Origin: an uncultured Actinomycetes bacterium | GTDB lineage: Bacteria; Actinomycetota; Acidimicrobiia; Acidimicrobiales; Microtrichaceae | NCBI GenBank assembly: GCA_903873135.1 | Contig: CAIQNH010000045.1 | Coordinates: forward strand, 1 to 48,141 | Direction of reading: 5' to 3' | Length of the DNA stretch: 48,141 nucleotides | Shown: positions 1-48,141 of the stretch, in pieces | How the letters are laid out: each line of letters begins with the position of its first letter | Numbering within the stretch: position 1 is the stretch's first letter | The notes under the pieces: model-generated | Told to the model about the DNA's origin: nothing | The model's database searches: none | What the model saw: the letters and a program-made list of their open reading frames with translations, nothing else | Position numbers and translations under genes: made by a program

Positions 1-2016
1 CCGGTGGTGGTGAAGCTCTGCGGGGACAACGTGGCGCACAAGAGCGAGCGCGGCCTGGTCGTGGTCGGACTGTCCGACGCCGAGGCCGTGCGCCGGACCA
101 CCGACGACCTGTTGTCCCGGGCGGTCCCGGAGGACGGCGCGACGGGGGTCCTCGTCGCTCCCGTGGTGCGGGGCAACCGCGAGCTCATCGCCGGGGCGAA
201 CCTCGACCCGACCTTCGGTCCGACCGTGGTGGTCGGACTCGGCGGCGTGCTGACCGAGGCGCTCGCCGACGTCAGCGTCCGGCTGGCCCCCCTGGACCAC
301 GCCGAGGCCCTGTCGATGCTCGACGACCTGCGCAGTCAGGCGCTCCTCGGTCCGCTGCGGGGTGAGCCGGCGCTCGACCGCGACGCTGTCGCCGACGTGC
401 TCGTCGCCCTCGGCGCGGTGCGAGAGGTGGACGCCGGCCCGGTGTCCTCGATCGACCTCAACCCCCTCATCGTCTGCGACGGCCGGCCGGTCGCCGTCGA
501 CGCCCTCGTGGTCGTCGACGACGAGGGCGTCCTGCCGGTCCGGGCGCCGGGCGCCGGCGCCGACGACCGCTTCACCGCGCTGTTCGACCCCGACGGCGTC
601 GTGGTCGCCGGTGCCTCCACCCATCCCGGCAAGTTCGGGTTCGTGAGTCTGCACAACCTGTTGGCCTCCGGGTACCGGGGCCGGGTCCAGGCCACCAACC
701 GGGACGGGGCGACCATCCTGGGTGTCCCGACGGCGAGGTCCCTCACCGAGCTCGAGCCGGGATCCGCCGACCTGGTGTTCGTGTGCACCCCGGCGTCGAC
801 CGTCCCCGACGTCCTCCGTGACGCAGCGGCGATCGGTGTCCGTGCGGCCTTCCTGGCATCGGCCGGCTACGGGGAGGCCGACGAGGCGGGCAGACGGGCT
901 CAGGCCGAGCTCGTGGCCCTGGCCGACGAGCTCGGGATCCTGCTGGTGGGACCGAACGGTCAGGGCGTGGTCTCCACGCCGTCGTCGATGTGCGCCCAGA
1001 TCGTGGCCCCGTACCCACCGGCGGGCACCGTGAGCGTGGTCAGTCAGTCCGGGAACCTGGTCTCGGCGTTCCTCAACTGGTCCTGTCGCAGCGGGGTGGG
1101 TGTGGCACGCGCCCTCTCGGCTGGCAACGCAGCGGCGGTCGGCGTCGCCGACGTGCTCGAGTACTACGCCGTGGACGACGCCACCACCGTGGCGCTCGCC
1201 TACGTCGAGGGGATCGCCGACGGTGGCGCGTTCGTGGAGTCCGTGCGTCGGGTGACCGCGTCGAAGCCCCTCGTGCTGCTCAAGGGTGGCGCCACCGAGG
1301 CGGGGGCGCGGGCGGCCGCCAGCCACACCGGTTCGCTCGCCACCGACGACGCCACCTTCGAGGGGCTATGCCGTCAGTTCGGCGTCAGTCGCGCCGCCAC
1401 GGCCGAGGAGGCCTTCGACACCGCAGCGGCGTTCGCCACCCAGCCCCCGGCTCCCGGCGGTCGCGTGGCGGTGGTGACCACCGTCGGCGGCTGGGGTGTG
1501 CTCGCCGCCGACGCCATCACCCGACACCGGGACCTGGAGCTGCTCGAGCTCCCCGAGGACCTGCTCGCCGCCGTCGACGAGTTGCTGCCACCGCGTTGGA
1601 GTCGGAACAACCCGCTGGACCTCGCCGGAGGCGAGACCCGGGACACCGTGCCGACCGTCCTCGACCTGGTCGCCGCGCACCCCGACGTGGACGCCGTGGT
1701 GTTCCTCGGGATCGGGATCCAGTCGAACCAGGCGAGGATGCTCCGTGTCGGAGGTCACCACCCGGACGAGGGCATCGGTCGGATCGTCGAGTACCACGAG
1801 CGACAGGACCGCCGCTACGCCGAGGCGGCGGTGGAGGCGAGCCGGAAGCACGCCACGCCGGTCCTCGTGGCCACCGAGCTCGCCGTGGCGTTCCCGGACA
1901 ACCCGGGTCCGGCCGGCGTCAGGGAGTCGGGCGGGTACTGCTTCCCGTCCGCCGAACGGGCCGTCGCCGCGCTCGGACACCTGGTGCGTCGCGGGCGGCA
2001 CCTCGCCGGCTCGTGA
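1..2016 (+). CDS. ADP-forming acyl-CoA synthetase, 5'-truncated by window
   Basis: The reading frame is open from the first base, so the true start lies upstream. The visible 671 codons begin inside an ATP-grasp domain (roughly residues 1-180), followed by a CoA-binding Rossmann domain (about 195-320) and a succinyl-CoA-ligase-like domain. The segment SHTGSLA is the usual site of the phosphohistidine in ADP-forming acetate-CoA ligases. The family makes an acyl-CoA from a carboxylate, ATP and CoA, or runs in reverse to make ATP. ATP-grasp comes before the CoA-binding domain, the reverse of the common alpha-beta fusion. The acyl substrate cannot be told. Its stop codon overlaps the next gene's GTG start, so the two are probably co-transcribed. 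Confidence 0.85.
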   Translation, partial: PVVVKLCGDNVAHKSERGLVVVGLSDAEAVRRTTDDLLSRAVPEDGATGVLVAPVVRGNRELIAGANLDPTFGPTVVVGLGGVLTEALADVSVRLAPLDHAEALSMLDDLRSQALLGPLRGEPALDRDAVADVLVALGAVREVDAGPVSSIDLNPLIVCDGRPVAVDALVVVDDEGVLPVRAPGAGADDRFTALFDPDGVVVAGASTHPGKFGFVSLHNLLASGYRGRVQATNRDGATILGVPTARSLTELEPGSADLVFVCTPASTVPDVLRDAAAIGVRAAFLASAGYGEADEAGRRAQAELVALADELGILLVGPNGQGVVSTPSSMCAQIVAPYPPAGTVSVVSQSGNLVSAFLNWSCRSGVGVARALSAGNAAAVGVADVLEYYAVDDATTVALAYVEGIADGGAFVESVRRVTASKPLVLLKGGATEAGARAAASHTGSLATDDATFEGLCRQFGVSRAATAEEAFDTAAAFATQPPAPGGRVAVVTTVGGWGVLAADAITRHRDLELLELPEDLLAAVDELLPPRWSRNNPLDLAGGETRDTVPTVLDLVAAHPDVDAVVFLGIGIQSNQARMLRVGGHHPDEGIGRIVEYHERQDRRYAEAAVEASRKHATPVLVATELAVAFPDNPGPAGVRESGGYCFPSAERAVAALGHLVRRGRHLAGS

Positions 2017-3479
2017 GCGACGACTCGGGCACCGGTCGGGTCGTCCGGCGTCGTCCACGTCCTGCGGCGTCCCCGTCCGGCCGCCTCCCGGTGGTGCTCG
2101 CGGTCCTCGGCACCCTGGCAGGGGCGCTGTGGTGGGTGAGCGGGCCTGCGGTGGAGGTGGCGGTCCCGGACGGCGACCCGCTCCCGGCCGTGGCGACCCC
2201 GCTGCTCTCGGCCCGACGGGTGCCGGAGTGGACGGTCGCCGCCACCGGTGCCCGCACGCTGCGGGCCGAGCTGGCGCCGCTCGTGGACTCCCTGCCCGAT
2301 CGGTCCTGCGTGCTGCTGCGCACCGACGGGACCGAGCTCGTGTCGGTCCGGGCGGACCTCGACGTCATCCCGGCGTCGAACCTCAAGCCCCTCACGGCGA
2401 GCGGCGCGGTCGCCCTGCTCGGCGCCGGGACGAGGCTGGCCACGGTCGTGGTGGCGCCACCGGGCCCGGGAGGTGCGCCGGTCGGGTCGACCGGGACCAT
2501 CGACGGTGACCTGGTGCTGGTCGGCGGGGGAGATCCGGTGCTGACGACCTCGGGCTACGAACCCTACGAGGGGCTCCCGCGCAACCTGCTCACCCCGCTC
2601 GAGCTCCTGGCGGATCGAGTGGCCGCGACCGGGGTCGACCGGGTGACCGGGTCGGTGGTCGGGGACGAGTCCCGCTACGACGACGTCCGTGACGCGCCCG
2701 GCTGGAAGCCGGGCTACGTCTCCGACGGGCAGGTGTCCCGTCTGTCGGCGCTGGTCGTCGACGACGGCCGGCCGGTCTCGGGCGGCGCGGAACCGGCGCT
2801 GCAGGCGGCCGAGACCTTCACGGCGCTCCTCGAGGCCCGGGGCGTCACGGTGGACGGGACGCCCCGGGTGGGTGTGGCGCCGCCGGGGGACGTGGAGGTC
2901 GCCCGTGTGGAGTCTCCGACGGTCGCGGAGCTCGCCGAGGAACTCGTGCGGTTCTCCGACAACACCACTGCGGAGCTGCTGGTCAAGGAGATCGGCGTCC
3001 AGCGTCGGGGAGTCGGCACGACCGCAGCCGGTACCGAGGAGCTCCTCGCGTGGGCGAGGGAGGTCGGCGTGCCCGTCGAGGGCGCCGTCCTCGCCGACGG
3101 GTCCGGGTTGTCCCGGGACGACCGGCTGAGCTGCGACGCGATGGTCGCCGTGCTCGAGACCGCAGGACCCGACGCGCCGCTGGCCTCGTGGCTGGCCACT
3201 CCGGGTGCGCCCGGGACCCTCGAGGACCGCATGGTGGGGACCGGCCTGGTGGAACGGCTCCGGGCCAAGACCGGGTCGCTCGACGGGGTCCGGTCGCTCG
3301 CCGGGTGGTTGCGCACCGAGCCCGGCCGCGACGTGGCGTTCGCCGTTGCGGCCAACGCCGACTCCGTGGACGAGTCCGTCCTCGAGGGCCTCGAGGAGCG
3401 CCTGCTCCTGTCCTCGTTGACGTACCCGGTCGTGCCCGCGCCCGAGCAGTTGCGGCCGCTCCCCGCGAGGCCGGCGTGA
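2013..3479 (+). CDS. dacB: D-alanyl-D-alanine carboxypeptidase/endopeptidase, PBP4 (S13) family
   Basis: A 488-residue penicillin-binding protein of the PBP4/DacB class, which trims peptide side chains of peptidoglycan outside the membrane. An Arg-rich N-terminus leads into one hydrophobic segment (about residues 25-45), a signal anchor or signal peptide. All three active-site motifs are visible: SNLK (Ser122, Lys125), SDN (Ser315-Asn317) and KTG (Lys419-Gly421). The long insert between the first two motifs is normal for this class. The GTG start overlaps the upstream stop as GTGA, and the stop overlaps the next start in the same way, so translation is probably coupled. The length fits the family. 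Confidence 0.9.
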   Translation: MSDDSGTGRVVRRRPRPAASPSGRLPVVLAVLGTLAGALWWVSGPAVEVAVPDGDPLPAVATPLLSARRVPEWTVAATGARTLRAELAPLVDSLPDRSCVLLRTDGTELVSVRADLDVIPASNLKPLTASGAVALLGAGTRLATVVVAPPGPGGAPVGSTGTIDGDLVLVGGGDPVLTTSGYEPYEGLPRNLLTPLELLADRVAATGVDRVTGSVVGDESRYDDVRDAPGWKPGYVSDGQVSRLSALVVDDGRPVSGGAEPALQAAETFTALLEARGVTVDGTPRVGVAPPGDVEVARVESPTVAELAEELVRFSDNTTAELLVKEIGVQRRGVGTTAAGTEELLAWAREVGVPVEGAVLADGSGLSRDDRLSCDAMVAVLETAGPDAPLASWLATPGAPGTLEDRMVGTGLVERLRAKTGSLDGVRSLAGWLRTEPGRDVAFAVAANADSVDESVLEGLEERLLLSSLTYPVVPAPEQLRPLPARPA

Positions 3480-4138
3480 CCGTCGAACCCACGCCGATGT
3501 TCCCGCTCGGCTCGGTGCTGCTGCCGGGGATGCTGCTGCCGCTCCACGTGTTCGAGGATCGTTACCGGCGGCTCGTCGAGGCCGTGCTCGACCTGGACGA
3601 GCCCGAGTTCGGCGTCACCCTGATCGAGCGCGGCAGCGAGGTCGGCGGGGGTGACATCCGGGCGATGGTGGGCTGCGTGGCCCGGGTGCTCGAGGCCGGA
3701 CGGACCGACGACGGTCGGTGGGCGCTCGTCACCGTGGGCACGCGTCCGATCCGGGTCCTCGAGTGGCTCCCCGACGACCCGTTCCCGAGGGCGCGCACCA
3801 GCGCGCTGGACGACGATCCGACGCTGCCGCCCGACGCCGCCGACCGGGTGGGGTCGCTCGCCGTGCAGGTGCGGCGGTGCCTGGCGCTCGCGAGCGAGCT
3901 CGGGTCCTCCGGGCCGGTCGACGTCGAGCTGAGCGAGGACGTGTGGCTCGCCACCTACCAGGCTGCGGTGCTGGCGCCACTCGGTTCGCTCGACCGTCAG
4001 CGTGTGCTCGGGACCACCTCGGCCACCGAGCGGCTCGTCGTGGTCGAGGAACTCGTCGCCGAGCAGCACGAGTTGCTGGAGGCCAGGCTCCGGCTCGGCG
4101 ACCCGGGCGGTGACGACGACGCCTGGAACGCCGACTGA
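3476..4138 (+). CDS. Lon N-terminal-domain protein (LON substrate-binding domain only)
   Basis: A 220-residue protein that resembles the N-terminal substrate-recognition domain of Lon protease: it opens with MFPLGSVLLPGMLLPLHVFE, close to the family's typical start, and has no AAA or protease domain. Stand-alone LON-domain proteins are common in actinobacteria and are thought to bind proteins or peptides; no reaction is established. The GTG start overlaps the stop of dacB (GTGA). A longer frame extends upstream inside dacB, but the domain begins within about ten residues of this GTG, which decides the start. The C-terminus is acidic. Confidence 0.8.
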   Translation: MTVEPTPMFPLGSVLLPGMLLPLHVFEDRYRRLVEAVLDLDEPEFGVTLIERGSEVGGGDIRAMVGCVARVLEAGRTDDGRWALVTVGTRPIRVLEWLPDDPFPRARTSALDDDPTLPPDAADRVGSLAVQVRRCLALASELGSSGPVDVELSEDVWLATYQAAVLAPLGSLDRQRVLGTTSATERLVVVEELVAEQHELLEARLRLGDPGGDDDAWNAD

Positions 4139-4197
4139 CCGGTCGGTCGTGCTAGACCAACGCGGTGCGCCGACCGTGGCGGTGACGAGGAGGAGCG

Positions 4198-4560
4198 GTG
4201 AGCGACCGAGCGACCGAGAGGCGGCCACTGGCCGACGTGCGCCGGGGCCCGATGGCCGAGGCGACCGAGTTCAAGGACCTCGTCGTCGCCTACGCCAAGC
4301 AGGAGACGGTCGAGCCCCTCAGGAACCTCGGCCACGACCTGGCGTTCGGCATCGCCGGCGCGCTGTGCATCGCGACGGGGCTGCTGTTCGGCCTGCTCGC
4401 TCTGCTCCGCGGTCTCCAGGAGCTCACCGTGTTCAACGATCCGTCCGAGGTGGCCGGGGGGCGGTTCTCGTGGGTGCCGTATACGATCGTCGCCGTCGTG
4501 GGAGCACTGGTGTCGGCGTTCTTCTTCGCCCGACTCGCCAGGTTCCTCCGGCGTACCTGA
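4198..4560 (+). CDS. Small membrane protein, phage-holin-III (DUF1469)-like
   Basis: A 120-residue protein with a charged N-terminal third, a segment of about 20 residues that looks like an amphipathic membrane-proximal helix, then two hydrophobic segments (about 43-66 and 94-115) ending in basic residues. This pattern matches the actinobacterial holin-superfamily-III/DUF1469 proteins, which are chromosomal envelope proteins rather than phage lysis genes in most genomes; their job is not known. The start is GTG with a strong GAGGAG ribosome site at about 4187-4195. It heads a tight group of three small genes. The family call rests on topology and style only. Confidence 0.6.
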   Translation: MSDRATERRPLADVRRGPMAEATEFKDLVVAYAKQETVEPLRNLGHDLAFGIAGALCIATGLLFGLLALLRGLQELTVFNDPSEVAGGRFSWVPYTIVAVVGALVSAFFFARLARFLRRT

Positions 4561-4584
4561 CCGCCGAGCACCCGAGGAGCAACG

Positions 4585-4809
4585 ATGAGCCAGGCAGAGC
4601 GCGCCGCAGACAACGCCATCGGCCGGGCCGACCTGAAGGCCAAGCTGACCGACATCCAGGGTGAGGCCCAGGACCAGGTCGAGGAGGTCCGCAACCAGGT
4701 GCTGGCGGCCGGGATCCTGGTGGCGCTGCTCCTGCTGGTGCTGACCTTCGTGCTCGGGCGCCGGGCCGGCAAGCGCTCGTCGGCGGTCATCGAGGTGCGC
4801 AGGGCCTGA
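4585..4809 (+). CDS. Small single-pass membrane protein
   Basis: A 74-residue protein with a charged helical N-terminal half (residues 1-38), one transmembrane segment (about 39-60) and a basic tail that should stay in the cytoplasm. I recall similar short proteins next to DUF1469 genes in Acidimicrobiia, but cannot confirm that here. The ATG is preceded by GAGGAG at 4573-4578. The stop shares one base with the start of the next gene (TGATG), so the two are probably translated together. Function unknown. Confidence 0.65.
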   Translation: MSQAERAADNAIGRADLKAKLTDIQGEAQDQVEEVRNQVLAAGILVALLLLVLTFVLGRRAGKRSSAVIEVRRA

Positions 4810-5378
4810 TGGCCTCCCTCACCCAGCGCCTCACCCGGACGCTCGTCGCGAGGGTGCTCGGCGACGGTCTCGGCGCCGACCTGGCCGGCCGGGGCGCCAC
4901 GTTCCTCGTCGAGGGTCTCCGTGAGGCGCGTGAGCGGCCGGCCCATCCGCTGACGGGCGCCCGACTCCGCCCCGGTGAGGCCTACCTGGTCGTGGCGCGA
5001 CCCAAGCCGTCGCGCCTCGAGCGCCGACTCGCCGGCCGCCAGCGCGCGCTGGCGTCACGGGACGCGGAGCTGAGCCGACCGACCCGGGGTCAGCGTCGGG
5101 CGGCCCGGCGTCTCGCCCGTGTGCAGCGACGGCTCGACCGGAGTCGGCCGGGGGGTCGACGGGCCCGGCGGCTCCTCGCCCGAGAGTCGGTCGCCGGGGA
5201 GCGGTTCGACCGGGCGGTCGCTCCCACACGCCGCCAGCGTGAGGTCCGCGGTCAGCTCGTGGAGGTGACGGACGCGCTCGAGGCGGCGCGGTCCGCCAGC
5301 TTCGAGCGGGCCCAGCAGGCACGCGAGCGATCCCGGCGCGGTCGACGTCGGGCCAGCCGCGACCGGTTCTACTCCTAG
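4809..5378 (+). CDS. Arg-rich conserved hypothetical protein
   Basis: A 189-residue protein of unknown function. Residues 1-70 look folded (a helical stretch, then a short segment ending in AYLVVARPKPS). The remainder is extremely rich in Arg with Glu, Gln and Ala, and is probably a long basic helix or coiled coil that could bind nucleic acid or acidic polymer. It follows two small membrane-protein genes with a 1-nt overlap, so it may act at the membrane with them. I recognise no catalytic motif. Its frame and coupling support a real gene despite the skewed composition. Confidence 0.6.
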   Translation: MASLTQRLTRTLVARVLGDGLGADLAGRGATFLVEGLREARERPAHPLTGARLRPGEAYLVVARPKPSRLERRLAGRQRALASRDAELSRPTRGQRRAARRLARVQRRLDRSRPGGRRARRLLARESVAGERFDRAVAPTRRQREVRGQLVEVTDALEAARSASFERAQQARERSRRGRRRASRDRFYS

Positions 5379-5407
5379 GGCGTTGGTCGCAGCCGGGCTG
5401 CGGCTGC

Positions 5408-5413
5408 GAGAAT
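5408..5413 (+). promoter_or_regulatory. Candidate -10 element (GAGAAT) for a leaderless upstream ORF
   Basis: GAGAAT ends 6 nt before the ATG at 5420, the same spacing as the leaderless promoters elsewhere in the window, but the first base is G rather than T. Weak on its own. Confidence 0.3.
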
Positions 5414-5419
5414 CCCCGC

Positions 5420-5470
5420 ATGCTGCGCCCGGCTCCCTGCGTCACCTCGAACCCGCGTCGGATCCGGTGA
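5420..5470 (+). other. Possible 16-codon leader ORF coupled to trmI
   Basis: ATG at 5420 opens a 16-residue frame with the peptide MLRPAPCVTSNPRRIR. Its TGA (5468-5470) overlaps the GTG start of trmI (5467) as GTGA, the same coupling geometry used at many junctions here. A candidate -10 lies 6 nt before its ATG. It may be a leaderless upstream ORF through which trmI is translated, or chance. No comparative evidence is available. Confidence 0.3.
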
Positions 5471-6255
5471 GCGCGCCCAGAGGCGTCCTCGACGCCGGGG
5501 ACCTGGTGCAGTTCCTCGACCCGAAGGGTCGGCGCTACCAGGCCACCCTGCGACCGGGGGGCCAGTTCCACACCCAGTCGGGTTTCGTCGAGCACGACGA
5601 CGTCATCGGCCTGAGCGACGGAGCCACCGTGCGCAGCAGCCGGGGACAGTCGTTCGTGGTGCTCCGGCCGACGCTGGCGGACTTCGTGTTCAAGATGCCC
5701 CGCGGGGCGCAGGTGATCTACCCGAAGGATCTCGGACCGATCCTCCTGCTCGCGGACGTCGGGCCGGGCGACCGGGTGCTCGAGAGCGGTGTCGGCTCGG
5801 GTGCGCTCTCCATGGCCCTCCTGCGCTCCGGCGCCGACGTGGTCGGCTACGAGGTGCGGGAGGACTTCGCCGAGCGGGCACGGGCGAACGTCGAACGCTT
5901 CCTCGGGGACTCGGTGGGTGACCGCTACCGGGTGGAGCTCCGTGACACCTACGACGGCATCGACGAGCGGGACCTCGACCGGGTGGTCCTGGACCTCCCG
6001 GAGCCGTGGCGGGTCGTCCCCCACGCCGCGACGGCGTTGCGGCCCGGCGGGATCCTGCTCGCGTACACGCCGAGCATCGTGCAGGTGGTCCAGTTCCGGG
6101 AGTCGCTCGAGCCGGCGACCTTCACCCAGGTGGAGACGATCGAGGTCCTCCACCGCTCGTGGCACGTCGAGCCGCCGTCGGTTCGGCCGGACCACCGGAT
6201 GGTGGCCCACACGGGATTCCTCACCGTGGCTCGTCGGCTGGCGGAGCCGGGGTGA
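5467..6255 (+). CDS. trmI: tRNA (adenine-58-N1)-methyltransferase
   Basis: A 262-residue SAM-dependent methyltransferase of the TrmI family, which makes m1A at position 58 in the T loop of tRNA as a tetramer. The N-terminal beta domain (GDLVQFLDPKGRRY, residues about 8-60) is typical, followed by a Rossmann fold with SAM motif I around ESGVGSG (about residues 105-112). A longer frame begins with TTG at 5383, but GTG 5467 puts the family's conserved start about seven residues in and matches the usual length. Mycobacterium also keeps this gene next to the proteasome locus. The stop overlaps the start of the next gene. Confidence 0.88.
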   Translation: MSAPRGVLDAGDLVQFLDPKGRRYQATLRPGGQFHTQSGFVEHDDVIGLSDGATVRSSRGQSFVVLRPTLADFVFKMPRGAQVIYPKDLGPILLLADVGPGDRVLESGVGSGALSMALLRSGADVVGYEVREDFAERARANVERFLGDSVGDRYRVELRDTYDGIDERDLDRVVLDLPEPWRVVPHAATALRPGGILLAYTPSIVQVVQFRESLEPATFTQVETIEVLHRSWHVEPPSVRPDHRMVAHTGFLTVARRLAEPG

Positions 6256-7412
6256 ACGCGCTCGACGTCCTGATCGGTGTCGCCGCAGTGGTGGCCCTGC
6301 TCGGCGGCTGGCGCATGGGATTCCTGACGAGAGCGTTCGGTTGGGTCGGCGCAGGGCTCGGTCTGCTCGTCGCACTCGCGGCCGTGCCCCGGCTGATCTC
6401 CACGCTCGAGCTCGAGTCGCGCCCGCTGATCGCGGGCGTGAGCGTCCTCGCGACCCTGGCGCTGGTCACCCTCGGCCAGGGGATCGGAGCGAGCCTGGGC
6501 GGACGGGTCCGGCCGTCGTCAGGGGAGCGGGGCGCCCGCACCGTCGACTCGCTCGCCGGCGCAGGGCTGGGCGTCCTCGGTGTCCTCGTGGTCGTCTGGC
6601 TGGTCCTCCCGGTGCTGTCCCGCTCGGACGGGTGGTCGGCCGGCATCGCCCGGAGCTCGGTGGTCGCCGGTTTCCTCAACCGCAGCCTGCCCGATCCGCC
6701 ACCGATCCTCGACGAGCTGGAGCGTCGACTGCGCAGCGGTGAGTTCCCCGAGCTGTTCAAGGACTTCCAGCCGGCACCCGACGTGGGTCCACCTCCGGCG
6801 GGATCCGCGATCGGAGCCGACCAGCTCGCCGCCCTGACGAACAGCGTCGTGAGGATCGAGGGCCCGGCCTGCGACTCGATCCAGACCGGCAGCGGTTGGG
6901 CCATCGCCGAGGGTCTGGTGGCGACGAACGCCCACGTCGTCGCCGGGACGGAGTCCCTCGAGGTGGAGACCGTGGACGGACGGCGGGGCGAGGCCCGGGT
7001 CGTGGCGTTCGACCCGGACACCGACCTGGCACTCCTCCGGACCGACGTGCCCCTCGACCCGCTCCCGACGGACACCGCGGCGCCGGGTGACCGGGGACTG
7101 GTGCTCGGCTTCCCGGGCGGGGGGCCGTTCGATCCGTCTCCGTTCGAGGTGAGCGAGGTGATCGAGGCCCTGGGCTACGACATCTACGACCGTGGCGAGG
7201 TCGAGCGGCGGCTCGTCGTCCTGGCGTCGGAGCTCGCTCCCGGAGACTCCGGGAGCGCAGTGGTCCGGGACGACGGCAGCGTCGTGGCCGTCGCCGTGGC
7301 CATCGCCCCCGACGCCGCTGGCGTCGCCTACGCCCTCCCGGTGGCCGAGCTGGCCGACGACCTGGCGGCCGTCGGGGACTCGCCGGTCCCGACGGGCGCC
7401 TGCCTCGCCTGA
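6252..7412 (+). CDS. MarP-like membrane-anchored trypsin-fold serine protease (CvpA + protease)
   Basis: A 386-residue protein with four hydrophobic segments in the first 130 residues (a CvpA/colicin-V-like domain), a linker, and a trypsin-like protease domain from about residue 200. The triad is readable: His228 (TNAHVV), Asp258 (DTDLALL) and Ser333 (GDSGSA). Cys207 and Cys384 flank the protease domain as do the cysteines of the regulatory disulfide in M. tuberculosis MarP (Rv3671c). MarP is a periplasmic protease needed for acid and oxidative-stress resistance, acting on peptidoglycan hydrolases; the role here is inferred from that. GTG overlaps the trmI stop (GTGA). Confidence 0.87.
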   Translation: MNALDVLIGVAAVVALLGGWRMGFLTRAFGWVGAGLGLLVALAAVPRLISTLELESRPLIAGVSVLATLALVTLGQGIGASLGGRVRPSSGERGARTVDSLAGAGLGVLGVLVVVWLVLPVLSRSDGWSAGIARSSVVAGFLNRSLPDPPPILDELERRLRSGEFPELFKDFQPAPDVGPPPAGSAIGADQLAALTNSVVRIEGPACDSIQTGSGWAIAEGLVATNAHVVAGTESLEVETVDGRRGEARVVAFDPDTDLALLRTDVPLDPLPTDTAAPGDRGLVLGFPGGGPFDPSPFEVSEVIEALGYDIYDRGEVERRLVVLASELAPGDSGSAVVRDDGSVVAVAVAIAPDAAGVAYALPVAELADDLAAVGDSPVPTGACLA

Positions 7413-7442
7413 GGATCCGCCCCGTCCGGGGACGGACGCCGT

Positions 7443-7448
7443 TAGGGT
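7443..7448 (+). promoter_or_regulatory. Leaderless -10 (TAGGGT) for the Thr-rich membrane protein
   Basis: TAGGGT ends 6 nt before the GTG at 7455, so transcription should start at or beside the start codon. No ribosome site precedes the GTG. Confidence 0.6.
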
Positions 7449-7454
7449 CGGAGC

Positions 7455-7937
7455 GTGAGCCAACCCCCCGAGGATTCCTTCCCCTCCGTCGGCGACGAGC
7501 CGACCCGAGCGATGCCCGGTGCGACCACCGGTGGTGCGGGCGAACCCACCGAGGTCCTGCCCGCAGCCGCAGCGGCTGCGACGGCCGGCACCGGTCCAGC
7601 GGGTGGAGCGTCAGCGGTCCCCCCGGATCCCGGCCGCGGGGGCGGCGTCCCGGCGTGGGCCTGGGTCATCGTGGCGGCGATCCTGATCGTGGGCGCCGGC
7701 GTGGCCTACGCCATCGTGAGCGGTCGGGACGACACGCCGCCGACGTCGACGACCAGCTCGACGTCGACCACGGTGGTCACGACCTCGACCACCCAGCGAC
7801 CCACCACCGCTCCACCGACGACGGCACGTCCCACCACGACCACGAGCACCTCGACGACGACCACGACCACGAGCACCACGACGTCGACGTCGACGACGAC
7901 GCCCGAGGCGACGACGCCCGAGGACACGACCCCCTGA
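7455..7937 (+). CDS. Single-pass membrane protein with Thr/Ser-rich extracellular tail
   Basis: A 160-residue protein. Residues 1-70 are Pro/Gly/Ala-rich and probably cytoplasmic, one transmembrane helix spans about 72-94, and the last 65 residues are almost only Thr, Ser and Pro. Such tails in actinobacterial envelope proteins are often O-mannosylated spacers across the cell wall; glycosylation here is inference. There is no folded domain after the tail, so the protein may be just an anchor and stalk. GTG start with a leaderless promoter. No function can be assigned. Confidence 0.7.
   Translation: MSQPPEDSFPSVGDEPTRAMPGATTGGAGEPTEVLPAAAAAATAGTGPAGGASAVPPDPGRGGGVPAWAWVIVAAILIVGAGVAYAIVSGRDDTPPTSTTSSTSTTVVTTSTTQRPTTAPPTTARPTTTTSTSTTTTTTSTTTSTSTTTPEATTPEDTTP
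7738..7934 (+). repeat. Low-complexity ACG/ACC/TCG codon repeat (Thr/Ser tail)
   Basis: Imperfect triplet repeat of Thr and Ser codons encoding the extracellular tail of the preceding gene. Triplet tracts like this expand and contract in frame, so length is likely to vary between strains. Confidence 0.8.
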
Positions 7938-8002
7938 GGCGAGGGTCCCGGTGCGGTGCCGCGCGGGGAGTGTCGGCGGCGGGAGGGTGTGCGATCAGCG
8001 GG

Positions 8003-8017
8003 GCCGGTCCGACCGGC
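8003..8017. terminator. Candidate bidirectional hairpin between convergent genes
   Basis: GCCGGT-CCG-ACCGGC is a perfect 6-bp stem with a 3-nt loop, lying between the end of the Thr-rich gene and the end of the ferredoxin gene on the other strand. There is no U tract, as is usual for actinobacterial hairpins. Confidence 0.4.
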
Positions 8018-8030
8018 GTCCGCAGTGCGG

Positions 8031-8279
8031 TCAGTCCTCGTCGGCCTCGATGAAGATGCACTCGCCGGGGCACTCCTCGGCGGACTCCACGACGCCCTCG
8101 ATCTCACCGTCGGGGATCGGTGCGATCCCCTGAGCGCCACCCGGGTCGGAGAGCACCTTGTCGCCGTCCTTGACGTAGGCCAGTCCATCGTCGAGGAGGG
8201 CGAACACCGCCGGGGAGATCTCCTCGCAGAGACCGTCGCCGGTGCAGAGATCCTGATCGATCCAGACCTTCAGACCCAT
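8031..8279 (-). CDS. Small single-cluster ferredoxin
   Basis: An 82-residue acidic ferredoxin. Cysteines are at 12, 18, 70 and 74: the N-terminal motif reads CTGDGLC, with Asp15 where a classical 4Fe-4S protein has its second cysteine, and the C-terminal motif is CPGEC with the usual Cys-Pro. Asp at that position goes with a 3Fe-4S cluster, or a 4Fe-4S cluster with an Asp ligand as in Pyrococcus furiosus ferredoxin. Such ferredoxins often feed cytochrome P450s, but no P450 gene is visible here. It diverges from arc. A ribosome site is weak; a TACACT -10 is seen about 55 nt upstream. The redox partner is unknown. Confidence 0.88.
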   Translation of the reverse strand: MGLKVWIDQDLCTGDGLCEEISPAVFALLDDGLAYVKDGDKVLSDPGGAQGIAPIPDGEIEGVVESAEECPGECIFIEADED

Positions 8280-8333
8280 GTCGGTTGACCTGCCTTGTGC
8301 TCGTCGGCCGGAGCCGGGGGAGTGGACGACGGC

Positions 8334-8339
8334 AGTGTA
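8334..8339 (-). promoter_or_regulatory. Candidate -10 (TACACT) for the ferredoxin gene
   Basis: TACACT on the minus strand would give a 5' untranslated leader of about 48 nt before the ATG at 8279. No good -35 is visible. Confidence 0.4.
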
Positions 8340-8345
8340 GCCGCG

Positions 8346-8393
8346 GGACGTAATTTACTCGGAAATCGCGGGTTAATTCCGGGCGGTCCGCCC
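8346..8393. promoter_or_regulatory. AT-rich divergent control region upstream of arc
   Basis: The 192-nt gap between the ferredoxin and arc genes holds one of the few AT-rich patches of the window (about 8350-8379). It contains an imperfect inverted repeat (CGGAA at 8360-8364 paired with TTCCG at 8377-8381) followed by the symmetrical GGGCGG-T-CCGCCC (8381-8393). It may be a regulator site for arc, for the ferredoxin, or for both. Confidence 0.35.
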
Positions 8394-8471
8394 CGTGTCG
8401 GCTCATCGCTGTCACCGAACCCGTCGCCGGGTGAGGTAGACCGTCCCCGACGGACCCCGACGGAGGTGCAC

Positions 8472-10250
8472 ATGGTCGACGAGGAGGGAACCGGCGCCGG
8501 AGGTCACGACGGGTCCGGCCCCGGGGAGGACCCCGACGCCCTGCGTGACCAGGTCCGGGCACTGGAGGACGAGGTCGCGGCGCTCGTGCGGCGTCTGCAG
8601 GACGGCCCGAAGCGGGTGCGCACGCTCGAGGAGCGCCTGCTCGAGACCAAGGGGCAACTGGCCCAGGCGGTCAGCCAGAACGAGAAGCTCACGTACACGC
8701 TCCGGGAGGCACGGGACCACATCGCCGCCCTCCGCGAGGAGGTCGACAAGCTCACCCAGCCGCCGGCGGCCTACGCCACGTTGCTCGGCACGAACGACGA
8801 CGACACCGTCGACGTGCAGGCGGCCGGACGCAAGATGCGGGTCCGGGTGTCACCCGCGCTCGACCCCGAGGAGCTGGTGCCCGGCGCCGAGGTCGTGCTG
8901 AACGACGCGTACAACGTCGTCATGGTCCGGGGGCCCGAGGCAGCCGGGGAGACGGTCACCCTGGTCGAGCTGCTCGACGACCGTCGTCGGGCGCTGGTGG
9001 TGGGTCGCTCAGACGATCAGCGCGTGGCGGAACTCGCCGAGCAACTGGTGGACCAGCCGCTGCGCAGCGGCGACGTCCTCCTGGTGGACCCCCGCAGCGG
9101 CCTCCTGCTCGAGCGGCTGCCCCGGCCGGAGGTGGAGGAGCTGGTGCTCGAGGAGGTGCCCGACATCTCCTACGAGGACATCGGCGGTCTCGACGAGCAG
9201 ATCGAGCAGATCACCGACGCCGTCGAGCTGCCGTTCCTGCACCAGGACCTGTTCCGGGAGTACGACCTCCCGGCCCCGAAGGGGATCCTGCTCTACGGCC
9301 CGCCGGGCTGCGGCAAGACGCTCATCGCCAAGGCGGTGGCGAACAGCCTGGCCCGCAAGGTGAGCGAGACGACCGGCGCCGAGGCCCGGAGCTTCTTCCT
9401 CAACATCAAGGGTCCCGAGCTCCTCAACAAGTACGTGGGTGAGACCGAGCGTCACATCCGGCTCGTGTTCCAGCGGGCCAGGGAGAAGGCGGCCGAGGGT
9501 CTCCCGGTCATCGTGTTCTTCGACGAGATGGAGTCGCTGTTCCGCACCCGTGGCACCGGGATCTCGTCCGACATGGAGGCGACGATCGTCCCGCAGCTGC
9601 TCGCCGAGATCGACGGCGTCGAGACCCTGCGCAACGTGATCGTGATCGGCGCATCGAACCGTGAGGACCTGATCGACCCGGCCATCCTCCGACCCGGCCG
9701 CCTCGACGTGAAGATCAAGATCAACCGACCCGACGAGTCGGCGGCGGCCCAGGTGTTCGCCCGCTACCTGACCGCGGACCTGCCCCTCGACGCCGAGGAG
9801 GTGGACACGCTCGGTGGCGGCGACCTCGACAAGGCCGTGCGCGTGATGATCGAGCGCACCGTCGAGGAGATGTACCGGGACGACGAGGCCAACCAGTTCC
9901 TCGAGGTGACGTACCAGAACGGTGACAAGGAGATCATGTTCTTCAAGGACTTCTCCTCGGGCGCCATGATCGAGAACATCGTGCGGCGCGCCAAGAAGCT
10001 GGCGATCAAGCGGGAGCTCGGAGGGGGGCCGCGAGGGATCCGGGTCCAGGACCTCCTCGACTCGATCCACCGCGAGTACAAGGAGCACGAGGACCTCCCC
10101 AACACCACGAATCCGGACGACTGGGCGAAGATCTCCGGCAAGAAGGGTGAGCGCATCATCTACGTGCGGACCCTCGTGCACGACGACACCTCGACCGACC
10201 CGGCGGGCGGCCGCTCGATCGAGCGGGTCGCCACCGGCCAGTACCTCTGA
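8472..10250 (+). CDS. arc: Proteasome-associated AAA+ ATPase (ARC/Mpa)
   Basis: A 592-residue ring ATPase that recognises Pup through its N-terminal coiled coil, unfolds pupylated substrates and threads them into the 20S core. Seen in order: a charged coiled coil (about residues 25-95), two OB-fold repeats (about 100-235), and an AAA domain with Walker A GPPGCGKT (276-283) and Walker B FFDE (Asp351, Glu352). The protein ends in GQYL, the C-terminal docking tail that opens the proteasome gate, with its penultimate Tyr. The ATG was chosen over an upstream frame extension because it follows GGAGG at 8462-8466. dop follows after 16 nt, so the two are probably one transcript. Confidence 0.96.
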
Positions 10251-10266
10251 GCCGGGGGTCGGCGTC

Positions 10267-11781
10267 GTGGCGATCCCGAAGGTGCTCGGCATCGAGACCG
10301 AGTACGGCATCATCGTCCGGGGAGCGGCGGAGTCGAACCCGATCGCGGCGTCCTCCACGCTCATCAACGCCTACCTGACCACGCTGGAGCAGGGTCTCGG
10401 CGGTCACCGGACCCAGCGGGTGGGCTGGGACTTCCAGGACGAGTCGCCGGGCATCGATGCCCGGGGCGAGGCGCTGCTGTTGTCCCTCGCACCCGAGGTC
10501 GAGACCCACCTCGTGAACGCGGTCCTCACCAACGGCGCCCGCTACTACGTGGACCACGCGCACCCCGAGTTCTCCTGTCCCGAGACCGCCGACGCGCTCA
10601 GCGCCGTCCGCTTCGACCGGGCCGGCGAGGAGGTCCTGGTGCGCTCGATGGCCGCTGCTCGCTCGTTCCTGCCGGACGGCGAGGAGATCGTCGTCTACAA
10701 GAACAACTCCGACGGCAAGGGCAACAGCTACGGGTGTCACGAGAACTACCTCGTGGACCGTGCCGTGCCGTTCGGACGGATCGTCCTGCACGCGACCGTC
10801 CACCTGGTCACCCGTCAGGTCTTCACGGGCTCCGGCAAGGTCGGCACGGAGACCCCGCTGTCGGACCCGGACCGGGTGCCGTTCCAGCTGACCCAGCGTG
10901 CGGACTTCTTCGAGGAGGAGGTCGGGCTCGAGACGACGCTCAAGCGCCCGATCATCAACACCCGCGACGAGCCGCACGCCGACGCCCAGAAGTACCGCCG
11001 GCTCCACGTGATCGCCGGGGACGCCAACATGTCGGAGACCGCGACGCTGCTGAAGCTCGGGACGACGGCGCTGGTGCTCGCCATGCTCGAGGACGACGAG
11101 ATCGGTCCCGCCGTGGGGCTCGCCCGTCCGGTGCCGGCCATGCACCAGGTGTCCCGAGACCTCACGCTGCGTGCGCCGCTCGAGCTCGACGACCACACCA
11201 CGGCGACGGCGCTCGAGCTGCAGTTCGGTCTGCTCGAACTCGCCGAGACCTACGCGGCTCGGCACGGCCTCGAGGTGCTCGGCCCGCCGGAGGTCGGCTC
11301 CGCGGTGCTGTCGGGCTGGCGCTCGGTCCTCGAGGGACTGGAGGTGGGACCGGACGAGGTCGCCGACCGTGTCGACTGGGCCGCCAAGCGCCGCCTGTTC
11401 GAGGCGTACCGGGACCGTCACGACATCGGGTGGGACGATCCGAGGCTGCGGGCGATGGACCTCCAGTACCACGACCTCCGACCCGACTCGTCGCTCAGTC
11501 GCCGGGTCGGACTCCGGTCGGTGGTCACGCAGGAGGAGGTGGAGCGAGCGGTGACCGAGCCGCCCGACGACACCCGGGCGTTCTTCCGTGGAGCGTGCCT
11601 GGCGAAGTTCTCCCACGACATCGTGGCGGCCAACTGGGACTCCATCGTGTTCGACACCGGGGAGAGCGCCCTCCACCGGGTCCCGATGCTCGAGCCCTCC
11701 CGGGGGACCCGGGCCCACGTGGGCGAGCTCATCGATCGCTCCGCCACGGCGCAGGAGCTGATCGAACTCCTGGGTCGCTGA
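10267..11781 (+). CDS. dop: Pup deamidase/depupylase
   Basis: A 504-residue carboxylate-amine-ligase fold protein that hydrolyses the isopeptide bond between Pup and substrate lysine and, where Pup ends in Gln, deamidates it. The N-terminus reads GIETEYG with Glu10 and Glu12 in the metal/ATP-binding position. The extra segment after the first strand (about residues 40-80) corresponds to the Dop-specific loop that PafA lacks. It shares [16 protein letters not shown] and RDEPHAD motifs with PafA further along the window. Because the local Pup already ends in Glu, deamidation should be unnecessary and depupylation its main role. The GTG start was chosen at the family's usual N-terminus. Confidence 0.95.
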   Translation: MAIPKVLGIETEYGIIVRGAAESNPIAASSTLINAYLTTLEQGLGGHRTQRVGWDFQDESPGIDARGEALLLSLAPEVETHLVNAVLTNGARYYVDHAHPEFSCPETADALSAVRFDRAGEEVLVRSMAAARSFLPDGEEIVVYKNNSDGKGNSYGCHENYLVDRAVPFGRIVLHATVHLVTRQVFTGSGKVGTETPLSDPDRVPFQLTQRADFFEEEVGLETTLKRPIINTRDEPHADAQKYRRLHVIAGDANMSETATLLKLGTTALVLAMLEDDEIGPAVGLARPVPAMHQVSRDLTLRAPLELDDHTTATALELQFGLLELAETYAARHGLEVLGPPEVGSAVLSGWRSVLEGLEVGPDEVADRVDWAAKRRLFEAYRDRHDIGWDDPRLRAMDLQYHDLRPDSSLSRRVGLRSVVTQEEVERAVTEPPDDTRAFFRGACLAKFSHDIVAANWDSIVFDTGESALHRVPMLEPSRGTRAHVGELIDRSATAQELIELLGR

Positions 11782-11833
11782 CGTCGGGGGCCGGCAGCCC
11801 GGGTGCTGTCCACCGATCCGGCCGGGGCCGCGT

Positions 11834-11839
11834 TACGGT
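11834..11839 (+). promoter_or_regulatory. Leaderless -10 (TACGGT) for pup
   Basis: TACGGT ends 7 nt before the GTG of pup. It gives pup-prcB-prcA its own promoter, separate from arc-dop. Confidence 0.6.
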
Positions 11840-11846
11840 GTGCTCC

Positions 11847-12041
11847 GTGGCTGAGCGAGAGCAGAAGAAGCGCACTGCGCCCGCACGGCAGGAACCGGCC
11901 GTGGAGGAGGTCCCGCCGAGCAGCGAGGCCGGTGACCGCATCAAGGCCGACATCGACGACCTGCTCGACGAGATCGACGAGGTCCTCGAGTCGAACGCCG
12001 AGGACTTCGTGAAGTCCTACATCCAGAAGGGCGGCGAGTAG
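11847..12041 (+). CDS. pup: Prokaryotic ubiquitin-like protein, Gly-Gly-Glu form
   Basis: A 64-residue, mostly disordered, acidic protein that is attached to lysines of target proteins to mark them for the proteasome. The second half holds the conserved helix-forming region (DDLLDEIDEVLESNAEDFV, about 37-55) that binds the ARC coiled coil, and the end is SYIQKGGE. The C-terminal residue is Glu rather than Gln, so the form that PafA can activate is encoded directly. The N-terminus is Lys/Arg/Glu-rich, as expected for the segment that enters the ATPase pore. It is followed 3 nt later by prcB. Confidence 0.96.
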   Translation: MAEREQKKRTAPARQEPAVEEVPPSSEAGDRIKADIDDLLDEIDEVLESNAEDFVKSYIQKGGE

Positions 12042-12044
12042 TCC

Positions 12045-12860
12045 GTGGTCCTGCCCACGTTCCAGCCCGGGGACGACCCGGGCCCGGACTTCGCGTCCCT
12101 GGCGAGGCGTGTCGGGGCCGTGGCGCCCCACCCGGGCGGGACCGGTCCGTCGTTCGAGGTCACGCACGGCACGACCTGCGTGGCGGTCAGGTTCGCCGAC
12201 GGCGTGGTCATGGCGGGCGACCGCCGAGCCACCTCGGGGAACCTGATCTCCCACCGGCACATCGAGAAGGTGTTCCCGGCCGACCGTCACTCGGGCGTGG
12301 CGATCGCCGGGGCCGCCGGGCCGGCGGTCGAGATGGTCCGGCTGTTCCAGTTGCAGCTCGAGCACTACGAGAAGGTCGAGGGGTCGCCGCTCAGCCTCGA
12401 GGGCAAGGCGAACCAGCTCTCGCAGATGGTGCGGAACCACCTCCCGGCCGCCATGCAGGGATTCGTCGTGGTCCCGATCTTCGCCGGGTTCGACACCGCA
12501 CGCGGCACCGGTCGTCTGTACCAGTACGACGCCACGGGCGGCCGCTACGAGGAGCTGGACTTCGCCTCGACCGGCTCCGGGAGCCTCCAGGCGAGCACGG
12601 TCGTCAAGCTGGGGTACCGGCCGGGTGCGGGTCGGGACGAGACCGTCGACCTGGTCCTGCGGGCGCTGTTCGAGGCGGCCGACGAGGACTCGGCGACGGG
12701 CGGACCGGACCTGATCCGGAACATCTTCCCCGTGGTGGCGACGATCACCGCCGAGGGGTTCGCCCGGGTGGACGACGCTGAGCTCCGGGCCCGGTTCGAG
12801 ACCATCGTCGACGGTCTCCAGTGGGAGCGGGGCGGCGTCGAGGGCGGGGGTGTGGCGTGA
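12045..12860 (+). CDS. prcB: Proteasome beta subunit
   Basis: A 271-residue precursor of the catalytic subunit of the 20S core. A propeptide of 42 residues ends in HG, and self-cleavage would expose Thr43 (TTCVAVRF) as the N-terminal nucleophile. Asp59 (AGDRRAT) and Lys75 sit exactly 16 and 32 residues further on, matching the Asp17 and Lys33 of other beta subunits, so the active site is complete. GTG begins 3 nt after the pup stop, and the stop overlaps prcA (GTGA), which should keep beta and alpha subunits in equal amounts. Confidence 0.97.
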   Translation: MVLPTFQPGDDPGPDFASLARRVGAVAPHPGGTGPSFEVTHGTTCVAVRFADGVVMAGDRRATSGNLISHRHIEKVFPADRHSGVAIAGAAGPAVEMVRLFQLQLEHYEKVEGSPLSLEGKANQLSQMVRNHLPAAMQGFVVVPIFAGFDTARGTGRLYQYDATGGRYEELDFASTGSGSLQASTVVKLGYRPGAGRDETVDLVLRALFEAADEDSATGGPDLIRNIFPVVATITAEGFARVDDAELRARFETIVDGLQWERGGVEGGGVA

Positions 12861-13558
12861 CCGCTCCGTTCTACGTCTCGCCCGAGCAGCTCATGAAGGA
12901 CCGGGCCGACTACGCCCGGAAGGGGATCGCCCGAGGTCGCTCGCTGGTGGCCACCGTGTACGAGGGCGGCGTGCTGCTCTGCGCCGAGAACCCGTCCCGG
13001 ACACTCCGCAAGATCTCGGAGATCTACGACCGGATCGCCTTCGCCGGTGTCGGGAAGTACAACGAGTTCGACCAGCTCCGGATCGCGGGGGTGCGTGCGG
13101 CAGACCTCAAGGGCTTCTCGTTCAGTCGCGAGGACGTCGACGCCAGGACGCTCGCCAACCAGTACGCGCAGATGCTCGGCCAGGTGTTCACCCACGAGAT
13201 GAAGCCCATGGAGGTCGAGATCCTCGTGGCGGAGGTGGCCCGTGGTGCCTCGGGTGACGCACCGGCCGCCGTGGACCAGTTGTTCCACATCCGCTACGAC
13301 GGGACGCTGGTCGACCAGACCGACTTCGCCGTGCTCGGCGGCGAGGCCGAGGCGATCAGCGAGCGGCTCGGTTCCAGCTGGACCGCCGGCATGGACCTCG
13401 GCGGCGCGCTGACGGTGGCGGCCGGCGCCCTCGCCGGCGAGGAGCGCACCCTGGCGCCGGCCGAGCTCGAGGTCGCCGTCCTCGACCGGTCGGCACCACG
13501 ACGGTGCTTCCGGCGGGTCGAGGACGACGAGGTCGGCGCGCTGCTCGGGTCCGCCTGA
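12857..13558 (+). CDS. prcA: Proteasome alpha subunit
   Basis: A 233-residue alpha subunit, forming the outer rings and gate of the 20S core. The N-terminal segment YVSPEQLMKDRADYARKGIA is the typical alpha-subunit helix H0 and its flank, which keeps the gate closed and lies where the GQYL tail of ARC docks. No N-terminal Thr processing site is present, as expected. The start GTG overlaps the prcB stop. The gene ends 7 nt from the stop of a convergent DUF2007 gene. Confidence 0.95.
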   Translation: MTAPFYVSPEQLMKDRADYARKGIARGRSLVATVYEGGVLLCAENPSRTLRKISEIYDRIAFAGVGKYNEFDQLRIAGVRAADLKGFSFSREDVDARTLANQYAQMLGQVFTHEMKPMEVEILVAEVARGASGDAPAAVDQLFHIRYDGTLVDQTDFAVLGGEAEAISERLGSSWTAGMDLGGALTVAAGALAGEERTLAPAELEVAVLDRSAPRRCFRRVEDDEVGALLGSA

Positions 13559-13565
13559 GCTCGGC

Positions 13566-13910
13566 TCAGCGCACCACGTCGAGGAGCCCGAGCAGCCACT
13601 CGACGACGAGGACGCCGCTCGGCACCACCAGGCCGGCCGCCAGTGCCACTCTGAGGATCCGGAGCCCCGGGGACAGCCGGGTCCGACCGGGTGGCGCGTC
13701 CGTCACCGACTCGTCGGACACGGCGAGCACCTCTGCGGCGTCGTCCCGCTCGTCGACGGGTACGAGCACCTCGAGCCACCCGATGGGGTGGGTGGTGGGG
13801 ACGAGCTCGCGACTGCGGATCTCCCAGAGCACGCCGTGCGCTCCGAGCTTGGCCGCGTAGAGCTCGGCCTCGAAGCGGGTCGACGCCGTCGCCACCACCA
13901 CCATCTGCAC
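13566..13910 (-). CDS. DUF2007-like protein with C-terminal membrane segment
   Basis: A 114-residue protein whose first 60 residues (VVVATASTRFEAELYAAKLGAHGV, then LVPTTHPIGWLEVLVP) resemble DUF2007, a small ferredoxin-like fold sometimes labelled a putative signal-transducing protein. Residues about 84-108 form one hydrophobic segment. It lies between prcA and pafA on the opposite strand and diverges from pafA with only 61 nt between the two start codons. The start is GTG with a TAGCCT -10 six nt upstream, so the transcript should be leaderless. A link to the proteasome is suggested only by position. Confidence 0.7.
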   Translation of the reverse strand: MQMVVVATASTRFEAELYAAKLGAHGVLWEIRSRELVPTTHPIGWLEVLVPVDERDDAAEVLAVSDESVTDAPPGRTRLSPGLRILRVALAAGLVVPSGVLVVEWLLGLLDVVR

Positions 13911-13916
13911 CTCAGG

Positions 13917-13922
13917 AGGCTA
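13917..13922 (-). promoter_or_regulatory. Leaderless -10 (TAGCCT) for the DUF2007-like gene
   Basis: TAGCCT on the minus strand ends 6 nt before the GTG at 13910. Confidence 0.55.
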
Positions 13923-13959
13923 CCCATCCGGGCTGCGCCGCGACGGTGCGGGCCGCGGT

Positions 13960-13965
13960 TAGGTT
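13960..13965 (+). promoter_or_regulatory. Leaderless -10 (TAGGTT) for pafA
   Basis: TAGGTT ends 6 nt before the GTG at 13972. It lies back-to-back with the DUF2007 promoter 37 nt away, so any bound regulator could affect both. Confidence 0.6.
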
Positions 13966-13971
13966 GCACCC

Positions 13972-15330
13972 GTGGAGCGGCGGATCTACGGCCTCGAGAA
14001 CGAGTACGGGGTGACGTGCACGCTCCGCGGTCAGCGGCGCCTGAGTCCCGACGAGGTGGCGCGGTACCTGTTCCGGCGGGTGGTCTCGTGGGGCCGGTCC
14101 TCGAACGTCTTCCTCGCCAACGGCGCGCGCCTCTACCTCGACGTGGGGTCCCACCCCGAGTACGCCACGCCGGAGTGCGACTCGATCCTCGACCTCGTGG
14201 CCCACGACAAGGCCGGCGAGTTGATCCTCGGTGAGCTCGTGGACTCGGCCGAGCGCCGACTCGCCGAGGAGGGGATCCGCGGCGACATCTACCTGTTCCG
14301 CAACAACACCGACTCGGCCGGCAACAGCTACGGGTGCCACGAGAACTACCTCACGAGCCGGAACGACGACCTGAGCCACTACACCGAGGTGCTCATCCCG
14401 TTCCTCGTGACCCGGCAGATCTACGCCGGGGCCGGCAAGGTCGTCGCCACGGCCCGGGGCGCACTGTTCTCGATCGCCCAGCGAGCCGAGCACATCTGGG
14501 AAGGGGTGTCCTCGGCCACGACGCGCTCCCGGCCGATCATCAACACCCGGGACGAGCCCCACGCCGACTCCGACCGGTTCCGCCGACTCCACGTCATCGT
14601 CGGTGACTCGAACATGAGCGAGTACGCGACCTTCCTCAAGGTCGGCGCGTGCTCGCTGGTGCTGCGGATGCTCGAGGACCCCGGCGTGGTCATGCGGGAC
14701 ATGAGCCTCGAGAATCCGATCCGGGCCATCCGCGAGATCAGCCACGACCCGACGTGCACCCGTCCGGTGCGCCTGGCCAACGGGCGCGAGCTGTCGGCCC
14801 TGCAGATCCAGTCCGAGTACCTGGAACGGGCCATCCGGTACGCGCAGCACCACGACCTCTCGCCGCAGGAGAAGCAGGCGCTCGACATGTGGGAGCACGT
14901 GGTGACCGGGATCGAGCGCGACCCGTTGTCGCTCGACCGCGAGCTCGACTGGGTGGTGAAGTACCGGCTCATCGAGGCCTACCGACGTCGCCACGACCTG
15001 CCGCTGTCGAGCCCCGAGGTGGCGCTCCTCGACCTCCAGTACCACGACATCAGCCGGGAGCGGTCGGTGTTCTACCGGCTCCAGCGTCGGGGCATGGTGG
15101 ACCGGGTGGTCACGGACGCCGACATCGAGGAGGCCGTGGAGCAGCCTCCCCAGACGACCCGGGCGCGACTGCGTGGCGAGTTCATCCGGCGGGCCAAGGA
15201 GCGCAAGCGCGACTACACGGTCGACTGGGTGCACCTGAAGCTCAACGACCAGGCGCAGCGGACCGTGCTGTGCAAGGACCCCTTCAAGTCCCACGACGAA
15301 CGTGTGGACCGACTGATCGAGTCGCTCTGA
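13972..15330 (+). CDS. pafA: Pup-protein ligase
   Basis: A 452-residue ligase that phosphorylates the C-terminal Glu of Pup with ATP and joins it to a substrate lysine. It opens with [12 protein letters not shown], where Glu9 is the metal-binding residue of the family, and shares [16 protein letters not shown] and [18 protein letters not shown] with Dop. It lacks the Dop-specific insertion after the first strand and has the smaller C-terminal domain for contacting Pup. The length matches mycobacterial PafA. GTG start with its own leaderless promoter; it is separated from prcA by the reverse-strand DUF2007 gene. Confidence 0.96.
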
Positions 15331-15358
15331 GCGACCGGAACCGCCTCGGGAGGCCAGC

Positions 15359-17521
15359 GTGGACGTGAGCGGAGGGGTCGAGACCCTGACGGTGACCGGC
15401 GCGTCGCCGGGCGAGCGGCTGGTGGTCCAGGACCACGGCGGCGCGGAGGTCGTGACCCTGGTCGCCGACGAGGCCGGGAACGCGTTCGTGTCGTTCCTGC
15501 CGGAGCGTCCGCTCGTGCTCGACTCGCCCGACCGGATCCTCGAGTGCCTGGTGACGGGTCACCCGGTGCCACCGGGTGACTACCGGGTGGTCCCCGACGC
15601 CGGTGCTCCGGTCGACGTCCACGTCCTCGCGCTCGACGAGCACCCCGACCCGTCGATCCTGGACCAACGTCTCGATGCCGGCTACGGATACATCCGGGTC
15701 CGCGACGGCGTGACGCTCTCGGCGATGGTGCGCTTCCCGCCGGAGGACCTCTACGGGCCACCGCCGTGGCCGACCGTCGTCGACTACTCGGGGTACACGC
15801 CCTCGGACCCGGACACCCCGCAGGCCGCGACCATGCTGGCCAACCTGCTCGGGTTCGCCGTGGTCGGGGTCAACATGCGCGGGACCGGTTGTTCCGGTGG
15901 GGTGTTCGACCTGTTCAGTCCGGCCCAGGCCGCCGACGGGTACGACGTCGTGGAGGTCGTCGCCCGCCAACCCTGGGTGCTCCACCAGCACGTGGGGATG
16001 GTCGGGCTGAGCTACCCCGGCATCAGCCAGCTCTACGTGGCTGCGACGAGGCCACCGAGCCTGGCCGCCATCACGCCGCTGTCCGTGATCGACGACCCGT
16101 GGCGGCAGCAGTGGCCGGGCGGCGTCTACAACTCCGGCTTCACCAAGGCCTGGGTGGCCGCCCGTGACGAGCAGACCCGGGCCGGCGGTCAGTCGTGGGA
16201 TCGTCGGAGGATCGACGAGGGGGACGAGATCGCCGCCGACAACCAGCGGATCCGGACGCAGAACCTCGACTTCGAGCGGTTCGGGCGGACCATGGAGAAC
16301 TACCGCTCCGTGCTCGACGCCCGTCGGGCCGGCGAGCTCGTCGACCGGATCGAGGTGCCCGTGTACCTGACCGGAGCGTGGCAGGACGAGCAGACCGGCA
16401 GCAGGTTCGCGACGATGCTGGAACGGTTCGGCTCCAGCCCGGAGCAGCGCTACCACCTGTTCAACGGGCACCACCCGGACGGGTTCTCGCCGATGGTGGT
16501 CACCCGGTGGTTCGAGTTCCTGTCCTTCCACGTGGCCCGGCGGGTCCCGAAGCTCAACGAGCTGGTCCGGATGCTGGCGCCGTCACAGTTCGAGGCGGTG
16601 TTCGGGTTCACCCCCGAGCTGGAGGCCGACCGGTTCGACCACCACGAGGGCGACGTCGAGTCGGCGCTCGCCGAGTACCGCAGCGAGCCCCGGGTCCGGA
16701 TCCTCTTCGAGAACGGCGCGGGCCACGAGGTGGAGGGGGCGACGGCCCACCGGTTCGAGCAGTCGACGACGGCGTTCCCGCCTCCCGGTGTCCGGACCAG
16801 GCGTTGGTACCTGGCGGGCGACGGCCGGCTCGCCGACCATCCGGATGCCGAGCCCTCCGAGGCGTCCTACGAGGACGACCTCGGAGCGGGTGACCTCGCC
16901 TACTCCATGGAGCTGCTCAGCGACCTCAACGCGTTCACGTTGCCGCAGGTCCCGCGTGAGTGGACGAGGTTCGAGCCGCACCACCGGGCCCGCTTCGACT
17001 CGGACCCGCTCGAGGCACCGGTCCTGGTCGCGGGCGCCGGACACGTGGACCTCTGGATGCGTCCCGGAACGCGGGACACCGCGGTGCAGGTCACCATCAC
17101 CGAGCTGCGCACCGACGGCTGGGAGCAGCGGGTGCAGTGCGGCTGGCACCGCCTCCAGCACGCCGTCGAGCTCCCGTCGTCCGACGACCACACCGTGGAC
17201 TACACCTTCACCGTCGAGGATCGCGTCGAACTGGTCGTGGGGGAGTGGGTGCACCGACGGGTCCCCGTCCACCCCGTGACCCACCTGTTCCGCCCAGGTT
17301 CCCGGATCCGTGTCCAGCTCTCGACCCCGGGTCGGGACCACCCGTTCTGGTGCTTCGAGCCGCCGGTCGTGGCCGGTGCCGTGCAGCGCGTCGGCACCGG
17401 TGGCGAGCACGCCACCTCGCTGGTGCTCCCCGTCTGGGACGAGGTGCCCGAGTACCCCGAGGACCTGCCGCCACCGAGTTCGCTCCGTGGTCAGCCCTGC
17501 CGGCCGATCGAGGACGGGTGA
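15359..17521 (+). CDS. CocE/NonD family hydrolase (X-Pro dipeptidyl-peptidase-like)
   Basis: A 720-residue alpha/beta hydrolase. After about 100 residues of an N-terminal beta domain comes the catalytic domain with the nucleophile elbow GLSYPG (Ser218), an Asp in GAWQDEQTGS and a His in NGHHPDGF, then a jelly-roll domain of the PepX C-terminal type (about 500-700). Relatives include cocaine esterase, glutaryl-7-ACA acylase and X-prolyl peptidases, so the substrate is an ester, amide or peptide that cannot be named. No signal peptide is seen. GTG follows GGGAGG at 15348-15353. It sits between pafA and pafB and overlaps the next gene by 4 nt. Confidence 0.85.
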   Translation: MDVSGGVETLTVTGASPGERLVVQDHGGAEVVTLVADEAGNAFVSFLPERPLVLDSPDRILECLVTGHPVPPGDYRVVPDAGAPVDVHVLALDEHPDPSILDQRLDAGYGYIRVRDGVTLSAMVRFPPEDLYGPPPWPTVVDYSGYTPSDPDTPQAATMLANLLGFAVVGVNMRGTGCSGGVFDLFSPAQAADGYDVVEVVARQPWVLHQHVGMVGLSYPGISQLYVAATRPPSLAAITPLSVIDDPWRQQWPGGVYNSGFTKAWVAARDEQTRAGGQSWDRRRIDEGDEIAADNQRIRTQNLDFERFGRTMENYRSVLDARRAGELVDRIEVPVYLTGAWQDEQTGSRFATMLERFGSSPEQRYHLFNGHHPDGFSPMVVTRWFEFLSFHVARRVPKLNELVRMLAPSQFEAVFGFTPELEADRFDHHEGDVESALAEYRSEPRVRILFENGAGHEVEGATAHRFEQSTTAFPPPGVRTRRWYLAGDGRLADHPDAEPSEASYEDDLGAGDLAYSMELLSDLNAFTLPQVPREWTRFEPHHRARFDSDPLEAPVLVAGAGHVDLWMRPGTRDTAVQVTITELRTDGWEQRVQCGWHRLQHAVELPSSDDHTVDYTFTVEDRVELVVGEWVHRRVPVHPVTHLFRPGSRIRVQLSTPGRDHPFWCFEPPVVAGAVQRVGTGGEHATSLVLPVWDEVPEYPEDLPPPSSLRGQPCRPIEDG

Positions 17522-18534
17522 GCCGGTTCCGCACGGCACGGGTCGTGGAGGTCACCTCGGAGCGCAGGGGGCTCCAGCGGCTGCAGGTGGACCCGGGAGC
17601 GGGGCCCGTCCCGGCCTTCGTGCTGACCGAGCTGGTCGGCCGCTGCGAGGTCGGTGACCGGGTCGTGGTGAACACCACCGCCGTGGAGCTCGGCCTGGGC
17701 ACCGGGGGCGACCACGTCGTCCACTGGAACCTGGAGCGGGACTCGCTCGCAGAACCCGGTGCGGACCACGTCCTCAAGCTCCGGTACACGAGCCTGCAGT
17801 TCGAGGCGGGTACCTCCGAGCTCGACCACCCGGAGTGCGACCGTCCACTCGACGGCGCTCCGGTCGTGGCGTGCACGCTCCACAGCCACCTCGTCCCGGT
17901 GGTCGCAGGCGTGCACGCCGTCGATCCCGGACTGCGGGTCGTCTACGTCCAGACCGACGGCGGGGCGCTGCCCGTGGCGTTGTCCGACGACGTGGACCGC
18001 CTGCGGGCTTCCGGCGGTCTGACGGGCACCGTCAGCGCCGGTCACGCGTTCGGCGGTGACCTGGAGGCGCTCACGGTGGCCTCGGGGCTGGCGCTCGCCG
18101 TGCACACGCTCGGCGCCGACGTCGTGGTGGCGGGTGTCGGGCCCGGTGTGGCCGGCACGGGGACGGCGAACGGCTCGACGGCCCTCGACGCCGTCGGCGT
18201 CGTCGACCTCGCCGCGGCCACCGGGGGACGACCGGTGCTGTGCGCCCGGCTGTCGGAGGCCGACCCGCGGGACCGGCACCGAGGACTGAGCCACCACACC
18301 CGGCGCGTCGCCGACCTGACCCACGCCAGAGCGCTCGTGGCTCGCTCGCCGGGCCTCCCCGAGGCCCTCGACGGTGTCGAGGTGGTGGACCTGCCGCCCG
18401 AGGACCGTCCGACGACGGCGGTCGTCCCGTCGGGTCACCGGATCATGGGGCGCGGCCCGGATGAGGACCCGGTCGCGTTCGAGGCGGCCGTCGCCGCCGG
18501 TGTGCTCGCCGCACGCCTCGCCGGGACCCGCTGA
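17518..18534 (+). CDS. DUF3866 family protein
   Basis: A 338-residue protein matching, from memory, the actinobacterial DUF3866 family. It has an N-terminal beta-rich domain (about 1-90) and a Gly/Ala-rich alpha/beta domain with conserved-looking segments CTLHSHLVPVV, YVQTDGGALPVALSD, AGVGPGVAGTGT and LSHHTRRVADL. Several His and Asp residues in these segments could be catalytic or bind metal, but no activity is known. Members are often found near pafB/pafC, as here. The GTG start overlaps the stop of the CocE-type gene, so the two are translated from one message. Confidence 0.75.
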   Translation: MSRFRTARVVEVTSERRGLQRLQVDPGAGPVPAFVLTELVGRCEVGDRVVVNTTAVELGLGTGGDHVVHWNLERDSLAEPGADHVLKLRYTSLQFEAGTSELDHPECDRPLDGAPVVACTLHSHLVPVVAGVHAVDPGLRVVYVQTDGGALPVALSDDVDRLRASGGLTGTVSAGHAFGGDLEALTVASGLALAVHTLGADVVVAGVGPGVAGTGTANGSTALDAVGVVDLAAATGGRPVLCARLSEADPRDRHRGLSHHTRRVADLTHARALVARSPGLPEALDGVEVVDLPPEDRPTTAVVPSGHRIMGRGPDEDPVAFEAAVAAGVLAARLAGTR

Positions 18535-18539
18535 ACTCC

Positions 18540-18545
18540 TACACT
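18540..18545 (+). promoter_or_regulatory. Leaderless -10 (TACACT) for pafB
   Basis: TACACT ends 6 nt before the GTG at 18552, just after the upstream stop codon. Confidence 0.6.
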
Positions 18546-18551
18546 CACGCC

Positions 18552-19529
18552 GTGGCCGCCACCGACGAACCCTCGATCAGGTTGCTCAACCTGGTCACGG
18601 CACTCCAGTCGACCCGCCTCTCGTTGACCCTCGAGGAGATCCGCACCCGGGTCCCGGGCTACCCGAAGGACGAGCCGAGGACGCCGACCGAGTTCGAGGC
18701 GTTCCGGCGGATGTTCGAGCGGGACAAGGACGCCCTCCGCTCGCTGGGGATCGACGTCGAGGTGGTCGACAACCTCTCGACGGACCCACCCACGCCCGGC
18801 TACCGGATCCGTCGGGAGCGCCACGAGCTGGACGATCCCGGCCTGACCGACCAGGAACTGGCTGCGGTGGTGGCGGCGCTGCAGGCGGTCCGTCTGACCG
18901 GTGCCGACCTGGCAGATCCGGTCGGGGCGATGCGCAAGCTCGGGGGCGTCGGTGCCGAGGCTGCGCCGACGCCCGACGAGGGGCTCACGGTGCAGATCCC
19001 CGAGCACCTCAGCACCGTCCTCGACGCCGTGCTGGTCCGCAGGGTGCTGGAGCTCGACTACAACGGCCGGATCCGGAGGGTCGAGGGGGATGCCCTGCGC
19101 CTCCAGCGCGGCCACTGGTACCTGCTCGGCCGGGAGCAGGGCGTCGACGGCGACCGCACCTACCGGGTGGACCGGATCGACTCGATCGAGGCCGGGGAGC
19201 CCGACGCCTACCAACGGCAGGAGCAGGATCGTCGGGTCCTGATGCGACCGTGGGAGTACGGCGGCGGTACACCGGTGCCCGTGACGCTCCGGGTGGACGA
19301 CGTCGCCGCCCGCACCCTGCTGGCCGACGACCCGGAGCTGGAGGTCGCAGGTGCCGGGGACCACCGGACGACCGTCCTCGAGGTGGTGGACGAGGACCGC
19401 CTGTTCCGGTTCCTGGCCTCGTTCCTCGACCGGGTGGAGATCACCGAGCCCGCCGAGGTCCGCACCCGGTACGTGGCGTGGCTCGAGTCGATCGCCGTCG
19501 GGGACGGCGCTGCGGGCGGTGCCCCGTGA
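18552..19529 (+). CDS. pafB: WYL-domain transcriptional regulator PafB
   Basis: A 325-residue protein with an N-terminal winged-helix-like DNA-binding region (IRLLNLVTALQSTRLSLTLEEI, about residues 8-65) and a WYL domain (about 150-235, with the variant motif HWYLLGREQG and the basic YRVDRI segment), followed by a WYL-C-terminal extension. With PafC it forms the PafBC regulator, which in mycobacteria switches on most DNA-damage genes independently of LexA; it is not part of the proteasome chemistry despite its position. It has its own leaderless promoter and overlaps pafC by 4 nt. Confidence 0.88.
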   Translation: MAATDEPSIRLLNLVTALQSTRLSLTLEEIRTRVPGYPKDEPRTPTEFEAFRRMFERDKDALRSLGIDVEVVDNLSTDPPTPGYRIRRERHELDDPGLTDQELAAVVAALQAVRLTGADLADPVGAMRKLGGVGAEAAPTPDEGLTVQIPEHLSTVLDAVLVRRVLELDYNGRIRRVEGDALRLQRGHWYLLGREQGVDGDRTYRVDRIDSIEAGEPDAYQRQEQDRRVLMRPWEYGGGTPVPVTLRVDDVAARTLLADDPELEVAGAGDHRTTVLEVVDEDRLFRFLASFLDRVEITEPAEVRTRYVAWLESIAVGDGAAGGAP

Positions 19530-20479
19530 CCCGACGACTGACCGCCCGGGAGCGGATCGAACGGATCCTGGCCATCGTCCCGTGGATCGCCGTGCCCGGT
19601 GGTGTGAGCATCACCGAGACGTGCGAGCGGTTCCAGATCGACCGCGAGAGCCTGCTCGCCGACCTCAACCTGCTCTTCGTCGACGTCGGGGTCTACCCGT
19701 TCTCTCCGGGCGATCGCATCGACGTGTTCGTGGACGAGGAGGACGACCACCTCTCGGTCGACCTCTACGGGTTCATCGGTGGCCCGCTCCGGCTGAGCCC
19801 GGACGAGGCGCTCACCATCATCGGGGCCGGACGCGTGGTGCTCGCCGGCGGTCAGGCGGGCGAGACGCTCGAGTCCGCCGTGGGCAAGATCGAGGCCGTG
19901 CTGGCCTCCGGCGGCACCGTGGTCGGCGTCGAGTTGTCCACGATCGACCCCGAGGTGTTCGCCACGGTGCGCGGCGCGCTCGACGAGGGCCGCGTGGTGC
20001 GGATCGAGTACCACTCCTTCGCCCGGGACGAGGTGAGCGTGCGCGACGTGGAGGGGCAGCGCCTGTTCTCCGCCGAGGGCCGTTGGTACCTCCGGGGCTG
20101 GTGCCTCGAGGCCGGCGACCACCGCATCTTCCGCCTCGACCGGATCCAGTCGGCCTCGGTCACCGATCGGCCGGTGGACGCCGGCCGCGCCGAGGCCGAC
20201 GTCGAGGACGGCTTCGACTTCGACGGGAGCCACCCCACCGTGCGGCTCGTGCTGCAGCCGGAGGACGAGTGGGTGCCCGCGCAGTACCCGACGACAGCGG
20301 TCGAGCGCGACCCCGAGGGCCGACTGGTCGTGGAGCTCGAGGTGAGCGCCACACCGTGGCTGGCACGCCTGCTGCTCCGGCTCTCGCCGGAGACCGAGGT
20401 GGTCGACGTCGCCACGGGAGGCTCGCTCGCCGCCGTCCGCTCCGAGGCCGCGGCCCGGATCCTCAGGCGCTACCGCTGA
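19526..20479 (+). CDS. pafC: WYL-domain transcriptional regulator PafC
   Basis: A 317-residue partner of PafB with the same plan: an N-terminal helical DNA-binding region (ERIERILAIVPWIAVPGGVSITE, about residues 9-60), a WYL domain with RWYLRGWC and HRIFRLDRIQ (about 175-215) and a C-terminal extension. The PafBC heterodimer is the active form, and the GTGA overlap between the genes fits a fixed ratio. In mycobacteria the WYL domain responds to single-stranded DNA; that is carried over by homology. Confidence 0.88.
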   Translation: MTRRLTARERIERILAIVPWIAVPGGVSITETCERFQIDRESLLADLNLLFVDVGVYPFSPGDRIDVFVDEEDDHLSVDLYGFIGGPLRLSPDEALTIIGAGRVVLAGGQAGETLESAVGKIEAVLASGGTVVGVELSTIDPEVFATVRGALDEGRVVRIEYHSFARDEVSVRDVEGQRLFSAEGRWYLRGWCLEAGDHRIFRLDRIQSASVTDRPVDAGRAEADVEDGFDFDGSHPTVRLVLQPEDEWVPAQYPTTAVERDPEGRLVVELEVSATPWLARLLLRLSPETEVVDVATGGSLAAVRSEAAARILRRYR

Positions 20480-20508
20480 GGCGTCACGGTCGAGCTGACC
20501 GCGCCCGG

Positions 20509-20514
20509 TAGCCT
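20509..20514 (+). promoter_or_regulatory. Leaderless -10 (TAGCCT) for lepB
   Basis: TAGCCT ends 5 nt before GTG 20520 and 8 nt before ATG 20523, so it fits either adjacent start codon. Confidence 0.55.
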
Positions 20515-20519
20515 CGCCC

Positions 20520-21089
20520 GTGATGCTCACGCTCCAGCGCCGCCGTCGGGACCAGCGCGGCAGCGTCCGCGGCCTGGTGGAGTGGGTGGCGATCGTCGTC
20601 GGCGCGGTGCTCGTGGCGCTCTTGGTGAAGACGTACCTGGTCCAGGCGTTCCGCATCCCGTCGTCCTCGATGGAGCAGACCCTCCAGGTGGGTGACCGGG
20701 TGATGGTCAACAAGCTCAGCTACCGGATCGGCGACGTCGAGCCCGGCGACGTCGTGGTGTTCTCCCGTCCCGAGGCCGCGGGCACCGACCCGACGGCGCC
20801 CGAGGACCTCATCAAGCGGGTCGTGGGTGTGGGGGGCGACACGATCAGCACCGTCGACGGTCGACTGGTCCGCAACGGAGCCGTCGTGGAGGAGCCCTAC
20901 CTGCAGCCCGGCACGCAGACCGTGGGGATCGAGCAACCCGTCACCGTGCCCGAGGGGCAGGTGTGGGTCATGGGGGACAACCGGAACAACTCGAGCGACA
21001 GTCGCGTCTTCGGGCCGATCCCCGAGTCCACCATCGTCGGTCGGGCCGAGGTGGTCATGTGGCCCCCCGACCGCTTCTCGCGACTCTGA
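20520..21089 (+). CDS. lepB: Signal peptidase I
   Basis: A 189-residue type I signal peptidase (S26), which removes signal peptides from exported proteins at the outer face of the membrane. One transmembrane anchor spans about residues 19-38. The catalytic Ser50 lies in RIPSSSM and the general base Lys99 in LIKRVVG, with the GDNRNNSSDSR box near the C-terminus; all are in the expected order. The start is GTG 20520 or the adjacent ATG 20523. It precedes the tat genes, so secretion functions cluster here. The gene ends 7 nt from a convergent phosphodiesterase gene. Confidence 0.93.
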   Translation: MMLTLQRRRRDQRGSVRGLVEWVAIVVGAVLVALLVKTYLVQAFRIPSSSMEQTLQVGDRVMVNKLSYRIGDVEPGDVVVFSRPEAAGTDPTAPEDLIKRVVGVGGDTISTVDGRLVRNGAVVEEPYLQPGTQTVGIEQPVTVPEGQVWVMGDNRNNSSDSRVFGPIPESTIVGRAEVVMWPPDRFSRL

Positions 21090-21096
21090 GCCGGGG

Positions 21097-21810
21097 TCAG
21101 TCCGCGCCGAGGCGTCCGGAGGCTGCGTCGACCATCCGGTCGACGTGGTCGGAGTAGACCCCGTCCACCTCCCAGGCGAGGAGCTGTGCGAGGACCCGGG
21201 CGTGCTGGGCGTCCCAGGCGAGCACCCGTCGCCCGAAGCGCCGGTAGAGGGCGATGCGGCCGGGGTTCCACTCGCTGTGGTGGTAGTTGACGGCGTCGAC
21301 GCGGCTGCTGCGGAGGTCGGCGGCGTGTCGCTCGCACCCTGCGGTCAGGTGGCCGACGAAGGTGGAGTGGACGAGGGTGACCTCCGGCGCCCGGTCCCGC
21401 CAGTCCGCCAGCACCTCGAGGTCCTCGTGGCAGAGCAGGAGCTGTCCTGCTGCGCCGTGGGCCCGAGCGACGTCCAGCAGGGGCCCGAACGCCGCCGGGT
21501 CCTTGACGTCGACCGACAGCGGGAGGTCCGTACCGACCCGCTCGTAGAGTTCGCCGAGCGTGGGGACGCTCGGCGGGAGCTCGGCGGCGGGGCGCTCGGC
21601 GATCGGCCGCCGACGGAGCCGAGGGCCGACCAGCCCGTCGTGGTCGAGGACCACAACGCCGTCGAGCGTCACCCAGACGTCGGTCTCCAGGCCGGTCGCA
21701 CCCAGACGGACGGCGAGTTCGAAGGCCTCGAGGGTGTTCTCGGGGGCGTGGGCACGGGCTCCCCGGTGGGCGAAGAGCACCGTTGTGGCGTCCGGGGCCG
21801 GTAGGTTCAC
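21097..21810 (-). CDS. Glycerophosphodiester phosphodiesterase
   Basis: A 237-residue TIM-barrel enzyme of the GDPD family, hydrolysing glycerophosphodiesters to glycerol 3-phosphate and an alcohol. The catalytic signature is complete: HRG (His15-Arg16), PENT, ETD (Glu42, Asp44) and LDHD (His57). No signal peptide is seen, so it is probably cytoplasmic. A much longer frame extends upstream, but the domain begins ten residues after GTG 21810, which also has a -10-like CACAAT at leaderless spacing, so that start was chosen. Exact substrate unknown. Confidence 0.88.
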   Translation of the reverse strand: MNLPAPDATTVLFAHRGARAHAPENTLEAFELAVRLGATGLETDVWVTLDGVVVLDHDGLVGPRLRRRPIAERPAAELPPSVPTLGELYERVGTDLPLSVDVKDPAAFGPLLDVARAHGAAGQLLLCHEDLEVLADWRDRAPEVTLVHSTFVGHLTAGCERHAADLRSSRVDAVNYHHSEWNPGRIALYRRFGRRVLAWDAQHARVLAQLLAWEVDGVYSDHVDRMVDAASGRLGAD

Positions 21811-21816
21811 AGGTGC

Positions 21817-21822
21817 ATTGTG
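21817..21822 (-). promoter_or_regulatory. Leaderless -10 candidate (CACAAT) for the phosphodiesterase gene
   Basis: CACAAT on the minus strand ends 6 nt before the GTG at 21810. The first base deviates from TANNNT. Confidence 0.4.
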
Positions 21823-21862
21823 CCCGGACCGTGCGATCAGGACGAGCTGGGTCCACCCGGGA

Positions 21863-21884
21863 CCGGGGAATGGGATCTCCCCGG
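21863..21884. promoter_or_regulatory. Perfect 7-bp inverted repeat between divergent genes
   Basis: CCGGGGA (21863-21869) and TCCCCGG (21878-21884) are separated by 8 nt and followed on the plus strand by a T-rich stretch. It looks like a terminator hairpin, but it lies upstream of two divergent genes, so a regulator site is equally possible. Confidence 0.35.
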
Positions 21885-21891
21885 ATTTGTT

Positions 21892-21920
21892 CTCAAGTGG
21901 GTCGGGAGACCGGCCGTAGA
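21892..21920 (+). promoter_or_regulatory. Candidate sigma-28/WhiG-type promoter
   Basis: CTCAAG (21892-21897) and GCCGTAGA (21913-21920) resemble the sigma-28 family pattern (TAAA, about 15 nt, GCCGATAA), with a spacer near the expected length. Transcription would begin near 21927 and give a 37-nt leader with GGAGG at 21953-21957 for the gene at 21964. Two mismatches in the -10 keep this tentative. Confidence 0.3.
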
Positions 21921-21963
21921 ACCGGGAGTCCGGGAGCGGAGTGCCCGGGGATGGAGGATCGAG

Positions 21964-22296
21964 ATGGCGCTGATCAAGGCCACCTGCAGCGACTGCGGCG
22001 ACGTGGAGCTCCGCTCCAAGGACGTCCGGGTTCGCATCTGTCTCGACGGCGGTGACGCCACCTACCTGTTCCGGTGCCCGGTGTGCCGGATGGTGGAGGT
22101 GCGTGACGCCGAGACCCACGTGGTCGACATCCTGCTGGCCGCCGGGGTGGACTGCACCGAGTGGCGGCTCCCGGCCGAGCTGCACGAGCCCCGCAGCGGT
22201 GCCGCCATCACCCACGACGACGTGCTGGACTTCCACGGCATGCTCGAGGGCGCCGACTGGTTCGAGCGGCTCTCGGCCATGACCGAACGCCCGTGA
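21964..22296 (+). CDS. Zinc-ribbon hypothetical protein
   Basis: A 110-residue acidic protein. Cys8-x2-Cys11 and Cys38-x2-Cys41 form a zinc-ribbon pair, followed by a helical C-terminal part with no further motif. Zinc ribbons of this size may bind nucleic acid or another protein. The ATG is well placed after GGAGG, and the stop overlaps the next gene (GTGA). An upstream sequence resembling a sigma-28 promoter could tie it to motility or sporulation-type control, but no flagellar gene is visible in the window. Function unknown. Confidence 0.7.
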   Translation: MALIKATCSDCGDVELRSKDVRVRICLDGGDATYLFRCPVCRMVEVRDAETHVVDILLAAGVDCTEWRLPAELHEPRSGAAITHDDVLDFHGMLEGADWFERLSAMTERP

Positions 22297-22481
22297 TCGT
22301 CGCGGCGGTCTGCCTGGTCGCCGTGGCGGTCGCGGCGTGGTGCCTCCGGCGCTCCGCACACCGTCTCGAGGCGGTCGCCTCGACCGTCAGGTCCACGGCG
22401 GCGTGGCAGGCGACGGTGGAGCTGGCCGCAGAGGACACACGGGAACTCGCTGCTGCGGTGGACGGTCGAGTCGGCCGGTAG
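22293..22481 (+). CDS. Small single-pass membrane protein
   Basis: A 62-residue protein that starts directly with a transmembrane helix (about residues 2-19), then two Arg and a predicted long amphipathic helix. It is coupled to the zinc-ribbon gene by a 4-nt overlap. Its TAG stop is also the first three bases of the tatB -10 element. Topology suggests a protein facing the cytoplasm beside the membrane. No homologue is recognised; the coupling is the main evidence that it is real. Confidence 0.5.
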   Translation: MIVAAVCLVAVAVAAWCLRRSAHRLEAVASTVRSTAAWQATVELAAEDTRELAAAVDGRVGR

Positions 22482-22484
22482 CAT
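22479..22484 (+). promoter_or_regulatory. Leaderless -10 (TAGCAT) for tatB, sharing a stop codon
   Basis: TAGCAT ends 6 nt before the ATG at 22491. Its first three bases are the TAG stop of the preceding small gene. Confidence 0.6.
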
Positions 22485-22490
22485 GCCGCC

Positions 22491-22988
22491 ATGGCCGGCA
22501 GGAGCGTGATCGGCTTCCTCCAGAACTTCGGCGGCGGCGAGATCATCGTGATCCTGCTGGCGGCGCTCGTGATCCTCGGCCCCGACCGCCTGCCCGAGAT
22601 GGGCCGCAGCATCGGCCGGGCCATCCACCGGGTGCGCACCATGACCTCGGGGGTCGAGTCGCAGGTCCGTGACGTGATCGACGACCCGGCGATGCAGTCG
22701 ATCCGGGAACTGGGCGAGTTCGCCGCCCGTCCCCGCCAGAAGCTCGCCCAGTACGCCCTCGAGGCCGAGGCCGAGGCCCGGGCCGCATCGACCCCGGACC
22801 CGCCGGTCGCCGACGACGGCACCATCGTCGACCCGACGGCGCCGCCGGTCACCGACGATCCCGACCGGTCGGCGGTCCCGGCCGCAGTCGACCCGGGTGG
22901 CCCGGACGGCCCCGGGCCGGGTTCCACCGACCCCGGGCCCATCGCTCCGGTGGCTGCGGAGCCGACCAGCGACACCCGGGCGGACTGA
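22491..22988 (+). CDS. tatB: Twin-arginine translocase protein TatB (TatA/B family)
   Basis: A 165-residue protein with a short N-terminal segment, one transmembrane helix (about 17-32, EIIVILLAALVILGPDRLPE) and an amphipathic helix up to about residue 70, the TatA/TatB plan. The ILGPDRLPE hinge (Gly-Pro after the helix, no Phe-Gly) and the long acidic Pro-rich tail fit TatB rather than TatA. A separate, shorter TatA is encoded at 30346. It is followed 2 nt later by tatC, with which TatB forms the receptor for twin-arginine signal peptides. Confidence 0.85.
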   Translation: MAGRSVIGFLQNFGGGEIIVILLAALVILGPDRLPEMGRSIGRAIHRVRTMTSGVESQVRDVIDDPAMQSIRELGEFAARPRQKLAQYALEAEAEARAASTPDPPVADDGTIVDPTAPPVTDDPDRSAVPAAVDPGGPDGPGPGSTDPGPIAPVAAEPTSDTRAD

Positions 22989-22990
22989 GC

Positions 22991-23782
22991 GTGGCGTCGA
23001 TCCTGAAGGGCGCGGAGCGTGACGCCGGGAACATGGGGCTGGGTGAGCACCTGGCCGAGTTGCGGACGCGGCTGCTGATCTGCGTCGGGACGATCGTCGT
23101 GGCGATGATCCCGGCGTGGTTCCTGTACCCGTGGATCACCGACGTCCTCAACCAGCCCTACTGCGACGCCGTGCGGAACGTGGAGCCCGAGGCATCCTGC
23201 AAGTTCCTCGAGACCAACCTCCTGGAGCCCTTCACGCTCCGGCTGCGGATCGCCGGCTACGGCGCCCTGTTCCTCGCCATGCCGGTGATCCTCTGGCAGC
23301 TGTGGCGGTTCGTCGCACCCGGCCTGTACAAGCGTGAGCGGCGCTACGCGCTGGCCTTCACCGTGTCCAGCCTGACCCTGTTCGTGCTGGGTGCCGTCGT
23401 GGCCTACTTCACCCTCACCAAGGCCGTCGAGTTCCTGGTGACCCTGGGTGGACCCGACGTGGAGATCCGCTCCGGCATCGGCAACTTCGTGAAGTTCTCG
23501 ATGTTCATGATGCTGGCGTTCGGGGTGGGCTTCCAGTTCCCCGTGCTGGTGGTGGCGCTGCAGCTCGTGGGGGTGGTCACACCGGAACGCCTGGCGTCGT
23601 GGCGGCGGCAGGTGATCGTCGTGATCGTCGTGTTGGCCGCCGGGATCACCCCGAGCGGCGACCCCATCTCGATGCTGGCCCTCGCGGTGCCGATGTACCT
23701 CTTCTTCGAGATCGCACTGCTGATCGGCCGGGTGGCGCTCTGGCGGAGGTCCCGCCGTCCCGAGCCTGCCGCCGTCGACTGA
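22991..23782 (+). CDS. tatC: Twin-arginine translocase protein TatC
   Basis: A 263-residue polytopic protein with the six transmembrane segments of TatC. The conserved cytoplasmic start GLGEHLAELRTRLL (about residues 17-30), which binds the Arg-Arg signal, and the central LRIAGYGALFLAMPVILWQLW segment, quoted here across two stretches, are typical. The C-terminal LAAGITPSGDPISMLALAVPMY region is also characteristic. It pairs with TatB immediately upstream. GTG start, 2 nt after the tatB stop. Confidence 0.95.
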   Translation: MASILKGAERDAGNMGLGEHLAELRTRLLICVGTIVVAMIPAWFLYPWITDVLNQPYCDAVRNVEPEASCKFLETNLLEPFTLRLRIAGYGALFLAMPVILWQLWRFVAPGLYKRERRYALAFTVSSLTLFVLGAVVAYFTLTKAVEFLVTLGGPDVEIRSGIGNFVKFSMFMMLAFGVGFQFPVLVVALQLVGVVTPERLASWRRQVIVVIVVLAAGITPSGDPISMLALAVPMYLFFEIALLIGRVALWRRSRRPEPAAVD

Positions 23783-23797
23783 GGCCACCGAACGCGC

Positions 23798-26437
23798 GTG
23801 CCGGACCGGATCGTCTTCGACTTCCCGCTCGACGAGTTCCAGCTCCGGGCGAACGCCGCGCTCGACGCCGGACGGAACGTGCTCGTGTCCGCGCCCACGG
23901 GCTCGGGCAAGACGGTGGTGGCGCACCACGCCGTGAACCTGGCCCTCGACGCCGGGAGACGGCTCGCCTACACCGCTCCGATCAAGGCCCTCAGCAACCA
24001 GGTCCACCGGGACCTCGTGGCGCAGCTGGGTCCCGGCTCGGTCGGCCTGCTGACCGGGGACCGGTCGATCCGTCCCGATGCACCCGTGGTGGTCATGACG
24101 ACCGAGGTGCTGCGGAACATGGTCTACGCCAGGTCGTCGTGGCTCGACGACCTGGCCTGGATCGTCCTCGACGAGGTGCACTTCCTGCAGGACGCCTACC
24201 GCGGCCAGGTGTGGGAGGAGGTGCTCATCCACGCGCCGTCGAGCATCGGCGCGGTCTGTCTCTCGGCGACCGTCTCCAACTCCGCCGAACTGGGGGCGTG
24301 GATCGAGAGCCTGCGCGGACCGACCGAGGTCGTCACCAGCCACCGGCGCCCGGTGAGCCTCGAGACCCTCTACATGGTGGGCGACCGCAGCGCCCCGCAG
24401 GACCACCTGGTTCCGGTGCTGGTCGACGGGGCCCCGAACGAGGTGGGCCGGCGCTTCGACGTGGACCGCGACCGGGACCGACGATCCCCGGGTCGTGGCC
24501 GTGACCGTCGCTTCCGGACACCGCGTCGGGTCGAGGTGGTGGAGCGGCTCGCTGCCGAGGACCTGCTCCCGGGGATCACGTTCATCTTCAGCCGGGCCGC
24601 GTGCGACGACGCCGCGAGGGCCTGCCTCGACGCCGGGGTGCGGCTCACCGAACCCGAGGAGCGTCGGGCCATCCGGTCCCTCCTCGAGCAGCACACCGCC
24701 GAGCTGTCCGATGCCGACCTGGACGTCCTCGGGTACGACACCTGGGCCGCAGCGCTGGAGCAGGGTGTCGCTCCCCACCACGCAGGGATGGTGCCGGCGT
24801 TCCGCGAGGCGGTGGAGGCCTGCTTCGTCCGGGGCCTCGTGAAGATGGTCTTCGCGACCGAGACGCTCGCGTTGGGCATCAACATGCCGGCCCGATCGGT
24901 AGTGCTCGAACGCCTGACACGTTTCACCGGCGAGCACCACGAGTTCCTGACCCCGGCGACCTTCACCCAGCTCACGGGTCGGGCCGGTCGACGAGGACTG
25001 GACGAGCACGGCGTGGCGGTCGTGCTGTGGTCGCCGTTCGTCGGGTTCGACCAGGTGGCAGGCCTGGCTGCGAGCCGGGACTACACGCTCACGTCCGCCT
25101 TCCGCCCCACGTACAACATGACGGCGAACCTGGTGCTGCGCTACAGCCGGGAGGAGGCCGACTCCGTCATCGGTCGGAGCTTCGCCCAGTTCCAGTCGGA
25201 CCGGGCGACGGTCCGGATCCGTTCGGCGCTGGAGGAGGCTCGCAGCCGGTTGGTCGAGCCCGAGGGCCCGGACGCCACCACGGCCGACGAGTACCTCGAA
25301 CTGGAGCAGGCCGTGCGCCGGGAACGTCGTCGTCGTCGCAGCCCACGCCACCAGGTGCTCGAGTCGCTGGCCCGACTGGTGCCCGGTGACGTGGTGGAGC
25401 GGACCGACGGCCGTGACCGCTCGAGCCTGGTCGTCCTCACGGTGGCCAACCGCCGGGGAGGCGCCGTCCGGGTCCGGGCGTGCAACCCACGCGGTCGGCC
25501 GGTCCAGCTGCACCAGCACAACGTCCGCTCGCCGCTCGTGGTGGTCGGACGCGTCGACCTGCCGGTGCCGTACCGGCCCGACGACGAGCGGTACCGGCGC
25601 CGGGTCGGTCGCCTGCTCGCAGAGGTGCGTCCGGACCGGTCCGACCGCCGGCGGCGGCGTCCGTCCGGTGACGAGCGCTCCGAGGAGCTCCGTCGACTCG
25701 AGGACCAGCTCCGGTCGCACCCACTGCACCGCCGACCCGACCGCGACGAGCTGCTGCGCGCTGCTCGACAGCGGGCGGAGGACCGGGCCGAGGTGGCGCG
25801 CCTCGAGGCGCGTCTGGGCCGGCGGGGTGGTGGCCTCGTCGATCGGTTCGAGTCGATGGTCGGCCTGCTGGAGGAGCTCGGCTACGTCGACGGCTGGGCG
25901 CTGACCCCCGAGGGTGAGCGGCTCCGTCGGACGTACCACGAGTGCGACCTGCTGGTGTGCGAGGCCGTGCGCGTCGGGCTCCTCGACGACCTCGACGGCC
26001 CGTCCGTCGCCGCGGTGGCCAGCTGCTTCGTCTACGAGCACCGCAGCGGCGAACCGCCGCCGCCGTCGTTCCCGACCGCCGAGGTGGCCGAGCGAGTGGC
26101 CCGACTGGTGGAACTCAGCCGGTCGCTGGGCACACGGGAGCGGGCCGCCCGGGTGCCGGAGACCCGGGCGGTGGATCCGGGCTTCGCCTCCATGGCGTAC
26201 GCCTGGGCCTCGGGCGTGCCGTTGGCCCAGGTCCTCGAGGAGGAGACGACCGGAGGTGACTTCGTCCGGACGGTCCGCATGCTGGTCGACCTGCTCCGGC
26301 AGTTGGCGGGGAGCGCGTCGTCGCCCACCACGCGAGCCGTGATGCGCTCGGCGGTCGACTCGCTCGAGCGCGGCGTGGTCGATCCGGAACCCGGCGACGA
26401 GGACGATCCGCTGCCTGCACACGTGGACGGGTCGTGA
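23798..26437 (+). CDS. helY: Ski2/Mtr4-like DEAD/H-box RNA helicase
   Basis: An 879-residue superfamily 2 helicase of the HelY/Ski2 group, the same gene that follows tatC in mycobacteria. Walker A is PTGSGKT (about residues 32-38), the DEVH box LDEVHFL, motif III LSAT, and motif VI QLTGRAGRRG. The C-terminal 350 residues hold an Arg-rich insertion and the DSHCT-type helical domain (QVLEEETTGGDFVRTVRML near the end). It probably unwinds structured RNA, perhaps with RNA decay enzymes; direct evidence for that is lacking. GTG start, 15 nt after tatC. Confidence 0.93.
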   Translation: MPDRIVFDFPLDEFQLRANAALDAGRNVLVSAPTGSGKTVVAHHAVNLALDAGRRLAYTAPIKALSNQVHRDLVAQLGPGSVGLLTGDRSIRPDAPVVVMTTEVLRNMVYARSSWLDDLAWIVLDEVHFLQDAYRGQVWEEVLIHAPSSIGAVCLSATVSNSAELGAWIESLRGPTEVVTSHRRPVSLETLYMVGDRSAPQDHLVPVLVDGAPNEVGRRFDVDRDRDRRSPGRGRDRRFRTPRRVEVVERLAAEDLLPGITFIFSRAACDDAARACLDAGVRLTEPEERRAIRSLLEQHTAELSDADLDVLGYDTWAAALEQGVAPHHAGMVPAFREAVEACFVRGLVKMVFATETLALGINMPARSVVLERLTRFTGEHHEFLTPATFTQLTGRAGRRGLDEHGVAVVLWSPFVGFDQVAGLAASRDYTLTSAFRPTYNMTANLVLRYSREEADSVIGRSFAQFQSDRATVRIRSALEEARSRLVEPEGPDATTADEYLELEQAVRRERRRRRSPRHQVLESLARLVPGDVVERTDGRDRSSLVVLTVANRRGGAVRVRACNPRGRPVQLHQHNVRSPLVVVGRVDLPVPYRPDDERYRRRVGRLLAEVRPDRSDRRRRRPSGDERSEELRRLEDQLRSHPLHRRPDRDELLRAARQRAEDRAEVARLEARLGRRGGGLVDRFESMVGLLEELGYVDGWALTPEGERLRRTYHECDLLVCEAVRVGLLDDLDGPSVAAVASCFVYEHRSGEPPPPSFPTAEVAERVARLVELSRSLGTRERAARVPETRAVDPGFASMAYAWASGVPLAQVLEEETTGGDFVRTVRMLVDLLRQLAGSASSPTTRAVMRSAVDSLERGVVDPEPGDEDDPLPAHVDGS

Positions 26438-27129
26438 CGATCCGCCGCGGTGAGGCGTGGGGGAGCGAGGGGTCCCCTGACGACGTGGCGGGGGTCGCCG
26501 GGAGCGACGCCTCGCTCGCCCGACTCGTCGCCGGGTCGCGCGCCACGGCGGGTGCGAGCCCGGCGGGTCCGTTCCTCCTGACCGGCGGCGACCTCCACCG
26601 CACCCTGGGGGCTCCCCGTCCGGATCCGGAGCGGACGGTCGTCCACCGGTTCGACTGCGACGTGGTCTCCGGCACGGCGACCACCGACGACGGTGCGCCG
26701 CTGGAGCTCCTCGCGGTGGCACACGTGCTCGGACTCCCGCTCGCCCGTGGGTTCGCCCGACGTCGCGGGCGCCCGGGGCGGGTGGTGCCGGCCGAGGACG
26801 TGCTCGCAGCGCTGTGGAACGGCCCGTCGTTCGTGGCGGCCAACGCCGCCTTCGTCGGCGACGCCAACCTGGGCCCCCGCGCGCATCCGGGCGACGGCCT
26901 GCTGGACGTCTCGTGCGGATCCATGGATCGACGCGACCGTCGGACGGCCCGGGCCCGGATGCTCGTGGGGGCCCACCTGCCGCACCCGGGTGTCGTCGAC
27001 GTCCGCACCCGCTCGTGGGCATCGCCGCCGGGAGTCCGCTACCTGCTGGTGTCCGACGGGCTCGAGCTGGGTGTGTGCCGTGACATCCGTCTCGTCGTGC
27101 TGAGCGACGCCGTCCTGGTCGCCGTCTGA
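26434..27129 (+). CDS. Orphan diacylglycerol-kinase accessory (YegS C-terminal-like) domain protein
   Basis: A 231-residue protein. The segment AANAAFVGDANLGPRAHPGD followed by GLLDV, and later GAHLPHPGVVDVRTR, match the pattern of the C-terminal domain of lipid kinases such as YegS and DgkB (NG..YGGG..APDA..DDGLLDV, then a HP.V motif). The N-terminal catalytic domain with the GGDGT motif is absent, so it should not be a kinase by itself. It may bind lipid or nucleotide, or be the remnant of a kinase. The GTG overlaps the helicase stop (GTGA). The assignment rests on motif memory and needs a profile search. Confidence 0.55.
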   Translation: MTIRRGEAWGSEGSPDDVAGVAGSDASLARLVAGSRATAGASPAGPFLLTGGDLHRTLGAPRPDPERTVVHRFDCDVVSGTATTDDGAPLELLAVAHVLGLPLARGFARRRGRPGRVVPAEDVLAALWNGPSFVAANAAFVGDANLGPRAHPGDGLLDVSCGSMDRRDRRTARARMLVGAHLPHPGVVDVRTRSWASPPGVRYLLVSDGLELGVCRDIRLVVLSDAVLVAV

Positions 27130-27200
27130 GCCGGCCCTTCCCTGCGTGGCCGGAGGCTGCGAGGTGGGGTGGCTGGTCCCGGACGGGCTGAAACGCGAGC

Positions 27201-27893
27201 ATGTCGGTGGTGACGACGTCGAGCATGTCCCCCGAGGTCGAGGAGGGCGACTCCCCCGAGCGTCGGCGCACCCGGCTGGTCGCGGTCGGCATCCTCGGCG
27301 CCGGCGTCCTCCTCGTGATCGTCGGCCTCGTGGTCGCTCGGTCGGGGTCGCGGGCCGAGCCGGACTGGGCCGGGACGGTGCTGGGTGACCCGGCGGTCCT
27401 GCCCGACGTGACCCTGACCGACACCGACGGACGCCCGTACAACCTCCGGGCCGACTCCGCGGGGACGACGACGATCCTGATGTTCGGCTACACCTCGTGC
27501 CCGGACGTCTGTCCGATCAACCTGGCCAGCCTCGACGCCGCGCTCGACCAGCTCGGCCCGAACCGGAGCTCGTCGGTCCGGGTGGTGTTCGTCACGGTGG
27601 ACCCCGACCGGGACACGCCCGAGGTCGTGCGGTCGTACCTCGACCGGTTCGACGTCGACTTCGTGGGGTTGCGTGGCGAACCGGCGGAGCTCCGCGCCGC
27701 ACAGGAGGGCGTCGGTGTGGAACGGGCGGTGGCCGGCGCACCCGGTGACCCGAGCGGCGAGGTCGGCCACGCCTCGGCGATGTTCGTGTTCGGACCCGAC
27801 GGCGAGGCCCACATCGCGTACTCCTTCGGGACCCGACAGGCCGACTGGACCCGCGACCTCCCGAAGCTCCTGGACGGCGAGGTGCCGGTGTGA
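27201..27893 (+). CDS. SCO1/SenC copper-binding thioredoxin-fold protein
   Basis: A 230-residue membrane-anchored thioredoxin-like protein. One transmembrane helix (about residues 26-46) is followed by the SCO domain with CPDVCP (Cys100, Cys104) and the third copper ligand His190 in VGHASAM. SCO proteins deliver copper to, or reduce cysteines of, the CuA site of cytochrome c oxidase on the outer side of the membrane. The first ATG is used; a second ATG at 27225 would remove eight residues. It leads a cassette with a PCuAC-type chaperone and CtaG, joined by 4-nt overlaps. Confidence 0.92.
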   Translation: MSVVTTSSMSPEVEEGDSPERRRTRLVAVGILGAGVLLVIVGLVVARSGSRAEPDWAGTVLGDPAVLPDVTLTDTDGRPYNLRADSAGTTTILMFGYTSCPDVCPINLASLDAALDQLGPNRSSSVRVVFVTVDPDRDTPEVVRSYLDRFDVDFVGLRGEPAELRAAQEGVGVERAVAGAPGDPSGEVGHASAMFVFGPDGEAHIAYSFGTRQADWTRDLPKLLDGEVPV

Positions 27894-28438
27894 GCGGCAG
27901 CGCCGAGCCCCACGACGGTGACGTCGTCACCGACGAGGGCGCCGGGCGAGCGGGCGGCGCCGGACGGGGGAGCCGCATCGCCGTCGGCCTGGCCGTCACG
28001 GTGGTGGCCCTGGTCGCCGGTGCCGGCCTGTGGACGTTCGCCAGTGCCGGGAGCGAGGACGACCCGCCCGGCCTCGCCGTCACCGGGGCGCGATCCGGCG
28101 AGCGGGTCGGGACCACCCTCGCGGTCTACCTGGACGTGACCAACGACGGGGGCGCCGACCGACTCCTCCGGGCGACGTCCCCCGTGGCCGACCGCGCGCT
28201 GGTCCACGGGACCGACGTCGCCGGTGGCATGCGCACCTCCGAGGGCCTGGAGGTGCCGGCGGGAGCGACGGTCCTCCTGTCTCCCGGAGGTGACCACCTG
28301 ATGCTCGAGGGCGTCGGCGAGCGGCTCGAACCGGGCGACGTGTTCCCGCTGGACCTCGAGTTCGAGCGGACCGGGACGCTGCAGGTGGAGGTCCGCGTGG
28401 TGCCCCTCGAGTCGCTCGTCGAGGAGGGGCCGTCGTGA
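27890..28438 (+). CDS. PCuAC-type copper chaperone, membrane-anchored
   Basis: A 182-residue protein with a hydrophilic N-terminus, one transmembrane segment (about residues 30-50) and a cupredoxin-like domain. The copper motif of PCuAC is visible: His106, Met114, then exactly 21 residues to His136-x-Met138. The first gap is 7 residues instead of the usual 10. PCuAC proteins carry Cu(I) outside the membrane and hand it to SCO and the CuA centre. It sits between SCO1 and CtaG with GTGA overlaps on both sides, consistent with a single assembly pathway. Confidence 0.85.
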   Translation: MSGSAEPHDGDVVTDEGAGRAGGAGRGSRIAVGLAVTVVALVAGAGLWTFASAGSEDDPPGLAVTGARSGERVGTTLAVYLDVTNDGGADRLLRATSPVADRALVHGTDVAGGMRTSEGLEVPAGATVLLSPGGDHLMLEGVGERLEPGDVFPLDLEFERTGTLQVEVRVVPLESLVEEGPS

Positions 28439-29331
28439 GGTGGTGGTGCGTCGCCGTCGACGAACCCTGGAGCTGGACACCCCGCCCGTACCTGGGCGTC
28501 TGGGTGCTCTGCCTGGGCCTCGCTGTCGCCTACGCACTGTCCGTCCGCCGACGTCGCCGGGCGGTGTCAGGTGACCCCGCAGGGGCCCAGGACGTGGTCT
28601 CCGGACGTCAGGTGCTCTGGTTCGTGCTCGGCGTGGTGTTCCTCTGGGTCGCCTCCGACTGGCCGGTCGGCAGCCTGGGCGCCGGCTACCTCGCCTCGGT
28701 CCACATGCTCCAGTACATGCTCTACACCCTCGCGGCGGCACCCCTGCTCCTGCTGGGGACTCCGGAGTGGATGTTCGAGCGCCTCCTCCGGCGGACGCAC
28801 CTCCGGGGAGTCGTCGGGGCCCTGTCACGACCGCTCGTCGCCGCCGTGCTGTTCAACGTGGTGCTGATCGCCACCCACGCACCGGTCACGGTCGACACGC
28901 TCCGGACGACCCAGGTCGGGAACTTCACGCTGGACATGATCTGGCTCGGCTCCGGATTCCTGCTGTGGCTGCCGGTGGTGAGCCCCGTCCGGGAGTTCCG
29001 GGCCCGGTCCGCTGCAGCCAGGATCGTCTACCTCTTCTGCGCCGCAGCACTGATCCCCATGATCCCGGGTGGGTTCGTGGCCTTCTCGCCGCAGCCCCTG
29101 TACGGGACCTACGAGCTGGCCCCCCGGCTCGGCCCCGAGGGCCCGTCGGCGCTGGGGGACCAGCAGTTCGCCGGGGTGCTCATGAAGGTCGGCAACGTCC
29201 CGATCATCTGGGCGGTGATGGCCGTCATCTGGTTCCGCTGGTACGACGCCGAGCAGCGCTCGAGCCGGCGGCGCCGGGAGGTGCGGAACCTCGTCCCGTC
29301 GGGTACCGCCCCGCCGGGGACGGCGGAGTGA
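28435..29331 (+). CDS. ctaG: Cytochrome c oxidase assembly protein CtaG (caa3 type)
   Basis: A 298-residue membrane protein with about seven transmembrane segments, of the caa3-CtaG family found in Bacillus and actinobacteria. It differs from the Cox11-type CtaG. Conserved-looking features are SVHMLQYMLYTLAAAPLLLL, the THAPV segment, WLPVVSP and a His/Met-rich loop, plausible copper ligands. It supports formation of the copper centres of the heme-copper oxidase. It ends the SCO1-PCuAC-CtaG cassette; the oxidase subunits themselves are outside the window. GTG overlaps the upstream stop. Confidence 0.88.
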   Translation: MRWWCVAVDEPWSWTPRPYLGVWVLCLGLAVAYALSVRRRRRAVSGDPAGAQDVVSGRQVLWFVLGVVFLWVASDWPVGSLGAGYLASVHMLQYMLYTLAAAPLLLLGTPEWMFERLLRRTHLRGVVGALSRPLVAAVLFNVVLIATHAPVTVDTLRTTQVGNFTLDMIWLGSGFLLWLPVVSPVREFRARSAAARIVYLFCAAALIPMIPGGFVAFSPQPLYGTYELAPRLGPEGPSALGDQQFAGVLMKVGNVPIIWAVMAVIWFRWYDAEQRSSRRRREVRNLVPSGTAPPGTAE

Positions 29332-29334
29332 GCC

Positions 29335-30336
29335 GTGCTGGCCTGGCACCTGGACGCTGAGCACTCGGACCACCGGTTCGGCGAGGTCCCGGACCCCGTG
29401 CCCGGACCGGGCGACGTCCGGTTGTCGGTGGTCACCTCGGCCCTCAACCACATGGACCACTGGCTCACCGTCGGCCGACCCCGGCCGCCGTCGTTCCCGC
29501 ACGTGCCGGGGTGCGACGTCGCCGGGATCGTCGAGTCGCTCGGCCCGGGGGTGACGACCTGGGCCGTCGGCGACGAGGTCGTCGTGAACGCCGCGGTCGT
29601 GCCCGAGGCGGCGCTGTCCCGGGGGGTCGACTCCGTGCTCGACCCGGGTCTGCAGATCCTCGGCGAGCACCGCTGGGGCGGCCACGGTGCGTTGTGCGTG
29701 GTGCCGGCCCACCAGCTCGCGCGCCGTCCCAAGGGGCGGACGTGGGTGGAGGCGGCGACCTACCCGGTGTGCTCCACCACTGCGTGGCGGATGCTGCGGC
29801 GGGGCCGCCTCGAGGCGGGAGAGCGGGTGCTGGTGACGGGGATCGGCGGCGGGTTCGCCACGGCGGCGTTCTGCCTGGCCCGGCACCTGGGGGCCGAGGT
29901 GCACGTGACGTCCCGGGACCCGGCCAAACGGCGCCGGGCGCTGGAGCTCGGGGCGGCCGGGGCGCACGACTCCTCGGAACCACTGCCGGTCCAGGTCGAC
30001 GTGGTCGTCGAGAGCATCGGGCCGGCGGTCTGGGACCACGTGGTCAGGGCCCTGCGGCCCGGGGGGCGGCTCCTGGTCTGCGGCGGCACCTCCGGACCCA
30101 CCGTCGAGCTCGACCTGCCGAGGCTGTTCTACAAGCAGCTCGAGATCATCGGGGCGAGCTGCGGCTCCCAGGAGGAGTTCTCGGACGTGACGAGGTTCCT
30201 CGAGGAGGGCCTCGAGGTCGTGGTCGACGGCGTGTACCCGCTCGAGCGCTACCCGGAGGCGCTCCAGCGTCTCCGAGCGGGTGAGCAGGTCGGAAAACTG
30301 GTCCTCGAGCACACGAAGGGCGGCACCCCGGCCTAG
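29335..30336 (+). CDS. MDR-family NAD(P)H-dependent oxidoreductase (quinone-reductase-like)
   Basis: A 333-residue medium-chain dehydrogenase/reductase. The N-terminal GroES-like domain has PHVPGCDVAGIVESLG, and the Rossmann domain has VTGIGGGFATAA followed by the basic TSRDPAKRRRA, which favours NADPH. The four-cysteine structural zinc lobe of classical alcohol dehydrogenases is absent and the catalytic zinc ligands are not clear, so it is closer to quinone or enoyl reductases. Substrate unknown. GTG begins 3 nt after ctaG. Its TAG stop doubles as the start of the tatA -10 element. Confidence 0.82.
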   Translation: MLAWHLDAEHSDHRFGEVPDPVPGPGDVRLSVVTSALNHMDHWLTVGRPRPPSFPHVPGCDVAGIVESLGPGVTTWAVGDEVVVNAAVVPEAALSRGVDSVLDPGLQILGEHRWGGHGALCVVPAHQLARRPKGRTWVEAATYPVCSTTAWRMLRRGRLEAGERVLVTGIGGGFATAAFCLARHLGAEVHVTSRDPAKRRRALELGAAGAHDSSEPLPVQVDVVVESIGPAVWDHVVRALRPGGRLLVCGGTSGPTVELDLPRLFYKQLEIIGASCGSQEEFSDVTRFLEEGLEVVVDGVYPLERYPEALQRLRAGEQVGKLVLEHTKGGTPA

Positions 30337-30339
30337 GCT
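30334..30339 (+). promoter_or_regulatory. Leaderless -10 (TAGGCT) for tatA, sharing a stop codon
   Basis: TAGGCT ends 6 nt before the GTG at 30346. Its first three bases are the stop codon of the upstream oxidoreductase gene. Confidence 0.6.
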
Positions 30340-30345
30340 GGTGAC

Positions 30346-30513
30346 GTGTTCAACGGACCGGAGATCTGGATCATCGTCATCGTGCTGCTCGTCCTCTTCG
30401 GAGGGAGCCAGCTTCCGAAGCTCGCCCGGAGTCTGGGCGAGGCCCAGAAGGAGCTGAAGAAGGGCATGAAGGACGGCGACGCCAGCACCGAACAGGCCAC
30501 CGAACAGACCTGA
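30346..30513 (+). CDS. tatA: Twin-arginine translocase protein TatA
   Basis: A 55-residue protein, short but complete. One transmembrane helix (about residues 5-18) ends in LFGGSQLPKLARSLGEA, the Phe-Gly hinge and amphipathic helix of TatA, then a charged tail. TatA multimers form the pore or membrane-thinning patch that lets folded proteins cross. It is encoded 7 kb away from tatB-tatC, as in many actinobacteria where the Tat genes are split. GTG start with a leaderless promoter; the next gene begins 1 nt after its stop. Confidence 0.88.
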   Translation: MFNGPEIWIIVIVLLVLFGGSQLPKLARSLGEAQKELKKGMKDGDASTEQATEQT

Positions 30514-30514
30514 G

Positions 30515-31645
30515 GTGGCCGACGCCCTGCACCTGGTGCGGGACCGGGTCGTCGGTCGCGCCCCCCAGCTCGTGGAGGTGAGCCACGAGATCTGGGACCA
30601 CCCGGAGCTCTGCTTCGAGGAGCACCGCGCCCACGACCTCCTGGTGCGCACCCTCGCCGACGCCGGTGTCGACGTGACCCCGTCGGCCCACGGACTCGAC
30701 ACGGCGTTCGTCGCCGAGGCCGGCTCCGAGGGCCCCACGGTCGCCGTGCTGTGCGAGTACGACGCCCTGCCCGGCATCGGTCACGCGTGCGGGCACAACG
30801 TGATCGCTGCTGCGGGCCTGGGGGCGGGTCTGGCGCTCGCCACGCTGGCCGACGAGCTGGGCGGGCGGGTACGGATCATCGGGACGCCGGCCGAGGAGGG
30901 AGGCGGCGGCAAGGAGTTCCTGATCCGGGCCGGGGCCTTCGACGGCGTCGACGCAGCCGTGATGGTCCACCCCGCCGACCGGGACCTGCCCACGATGGAG
31001 GCCATCGCCGTGCACCAGGTGCACGCCACGTACCACGGGCGGGCGGCGCACGCCGCGGCCGCACCGCACCAGGGCCGGAACGCGCTCGACGCAGCGGTCC
31101 TCGGGTACGTCAACGTGGCGGCCCTGCGTCAGCACATCGAGTCCCACCAACGACTCCACGGCGTGTTCACCGACGGCGGCGCCAAGCCGAACATCGTCCC
31201 GGACCGGGCCGCGACCCACTGGTACGTCAGGTCGGGGACCTCGGCGAGCCTGGGTGAGCTCGAACCGCGGGTGGAGGCCTGCCTCCGGGCGGGTGCCGAC
31301 GCCGCCGGGTGCGAGGTCGACCTCGAGTGGGTCGATCCCGCCTACGACGAGATGGTGCACGACGACTGGCTCCTGGCGCGCTACGCCCACCACGCCGCAG
31401 CGCTGGACCGGCCGCTCGAGGACCCGGAGATCGACGGTCCGGTGGTGGGATCGACCGACATGGGCAACGTGAGCCACCGGGTGCCGTCGATCCACCCGAT
31501 GGTGGCCGTGGCCCCCAGGGGGGTGCCGATCCACACCCCCGAGTTCGCCACCCACGCCCGCTCGGCCGCCGGTGACCGGGCCGCCGTGGACGGTGCGGTC
31601 CTCCTGGCGGCCACCGCTGTGGACCGCTGGCTCCGAGATCGCTGA
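30515..31645 (+). CDS. M20-family metallo-amidohydrolase
   Basis: A 376-residue zinc amidohydrolase of the M20D type (aminoacylase/AbgB/PM20D2-like). Metal and catalytic motifs are seen in order: CEYDALPGIGHACGH, TPAEEGGGGK, VHPADRD and a late His/Glu-rich part (STDMGNVSHRVPSIH). A dimerisation domain lies between about residues 175 and 290 with HGRAAHAAAAPHQGRNALDA. It probably removes an acyl or amino acid group from a small N-acyl compound or dipeptide; the substrate is not readable. It is directly downstream of tatA and likely shares its transcript. No signal peptide is visible. Confidence 0.87.
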   Translation: MADALHLVRDRVVGRAPQLVEVSHEIWDHPELCFEEHRAHDLLVRTLADAGVDVTPSAHGLDTAFVAEAGSEGPTVAVLCEYDALPGIGHACGHNVIAAAGLGAGLALATLADELGGRVRIIGTPAEEGGGGKEFLIRAGAFDGVDAAVMVHPADRDLPTMEAIAVHQVHATYHGRAAHAAAAPHQGRNALDAAVLGYVNVAALRQHIESHQRLHGVFTDGGAKPNIVPDRAATHWYVRSGTSASLGELEPRVEACLRAGADAAGCEVDLEWVDPAYDEMVHDDWLLARYAHHAAALDRPLEDPEIDGPVVGSTDMGNVSHRVPSIHPMVAVAPRGVPIHTPEFATHARSAAGDRAAVDGAVLLAATAVDRWLRDR

Positions 31646-31664
31646 TCGCGGGCCTGCGCCGATC

Positions 31665-31670
31665 TAGTCT
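31665..31670 (+). promoter_or_regulatory. Leaderless -10 (TAGTCT) for the ThyX-like gene
   Basis: TAGTCT ends 8 nt before the ATG at 31679. Confidence 0.55.
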
Positions 31671-31678
31671 CGCTGCCG

Positions 31679-33310
31679 ATGACCGGCCCGCTCCCCACCT
31701 ACGTCAGCGAGTCGTTCGACGCCGACGAGCAGACGATCCTGCGGCGGTACTTCACCAACCTCGACGGGCCGGTGTTCGCGCTGGTGAACCTGCCGGAGGT
31801 GGTCAAGGGTGCGCTGTTCGCCCGCTACTCCCGGTCGGCCAAGTCGCTCCGCCGACTCTTCCTCGACGAGTTCGTCGGCGAGCTCGACACGACCGGCGAC
31901 GAGACGATCGACGCCACCATCGGGTTGGAGCGGGCCGAGGCGCTCTACGACCGGGTGTTCTTCGAGTACGGCGACGACAGCGTCGCACAGCTCGGAGGTG
32001 TGCACCTCGCGTGCGAGCAGGCCTCGAACCTGTTGACGAAGGTGCTCGAGTGGGGACGCCTCATGTCCTACCTGGAGCAGAGCACCCGCTACATCCCCTA
32101 CGACGAGCGACTGGGAGGGCGGTACCGCTACTTCCGCGATCCCGAGCTGCTGTCGTCGAACCTCGGCGCCCGCTACGTGGGCGACATGGACCAGATCTTC
32201 GACATCTACTCGGAGCTGGCCCGAGAGATCCAGGACCACTTCCGCGAGCGGTTCCCCAAGGCCGAGGGCGACTCCGACTTCGTCCACCGGCAGGCCATCC
32301 GGGCCAAGGCCTTCGACGCCACCCGGGGGATCCTGCCCGCAGCGGCGCTCTCCAACGTCGGCATCTACGGATCCGGTCAGGCCTACGAGGCGCTCCTGCT
32401 GCGGATGCGCTCGCTGCCGCTCCCGGAGGCCCGGACCTACGCGGACCTCATGCTCGCCGAGCTGCGCAAGGTGATCCCGAGCTTCCTCAAGCGGGTCGAC
32501 CTGCCCGACCGGGGCGTGGCCTGGAGCGAGTACCTCTCGGACAACCGGGCCGCCATGGAGGCTGCGGCCTACGACGTCCTGAGCGGTGACACCGCCGCCG
32601 GCACCTCCGAGGCGTCGGTCGAGCTCGTGGACTTCGACCCGGACGGCGAGGTCAAGATGGTCGCGGCCATGCTCTACCCGTACACGAGCCTGCCCGAGTC
32701 GCAGATCCTCAACCGGGTGGGTCGCATGACCGTCGAGGAGCGACTGGCGGTCATCCGGGCCTACGTCGGCGACCGGAGCAACCGCCGGCACAAGCCCGGT
32801 CGGGCGCTCGAACGGACCGACTACCGCTTCGACGTGGTGTCCGACTACGGCGCCTTCCGGGACCTCCAGCGTCACCGCATGGCGACGGTCGAGTGGCAGG
32901 AGCTGTCGCCCCGACACGGCTACACCAGACCTCGATCGGTCGACGAGGCCGGTCTCGGGGACCGCTTCGAGGAGGCGATGCACCTGTCGCACGACCTGTG
33001 GGAGTCGCTCTCCGAGCAGTTCCCCGAGCGGGCGTCCTACGCCGTGGCCCTGGCCTACCGGGTTCGGTACGTGATGCAGTTCAACGCCCGCGAGGCGATG
33101 CACCTCATCGAGCTGCGGACGTCCGTGCAGGGCCACCCGAGCTACCGGGCGGTCGGGCAGGAGATGCACCGGCTGATCGCCGAGCGGGCCGGTCACCGAG
33201 CGGTGGCGGAGATGATGACCTTCGTCGACCACTCGGGAGGCGCCGACCTCGAGCGGCTGGGAGCGGAGCGCCGCGCCGAGTCCAGGCGTTCCGCCGTCGG
33301 GGAGTCCTGA
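31679..33310 (+). CDS. Double ThyX-like (FAD-dependent thymidylate synthase fold) protein
   Basis: A 543-residue protein, about twice the length of ThyX (220-250). Both halves look like ThyX. The C-terminal half carries RHRMATVEWQELSPR (Arg398-His399-Arg400, Ser410) and NAREAMHLIELRT. The N-terminal half carries WGRLMSYLEQSTRY (Trp125-Gly126-Arg127, Ser135), which fits the spacing of the RHRx7S motif exactly but has Trp-Gly for Arg-His, and then LPAAALSNVGIYGSGQAYEALLLRM, an echo of the later ThyX helix. In the C half the spacing after RHR is two residues longer. Similar long proteins are annotated as FAD-dependent thymidylate synthases in actinobacteria; whether they make dTMP is unclear to me. 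Confidence 0.75.
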   Translation: MTGPLPTYVSESFDADEQTILRRYFTNLDGPVFALVNLPEVVKGALFARYSRSAKSLRRLFLDEFVGELDTTGDETIDATIGLERAEALYDRVFFEYGDDSVAQLGGVHLACEQASNLLTKVLEWGRLMSYLEQSTRYIPYDERLGGRYRYFRDPELLSSNLGARYVGDMDQIFDIYSELAREIQDHFRERFPKAEGDSDFVHRQAIRAKAFDATRGILPAAALSNVGIYGSGQAYEALLLRMRSLPLPEARTYADLMLAELRKVIPSFLKRVDLPDRGVAWSEYLSDNRAAMEAAAYDVLSGDTAAGTSEASVELVDFDPDGEVKMVAAMLYPYTSLPESQILNRVGRMTVEERLAVIRAYVGDRSNRRHKPGRALERTDYRFDVVSDYGAFRDLQRHRMATVEWQELSPRHGYTRPRSVDEAGLGDRFEEAMHLSHDLWESLSEQFPERASYAVALAYRVRYVMQFNAREAMHLIELRTSVQGHPSYRAVGQEMHRLIAERAGHRAVAEMMTFVDHSGGADLERLGAERRAESRRSAVGES

Positions 33311-33355
33311 CCCCACCCACCCGGGGGACGTGACCGGAGCTGCGGTCGGCGTGGT

Positions 33356-33361
33356 TATGAT
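33356..33361 (+). promoter_or_regulatory. Promoter -10 (TATGAT) for the DUF4193 gene
   Basis: TATGAT gives a 5' leader of about 45 nt before ATG 33412. A TGACCG about 19 nt upstream could serve as a weak -35. Confidence 0.55.
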
Positions 33362-33377
33362 GCGCCCGACCCTCGGC

Positions 33378-33392
33378 CCGGGACGGTCCCGG
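33378..33392. promoter_or_regulatory. 15-bp palindrome in the leader of the DUF4193 gene
   Basis: CCGGGAC-G-GTCCCGG is a perfect inverted repeat with 7-bp arms, lying about 10 nt after the expected transcription start. It could be a protein-binding site or a small RNA hairpin close to the ribosome site. Confidence 0.4.
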
Positions 33393-33411
33393 AGCGGTGG
33401 GTCGGAGCGAC

Positions 33412-34107
33412 ATGGCCGACGATTCCGACGACGACTTCGAGGACCTGCCCGTGGAGATCGAGGGCGAGCTCGACGAGGACCTCGACGGCGAACTGGACGA
33501 CGACCTCGACGGTGACATCGAGGGTGACCTCGACGGGGAGATCGAGGGTGAGCTCGACCCCGAGGCCGGTGAGGACGAGACGGCCGACGTCGTCCCGACG
33601 GCTCGTCGCAAGCGGGCCGACGAGGGCGAGGACGACGAGGACGACCTGAGCGACGACGACGTCGAGGCGGACCTCGACACCATCCTCAAGGACCGCATCG
33701 CCTCGGGCGACGACGAGGACGAGGAGGACGTCGTCGAGGAGACGACGACCGAGTCCGGGGAGCAGGTGGCCCCCAGGTCGGGTGACGAGTTCACCTGCTC
33801 GACCTGCTTCCTGATCGTCCACCCCCGTCAGTTCGGTCGTCCGGGGGAGTACCGGTGCCCTGAGGGCTACGACCCCTGCGAGGGGATCACGCTGCTCGAG
33901 GCCCGCGCGGCGGCCGGCCGGAAGGCCTCCTCGTCGAAGCCTGCAGCACGGCAGAAGTCCGCAGCCGCCAAGGCCCCGTCCGCGAAGGCGACGGCAGCGA
34001 AGTCACCTGCCAAGAAGGCACCGGCCAAGAAGGCGGCGGCCGCGAAGGCGCCGGCCAAGAAGGCGGCCGCCACCCGGAGCTCGGCCAGGAAGTCCTCGAA
34101 GGGCTGA
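33412..34107 (+). CDS. DUF4193-like protein with acidic repeats and Lys/Ala-rich tail
   Basis: A 231-residue protein in three parts. Residues 1-85 are extremely acidic, with repeats of the type ELDEDLDGELDDDLDGD. Residues about 88-165 resemble the actinobacterial DUF4193 domain: DLDTILKDRIAS, then FTCSTCFLIVHPRQFGRP, with further cysteines at YRCPEGYDPC, likely a zinc site. The last 60 residues are Lys/Ala/Pro/Ser-rich with AAKAPAKKAAA repeats like histone H1 or mycobacterial HupB tails, which bind DNA. ATG is taken over an upstream GTG because it follows GGAG and fits the usual DUF4193 start. Function unknown; the bipolar charge is striking. Confidence 0.7.
   Translation: MADDSDDDFEDLPVEIEGELDEDLDGELDDDLDGDIEGDLDGEIEGELDPEAGEDETADVVPTARRKRADEGEDDEDDLSDDDVEADLDTILKDRIASGDDEDEEDVVEETTTESGEQVAPRSGDEFTCSTCFLIVHPRQFGRPGEYRCPEGYDPCEGITLLEARAAAGRKASSSKPAARQKSAAAKAPSAKATAAKSPAKKAPAKKAAAAKAPAKKAAATRSSARKSSKG
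33421..33564 (+). repeat. Asp/Glu/Leu-Gly repeats (GAC/GAG codon tract)
   Basis: Repeating units close to GELDDDLDGD encode the acidic N-terminal part of the DUF4193-like protein. The DNA is an imperfect tandem repeat and may vary in copy number. Confidence 0.75.
33919..34104 (+). repeat. Lys/Ala-rich AKKAPAKKA-type repeats
   Basis: Imperfect repeats such as AKKAPAKKAAA encode the basic C-terminal tail of the DUF4193-like protein, similar to H1-like tails of actinobacterial nucleoid proteins. Confidence 0.75.
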
Positions 34108-34109
34108 GC

Positions 34110-34583
34110 GTGGCAGAACCCGGCGACCCCTTCGCGGCGGTGCTCGACGAGCTGGCCACGGCGGTGCCCCGCCTGGTCACGAGGACGCGTCGACAGGTCG
34201 ACGTGGCCCGCAATCTGGCCACGCTCGTGGTCTGCCGGCGGCTCCCGTCGGCACCTGCGCCGTCCCGCCCGTCGTCGGGCGAGCGGGTCCCGCTGACCGT
34301 CGTCGACGTCGTGGCGGAGGACTGGCGAGCCCCGGAGGCCGACGCCCCTCCGGTGCTGAGCGTCGTCCCGGACGAGCACGCGGGCGGCGAGGAGGGCCCC
34401 GTCCCCGACGTCGCCGAGCTCGCGCTCGACGACTACGACGCCCTCGCTGCCTCGCAGGTCGTCCCCCGACTCGGATCCCTCTCCGCCGAGCAGCTGGAGC
34501 TCGTCCGGCGCTACGAGCGAGGCCACCGGAACCGTCAGACCATCCTCCACCGTGTCGGGCAGCTGCTCGACGCACCCTCCTGA
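34110..34583 (+). CDS. Conserved hypothetical protein with C-terminal DYDALAASQVVPRL block
   Basis: A 157-residue protein. Residues 1-40 are a basic helical region, the middle is Pro/Ala-rich and probably unstructured, and the last 50 residues (DYDALAASQVVPRL, then LVRRYERGHRNRQTILHRV) form a helical block that I recall seeing at the C-termini of various Acidimicrobiia and other actinobacterial proteins. It may be a binding or membrane-association module. The GTG lies 2 nt after the DUF4193 stop, so the two are likely one operon. No function is known to me. Confidence 0.6.
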   Translation: MAEPGDPFAAVLDELATAVPRLVTRTRRQVDVARNLATLVVCRRLPSAPAPSRPSSGERVPLTVVDVVAEDWRAPEADAPPVLSVVPDEHAGGEEGPVPDVAELALDDYDALAASQVVPRLGSLSAEQLELVRRYERGHRNRQTILHRVGQLLDAPS

Positions 34584-34601
34584 GGCCAGGGTCCTCCGTC
34601 G

Positions 34602-35069
34602 GTGGCGTCGCCCGAGCGCTACGTCCTGTCCGTCAGGCCCGCCAGCGCGGACGACGAACCAGCACTGGAGGGACTCCGTGACCGTGTCGACGCCGACCTG
34701 TCCGTCCACCGGGGCGGGGCCGACCTCGTGGCGTCGGTTCGGTCCGTCCCGGAGGGTGACGCCGACCTGCACCTCGTGGCGGAGGTCGGTGGACTGCTCG
34801 TCGGCGAGGCCCAGGCTCGTCTCGTGACCTCACCGGACGGCCGGCTCGGCTGCCGGCTCGAGCGCATCGCGACCGATCCGGACGTACGGGGGGTGGGCGT
34901 CGGCCACCAGCTGCTCCTCGGCGCCCGGGCGTGGGCCACGGACCACGGCGCCCGGTCGATCGAGGCCGTCGCCCTCCCCGGTGACCGGTCCACCAAGAAC
35001 TTCCTCGAGGCGCACGGGCTCGTGGCCCACCTGATCACGGCTCGAGGTGACCTCGGAGGACGACCGTGA
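34602..35069 (+). CDS. GNAT-family N-acetyltransferase
   Basis: A 155-residue acetyl-CoA-dependent transferase. After an N-terminal alpha/beta part, motif A is visible as IATDPDVRGVGVGHQLLLGA (R-x-x-G-x-G type, about residues 90-108), followed by ARSIEAVALPGDRSTKNFLEAHG, the usual second half with N-F-aromatic spacing. The acceptor substrate cannot be predicted. The GTG has no strong ribosome site. Its stop overlaps the Nudix gene (GTGA), so the two proteins may act on the same class of small molecule. Confidence 0.8.
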   Translation: MASPERYVLSVRPASADDEPALEGLRDRVDADLSVHRGGADLVASVRSVPEGDADLHLVAEVGGLLVGEAQARLVTSPDGRLGCRLERIATDPDVRGVGVGHQLLLGARAWATDHGARSIEAVALPGDRSTKNFLEAHGLVAHLITARGDLGGRP

Positions 35070-35473
35070 GCGACCGTCCCGAAGTGTGCGTCGGCGGGAT
35101 CGCAGTGAGCGACGGGTGCCTCCTGATGGTGCGCCGGGGTCACGGTCCGGCGGCGGGGGAGTGGTCCGTTCCGGGAGGGCGTGTCGAGGCCGGCGAGACG
35201 CTCGCCGAGGCGGTCGTCCGGGAGCTCAGCGAGGAGACCGGACTGGACGCCGTCTGCGGCCCCTTCGTCGGTTGGGTGGAGCGACTCGACGGCGTCGAGC
35301 ACCACGTGGTCCTGGACTTCCTCGTGGTCGTCGAGCCCGGGGCGGCACCGGCCGCAGGCGACGACGCGGTCGAGGCCGCCTGGGTGCCCCTCCACGAGGT
35401 CCCGGAGCTCAGGTTGGTCGACGGACTGGCGGAGTTCCTCGCCGAGCACGGGTTCATCGACACCCTCGCCTGA
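35066..35473 (+). CDS. Nudix hydrolase (MutT-like)
   Basis: A 135-residue Nudix enzyme with a perfect Nudix box from Gly38 to Leu60: Gly38, Glu44, Arg52-Glu53-Leu54, Glu56-Glu57 and Gly59. The family splits nucleoside diphosphates linked to another moiety, using Mg2+. The short length and the CVGGIAVSDGCLLMVRRG start resemble MutT/ADP-ribose pyrophosphatase types, but the substrate is not determined. It is coupled to the acetyltransferase gene by a 4-nt overlap. Confidence 0.9.
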   Translation: MSDRPEVCVGGIAVSDGCLLMVRRGHGPAAGEWSVPGGRVEAGETLAEAVVRELSEETGLDAVCGPFVGWVERLDGVEHHVVLDFLVVVEPGAAPAAGDDAVEAAWVPLHEVPELRLVDGLAEFLAEHGFIDTLA

Positions 35474-35514
35474 CGGCGGGGGTCACGGGCTCGCCGGAAC
35501 GGGCGCAGGTGGGC

Positions 35515-36291
35515 TCAGCGGCCCTTCCACTGGGGGTCACGCTTCTCGGCGAACGCCGTGATGCCCTCGATGAAGTCCTCGGTGGCGCCCATCGCCGCGA
35601 TCCCGGCGTCGGAGAGCTGCCAGCCGACCTCGTCCTCGGCGTCGGTCGCAGCCAGCATGATCCTCCGGCTCTCGCGGACGGCGAGCGGCGCGTTGGCCGT
35701 GATCTCCGCAGCGAGCTCGAGGGCGGTCTCGAGCGCCGTGCCCTCGGCGCACAGGCGGTTGACGAGTCCGAAGTGGTGGGCCCGCTCTGCCGGGAAGTCG
35801 AGGCGGCCGGTCAGCGCCAGCTCCATGGCCACGTTGCGCGGAATCTTCCGGGGGAGCCGGAAGAGACCGCCGGCGGCAGCGACGAGGTTCCGCTTGACCT
35901 CGGGGATGCCGAAGACGGCGGTCTCGGAGGCCACGACGAGGTCGGCGGCCAGCACGATCTCCGTCCCCCCGGCCAGGGCCGGACCGTCGACCGCCGCGAT
36001 GACCGGCTTGGTCCGCTCACGCCGGACGAAGCCGGCGAACCCGCCCTTGGCCGTGGTCATGCCGCCCGGGTCCACGGCGATCTGCTTCAGGTCGGCACCG
36101 GCGCAGAAGATGTAGCCCTTGTCGGTGCGTGCCCCGGTCAGGATCCCGACCCAGGCGTCCTCGGACTCCTCGAGCTGGTCGATCGCCGCCTCGATGCCCT
36201 CGGCGACGTCCCGGTTGACGGCGTTGCGTGCGTCGGGTCGGTCGATCGTGATGATGCCGACGTTGCCTCTGAGTTCGTAGGTCACGGTCAC
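35515..36291 (-). CDS. Enoyl-CoA hydratase/isomerase family protein
   Basis: A 258-residue crotonase-fold enzyme. The oxyanion-hole segment FCAGADLKQI and the catalytic region GPALAGGTEIVLAADL and IPEVKRNLVAAAGG both keep their Glu residues, so hydratase activity is likely. It should hydrate an enoyl-CoA in beta-oxidation or a degradation pathway. Three GTG codons in a row (36297, 36291, 36285) could start it; 36291 is chosen because a TAGGGT -10 ends 7 nt upstream of it. It diverges from the HAD phosphatase gene, with 59 nt between starts. Confidence 0.88.
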   Translation of the reverse strand: MTVTYELRGNVGIITIDRPDARNAVNRDVAEGIEAAIDQLEESEDAWVGILTGARTDKGYIFCAGADLKQIAVDPGGMTTAKGGFAGFVRRERTKPVIAAVDGPALAGGTEIVLAADLVVASETAVFGIPEVKRNLVAAAGGLFRLPRKIPRNVAMELALTGRLDFPAERAHHFGLVNRLCAEGTALETALELAAEITANAPLAVRESRRIMLAATDAEDEVGWQLSDAGIAAMGATEDFIEGITAFAEKRDPQWKGR

Positions 36292-36298
36292 GGTCACG

Positions 36299-36304
36299 AC
36301 CCTA
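36299..36304 (-). promoter_or_regulatory. Leaderless -10 (TAGGGT) for the enoyl-CoA hydratase gene
   Basis: TAGGGT on the minus strand ends 7 nt before GTG 36291. Confidence 0.55.
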
Positions 36305-36336
36305 GTGGGGTGTCCGCCGCACCTCGCAAGCCGACC

Positions 36337-36342
36337 TACAGT
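36337..36342 (+). promoter_or_regulatory. Leaderless -10 (TACAGT) for the HAD phosphatase gene
   Basis: TACAGT ends 8 nt before the GTG at 36351. It lies back-to-back with the enoyl-CoA hydratase promoter. Confidence 0.55.
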
Positions 36343-36350
36343 TCCGGCCC

Positions 36351-36941
36351 GTGAGTGCGACGCCCACCCCATCCCGGGACGTCGAGGTCGTCGTGTTCGA
36401 CCTCGACGGCACGCTGCTCGACTCCGACGCCGCCCTGCTCGCCGCCTTCGAGGCCAACGGTGTGGCGATCGAGGACGTCACCTACGGCCACGCGGTCGCG
36501 GCTGAGGCGGAGCGGCTCGGTCTGACGCTGGACGCCTACGAGTCCGCCTACGACACGGATGCCGCCACTCCCTTCCCGGGGATCGACGAGCTCCTGGCGG
36601 TGCTCCCGCGGTGGGCGGTGTGCTCCAACAAGCACCCGCGCTCCGCCGTGGCCGAGTTCGAACGGCTCGGCTGGCGGCCGGAGGTGGCCTGCTTCGCCGA
36701 CAGCTTCGACTGGGAGCACAAGCGACTGGGGCCGGTGCTGGACCTGCTGGGGGTGTCGGCGGACCGGGTCCTGATGGTCGGCGACACGACCGGCGACCTG
36801 GTCGTGGCCGAGGAGGTGGGGTGCGCCTACGCCTGGGCCGGCTGGAACCCGCGGACGGCCGCCGAGCGCCCCGATGGGGTCGTCCTCGCCCGACCGGCCG
36901 ACCTACTCGGGCTGCTCGGCGGGGGACTCGTCGATCGCTGA
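36351..36941 (+). CDS. HAD-superfamily hydrolase (phosphoglycolate-phosphatase-like)
   Basis: A 196-residue haloacid-dehalogenase-type phosphatase. Motif I is FDLDGT (nucleophile Asp17, acid/base Asp19), motif II is the Ser in VCSNKH, motif III the Lys in EHKRLG, and motif IV GDTTGD. The helical cap is small. The substrate is a phosphorylated small molecule not readable from sequence. The last 13 codons overlap the 3' end of the gene on the opposite strand by 39 bp. Confidence 0.87.
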   Translation: MSATPTPSRDVEVVVFDLDGTLLDSDAALLAAFEANGVAIEDVTYGHAVAAEAERLGLTLDAYESAYDTDAATPFPGIDELLAVLPRWAVCSNKHPRSAVAEFERLGWRPEVACFADSFDWEHKRLGPVLDLLGVSADRVLMVGDTTGDLVVAEEVGCAYAWAGWNPRTAAERPDGVVLARPADLLGLLGGGLVDR

Positions 36942-38303
36942 CGGCTCGGCCGGGGCCGCCTCCGGTGGCGTCGCGCTCGATCGGTCCGGCTGCGCACCGG
37001 AACCCGAGGGTGCAGCGCGGCCGCCGCTCCGGTTCCCGTCTCGGGCTGGGGGTCGTGGGGTCGCCGCGGTGCGCTGACGCTCCGGTCGTGCGTTGCGCGG
37101 TCGCCGCTTCCGGGCTGCGGCCGCCTCGGACGGGTCGATCCCGAACAGGGCGGCGACGCCCGGCAGGATGTCGGCGACGCGACGCACGGCCTCGAGCAGC
37201 TCCTCGCCGGGCTCGGCCGGCCTGCTGGTGATCCGGACCCTCGCCCGAACCGGGGAGCTGGCGAGCGCGTCGAGCGCCGCCACCCACAGCTCCTGGCTCG
37301 TCCGTTCGCCCAGGCCGTCGTCCACCGACTGCACCAGTCGATCGGCGAGCTCCGCCGGGACGGCCATGCCGGCCTTGGGCGAGCGCGAGCTGAGCCGGAG
37401 TGCCCGGACGAACCGACCTGCGCCGACCTCGGTCGCGATGTCGGCCACCCACTGACGCTCGTCGGCGACGAGGCGCCGGTCGAGTCCGGTCCGCAGTTCG
37501 GCCAGGAGCGCCCGGGTCTCGTCGTCCCGCGCCGAGCTCTCGCCCGCGACCACGACGGAACGCAGGTCACGGAGGTCGACCTCGTCGACGATGCGCAGCG
37601 CGGCCTCGGCCCGGTCCCGCCACTCGGCGTCACGGGTGCGGGGGAGGAGCCGTTCGGCGATGGTGAGGACCTGCTGCGCCGGCATCTCAGGGCGTCCCTC
37701 GGCGCGGGCCCGCGTGTTCTCCTCCTCCACTGCGGTCCGCACGGCGGGGAGTCCGCCTCGGAGCAGCTGCTCCGCCACCGGTCGCTCTGCCTCACCGAGC
37801 GACGCGAGGAGCGCGTCCCGGTGCGCCCTGCCGGCCCGGATGCGCTTGGGGCGGGGCCGCTCGGGCAGTGGCTCCCGGGGTGGTCGCTGGCGGCGCTCGC
37901 CGTCCTGGCGGTCTCGACGCTCACCCGGGGGTCGGCCACGTCGTTCCCCGTCCGGGCGATCGCGTCGCTCCCCGTCCCCGCGCGGGCCGCGGTCACGGCG
38001 CTTGCGGGAACGATCCGACCTGCCGACGAGCTGCGTGGTCACGAGCGGCTGCTCACGTCCGGAGCCGAGCAGCTCGATCCGTTGGGGTTCCGCCCGCTGG
38101 CCCTTGGGGGCCTGCACCGACGTCACCTCGATCCCGTCGATCAGGAACTCGGCCTCGGCTCGGAGGACGTCACCGACGGAGGCCCCTTCCGGCAGGATGG
38201 CGCCGTCCAGTTCGCCCTTGGGCTGCCTGGCACCGGCGGCACGCCAGGTCCACACGCCGTCGTCGCGACGCGACGTCAGCTCGATCTCGAGTCGGGAGGC
38301 CAC
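36903..38303 (-). CDS. Arg-rich hypothetical protein with repeat linker
   Basis: A 466-residue protein of unknown function. Residues 1-95 look like a small beta-rich domain (ASRLEIELTSRRDDGVWTWR, later FLIDGIEVTSVQAPKGQR). Residues about 108-160 are a basic linker of repeated GERRDRPD/GERRGRPP units. Residues about 160-400 are a predicted all-helical domain, and the last 60 are Arg/Pro/Ala-rich and disordered. The composition suggests RNA or polyanion binding. GTG start with TAGCGT at leaderless distance. Downstream of mycothione reductase on the same strand. No family recognised. Confidence 0.65.
   Translation of the reverse strand: MASRLEIELTSRRDDGVWTWRAAGARQPKGELDGAILPEGASVGDVLRAEAEFLIDGIEVTSVQAPKGQRAEPQRIELLGSGREQPLVTTQLVGRSDRSRKRRDRGPRGDGERRDRPDGERRGRPPGERRDRQDGERRQRPPREPLPERPRPKRIRAGRAHRDALLASLGEAERPVAEQLLRGGLPAVRTAVEEENTRARAEGRPEMPAQQVLTIAERLLPRTRDAEWRDRAEAALRIVDEVDLRDLRSVVVAGESSARDDETRALLAELRTGLDRRLVADERQWVADIATEVGAGRFVRALRLSSRSPKAGMAVPAELADRLVQSVDDGLGERTSQELWVAALDALASSPVRARVRITSRPAEPGEELLEAVRRVADILPGVAALFGIDPSEAAAARKRRPRNARPERQRTAATPRPPARDGNRSGGRAAPSGSGAQPDRSSATPPEAAPAEPSAIDESPAEQPE
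37870..37990 (-). repeat. GERRDRxD-type repeat tract
   Basis: Four imperfect copies of a GERR(D/G/Q)R motif encode the basic linker of the Arg-rich protein. Boundaries are approximate. Confidence 0.65.
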
Positions 38304-38309
38304 GTCGGA

Positions 38310-38315
38310 ACGCTA
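38310..38315 (-). promoter_or_regulatory. Leaderless -10 (TAGCGT) for the Arg-rich protein gene
   Basis: TAGCGT on the minus strand ends 6 nt before the GTG at 38303. Confidence 0.55.
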
Positions 38316-38359
38316 CCGAAGGGACCGGTGGGCGGGAAACCGGAGCCGGGCGCCACCGC

Positions 38360-39739
38360 TCAGTCGAGCGCGTCGAGGAGGGCGTTCTCGACCACCTCGC
38401 TCAGCGCGGGGTGGCACCAGAGCTGCTCCCGGGCGAACCGGTCGGCCGGCACGGCGAACTGCATGGCTGCGGTCAACAACTGGACGAGGGTGGCCGCCTG
38501 CGGCCCGAGCACGTGTCCGCCCAGGATCCGCCGGTCCCCCGGGGAGACCAGCACCTTGGCGAACCCGGTGTCGTCCTCCAGTGCCCAGCCGAAGGCGACG
38601 CCGGCGTAGTCGCGACGACCGACCCGGTACGGCGTGCCGGAGGCGCGGAGGTCCTCCTCCCGGAGTCCGACCGCACCGACCTGGGGATCCGAGAACACGG
38701 CGTGCGGCACGGCCGACTCGTCGACGGCCCGCAGGTCGTCCGGGTGCAGCAGGTTGTGGGTGACGACGGTCGCCTCGTGGTTGGCGACGTGCTTGAGCTG
38801 GTGGGCGGACCGGACGTCGCCGATCGCCCAGACCCCCGGTTGGTCGGTGCGGAGGAACCGGTCGGTGACGACCAAGCCGTCGGGGGACGTCCTCACCGAG
38901 GTGTGCTCGAGTCCCAGCCGGTCGGAGTTGGGGACACGGCCGGTGCACACGAGCAGGGCGTCCCCGGACACGACGGTCGGCGTCGGGTTCCCGCTGGTGG
39001 ACGTGGTGGTGCACTCCAGCGCCACCTCACCCCCAGCGGATCGCACGGCGTCGACCCGGGTCGAGAGGTGGAGCTCCGCCCGCCGACCGAAGGCACTGGT
39101 GAACCGCTCCGACACCTCGTGGTCCTCGGCGCGGAGCAGACGCTCGCCCCGGGTCACCACGACGACCTCGGACCCGAGGGCAGCGAACACGTGGCCGAGC
39201 TCGGCAGCGATGTAGCCGCCACCGAGCACCAGGAGCCGTTCGGGGATCCGGTCGACACGCATGATCGTGTCGGAGGTGTGGAAGCCGGCGTCGGCGAGCC
39301 CGGGGAGGGGCGGCACGTACGGACGGGAACCGGTGGCCAGCACCACCCGTTCGGCCCGGACCTCGGTACCGCCGACGATGACGGTCCCGGAGGCGGTGAA
39401 CTCCGCGTGTCCCTCGAGGAGGACGACGTCGTCCTGGCCGGCCCGGTAGGCGCGTCCGCCGGCGCTGATCGGGTCGATTCGACCCGCGACCCGGTCACGG
39501 ATGGCCGGCCAGTCGACGGTGGGGGAGGGCAGGTGCACGCCGAGGCGGGAGGCGTCCGCCGCCTCGACCACCCGGTCGGCGGGCAGGACGAGCATCTTCG
39601 ACGGGATGCAGCCGACGTTCAGGCAGGTGCCGCCGAACGTGCCCTGCTCCGCGATCCCGATCCGCCAGCCGTCGAGGTCCGGACCCGGGATGGTGTTGCC
39701 CGAGCCGCTCCCGACGATCAGCAGGTCCAGTTCCTCCAC
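38360..39739 (-). CDS. mtr: Mycothione reductase
   Basis: A 459-residue FAD/NAD(P)-disulfide oxidoreductase, the same length as M. tuberculosis mycothione reductase. The FAD motif GSGSGNTIPG and the redox pair CLNVGC (Cys39, Cys44) are at the positions known for that enzyme, and the C-terminal HPALSEVVE supplies His443 and Glu448 as the acid/base pair. It keeps mycothiol, the actinobacterial thiol, reduced at the expense of NADPH. A longer upstream frame exists, but GTG 39739 gives the family start and has a TACCGT -10 six nt upstream. It diverges from the acyl-CoA dehydrogenase pair. Confidence 0.93.
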   Translation of the reverse strand: MEELDLLIVGSGSGNTIPGPDLDGWRIGIAEQGTFGGTCLNVGCIPSKMLVLPADRVVEAADASRLGVHLPSPTVDWPAIRDRVAGRIDPISAGGRAYRAGQDDVVLLEGHAEFTASGTVIVGGTEVRAERVVLATGSRPYVPPLPGLADAGFHTSDTIMRVDRIPERLLVLGGGYIAAELGHVFAALGSEVVVVTRGERLLRAEDHEVSERFTSAFGRRAELHLSTRVDAVRSAGGEVALECTTTSTSGNPTPTVVSGDALLVCTGRVPNSDRLGLEHTSVRTSPDGLVVTDRFLRTDQPGVWAIGDVRSAHQLKHVANHEATVVTHNLLHPDDLRAVDESAVPHAVFSDPQVGAVGLREEDLRASGTPYRVGRRDYAGVAFGWALEDDTGFAKVLVSPGDRRILGGHVLGPQAATLVQLLTAAMQFAVPADRFAREQLWCHPALSEVVENALLDALD

Positions 39740-39745
39740 GGCGAC

Positions 39746-39751
39746 ACGGTA
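39746..39751 (-). promoter_or_regulatory. Leaderless -10 (TACCGT) for mtr
   Basis: TACCGT on the minus strand ends 6 nt before the GTG at 39739. Confidence 0.6.
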
Positions 39752-39845
39752 CGTGGTCGCCGCTCGCCGTCCCACGGTCGCCGCCACGCTCACCGTCGGA
39801 CGCCCCCGTCGCCACCACGACCGGGGAGCTGGGACTGGAACGCGT

Positions 39846-39851
39846 TACAGT
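39846..39851 (+). promoter_or_regulatory. -10 element (TACAGT) for the acyl-CoA dehydrogenase pair
   Basis: TACAGT would start transcription near 39858, giving a leader of about 24 nt with GAGGAGG before the GTG. This is a leadered promoter, unlike most others here. Confidence 0.55.
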
Positions 39852-39881
39852 CCGCGGGAGGGCCCGACGAGGAGGTTCGTG

Positions 39882-41060
39882 GTGCACATCGCCTACACCG
39901 ACGCCCAGCAGCAGCTGCGTGACGAGCTCCGTGACTACTACGCCACGTTGCTCACCGACGAAGTCCGCCACGACCTGCTCCACGAGCACGGCGTCGGCCC
40001 CGTCACCCGGCAGGTGGTCAAGCAGATGGCGGCCGACGGGTGGCTCGGCATCGGCTGGCCGGTGGAGTACGGCGGCCAGGGCCGCAGTCAGCTCGACCAG
40101 TTCATCTTCTTCGACGAGTCGATGCGGCTCGGCGCGCCGGTCCCGATGCTGACGATCAACACGGTCGGCCCGACGATCATGGAGTTCGGCACCGACGCCC
40201 AGAAGGAGTTCTTCCTGCCCAAGATCCTGGCGGGGGAGATCCACTTCTGCATCGGCTACTCCGAGCCCGAGGCCGGGACCGACCTCGCCTCGCTGCGCAC
40301 CAAGGCCGTCCGGGACGGCGACGAGTACGTGATCAACGGCCAGAAGATGTGGACGTCGCTCGCCTCGGACGCGGACTACTGCTGGCTCGCCGTGCGCACC
40401 GATCCGGAGGCTCCCAAGCACAAGGGGATCTCGATCATCGTCGTCGACATGCAGGCACCCGGGATCAGCGTCGAGCCGCTCCACCTGCTGTCGACCCACG
40501 ACATCAACGCCACCTACTACGACGACGTACGGGCACCTGCGGAGTGGCTCGTCGGCGGTGAGAACAACGGGTGGACCCTGATCGTGAACCAGCTCAACCA
40601 CGAGCGGGTCACGCTCTGTTCGCCCGGGCTGCTGCAGCAGAGCTACGACGAGGTCCGCACGTGGGCGGCCGAGACCCGGCGGGCCGACGGATCCCGAGTG
40701 CTCGACGCCGAGTGGGTGCAGGTGAACCTGGCCCGGGTGCGTGCCGGCCTGGAGTTCCTGCGACTCATCAACTGGAAGGTCGCCTGGACGGCGACGGAGG
40801 GGCACCTCGACGTGGCCGACGCGTCGACGATCAAGGCCTTCGGCACCGAGTTCTACCTGGAGGCGTTCCGACTCCTCATGGAGATCCTCGGTCCGGCCGC
40901 CTACCTCGACGGGTCGTCGCCCGGCAGCGTGCTGCGGGGACGCCTCGAGATGAACTACCGGAGCCTCCTGATCCTCACGTTCGGGGGCGGGACCAACGAG
41001 ATCCAGCGGGACCTGATCGGCATGTTCGGTCTCGGCCTCCCGCGGGCACTGCGCAGCTGA
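39882..41060 (+). CDS. Acyl-CoA dehydrogenase, subunit 1 of a pair
   Basis: A 392-residue flavin-dependent acyl-CoA dehydrogenase. It shows the N-terminal helical domain, the FAD-contact strand CIGYSEPEAGTDLASLRTKA (the SEP-GTD signature) and the C-terminal helical domain ending LTFGGGTNEIQRDLIG. The residue just before Gly-Thr in that last motif, where many family members have the catalytic Glu, is Gly, so the base must come from elsewhere or from the partner. GTG 39882 is chosen over GTG 39879 because GGAGG (39871-39875) is then 6 nt away. The second subunit gene follows after 10 nt. Confidence 0.9.
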   Translation: MHIAYTDAQQQLRDELRDYYATLLTDEVRHDLLHEHGVGPVTRQVVKQMAADGWLGIGWPVEYGGQGRSQLDQFIFFDESMRLGAPVPMLTINTVGPTIMEFGTDAQKEFFLPKILAGEIHFCIGYSEPEAGTDLASLRTKAVRDGDEYVINGQKMWTSLASDADYCWLAVRTDPEAPKHKGISIIVVDMQAPGISVEPLHLLSTHDINATYYDDVRAPAEWLVGGENNGWTLIVNQLNHERVTLCSPGLLQQSYDEVRTWAAETRRADGSRVLDAEWVQVNLARVRAGLEFLRLINWKVAWTATEGHLDVADASTIKAFGTEFYLEAFRLLMEILGPAAYLDGSSPGSVLRGRLEMNYRSLLILTFGGGTNEIQRDLIGMFGLGLPRALRS

Positions 41061-41070
41061 GGAGCGGACG

Positions 41071-42177
41071 ATGGACTTCACCCACGACGAGGAGGCCCAG
41101 GCCGTCACCGACCTGGCCGCACAGGTGCTGGGCGACCGGGCCACCCACGAGGCGCTGCGGGAGCTGGAGCGGGCGGAGGGCCCCCGGCACGACGCGGGCC
41201 TCTGGGCCGCGCTGGCCGAGACCGGGATCCTCGGGGCGTTCGTGCCCGAGAGCGCCGGGGGAGCGGGGCTCGACCTGCTGGCGCTGGGCGCCGTGCTCGA
41301 GCAGGCCGGTCGCACCACGGCACCGGTACCCCTGTGGGAGACGCTCGGTCTGGGCGTCCCCGCCGTGGCGGAGTTCGCTCCGGCGGCCCTGCGCGACGAG
41401 CTGCTCGCCGGGGTGGCGGCGGGCTCGACGATCCTCACCGCTGCGTGGCACGAGCAGGGGAGCGATCCGCTCGCACCCACGACGGTCGCCACCCGGACGG
41501 GTGACGGCTGGTCGGTGACCGGGACCAAGGTCTGCGTGCCGGCTGGTCTGGTGGCCGACGTGGTGCTGGTTCCCGCGGCCGTGGAGGACGGTTCCGTGGC
41601 GCTCCTCGCCGTGCGTCGTGGTGGCGAGGGCGTGGCCGTGGAGCCCATCCGCACCACGCTCGGCGACCCCCAGGCAGCGATCCTGCTCGCCGACGCCCCC
41701 GCCGAGCTCGTCGCCGAGGGCCACGAGTCGCTCCGCTGGGCCTACGAGCGGGCCGTGGCGACGCAGTGCGCCGTGATGCTCGGTGCGTGTTCGCAGGCGC
41801 TCGACCTGACGGCCACCTACACCAAGGAGCGCAAGCAGTTCGACGTACCGATCGCCTCGTTCCAGGCGGTGGCGCACCGAGCCGCAGACGCCTACATGGA
41901 CACCGAGGCGATCCGGCTGACGACCTGGCAGGCGCTCTGGCGGTTGGGCGAGGGGCTCGAGGCCTCCGAGTACGTGGCCGTGGCCAAGTTCTGGGCCGCC
42001 TGGGGCGGGCAGCGGGTCGTGCACGCCGCCCAGCACCTGCACGGTGGCGTCGGCGTGGATCGCGACTACCCGCTCCACCGGAGCTTCCTGCTCGCGAAGG
42101 AGCTCGAGCTGCAGCTCGGCGGGGCCACGCAGCAGCTCGGTGAGCTGGGCCGGCTCATCGCCGACTCGTCGGGCTGA
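41071..42177 (+). CDS. Acyl-CoA dehydrogenase, subunit 2 of a pair
   Basis: A 368-residue acyl-CoA-dehydrogenase-like protein, more divergent than its partner. The N-terminal domain has GILGAFVPESAGGAGLDLL, the C-terminal domain has ATYTKERKQFDVPIASFQAV (the RxQFG-like helix) and HLHGGVGVDRDYPLHRSF. The middle beta domain lacks the clear SEP-GTD flavin signature. Adjacent pairs of this type form alpha2beta2 heteromers in actinobacteria (for example the ChsE enzymes of cholesterol side-chain breakdown), with one active site shared between subunits. The pathway here is unknown. ATG with GAGGAG upstream. Confidence 0.88.
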   Translation: MDFTHDEEAQAVTDLAAQVLGDRATHEALRELERAEGPRHDAGLWAALAETGILGAFVPESAGGAGLDLLALGAVLEQAGRTTAPVPLWETLGLGVPAVAEFAPAALRDELLAGVAAGSTILTAAWHEQGSDPLAPTTVATRTGDGWSVTGTKVCVPAGLVADVVLVPAAVEDGSVALLAVRRGGEGVAVEPIRTTLGDPQAAILLADAPAELVAEGHESLRWAYERAVATQCAVMLGACSQALDLTATYTKERKQFDVPIASFQAVAHRAADAYMDTEAIRLTTWQALWRLGEGLEASEYVAVAKFWAAWGGQRVVHAAQHLHGGVGVDRDYPLHRSFLLAKELELQLGGATQQLGELGRLIADSSG

Positions 42178-42190
42178 ACCCGCACCGGCG

Positions 42191-42205
42191 GGGGAGTCGC
42201 TCCCC
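42191..42205. terminator. Candidate bidirectional hairpin terminator
   Basis: GGGGAG-TCG-CTCCCC is a perfect 6-bp stem with a 3-nt loop, between the end of the acyl-CoA dehydrogenase gene and the end of the lipoprotein gene on the opposite strand. Confidence 0.5.
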
Positions 42206-42844
42206 TCAGCTGCGGACGTAGGTCTGCGTGATCGGCCCGGCCGAGGCGAGGAGGTCGCCGGACGGGGAGCACTCGAGCGTGGCCCCCGGACCGTAGGGAG
42301 CCAGCCCCTGGGCGAGCTGCGTGAACTCGGGTCCCGAGATGGTGATCGGGTCGCCTCCCTCGAGGGCCACGGTCTGCTGGCCGGTGATCCCGGACGCGTC
42401 GACGTCGCTCAACGTGAAGGTGCCGTCGGCGCCCTCCACGAGGGTGGCCGTGATCGTCCCGGACGCCTCGATCGAGAACGTGCCGCCGCTGGCCGTCCCG
42501 GTGGCGGTCACGTAGTCGTCGAAGGACAGCTCGACCCGGTCGTCGGCGTCGATCCGCAGGACCGTCCCGGTGCCGCCGGAGCTGATCTGGAACGGGAGCC
42601 CGGACCCGGGATCCTGCAGCACGTAGGTGCCCTGCGGGCAACCACCGCCGTCGGGCCCGCCGGGTTCGGTGGTCGTCGACGAGGTGCTGGTGGTCGACGA
42701 CGACGCCCCTGCTGACGGCGCACCGCCCGCAGCGGCCACGGTGGTCGTCGTCGACGTCGACCCCTGGTCGTCACCCCCGCAGGCGGCGATCGACAGGACG
42801 GCCAGGACGCCGATGATGGACAGGGTCAGCTCGTGGTTCCTCAC
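42206..42844 (-). CDS. Putative lipoprotein
   Basis: A 212-residue exported protein. A hydrophobic N-terminus ends in the lipobox LSIAAC-G, so it should be lipid-anchored at about Cys22. A Ser/Thr/Gly-rich linker (about 23-60) precedes a beta-rich domain with repeated strand-turn segments (FQISSGGTGTVLRID, FDDYVTATGTASGG, ATLVEGADGTFTL). Two cysteines (in GGGCPQG and TLECSPSG) may form a disulfide. GTG 42844 is favoured over 42853 by the -10 spacing. It has no recognised family; a binding or cell-wall role is possible. Confidence 0.75.
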   Translation of the reverse strand: MRNHELTLSIIGVLAVLSIAACGGDDQGSTSTTTTVAAAGGAPSAGASSSTTSTSSTTTEPGGPDGGGCPQGTYVLQDPGSGLPFQISSGGTGTVLRIDADDRVELSFDDYVTATGTASGGTFSIEASGTITATLVEGADGTFTLSDVDASGITGQQTVALEGGDPITISGPEFTQLAQGLAPYGPGATLECSPSGDLLASAGPITQTYVRS

Positions 42845-42851
42845 GGGCTGC

Positions 42852-42857
42852 ACGCTA
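42852..42857 (-). promoter_or_regulatory. Leaderless -10 (TAGCGT) for the lipoprotein gene
   Basis: TAGCGT on the minus strand ends 7 nt before GTG 42844. The remaining gap up to 43002 shows nothing I can identify. Confidence 0.5.
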
Positions 42858-43002
42858 TCGGGGTCAGGTCCGGTTCAGTTGCGCCGGAAAGTGTGATTAT
42901 GTCCGTTTCGGCTCCAGGTCCCGGTGGCGCACCCCACCCGGCCGTTGCGGGAAACCCGGTGCCCCGATCGCCCGACTCACGCACCGGCCGACCACGGACG
43001 GT

Positions 43003-43386
43003 TCACGGCGTGTCGTCCTCCCGTTCGCCCCGCACGACGGAGCTCAGGTCCCGTGCGAGCGTCCGGAGTCGCTCCAGCAGCTCCTCGACGCCGGCCTCGT
43101 CGAGCTCGGACACGGGGCCGACACCTCGGGGCTCCAGGACGTCCTCCATGGCCCTCGTCAGCACCGACACCTCGTCCAGGGCCCGTGACTGCTCCCTGAT
43201 CCGGTCACCGGCCCAGTCGAGCGCCACGGTGGTCTGACGGGCCTCGTAGGCCCGCTGGCGGCAGCTCCGCCTGCAGTACGACCGTGGGCGTCCGGGGCCC
43301 TCGACCGGCTCCAGGAGACGTCGGCACCACCCGCACCGGACGCGTGTCGCCGGTTCGGGCGCCGCCGAACCCGGGAGTTTCGTCAC
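43003..43386 (-). CDS. Small zinc-finger protein with helical C-terminus
   Basis: A 127-residue protein. Residues 17-45 hold CGWC and, 20 residues later, CRRSC followed by RQRAYEAR, a compact Cys4 zinc finger of the kind seen in small actinobacterial proteins with a basic helix. Residues 50-120 are helical and charged, probably a coiled coil or dimer interface. It may bind DNA, RNA or a protein. GTG start with TAGTAT six nt upstream (leaderless). The start codon lies within a 10-bp palindrome. Confidence 0.65.
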   Translation of the reverse strand: MTKLPGSAAPEPATRVRCGWCRRLLEPVEGPGRPRSYCRRSCRQRAYEARQTTVALDWAGDRIREQSRALDEVSVLTRAMEDVLEPRGVGPVSELDEAGVEELLERLRTLARDLSSVVRGEREDDTP

Positions 43387-43398
43387 GTGACGATACTA
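43383..43398 (-). promoter_or_regulatory. Leaderless promoter (TAGTAT) with GTCACGTGAC palindrome
   Basis: TAGTAT (43393-43398, minus strand) ends 6 nt before the GTG at 43386. The 10-bp palindrome GTCACGTGAC (43383-43392) fills the start site and start codon, a good place for a repressor. Confidence 0.45.
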
Positions 43399-43538
43399 GG
43401 CCCGGTGACGCGACGTTCGTGGGATCGTCACCGAATCGGTCCTTTACATCCGGCTCCGGCGGGTGTCCCATGCAGGGAGCGACCGCGTCCCCGTCGGTTC
43501 CGGCGGCGTCACGGACGCTCCGAGCGAGAGGAGACGCC

Positions 43539-43856
43539 ATGTCCAGCCGTCACCGTCGTCGGGAGTCCTCGGTGCTGCCCGAGGACCGTCCGACCCGCAA
43601 GGCCGAGCACCGTCGGGTGCGTCGCAACGTCCACCAGGCGCTCCACGTGGCGTCGCTGGCCGACGACACCGACGACCTCGTCCTCGACCTCCCCCACCCC
43701 ACCCACGGGTACCGGGACGACCACGAGGCGCCCGCCCCGCACCGCGAGGCCGCCCCGGCGCGGGTCCTGCGCCACTGGAAGCAGCCCTTCTGGAAGCGGC
43801 GCAGCCTCGAGCGTCGCCACCGCGCCGCCGCGTGGAGCAACCCCGGGGCGGCCTGA
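43539..43856 (+). CDS. Small basic hypothetical protein
   Basis: A 105-residue, strongly basic protein rich in Arg and His. The middle part (ALHVASLADDTDDLVLDLP) is acidic and the end (RHWKQPFWKRRSLERRHR) is basic and aromatic. ATG follows AGAGGAGA at 43526-43533, which supports translation. No domain or relative is recognised. The 152 nt upstream, shared with the divergent zinc-finger gene, contain only a weak TTTACAT that might serve as a -10. Confidence 0.5.
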   Translation: MSSRHRRRESSVLPEDRPTRKAEHRRVRRNVHQALHVASLADDTDDLVLDLPHPTHGYRDDHEAPAPHREAAPARVLRHWKQPFWKRRSLERRHRAAAWSNPGAA

Positions 43857-43910
43857 GCGTCCACCCAGCACCCGTCCGGTCGAGCCACCCCCCGGCCTCC
43901 GCTCCCCCGG

Positions 43911-43916
43911 TACGGT
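43911..43916 (+). promoter_or_regulatory. Leaderless -10 (TACGGT) for the Gly/Ala-rich protein gene
   Basis: TACGGT ends 6 nt before the GTG at 43923. Confidence 0.55.
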
Positions 43917-43922
43917 GAGCCC

Positions 43923-44714
43923 GTGGCACCCGGCATGGACGCCAGTGGACTCCCCGAGGCAGTCGAACGACTCGTCGCGCAGCGCCACGGTGCCGCCGTC
44001 GAGGCGGTGGCGCGACTCCGGGAGGAGCACCCCGACGCCGGGCCCGACGAGCTGGCCGACCTCCTGATCCGTCGTTGCGTGCGCGACATGGCCCTGGGCG
44101 GCGCCGTCACCGGAGGAGCCGCGGCCTCGCCCGTCGCCGGAGTGGCCGTCGCCGCGGCGACCGCCGGCGCCGACGCCACGTGGAGCGTCGGACGGCTCGG
44201 CGAGATGGTCGTCGGCATGGGGATCATCTACGGACACGACGAGGCCACCCGCCGGGAGCGGGCGGTCTGGGTCGCCGCCGCCCTCGGACTCACCGAGGGG
44301 GCGGCCATCGGGGTGACGGGGCTCGCCGCTCGGTTCGGGGCCCGCAGCGGTGCCCGACTCCTCGCACGCGTGCCGACGGCCGCTGCCGGTGCCGCCACCG
44401 CGGGCCGCTTCGCCCGGGCCGGTGCCACCGTGGCCAAGGTCGCCGGTGGGAAGGGGCCCTGGAGTCTGGCCGCCCTCCTCCCCTACGGGATCGGTGCGGG
44501 CATCGGCGCCGCGGGCAACGCTGCACTGGCCCAGACCGTCGGTCGCTCCGCCAAGCAGTACTTCACGAGTCTGGGGCCTCCGGCCGACCCGCCCGGTGGC
44601 ACGGTCTGGGTCGACGACGAGGTGATCGACGTGGAGGTGGTCGAGGAGATCATCCTCGACGCCGAGATCGTCGACGAACGTCCACCCGGGTCCGAGGGGC
44701 GCAGCGTCAGTTGA
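43923..44714 (+). CDS. EcsC-like membrane-associated protein
   Basis: A 263-residue protein with a helical N-terminus (about 1-55), then several Gly/Ala-rich hydrophobic helices with GxxxG-type packing (about 56-75, 120-140 and 180-205), and a very acidic C-terminal tail (VIDVEVVEEIILDAEIVDE). This layout resembles EcsC-family proteins, which are widespread and of unknown function. Glycine-rich helices suggest membrane insertion or tight helical bundles. The last 8 nt overlap the 3' end of the convergent yqgE gene. Confidence 0.55.
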   Translation: MAPGMDASGLPEAVERLVAQRHGAAVEAVARLREEHPDAGPDELADLLIRRCVRDMALGGAVTGGAAASPVAGVAVAAATAGADATWSVGRLGEMVVGMGIIYGHDEATRRERAVWVAAALGLTEGAAIGVTGLAARFGARSGARLLARVPTAAAGAATAGRFARAGATVAKVAGGKGPWSLAALLPYGIGAGIGAAGNAALAQTVGRSAKQYFTSLGPPADPPGGTVWVDDEVIDVEVVEEIILDAEIVDERPPGSEGRSVS

Positions 44715-45270
44715 GGTTCGGGTCCTCCGGGTAGAGGGCCACCGCTCCCAGTCGTCCTCCCTGCCGGCGCAGCACCCGGCGCCACAGCTCACCCGGCTCG
44801 GCGCACAGCACGTCGTCGGGGCCCGCGTCGACCACGAACCAGACCCCGGCGGCGATCTCGGCGTCGAGCTGCCCGGGAGACCACCCGGAGTACCCGGTGA
44901 ACAGCCGGAGCCCGTCCACACCCTCGACCTCGCCGTCGACGAGCCGTTCGATGTCGACCAGCACCACGGGCCCGGTGAGGGCCACGGCGTGGCGCAGCTC
45001 ACCCACGGCCGAGCGACGCCCGAGGGACAGCACCGCGCCGGGTGCGACCGGTCCGCCGGCGAAGCACACCGCCGGCTCGATCACGGGGATCCCCAGGTCG
45101 GGCAGGTGCTCGAGCACCTCGGAGTCCGCCGGCTGGTTCACCACCAGGCCGAGCGCGCCGTCGTCGTTGTGCTCCACCACGAACACCACGGACTGCTCGA
45201 AGTTCGGGTCGCCCAGGTCGGGGACCGAGACCAGCAGGCGGTGGGTCGCCCGTTGGTCGGCGTCGTCCAC
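44707..45270 (-). CDS. YqgE/AlgH family protein (DUF179)
   Basis: A 187-residue protein matching YqgE/AlgH over its length: LLVSVPDLGDPNFEQSVVFV at the start, then EHNDDGALGLVVNQP and FTGYSGWSPGQLDAEI later, all signature segments of the family. The biochemical role is not settled; AlgH was first linked to alginate control in Pseudomonas. The GTG lies 6 nt after the stop of the amidohydrolase gene on the same strand, so the two are likely co-transcribed. Confidence 0.9.
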   Translation of the reverse strand: MDDADQRATHRLLVSVPDLGDPNFEQSVVFVVEHNDDGALGLVVNQPADSEVLEHLPDLGIPVIEPAVCFAGGPVAPGAVLSLGRRSAVGELRHAVALTGPVVLVDIERLVDGEVEGVDGLRLFTGYSGWSPGQLDAEIAAGVWFVVDAGPDDVLCAEPGELWRRVLRRQGGRLGAVALYPEDPNLN

Positions 45271-45276
45271 GCGCCC

Positions 45277-46512
45277 TCAGTCCAGGTCGAGCGACAGCAT
45301 GCGGATGGCGTTCCCGCGGATGATCTTGTAGCGGTCCTCGACCGAGAGGTGGCCGAGCAGGTCCCGGGCGACCTGCGCCGAGTTCGGCCAGGTGGAGTCC
45401 GTGTGCGGGTAGTCCGTCTCGAAGGTCACGTTGTCGACACCGACGCGGTGCAGACTCTCGACTCCGTGTCGGTCCCGGAAGAAGCAGCCGTAGACCTGCC
45501 GGAAGTAGTACGACGAGGGGGGCTCCGGGATGGCCTCGGCCACCCCGCCCCAGGCCCGGTGCTCCTGCCACACGTCGTCGGCGCGCTCGAGGATGTACGG
45601 CAGCCAACCGATCTGACCCTCGGAGTAGGCGAGCCTGAGCTCGGGGAACCGCACGAGGACCCCGGAGAACAGGTAGTCCGACAGCGAGGCCATGGCGTTG
45701 TTGAAGCTCAGGGTCGCCTGGACCGCAGGCGGTGCGTCGGGCGAGGTGGAGGGCATGCGCGAGGAGCTGCCGATGTGCATGCACACCACCGTCGCGGTCT
45801 CGGCACACGCAGCGAAGAACGGGTCCCAGTGCCCCGTGTGGATGCTCGGCAGTCCCAGGTGGGCCACCACCTCGGAGAAGCACACCGCGTGGCACCCGCG
45901 GGCCGAGTTGCGTCGCACCTCGGCAGCGGCGAGCTCCGGGTCCCAGAGCGGGACGATGATGAGCGGAACGAGGTGGCCGTCGGAGTCGCCGCACCACTCC
46001 TCGACCATGTAGTCGTTGTACGCACGCACGCAGGCCTCGGCCAGCTCCCGGTCGGAGGCCTCGAGGAAGGTCTGTCCGCAGAACCTCGGGAAGGTCGGGA
46101 ACGACAGGGACACCTCGACGTGGTTGGCCAGCATGTCGGCCACCCGCGCCACCGGGTCGTAGCAGCCGGGACGCATCTCGTCGTAGGTGATCGGGCTGAG
46201 CGTCATGTCGTCCCGGTCGAAGCCGACCGCTGCGACGTGGCGCTTGTGCGGCACCAGGAGGTCCTCGTAGACCCAGCAGTCGGCGGGCGGAGCGTCGTCG
46301 TCGAAGGCGATCTGGTACGTGGTGCCCCCGGTGAACTGGAGATCGGCGATCCCGTGGCGCTCGACCCGCGGACCGCGGTCGCGGAACCGCGCCGGCAACC
46401 AGCGCTCCCAGAGGTCCGGCGGCTCGACGATGTGGTCGTCGACGCTCACGATCATGGGCAGGTCCACCTGGGCTGCGTCGCCCGGCGCCTCCGGCGCCAC
46501 GTCGGTGCTCAC
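45277..46512 (-). CDS. Metal-dependent amidohydrolase (amidohydrolase-2 family)
   Basis: A 411-residue TIM-barrel enzyme of the amidohydrolase-2/ACMSD-like group. The first metal motif is SVDDHIVEPPDLWERWLP (Asp26-x-His27 region); later motifs include HTGHWDPFFAACAET, MHIGSSSRMP and FETDYPHTDSTWP with the catalytic Asp. Such enzymes hydrolyse or decarboxylate small aromatic or cyclic acids, and are frequent in Acidimicrobiia and mycobacteria. The GTG overlaps the stop of the SnoaL-like gene (GTGA); the much longer open frame upstream is not used. The two probably serve one degradation step. Confidence 0.88.
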   Translation of the reverse strand: MSTDVAPEAPGDAAQVDLPMIVSVDDHIVEPPDLWERWLPARFRDRGPRVERHGIADLQFTGGTTYQIAFDDDAPPADCWVYEDLLVPHKRHVAAVGFDRDDMTLSPITYDEMRPGCYDPVARVADMLANHVEVSLSFPTFPRFCGQTFLEASDRELAEACVRAYNDYMVEEWCGDSDGHLVPLIIVPLWDPELAAAEVRRNSARGCHAVCFSEVVAHLGLPSIHTGHWDPFFAACAETATVVCMHIGSSSRMPSTSPDAPPAVQATLSFNNAMASLSDYLFSGVLVRFPELRLAYSEGQIGWLPYILERADDVWQEHRAWGGVAEAIPEPPSSYYFRQVYGCFFRDRHGVESLHRVGVDNVTFETDYPHTDSTWPNSAQVARDLLGHLSVEDRYKIIRGNAIRMLSLDLD

Positions 46513-47003
46513 TGGACCTCCAGGGAACTCTGTCCGTCGGTCGCCCACCAGCTCGCCGTGAGGGCGAACCCGGGCATGCCCGCCGTGGGGACCAGGTACT
46601 CGTAGGTCCGCCGGTAGCCGGTGTGCGAGATCAGCCACCGGTTCCCCGATCGCACGTACCGGTCCTCGTAGAAGGCGGCTCCCTGGAGGACGAAGTCCCA
46701 CTCCGAGTCGACGATCGTGTCCTCGAGCGCCCACGTCCCCGTGGCCTCGTCGCCGTCGACGTCGATCTCGGGGTGGTGCACCCGGTGCGACGAGTGCATC
46801 GTCGTGCGACCCATGTTGGTCTCGATGAACCGGACGATGGCGTCCCGGCCCTCGTAGACGTAGCGACCTCCGCTGTACGCGGCGGTGGCGTCGGGTGCGA
46901 ACAGCTCGGTGAGGCCACCGAAGTCCTTCTGGTCGATGCAGCGCAGGTAGGCGTACTTGAGCCGCTTGATGCGTTCGATCTCGACGAGTTCGTCGATCTC
47001 CAC
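46509..47003 (-). CDS. SnoaL-like (NTF2-fold) protein
   Basis: A 164-residue NTF2-like protein of the SnoaL_4 kind. It opens with EIERIKRLKYAYLRCIDQKD and continues with LTELFAPDATAAYSGGRYVY and HSSHRVHHPEIDVDGDEATG, typical for this superfamily of cyclases, dehydratases and binding proteins. A catalytic residue cannot be fixed. GTG follows GAGGAGG on the minus strand. It is translationally coupled to the amidohydrolase gene, and the divergent GH3 gene starts 88 nt away. Confidence 0.82.
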   Translation of the reverse strand: MEIDELVEIERIKRLKYAYLRCIDQKDFGGLTELFAPDATAAYSGGRYVYEGRDAIVRFIETNMGRTTMHSSHRVHHPEIDVDGDEATGTWALEDTIVDSEWDFVLQGAAFYEDRYVRSGNRWLISHTGYRRTYEYLVPTAGMPGFALTASWWATDGQSSLEVQ

Positions 47004-47044
47004 GGGACCTCCTCGGCCGGCACCACATCGGCGGTCGACCTCTC

Positions 47045-47053
47045 CACAATGTA
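47045..47053. promoter_or_regulatory. Overlapping divergent -10 elements (TACATT minus, CACAAT plus)
   Basis: TACATT on the minus strand (47048-47053) and CACAAT on the plus strand (47045-47050) overlap by three bases. They would give leaders of about 35-40 nt to the SnoaL-like and GH3 genes, each of which has a GAGGAGG ribosome site. Only one direction could be used at a time. Confidence 0.45.
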
Positions 47054-47091
47054 CCGTCGCAGAGCGGATCGATCCGGAGCGAGGAGGACTG

Positions 47092-48141
47092 GTGGACAGC
47101 GACGGGACGAGCGAGCGCCGGCCGCTCCCCACGGCCGCCGAGGCTGCCGAACGGGTCGGAGCACTGCTCGACGGCATGGACGACTCCGAGCGGGCCCGAC
47201 TCACCAGCGGGCGGGACATGTGGCACGGCGAGCGTGTGGCCGACCTCGGACCGCTGAAGCTGAGCGACGGCCCCGCTGGTGTCCGGGGCGCCCGGTTCGT
47301 CGGAACCCGCTCGGCCTGCGTGCCGTGCGGCTCCGCCCTCGGCGCGACCTGGGACCCTGAGGTCGTGCGCCAGGTCGGACGGGTGATCGGCCGTGAGGCG
47401 GTGACCAAAGGGGTCCACGTGGTCCTGGCACCCACCGTCAACCTGCACCGGACTCCCCTGGCGGGCCGGAACTTCGAGTGCTACTCGGAGGATCCGCACC
47501 TGAGCGCCGAGATCGCGGTCGGGTTCATCGAGGGCGTGCAGTCCACCGGGGTCGCAGCCTGCGTCAAGCACCTCGTCGCCAACGACAGCGAGTTCGAGCG
47601 GCACACCATCTCGTCGGAGGTCTCCGAGCGTGCGCTCCGTGAGCTGTACCTCGTCCCGTTCGAGGCGGCCGTCCGACGCGCCGGGGTGGCGGCCGTCATG
47701 TCGGCCTACAACCGTCTCAACGGCACCTACTGCGCCGAGCACGAGTGGCTGCTCCGCGACGTGCTGAAGGGCGAGTGGGGTTTCGACGGCGCGGTGGTCT
47801 CCGACTGGTGGGGCACGATGAGCCCGGCGTCGGCGGAGGCGGGACTCGACCTCGAGATGCCGGGTCCCGGCGTCCACCTGGGCCCCACGAGCGCCGAGCG
47901 GCTCGACGCCGGCGAGCTCGACGGAGCCGTCGTGGCCGAGCAGGCGGCGCGGGTCCTCAGCCTCGCCGTCCGGACCGGAGCCGTCGACGGCGGGCCGACG
48001 ACCGAGTCGTCCGAGGAGCTCGACGGCACCCGTGAGGTGCTCCGCCGGGCGGCCGAGCGGTCGGCCGTGCTGCTGCGCAACGAGCGCGTCGACGGGGTGC
48101 CCGTGCTGCCGCTCCGGCCGGCGTCGCTGCGCTCGCTCGCG
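47092..48141 (+). CDS. GH3-family glycoside hydrolase (beta-glucosidase-like), 3'-truncated by window
   Basis: The first 350 codons of a glycoside hydrolase family 3 enzyme; the frame is open to the last base. The N-terminal barrel shows LSDGPAGVRG, LAPTVNLHRTPLAGRNFECYSEDP, CVKHLVANDSEFER (the conserved Lys-His), and the catalytic nucleophile Asp238 in VVSDWWGT. The start of the second domain (AAERSAVLLRN) is also present. It should release terminal sugars from beta-linked oligosaccharides or glycosides, in the cytoplasm since no signal peptide is seen. GTG with GAGGAGG 4 nt upstream. Confidence 0.93.
   Translation, partial: MDSDGTSERRPLPTAAEAAERVGALLDGMDDSERARLTSGRDMWHGERVADLGPLKLSDGPAGVRGARFVGTRSACVPCGSALGATWDPEVVRQVGRVIGREAVTKGVHVVLAPTVNLHRTPLAGRNFECYSEDPHLSAEIAVGFIEGVQSTGVAACVKHLVANDSEFERHTISSEVSERALRELYLVPFEAAVRRAGVAAVMSAYNRLNGTYCAEHEWLLRDVLKGEWGFDGAVVSDWWGTMSPASAEAGLDLEMPGPGVHLGPTSAERLDAGELDGAVVAEQAARVLSLAVRTGAVDGGPTTESSEELDGTREVLRRAAERSAVLLRNERVDGVPVLPLRPASLRSLA

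Follow-up and report, generated by a model that had tools for sequence, protein, structure and literature searches.

Flavin-dependent thymidylate synthase (ThyX) has been studied as a target for antibacterials, and its mechanism is still under debate. In the solved ThyX structures three subunits build each active site (PMC6514825): in the Mycobacterium tuberculosis enzyme subunit A gives the RHR motif (R95-R97) and R199, subunit B gives S71 and R190, and subunit C gives R87, S105, R107 and the lid tyrosine Y108 (PMC6514825). By alignment these correspond in T. maritima ThyX to R78-R80 and R174 for role A, T55 and R165 for role B, and S88, R90 and Y91 for role C, with no counterpart for M. tuberculosis R87. 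S88, Y91 and R174 have been described as catalytic, with S88 and Y91 critical for ThyX activity (PMC8316439, PMC11940539). As the enzyme is a homotetramer, one mutation affects all four sites and every subunit role simultaneously. Many ThyX users are known that lack DHFR (PMC1971073). A domain-duplicated ThyX from Chloroflexi was noted by Valas and Bourne in 2009 and left uncharacterised (PMC3224940), and PolB has been presented as a ThyX-like methylase of UMP/dUMP (PMC5003785).

The window, that is the whole analysed stretch of 48,141 nucleotides from a contig of an uncultured member of the Acidimicrobiales, contains a gene for a protein with two such domains. We consider it probable (about 0.8) that this protein serves the cell as its one recognisable thymidylate synthase, flavin-dependent and composed of two fused, diverged ThyX domains; we infer its activity because it is the only dTMP source that family searches recognise.

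Domains and fold

The gene and its two domains lie as follows:
31679..33310, + strand: tandem (domain-duplicated) ThyX gene, 543 aa; intact open reading frame with an ATG start, two Thy1 matches and a good structural model
31922..32482, + strand: N-terminal ThyX domain; Thy1 51.9 bits, profile-profile match to canonical ThyX over 164 columns with E 3e-13, also modelled alone
32621..33187, + strand: C-terminal ThyX domain; Thy1 65.1 bits, profile-profile match to canonical ThyX over 181 columns with E 1e-16

The Pfam family Thy1 (PF02511) matches the protein twice (E 4.5e-34 and 118.3 bits for the whole), with each half separately exceeding the gathering cut-off of 24.8 bits, and a Thy1 superfamily match was obtained for 71 of 71 aligned tandem members. 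The preliminary description of this DNA had proposed that each half aligns with the ThyX signature region, and both halves indeed match canonical ThyX separately. A profile search with the tandem protein reached ThyX weakly, and profile-profile comparison was needed for the alignment; a search of the PDB with the 543-aa protein as a single sequence gave no match. When the profiles of the two halves were compared directly, they likewise gave no significant match, the halves being barely alike.

An AlphaFold2 model of the whole protein (pLDDT 88.5, pTM 0.87) displays the same order of elements twice, and all of the best 50 PDB matches listed for it are ThyX. The N half modelled alone gave a weaker model than the whole protein (pLDDT 79), for which the best 50 matches listed are exclusively ThyX-family structures, the first being ThyX itself (E 1.3e-8), with a loose superposition (TM 0.55 to the target, rmsd 14 A). 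Structure prediction thus answers the concern that the C half alone might have the ThyX fold, since the N half has it too. The later ThyX helix, earlier proposed for each half, is likewise present in both as a matter of fold; its residues differ, with the N half keeping R147 and the C half R165 and R174.

That the 543-aa protein consists of two ThyX (Thy1) domains in tandem is confirmed. Against TIGR02170, the equivalog model for thyX, its score is 48.4 bits, below the cut-off of 87.9; distant tandem members score 70.8-80.8 bits or give no match, and one canonical relative scores 202.5. Its function is most likely that of ThyX, but since it fails both this test and that for a contiguous signature motif, we file it outside canonical ThyX; within the Thy1 superfamily it is best seen as a branch with a duplicated domain rather than a standard ThyX.

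Active-site residues of the two halves

The functional positions of ThyX were read, in T. maritima numbers, from an alignment of 73 tandem proteins of the order, the class and the phylum. Motifs were also checked without alignment in 83 tandem proteins, namely these 73 and 10 distant members. The relevant segments are:
32051..32092, + strand: N-half motif WGRLMSYLEQSTRY, residues 125-138; S135, R137 and Y138 equal S88, R90 and Y91, and W125-G126 replace R78-H79
32324..32326, + strand: R216, equal to T. maritima R147 and M. tuberculosis R172 (RxxLP); 100% in the N half
32870..32878, + strand: C-half RHR, R398-H399-R400, equal to R78, H79 and R80; 100% in the 73 tandem proteins
32879..32932, + strand: C-half stretch after RHR, lacking the SxRY segment; gap in the profile alignment, S410 39%, R412 20%
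33089..33118, + strand: C-half R471-R480 (REAMHLIELR), equal to R165 and R174; each Arg conserved at 100%

Across the 73 aligned proteins the N half keeps S88, R90, Y91, R147 and R80, each at 100%, while its R78 position is Trp in 78% and Arg in 21%, its H79 position is Gly in 95%, its R165 position is invariably Gln (Q234) and an equivalent of R174 is absent. The C half retains R78, H79, R80, R165, R174 and E58 at 100% and N163 at 95%, and has Tyr in place of R147 in 97%. As had been claimed from the sequence, the N half preserves the exact RHRx7S spacing with Trp-Gly in place of Arg-His: its motif aligns on RHRx7S..RY without gaps, and profile-profile alignment identifies the WGR segment as the motif equivalent. 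The corresponding claim for the C half survives in part. RHR is kept and the literal string is RHR-x9-S; the supposed two-residue shift of the Ser was rejected. The S410 position is Ser in 39% and Thr in 38% of members, the Arg two residues on (R412) occurs in 20%, and in the profile alignment a gap falls at this point. With the Ser so poorly conserved and falling in this gap, what the C half shows is loss of SxRY, not a displaced Ser. Little could be read from a stretched motif taken alone, as canonical relatives with RHRx8S exist.

The alignment-free check gave the same division. ExS[T/Q]RY is present in the N half of 83/83 tandem proteins, and RHR (RHNR in Bacillota) followed later by LR in the C half of 83/83, with RHR at the N-half motif in none of the 83. 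In all of them neither half has the RHRx7S signature contiguous within one domain, as opposed to 53/53 canonical ThyX with a contiguous motif of x7 or x8. Five regular-expression matches to the contiguous motif were false, falling in an upstream NRRHRPGR...SYRF stretch. An identical core split in every one of 83 proteins is far more than chance.

When set against the published subunit roles, all role-A residues tested and R165 of role B lie in the C half, and S88, R90 and Y91 of role C in the N half, so that only across both halves combined would R78, H79, R174 and S88, R90, Y91 be available to one site. From conservation and the published structures, the two half-sets would fit one composite site. 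Because of the split, a site to which two C halves and a single N half contribute would be nearly complete and the reciprocal site would not; two tandem chains would have two nearly complete sites. Most likely the enzyme works as a dimer of tandem chains in which two sites are live and two dead, both the pairing and the identity of the live sites being read from these residues. Such a pair would correspond to the tetramer of ThyX and form a pseudo-tetramer. In a live site one C half would hold FAD and the uracil side of dUMP through R398-H399-R400 and R480, a second C half would contribute R471, and the N half would supply the Ser-Arg-Tyr loop (S135, R137 and Y138). With the reciprocal sites dead, a pair of chains would have two working sites instead of four. 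The reaction itself would be the normal one, passing the methylene of CH2-THF via FAD to dUMP to give dTMP and THF. The suggestion that complementary loss makes the protein depend on both halves gains support from the residue split and the published subunit roles, and it appears well supported that both halves together are required for a working site in the source bacterium and, by all signs, in its whole order. The term pseudo-dimer, under which this was first put, is less apt than pseudo-tetramer.

Some positions lie outside this clean split. Canonical H53, present in 100% of the canonical set, is gone from both halves, being replaced by D99 in the N half and P373 in the C half. This loss is the main departure from canonical ThyX. 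Of the GHxSxxEH element (H53/E58/H59) only two positions survive, E58 on the C-half side and S71 on the N-half side; at the latter position (S71/T55) the N half carries Ser and the C half Arg. With H53 lost and GHxSxxEH mostly gone, the folate/flavin edge of the site must be regarded as changed. T. maritima H53A and H53D have, going by the titles of their PDB entries, been crystallised with FAD and ligands, which argues that H53 is not needed for binding. Its absence could nevertheless alter the rate or the donor.

The dTMP route and alternative readings

The source genome is 98.3% complete in an assembly of 257 contigs. Family searches of it detected no thyA, no second Thy1 protein besides the tandem ThyX, no thymidine kinase and no DHFR (DHFR_1); a dUTPase is present. 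Three single-contig relatives (G009, G034 and G038) agree with this picture. The proposed check for a normal thyX or thyA was therefore negative on both counts, and salvage of dTMP by a thymidine kinase was dismissed for the source genome, where none was found. Thymidine kinase occurs in 9 of the 41 genomes searched for it. DHFR_1 is found in 1/61 genomes, namely G010, where it adjoins a full thyA. On one contig this genome has thyA, DHFR and thymidine kinase (L144, G010:C125), and at the end of another the N half alone of a tandem ThyX (L110, G010:C230); this could reflect an exchange of pathways or simply a cut contig.

Three other readings of the tandem protein were weighed. It might carry out a changed reaction, as the preliminary description had also allowed, for instance by methylating a different pyrimidine nucleotide or drawing on a different one-carbon donor. 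The absence of H53 from both halves would suit such a change, as would the occurrence of tandem ThyX members in phages, in which modified bases are common. ThyX-like PolB, a UMP/dUMP methylase, is an example of such methylation, acting on UMP (PMC5003785). However, the tandem protein is the only recognisable source of dTMP in the source genome and in nearly all of the order, and DHFR is absent, as expected for ThyX users (PMC1971073); a changed reaction becomes less likely on these grounds, and we hold it improbable. The C half could alternatively carry the working site alone, with the N half serving as a structural partner whose motif is kept for folding or regulation. Indeed, the C half outscores the N half against Thy1 and keeps RHR, R165 and R174, but S88, R90, Y91 and R147 are gone from it in all or nearly all members, whereas the N half has them conserved at 100%, and ThyX activity depends critically on S88 and Y91. 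This reading is quite improbable.

Hardly probable at all is that the tandem protein is no longer a thymidylate synthase, with dTMP coming from salvage or an unrecognised enzyme. The score of 48.4 bits against the equivalog cut-off of 87.9 and the full motif being in neither half could be cited in its favour; set against these are the lack of a thymidine kinase in the source genome, its presence in so few of the genomes searched, and active-site residues conserved at 100% across the sampled lineages.

Distribution, history and known relatives

In a sample of 61 genomes of the order (the source and 60 relatives), 54 have at least two Thy1 matches, nearly always within one frame, and none of the 54 genomes carrying both halves has thyA. 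The thyA gene is confined in this sample to G010 and a fragment in G027, neither assembly having both halves. Among 199 genomes of the phylum, 59 have at least two Thy1 matches and 58 of these lack thyA, the exception (G189) having a partial thyA at a contig end. Throughout a whole order of bacteria the tandem protein appears to be the only thymidylate synthase, its activity being argued as above. One genome (G099) has two different tandem ThyX genes (L086, L087), and two others (L127 in G203, L128 in G231) have a single canonical ThyX in families that are otherwise tandem, which looks like replacement. More than 20 genomes of the phylum sample (families f50, f52, f56 and others) have no Thy1 match; what they have is a weak match to the thyA family (E about 1e-8 to 1e-12), mostly in frames of 220-250 aa, which may be a divergent ThyA.

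Beyond Actinomycetota the distribution is based on plasmid, phage and viral records. Plasmid records with a tandem relative come from Euzebya, Miltoncostaea, Parabacteroides (48% identity) and, at about 24%, Bacillus and Paenibacillus; further tandem relatives are encoded by phages of Vibrio, Tunturiibacter and Microcystis. These plasmid and phage relatives share the same core split. The Bacillus and Paenibacillus plasmids (200-230 kb; L136, L137) have the tandem ThyX near a helicase, a toprim/CHC2 primase and an AAA ATPase, a setting among replication genes that suggests that they are phage-like. The Parabacteroides distasonis record NZ_OY725790 (Bacteroidota), labelled a plasmid, carries chromosome-like genes, and a dihydrofolate reductase gene lies about 3 kb downstream of its tandem ThyX (L133). 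The 413-aa 'thymidylate synthetase' of Bacillus phage SP-15 (A0A127AWA5) matches weakly by fold, over 426 columns, and may be a further double ThyX.

In a tree of the halves, which has long branches and a bootstrap that is not settled, the N halves form one group (100/99) and the C halves another (98/92), and in both groups the plasmid members from Bacillota branch separately from the others. Since each kind of half forms its own group, the tree suggests a single old origin of tandem ThyX, by fusion or duplication. Two Bacillota plasmid members have the full GHxSxxEH element and R165 in the N half, and the halves of these proteins would therefore be placed differently from those of Actinomycetota and Parabacteroides members, which have R165 and E58 in the C half; either arrangement fits a tetramer-like assembly of two chains if the halves are so placed. 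We tentatively entertain the idea that the family divided one multi-subunit site in two alternative ways; if true, the alternative placements of R165 and GHxSxxEH would be two solutions to this division. With the subunit roles divided between the halves of a single chain, each role could be mutated by itself.

Each half of the tandem protein has the fold of canonical ThyX/FDTS (Thy1 PF02511; TIGR02170; T. maritima TM0449 and M. tuberculosis ThyX), whose catalytic residues equal those of both halves combined, and the same substrates and DHFR-free metabolism are expected. The tandem protein differs from canonical ThyX in being fused, in lacking a contiguous RHRx7S and H53, in scoring below the TIGR02170 cut-off and in having half of its sites predicted to be dead. 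PolB (4p5b) belongs to the same fold family but is a single-domain protein of an antibiotic pathway. The large ThyX of Microcystis phage Ma-LMM01 (PHROG 36506) and those of jumbo phages are whole-length homologues with the same N/C core split, though strongly diverged (about 20-27% identity); in Ma-LMM01 and two Vibrio phages R165 is absent from both halves, unlike in the 543-aa protein. Tandem ThyX has no solved structure, and in the open literature we found no biochemistry of it, no mention of complementary loss and no treatment of domain-duplicated ThyX after 2009. The Chloroflexi domain-duplicated ThyX (PMC3224940) is probably the same kind of protein, reported there without residue analysis or mechanism. 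The duplicated architecture was already known, and it is the split of the active site between its two halves that appears to be new.
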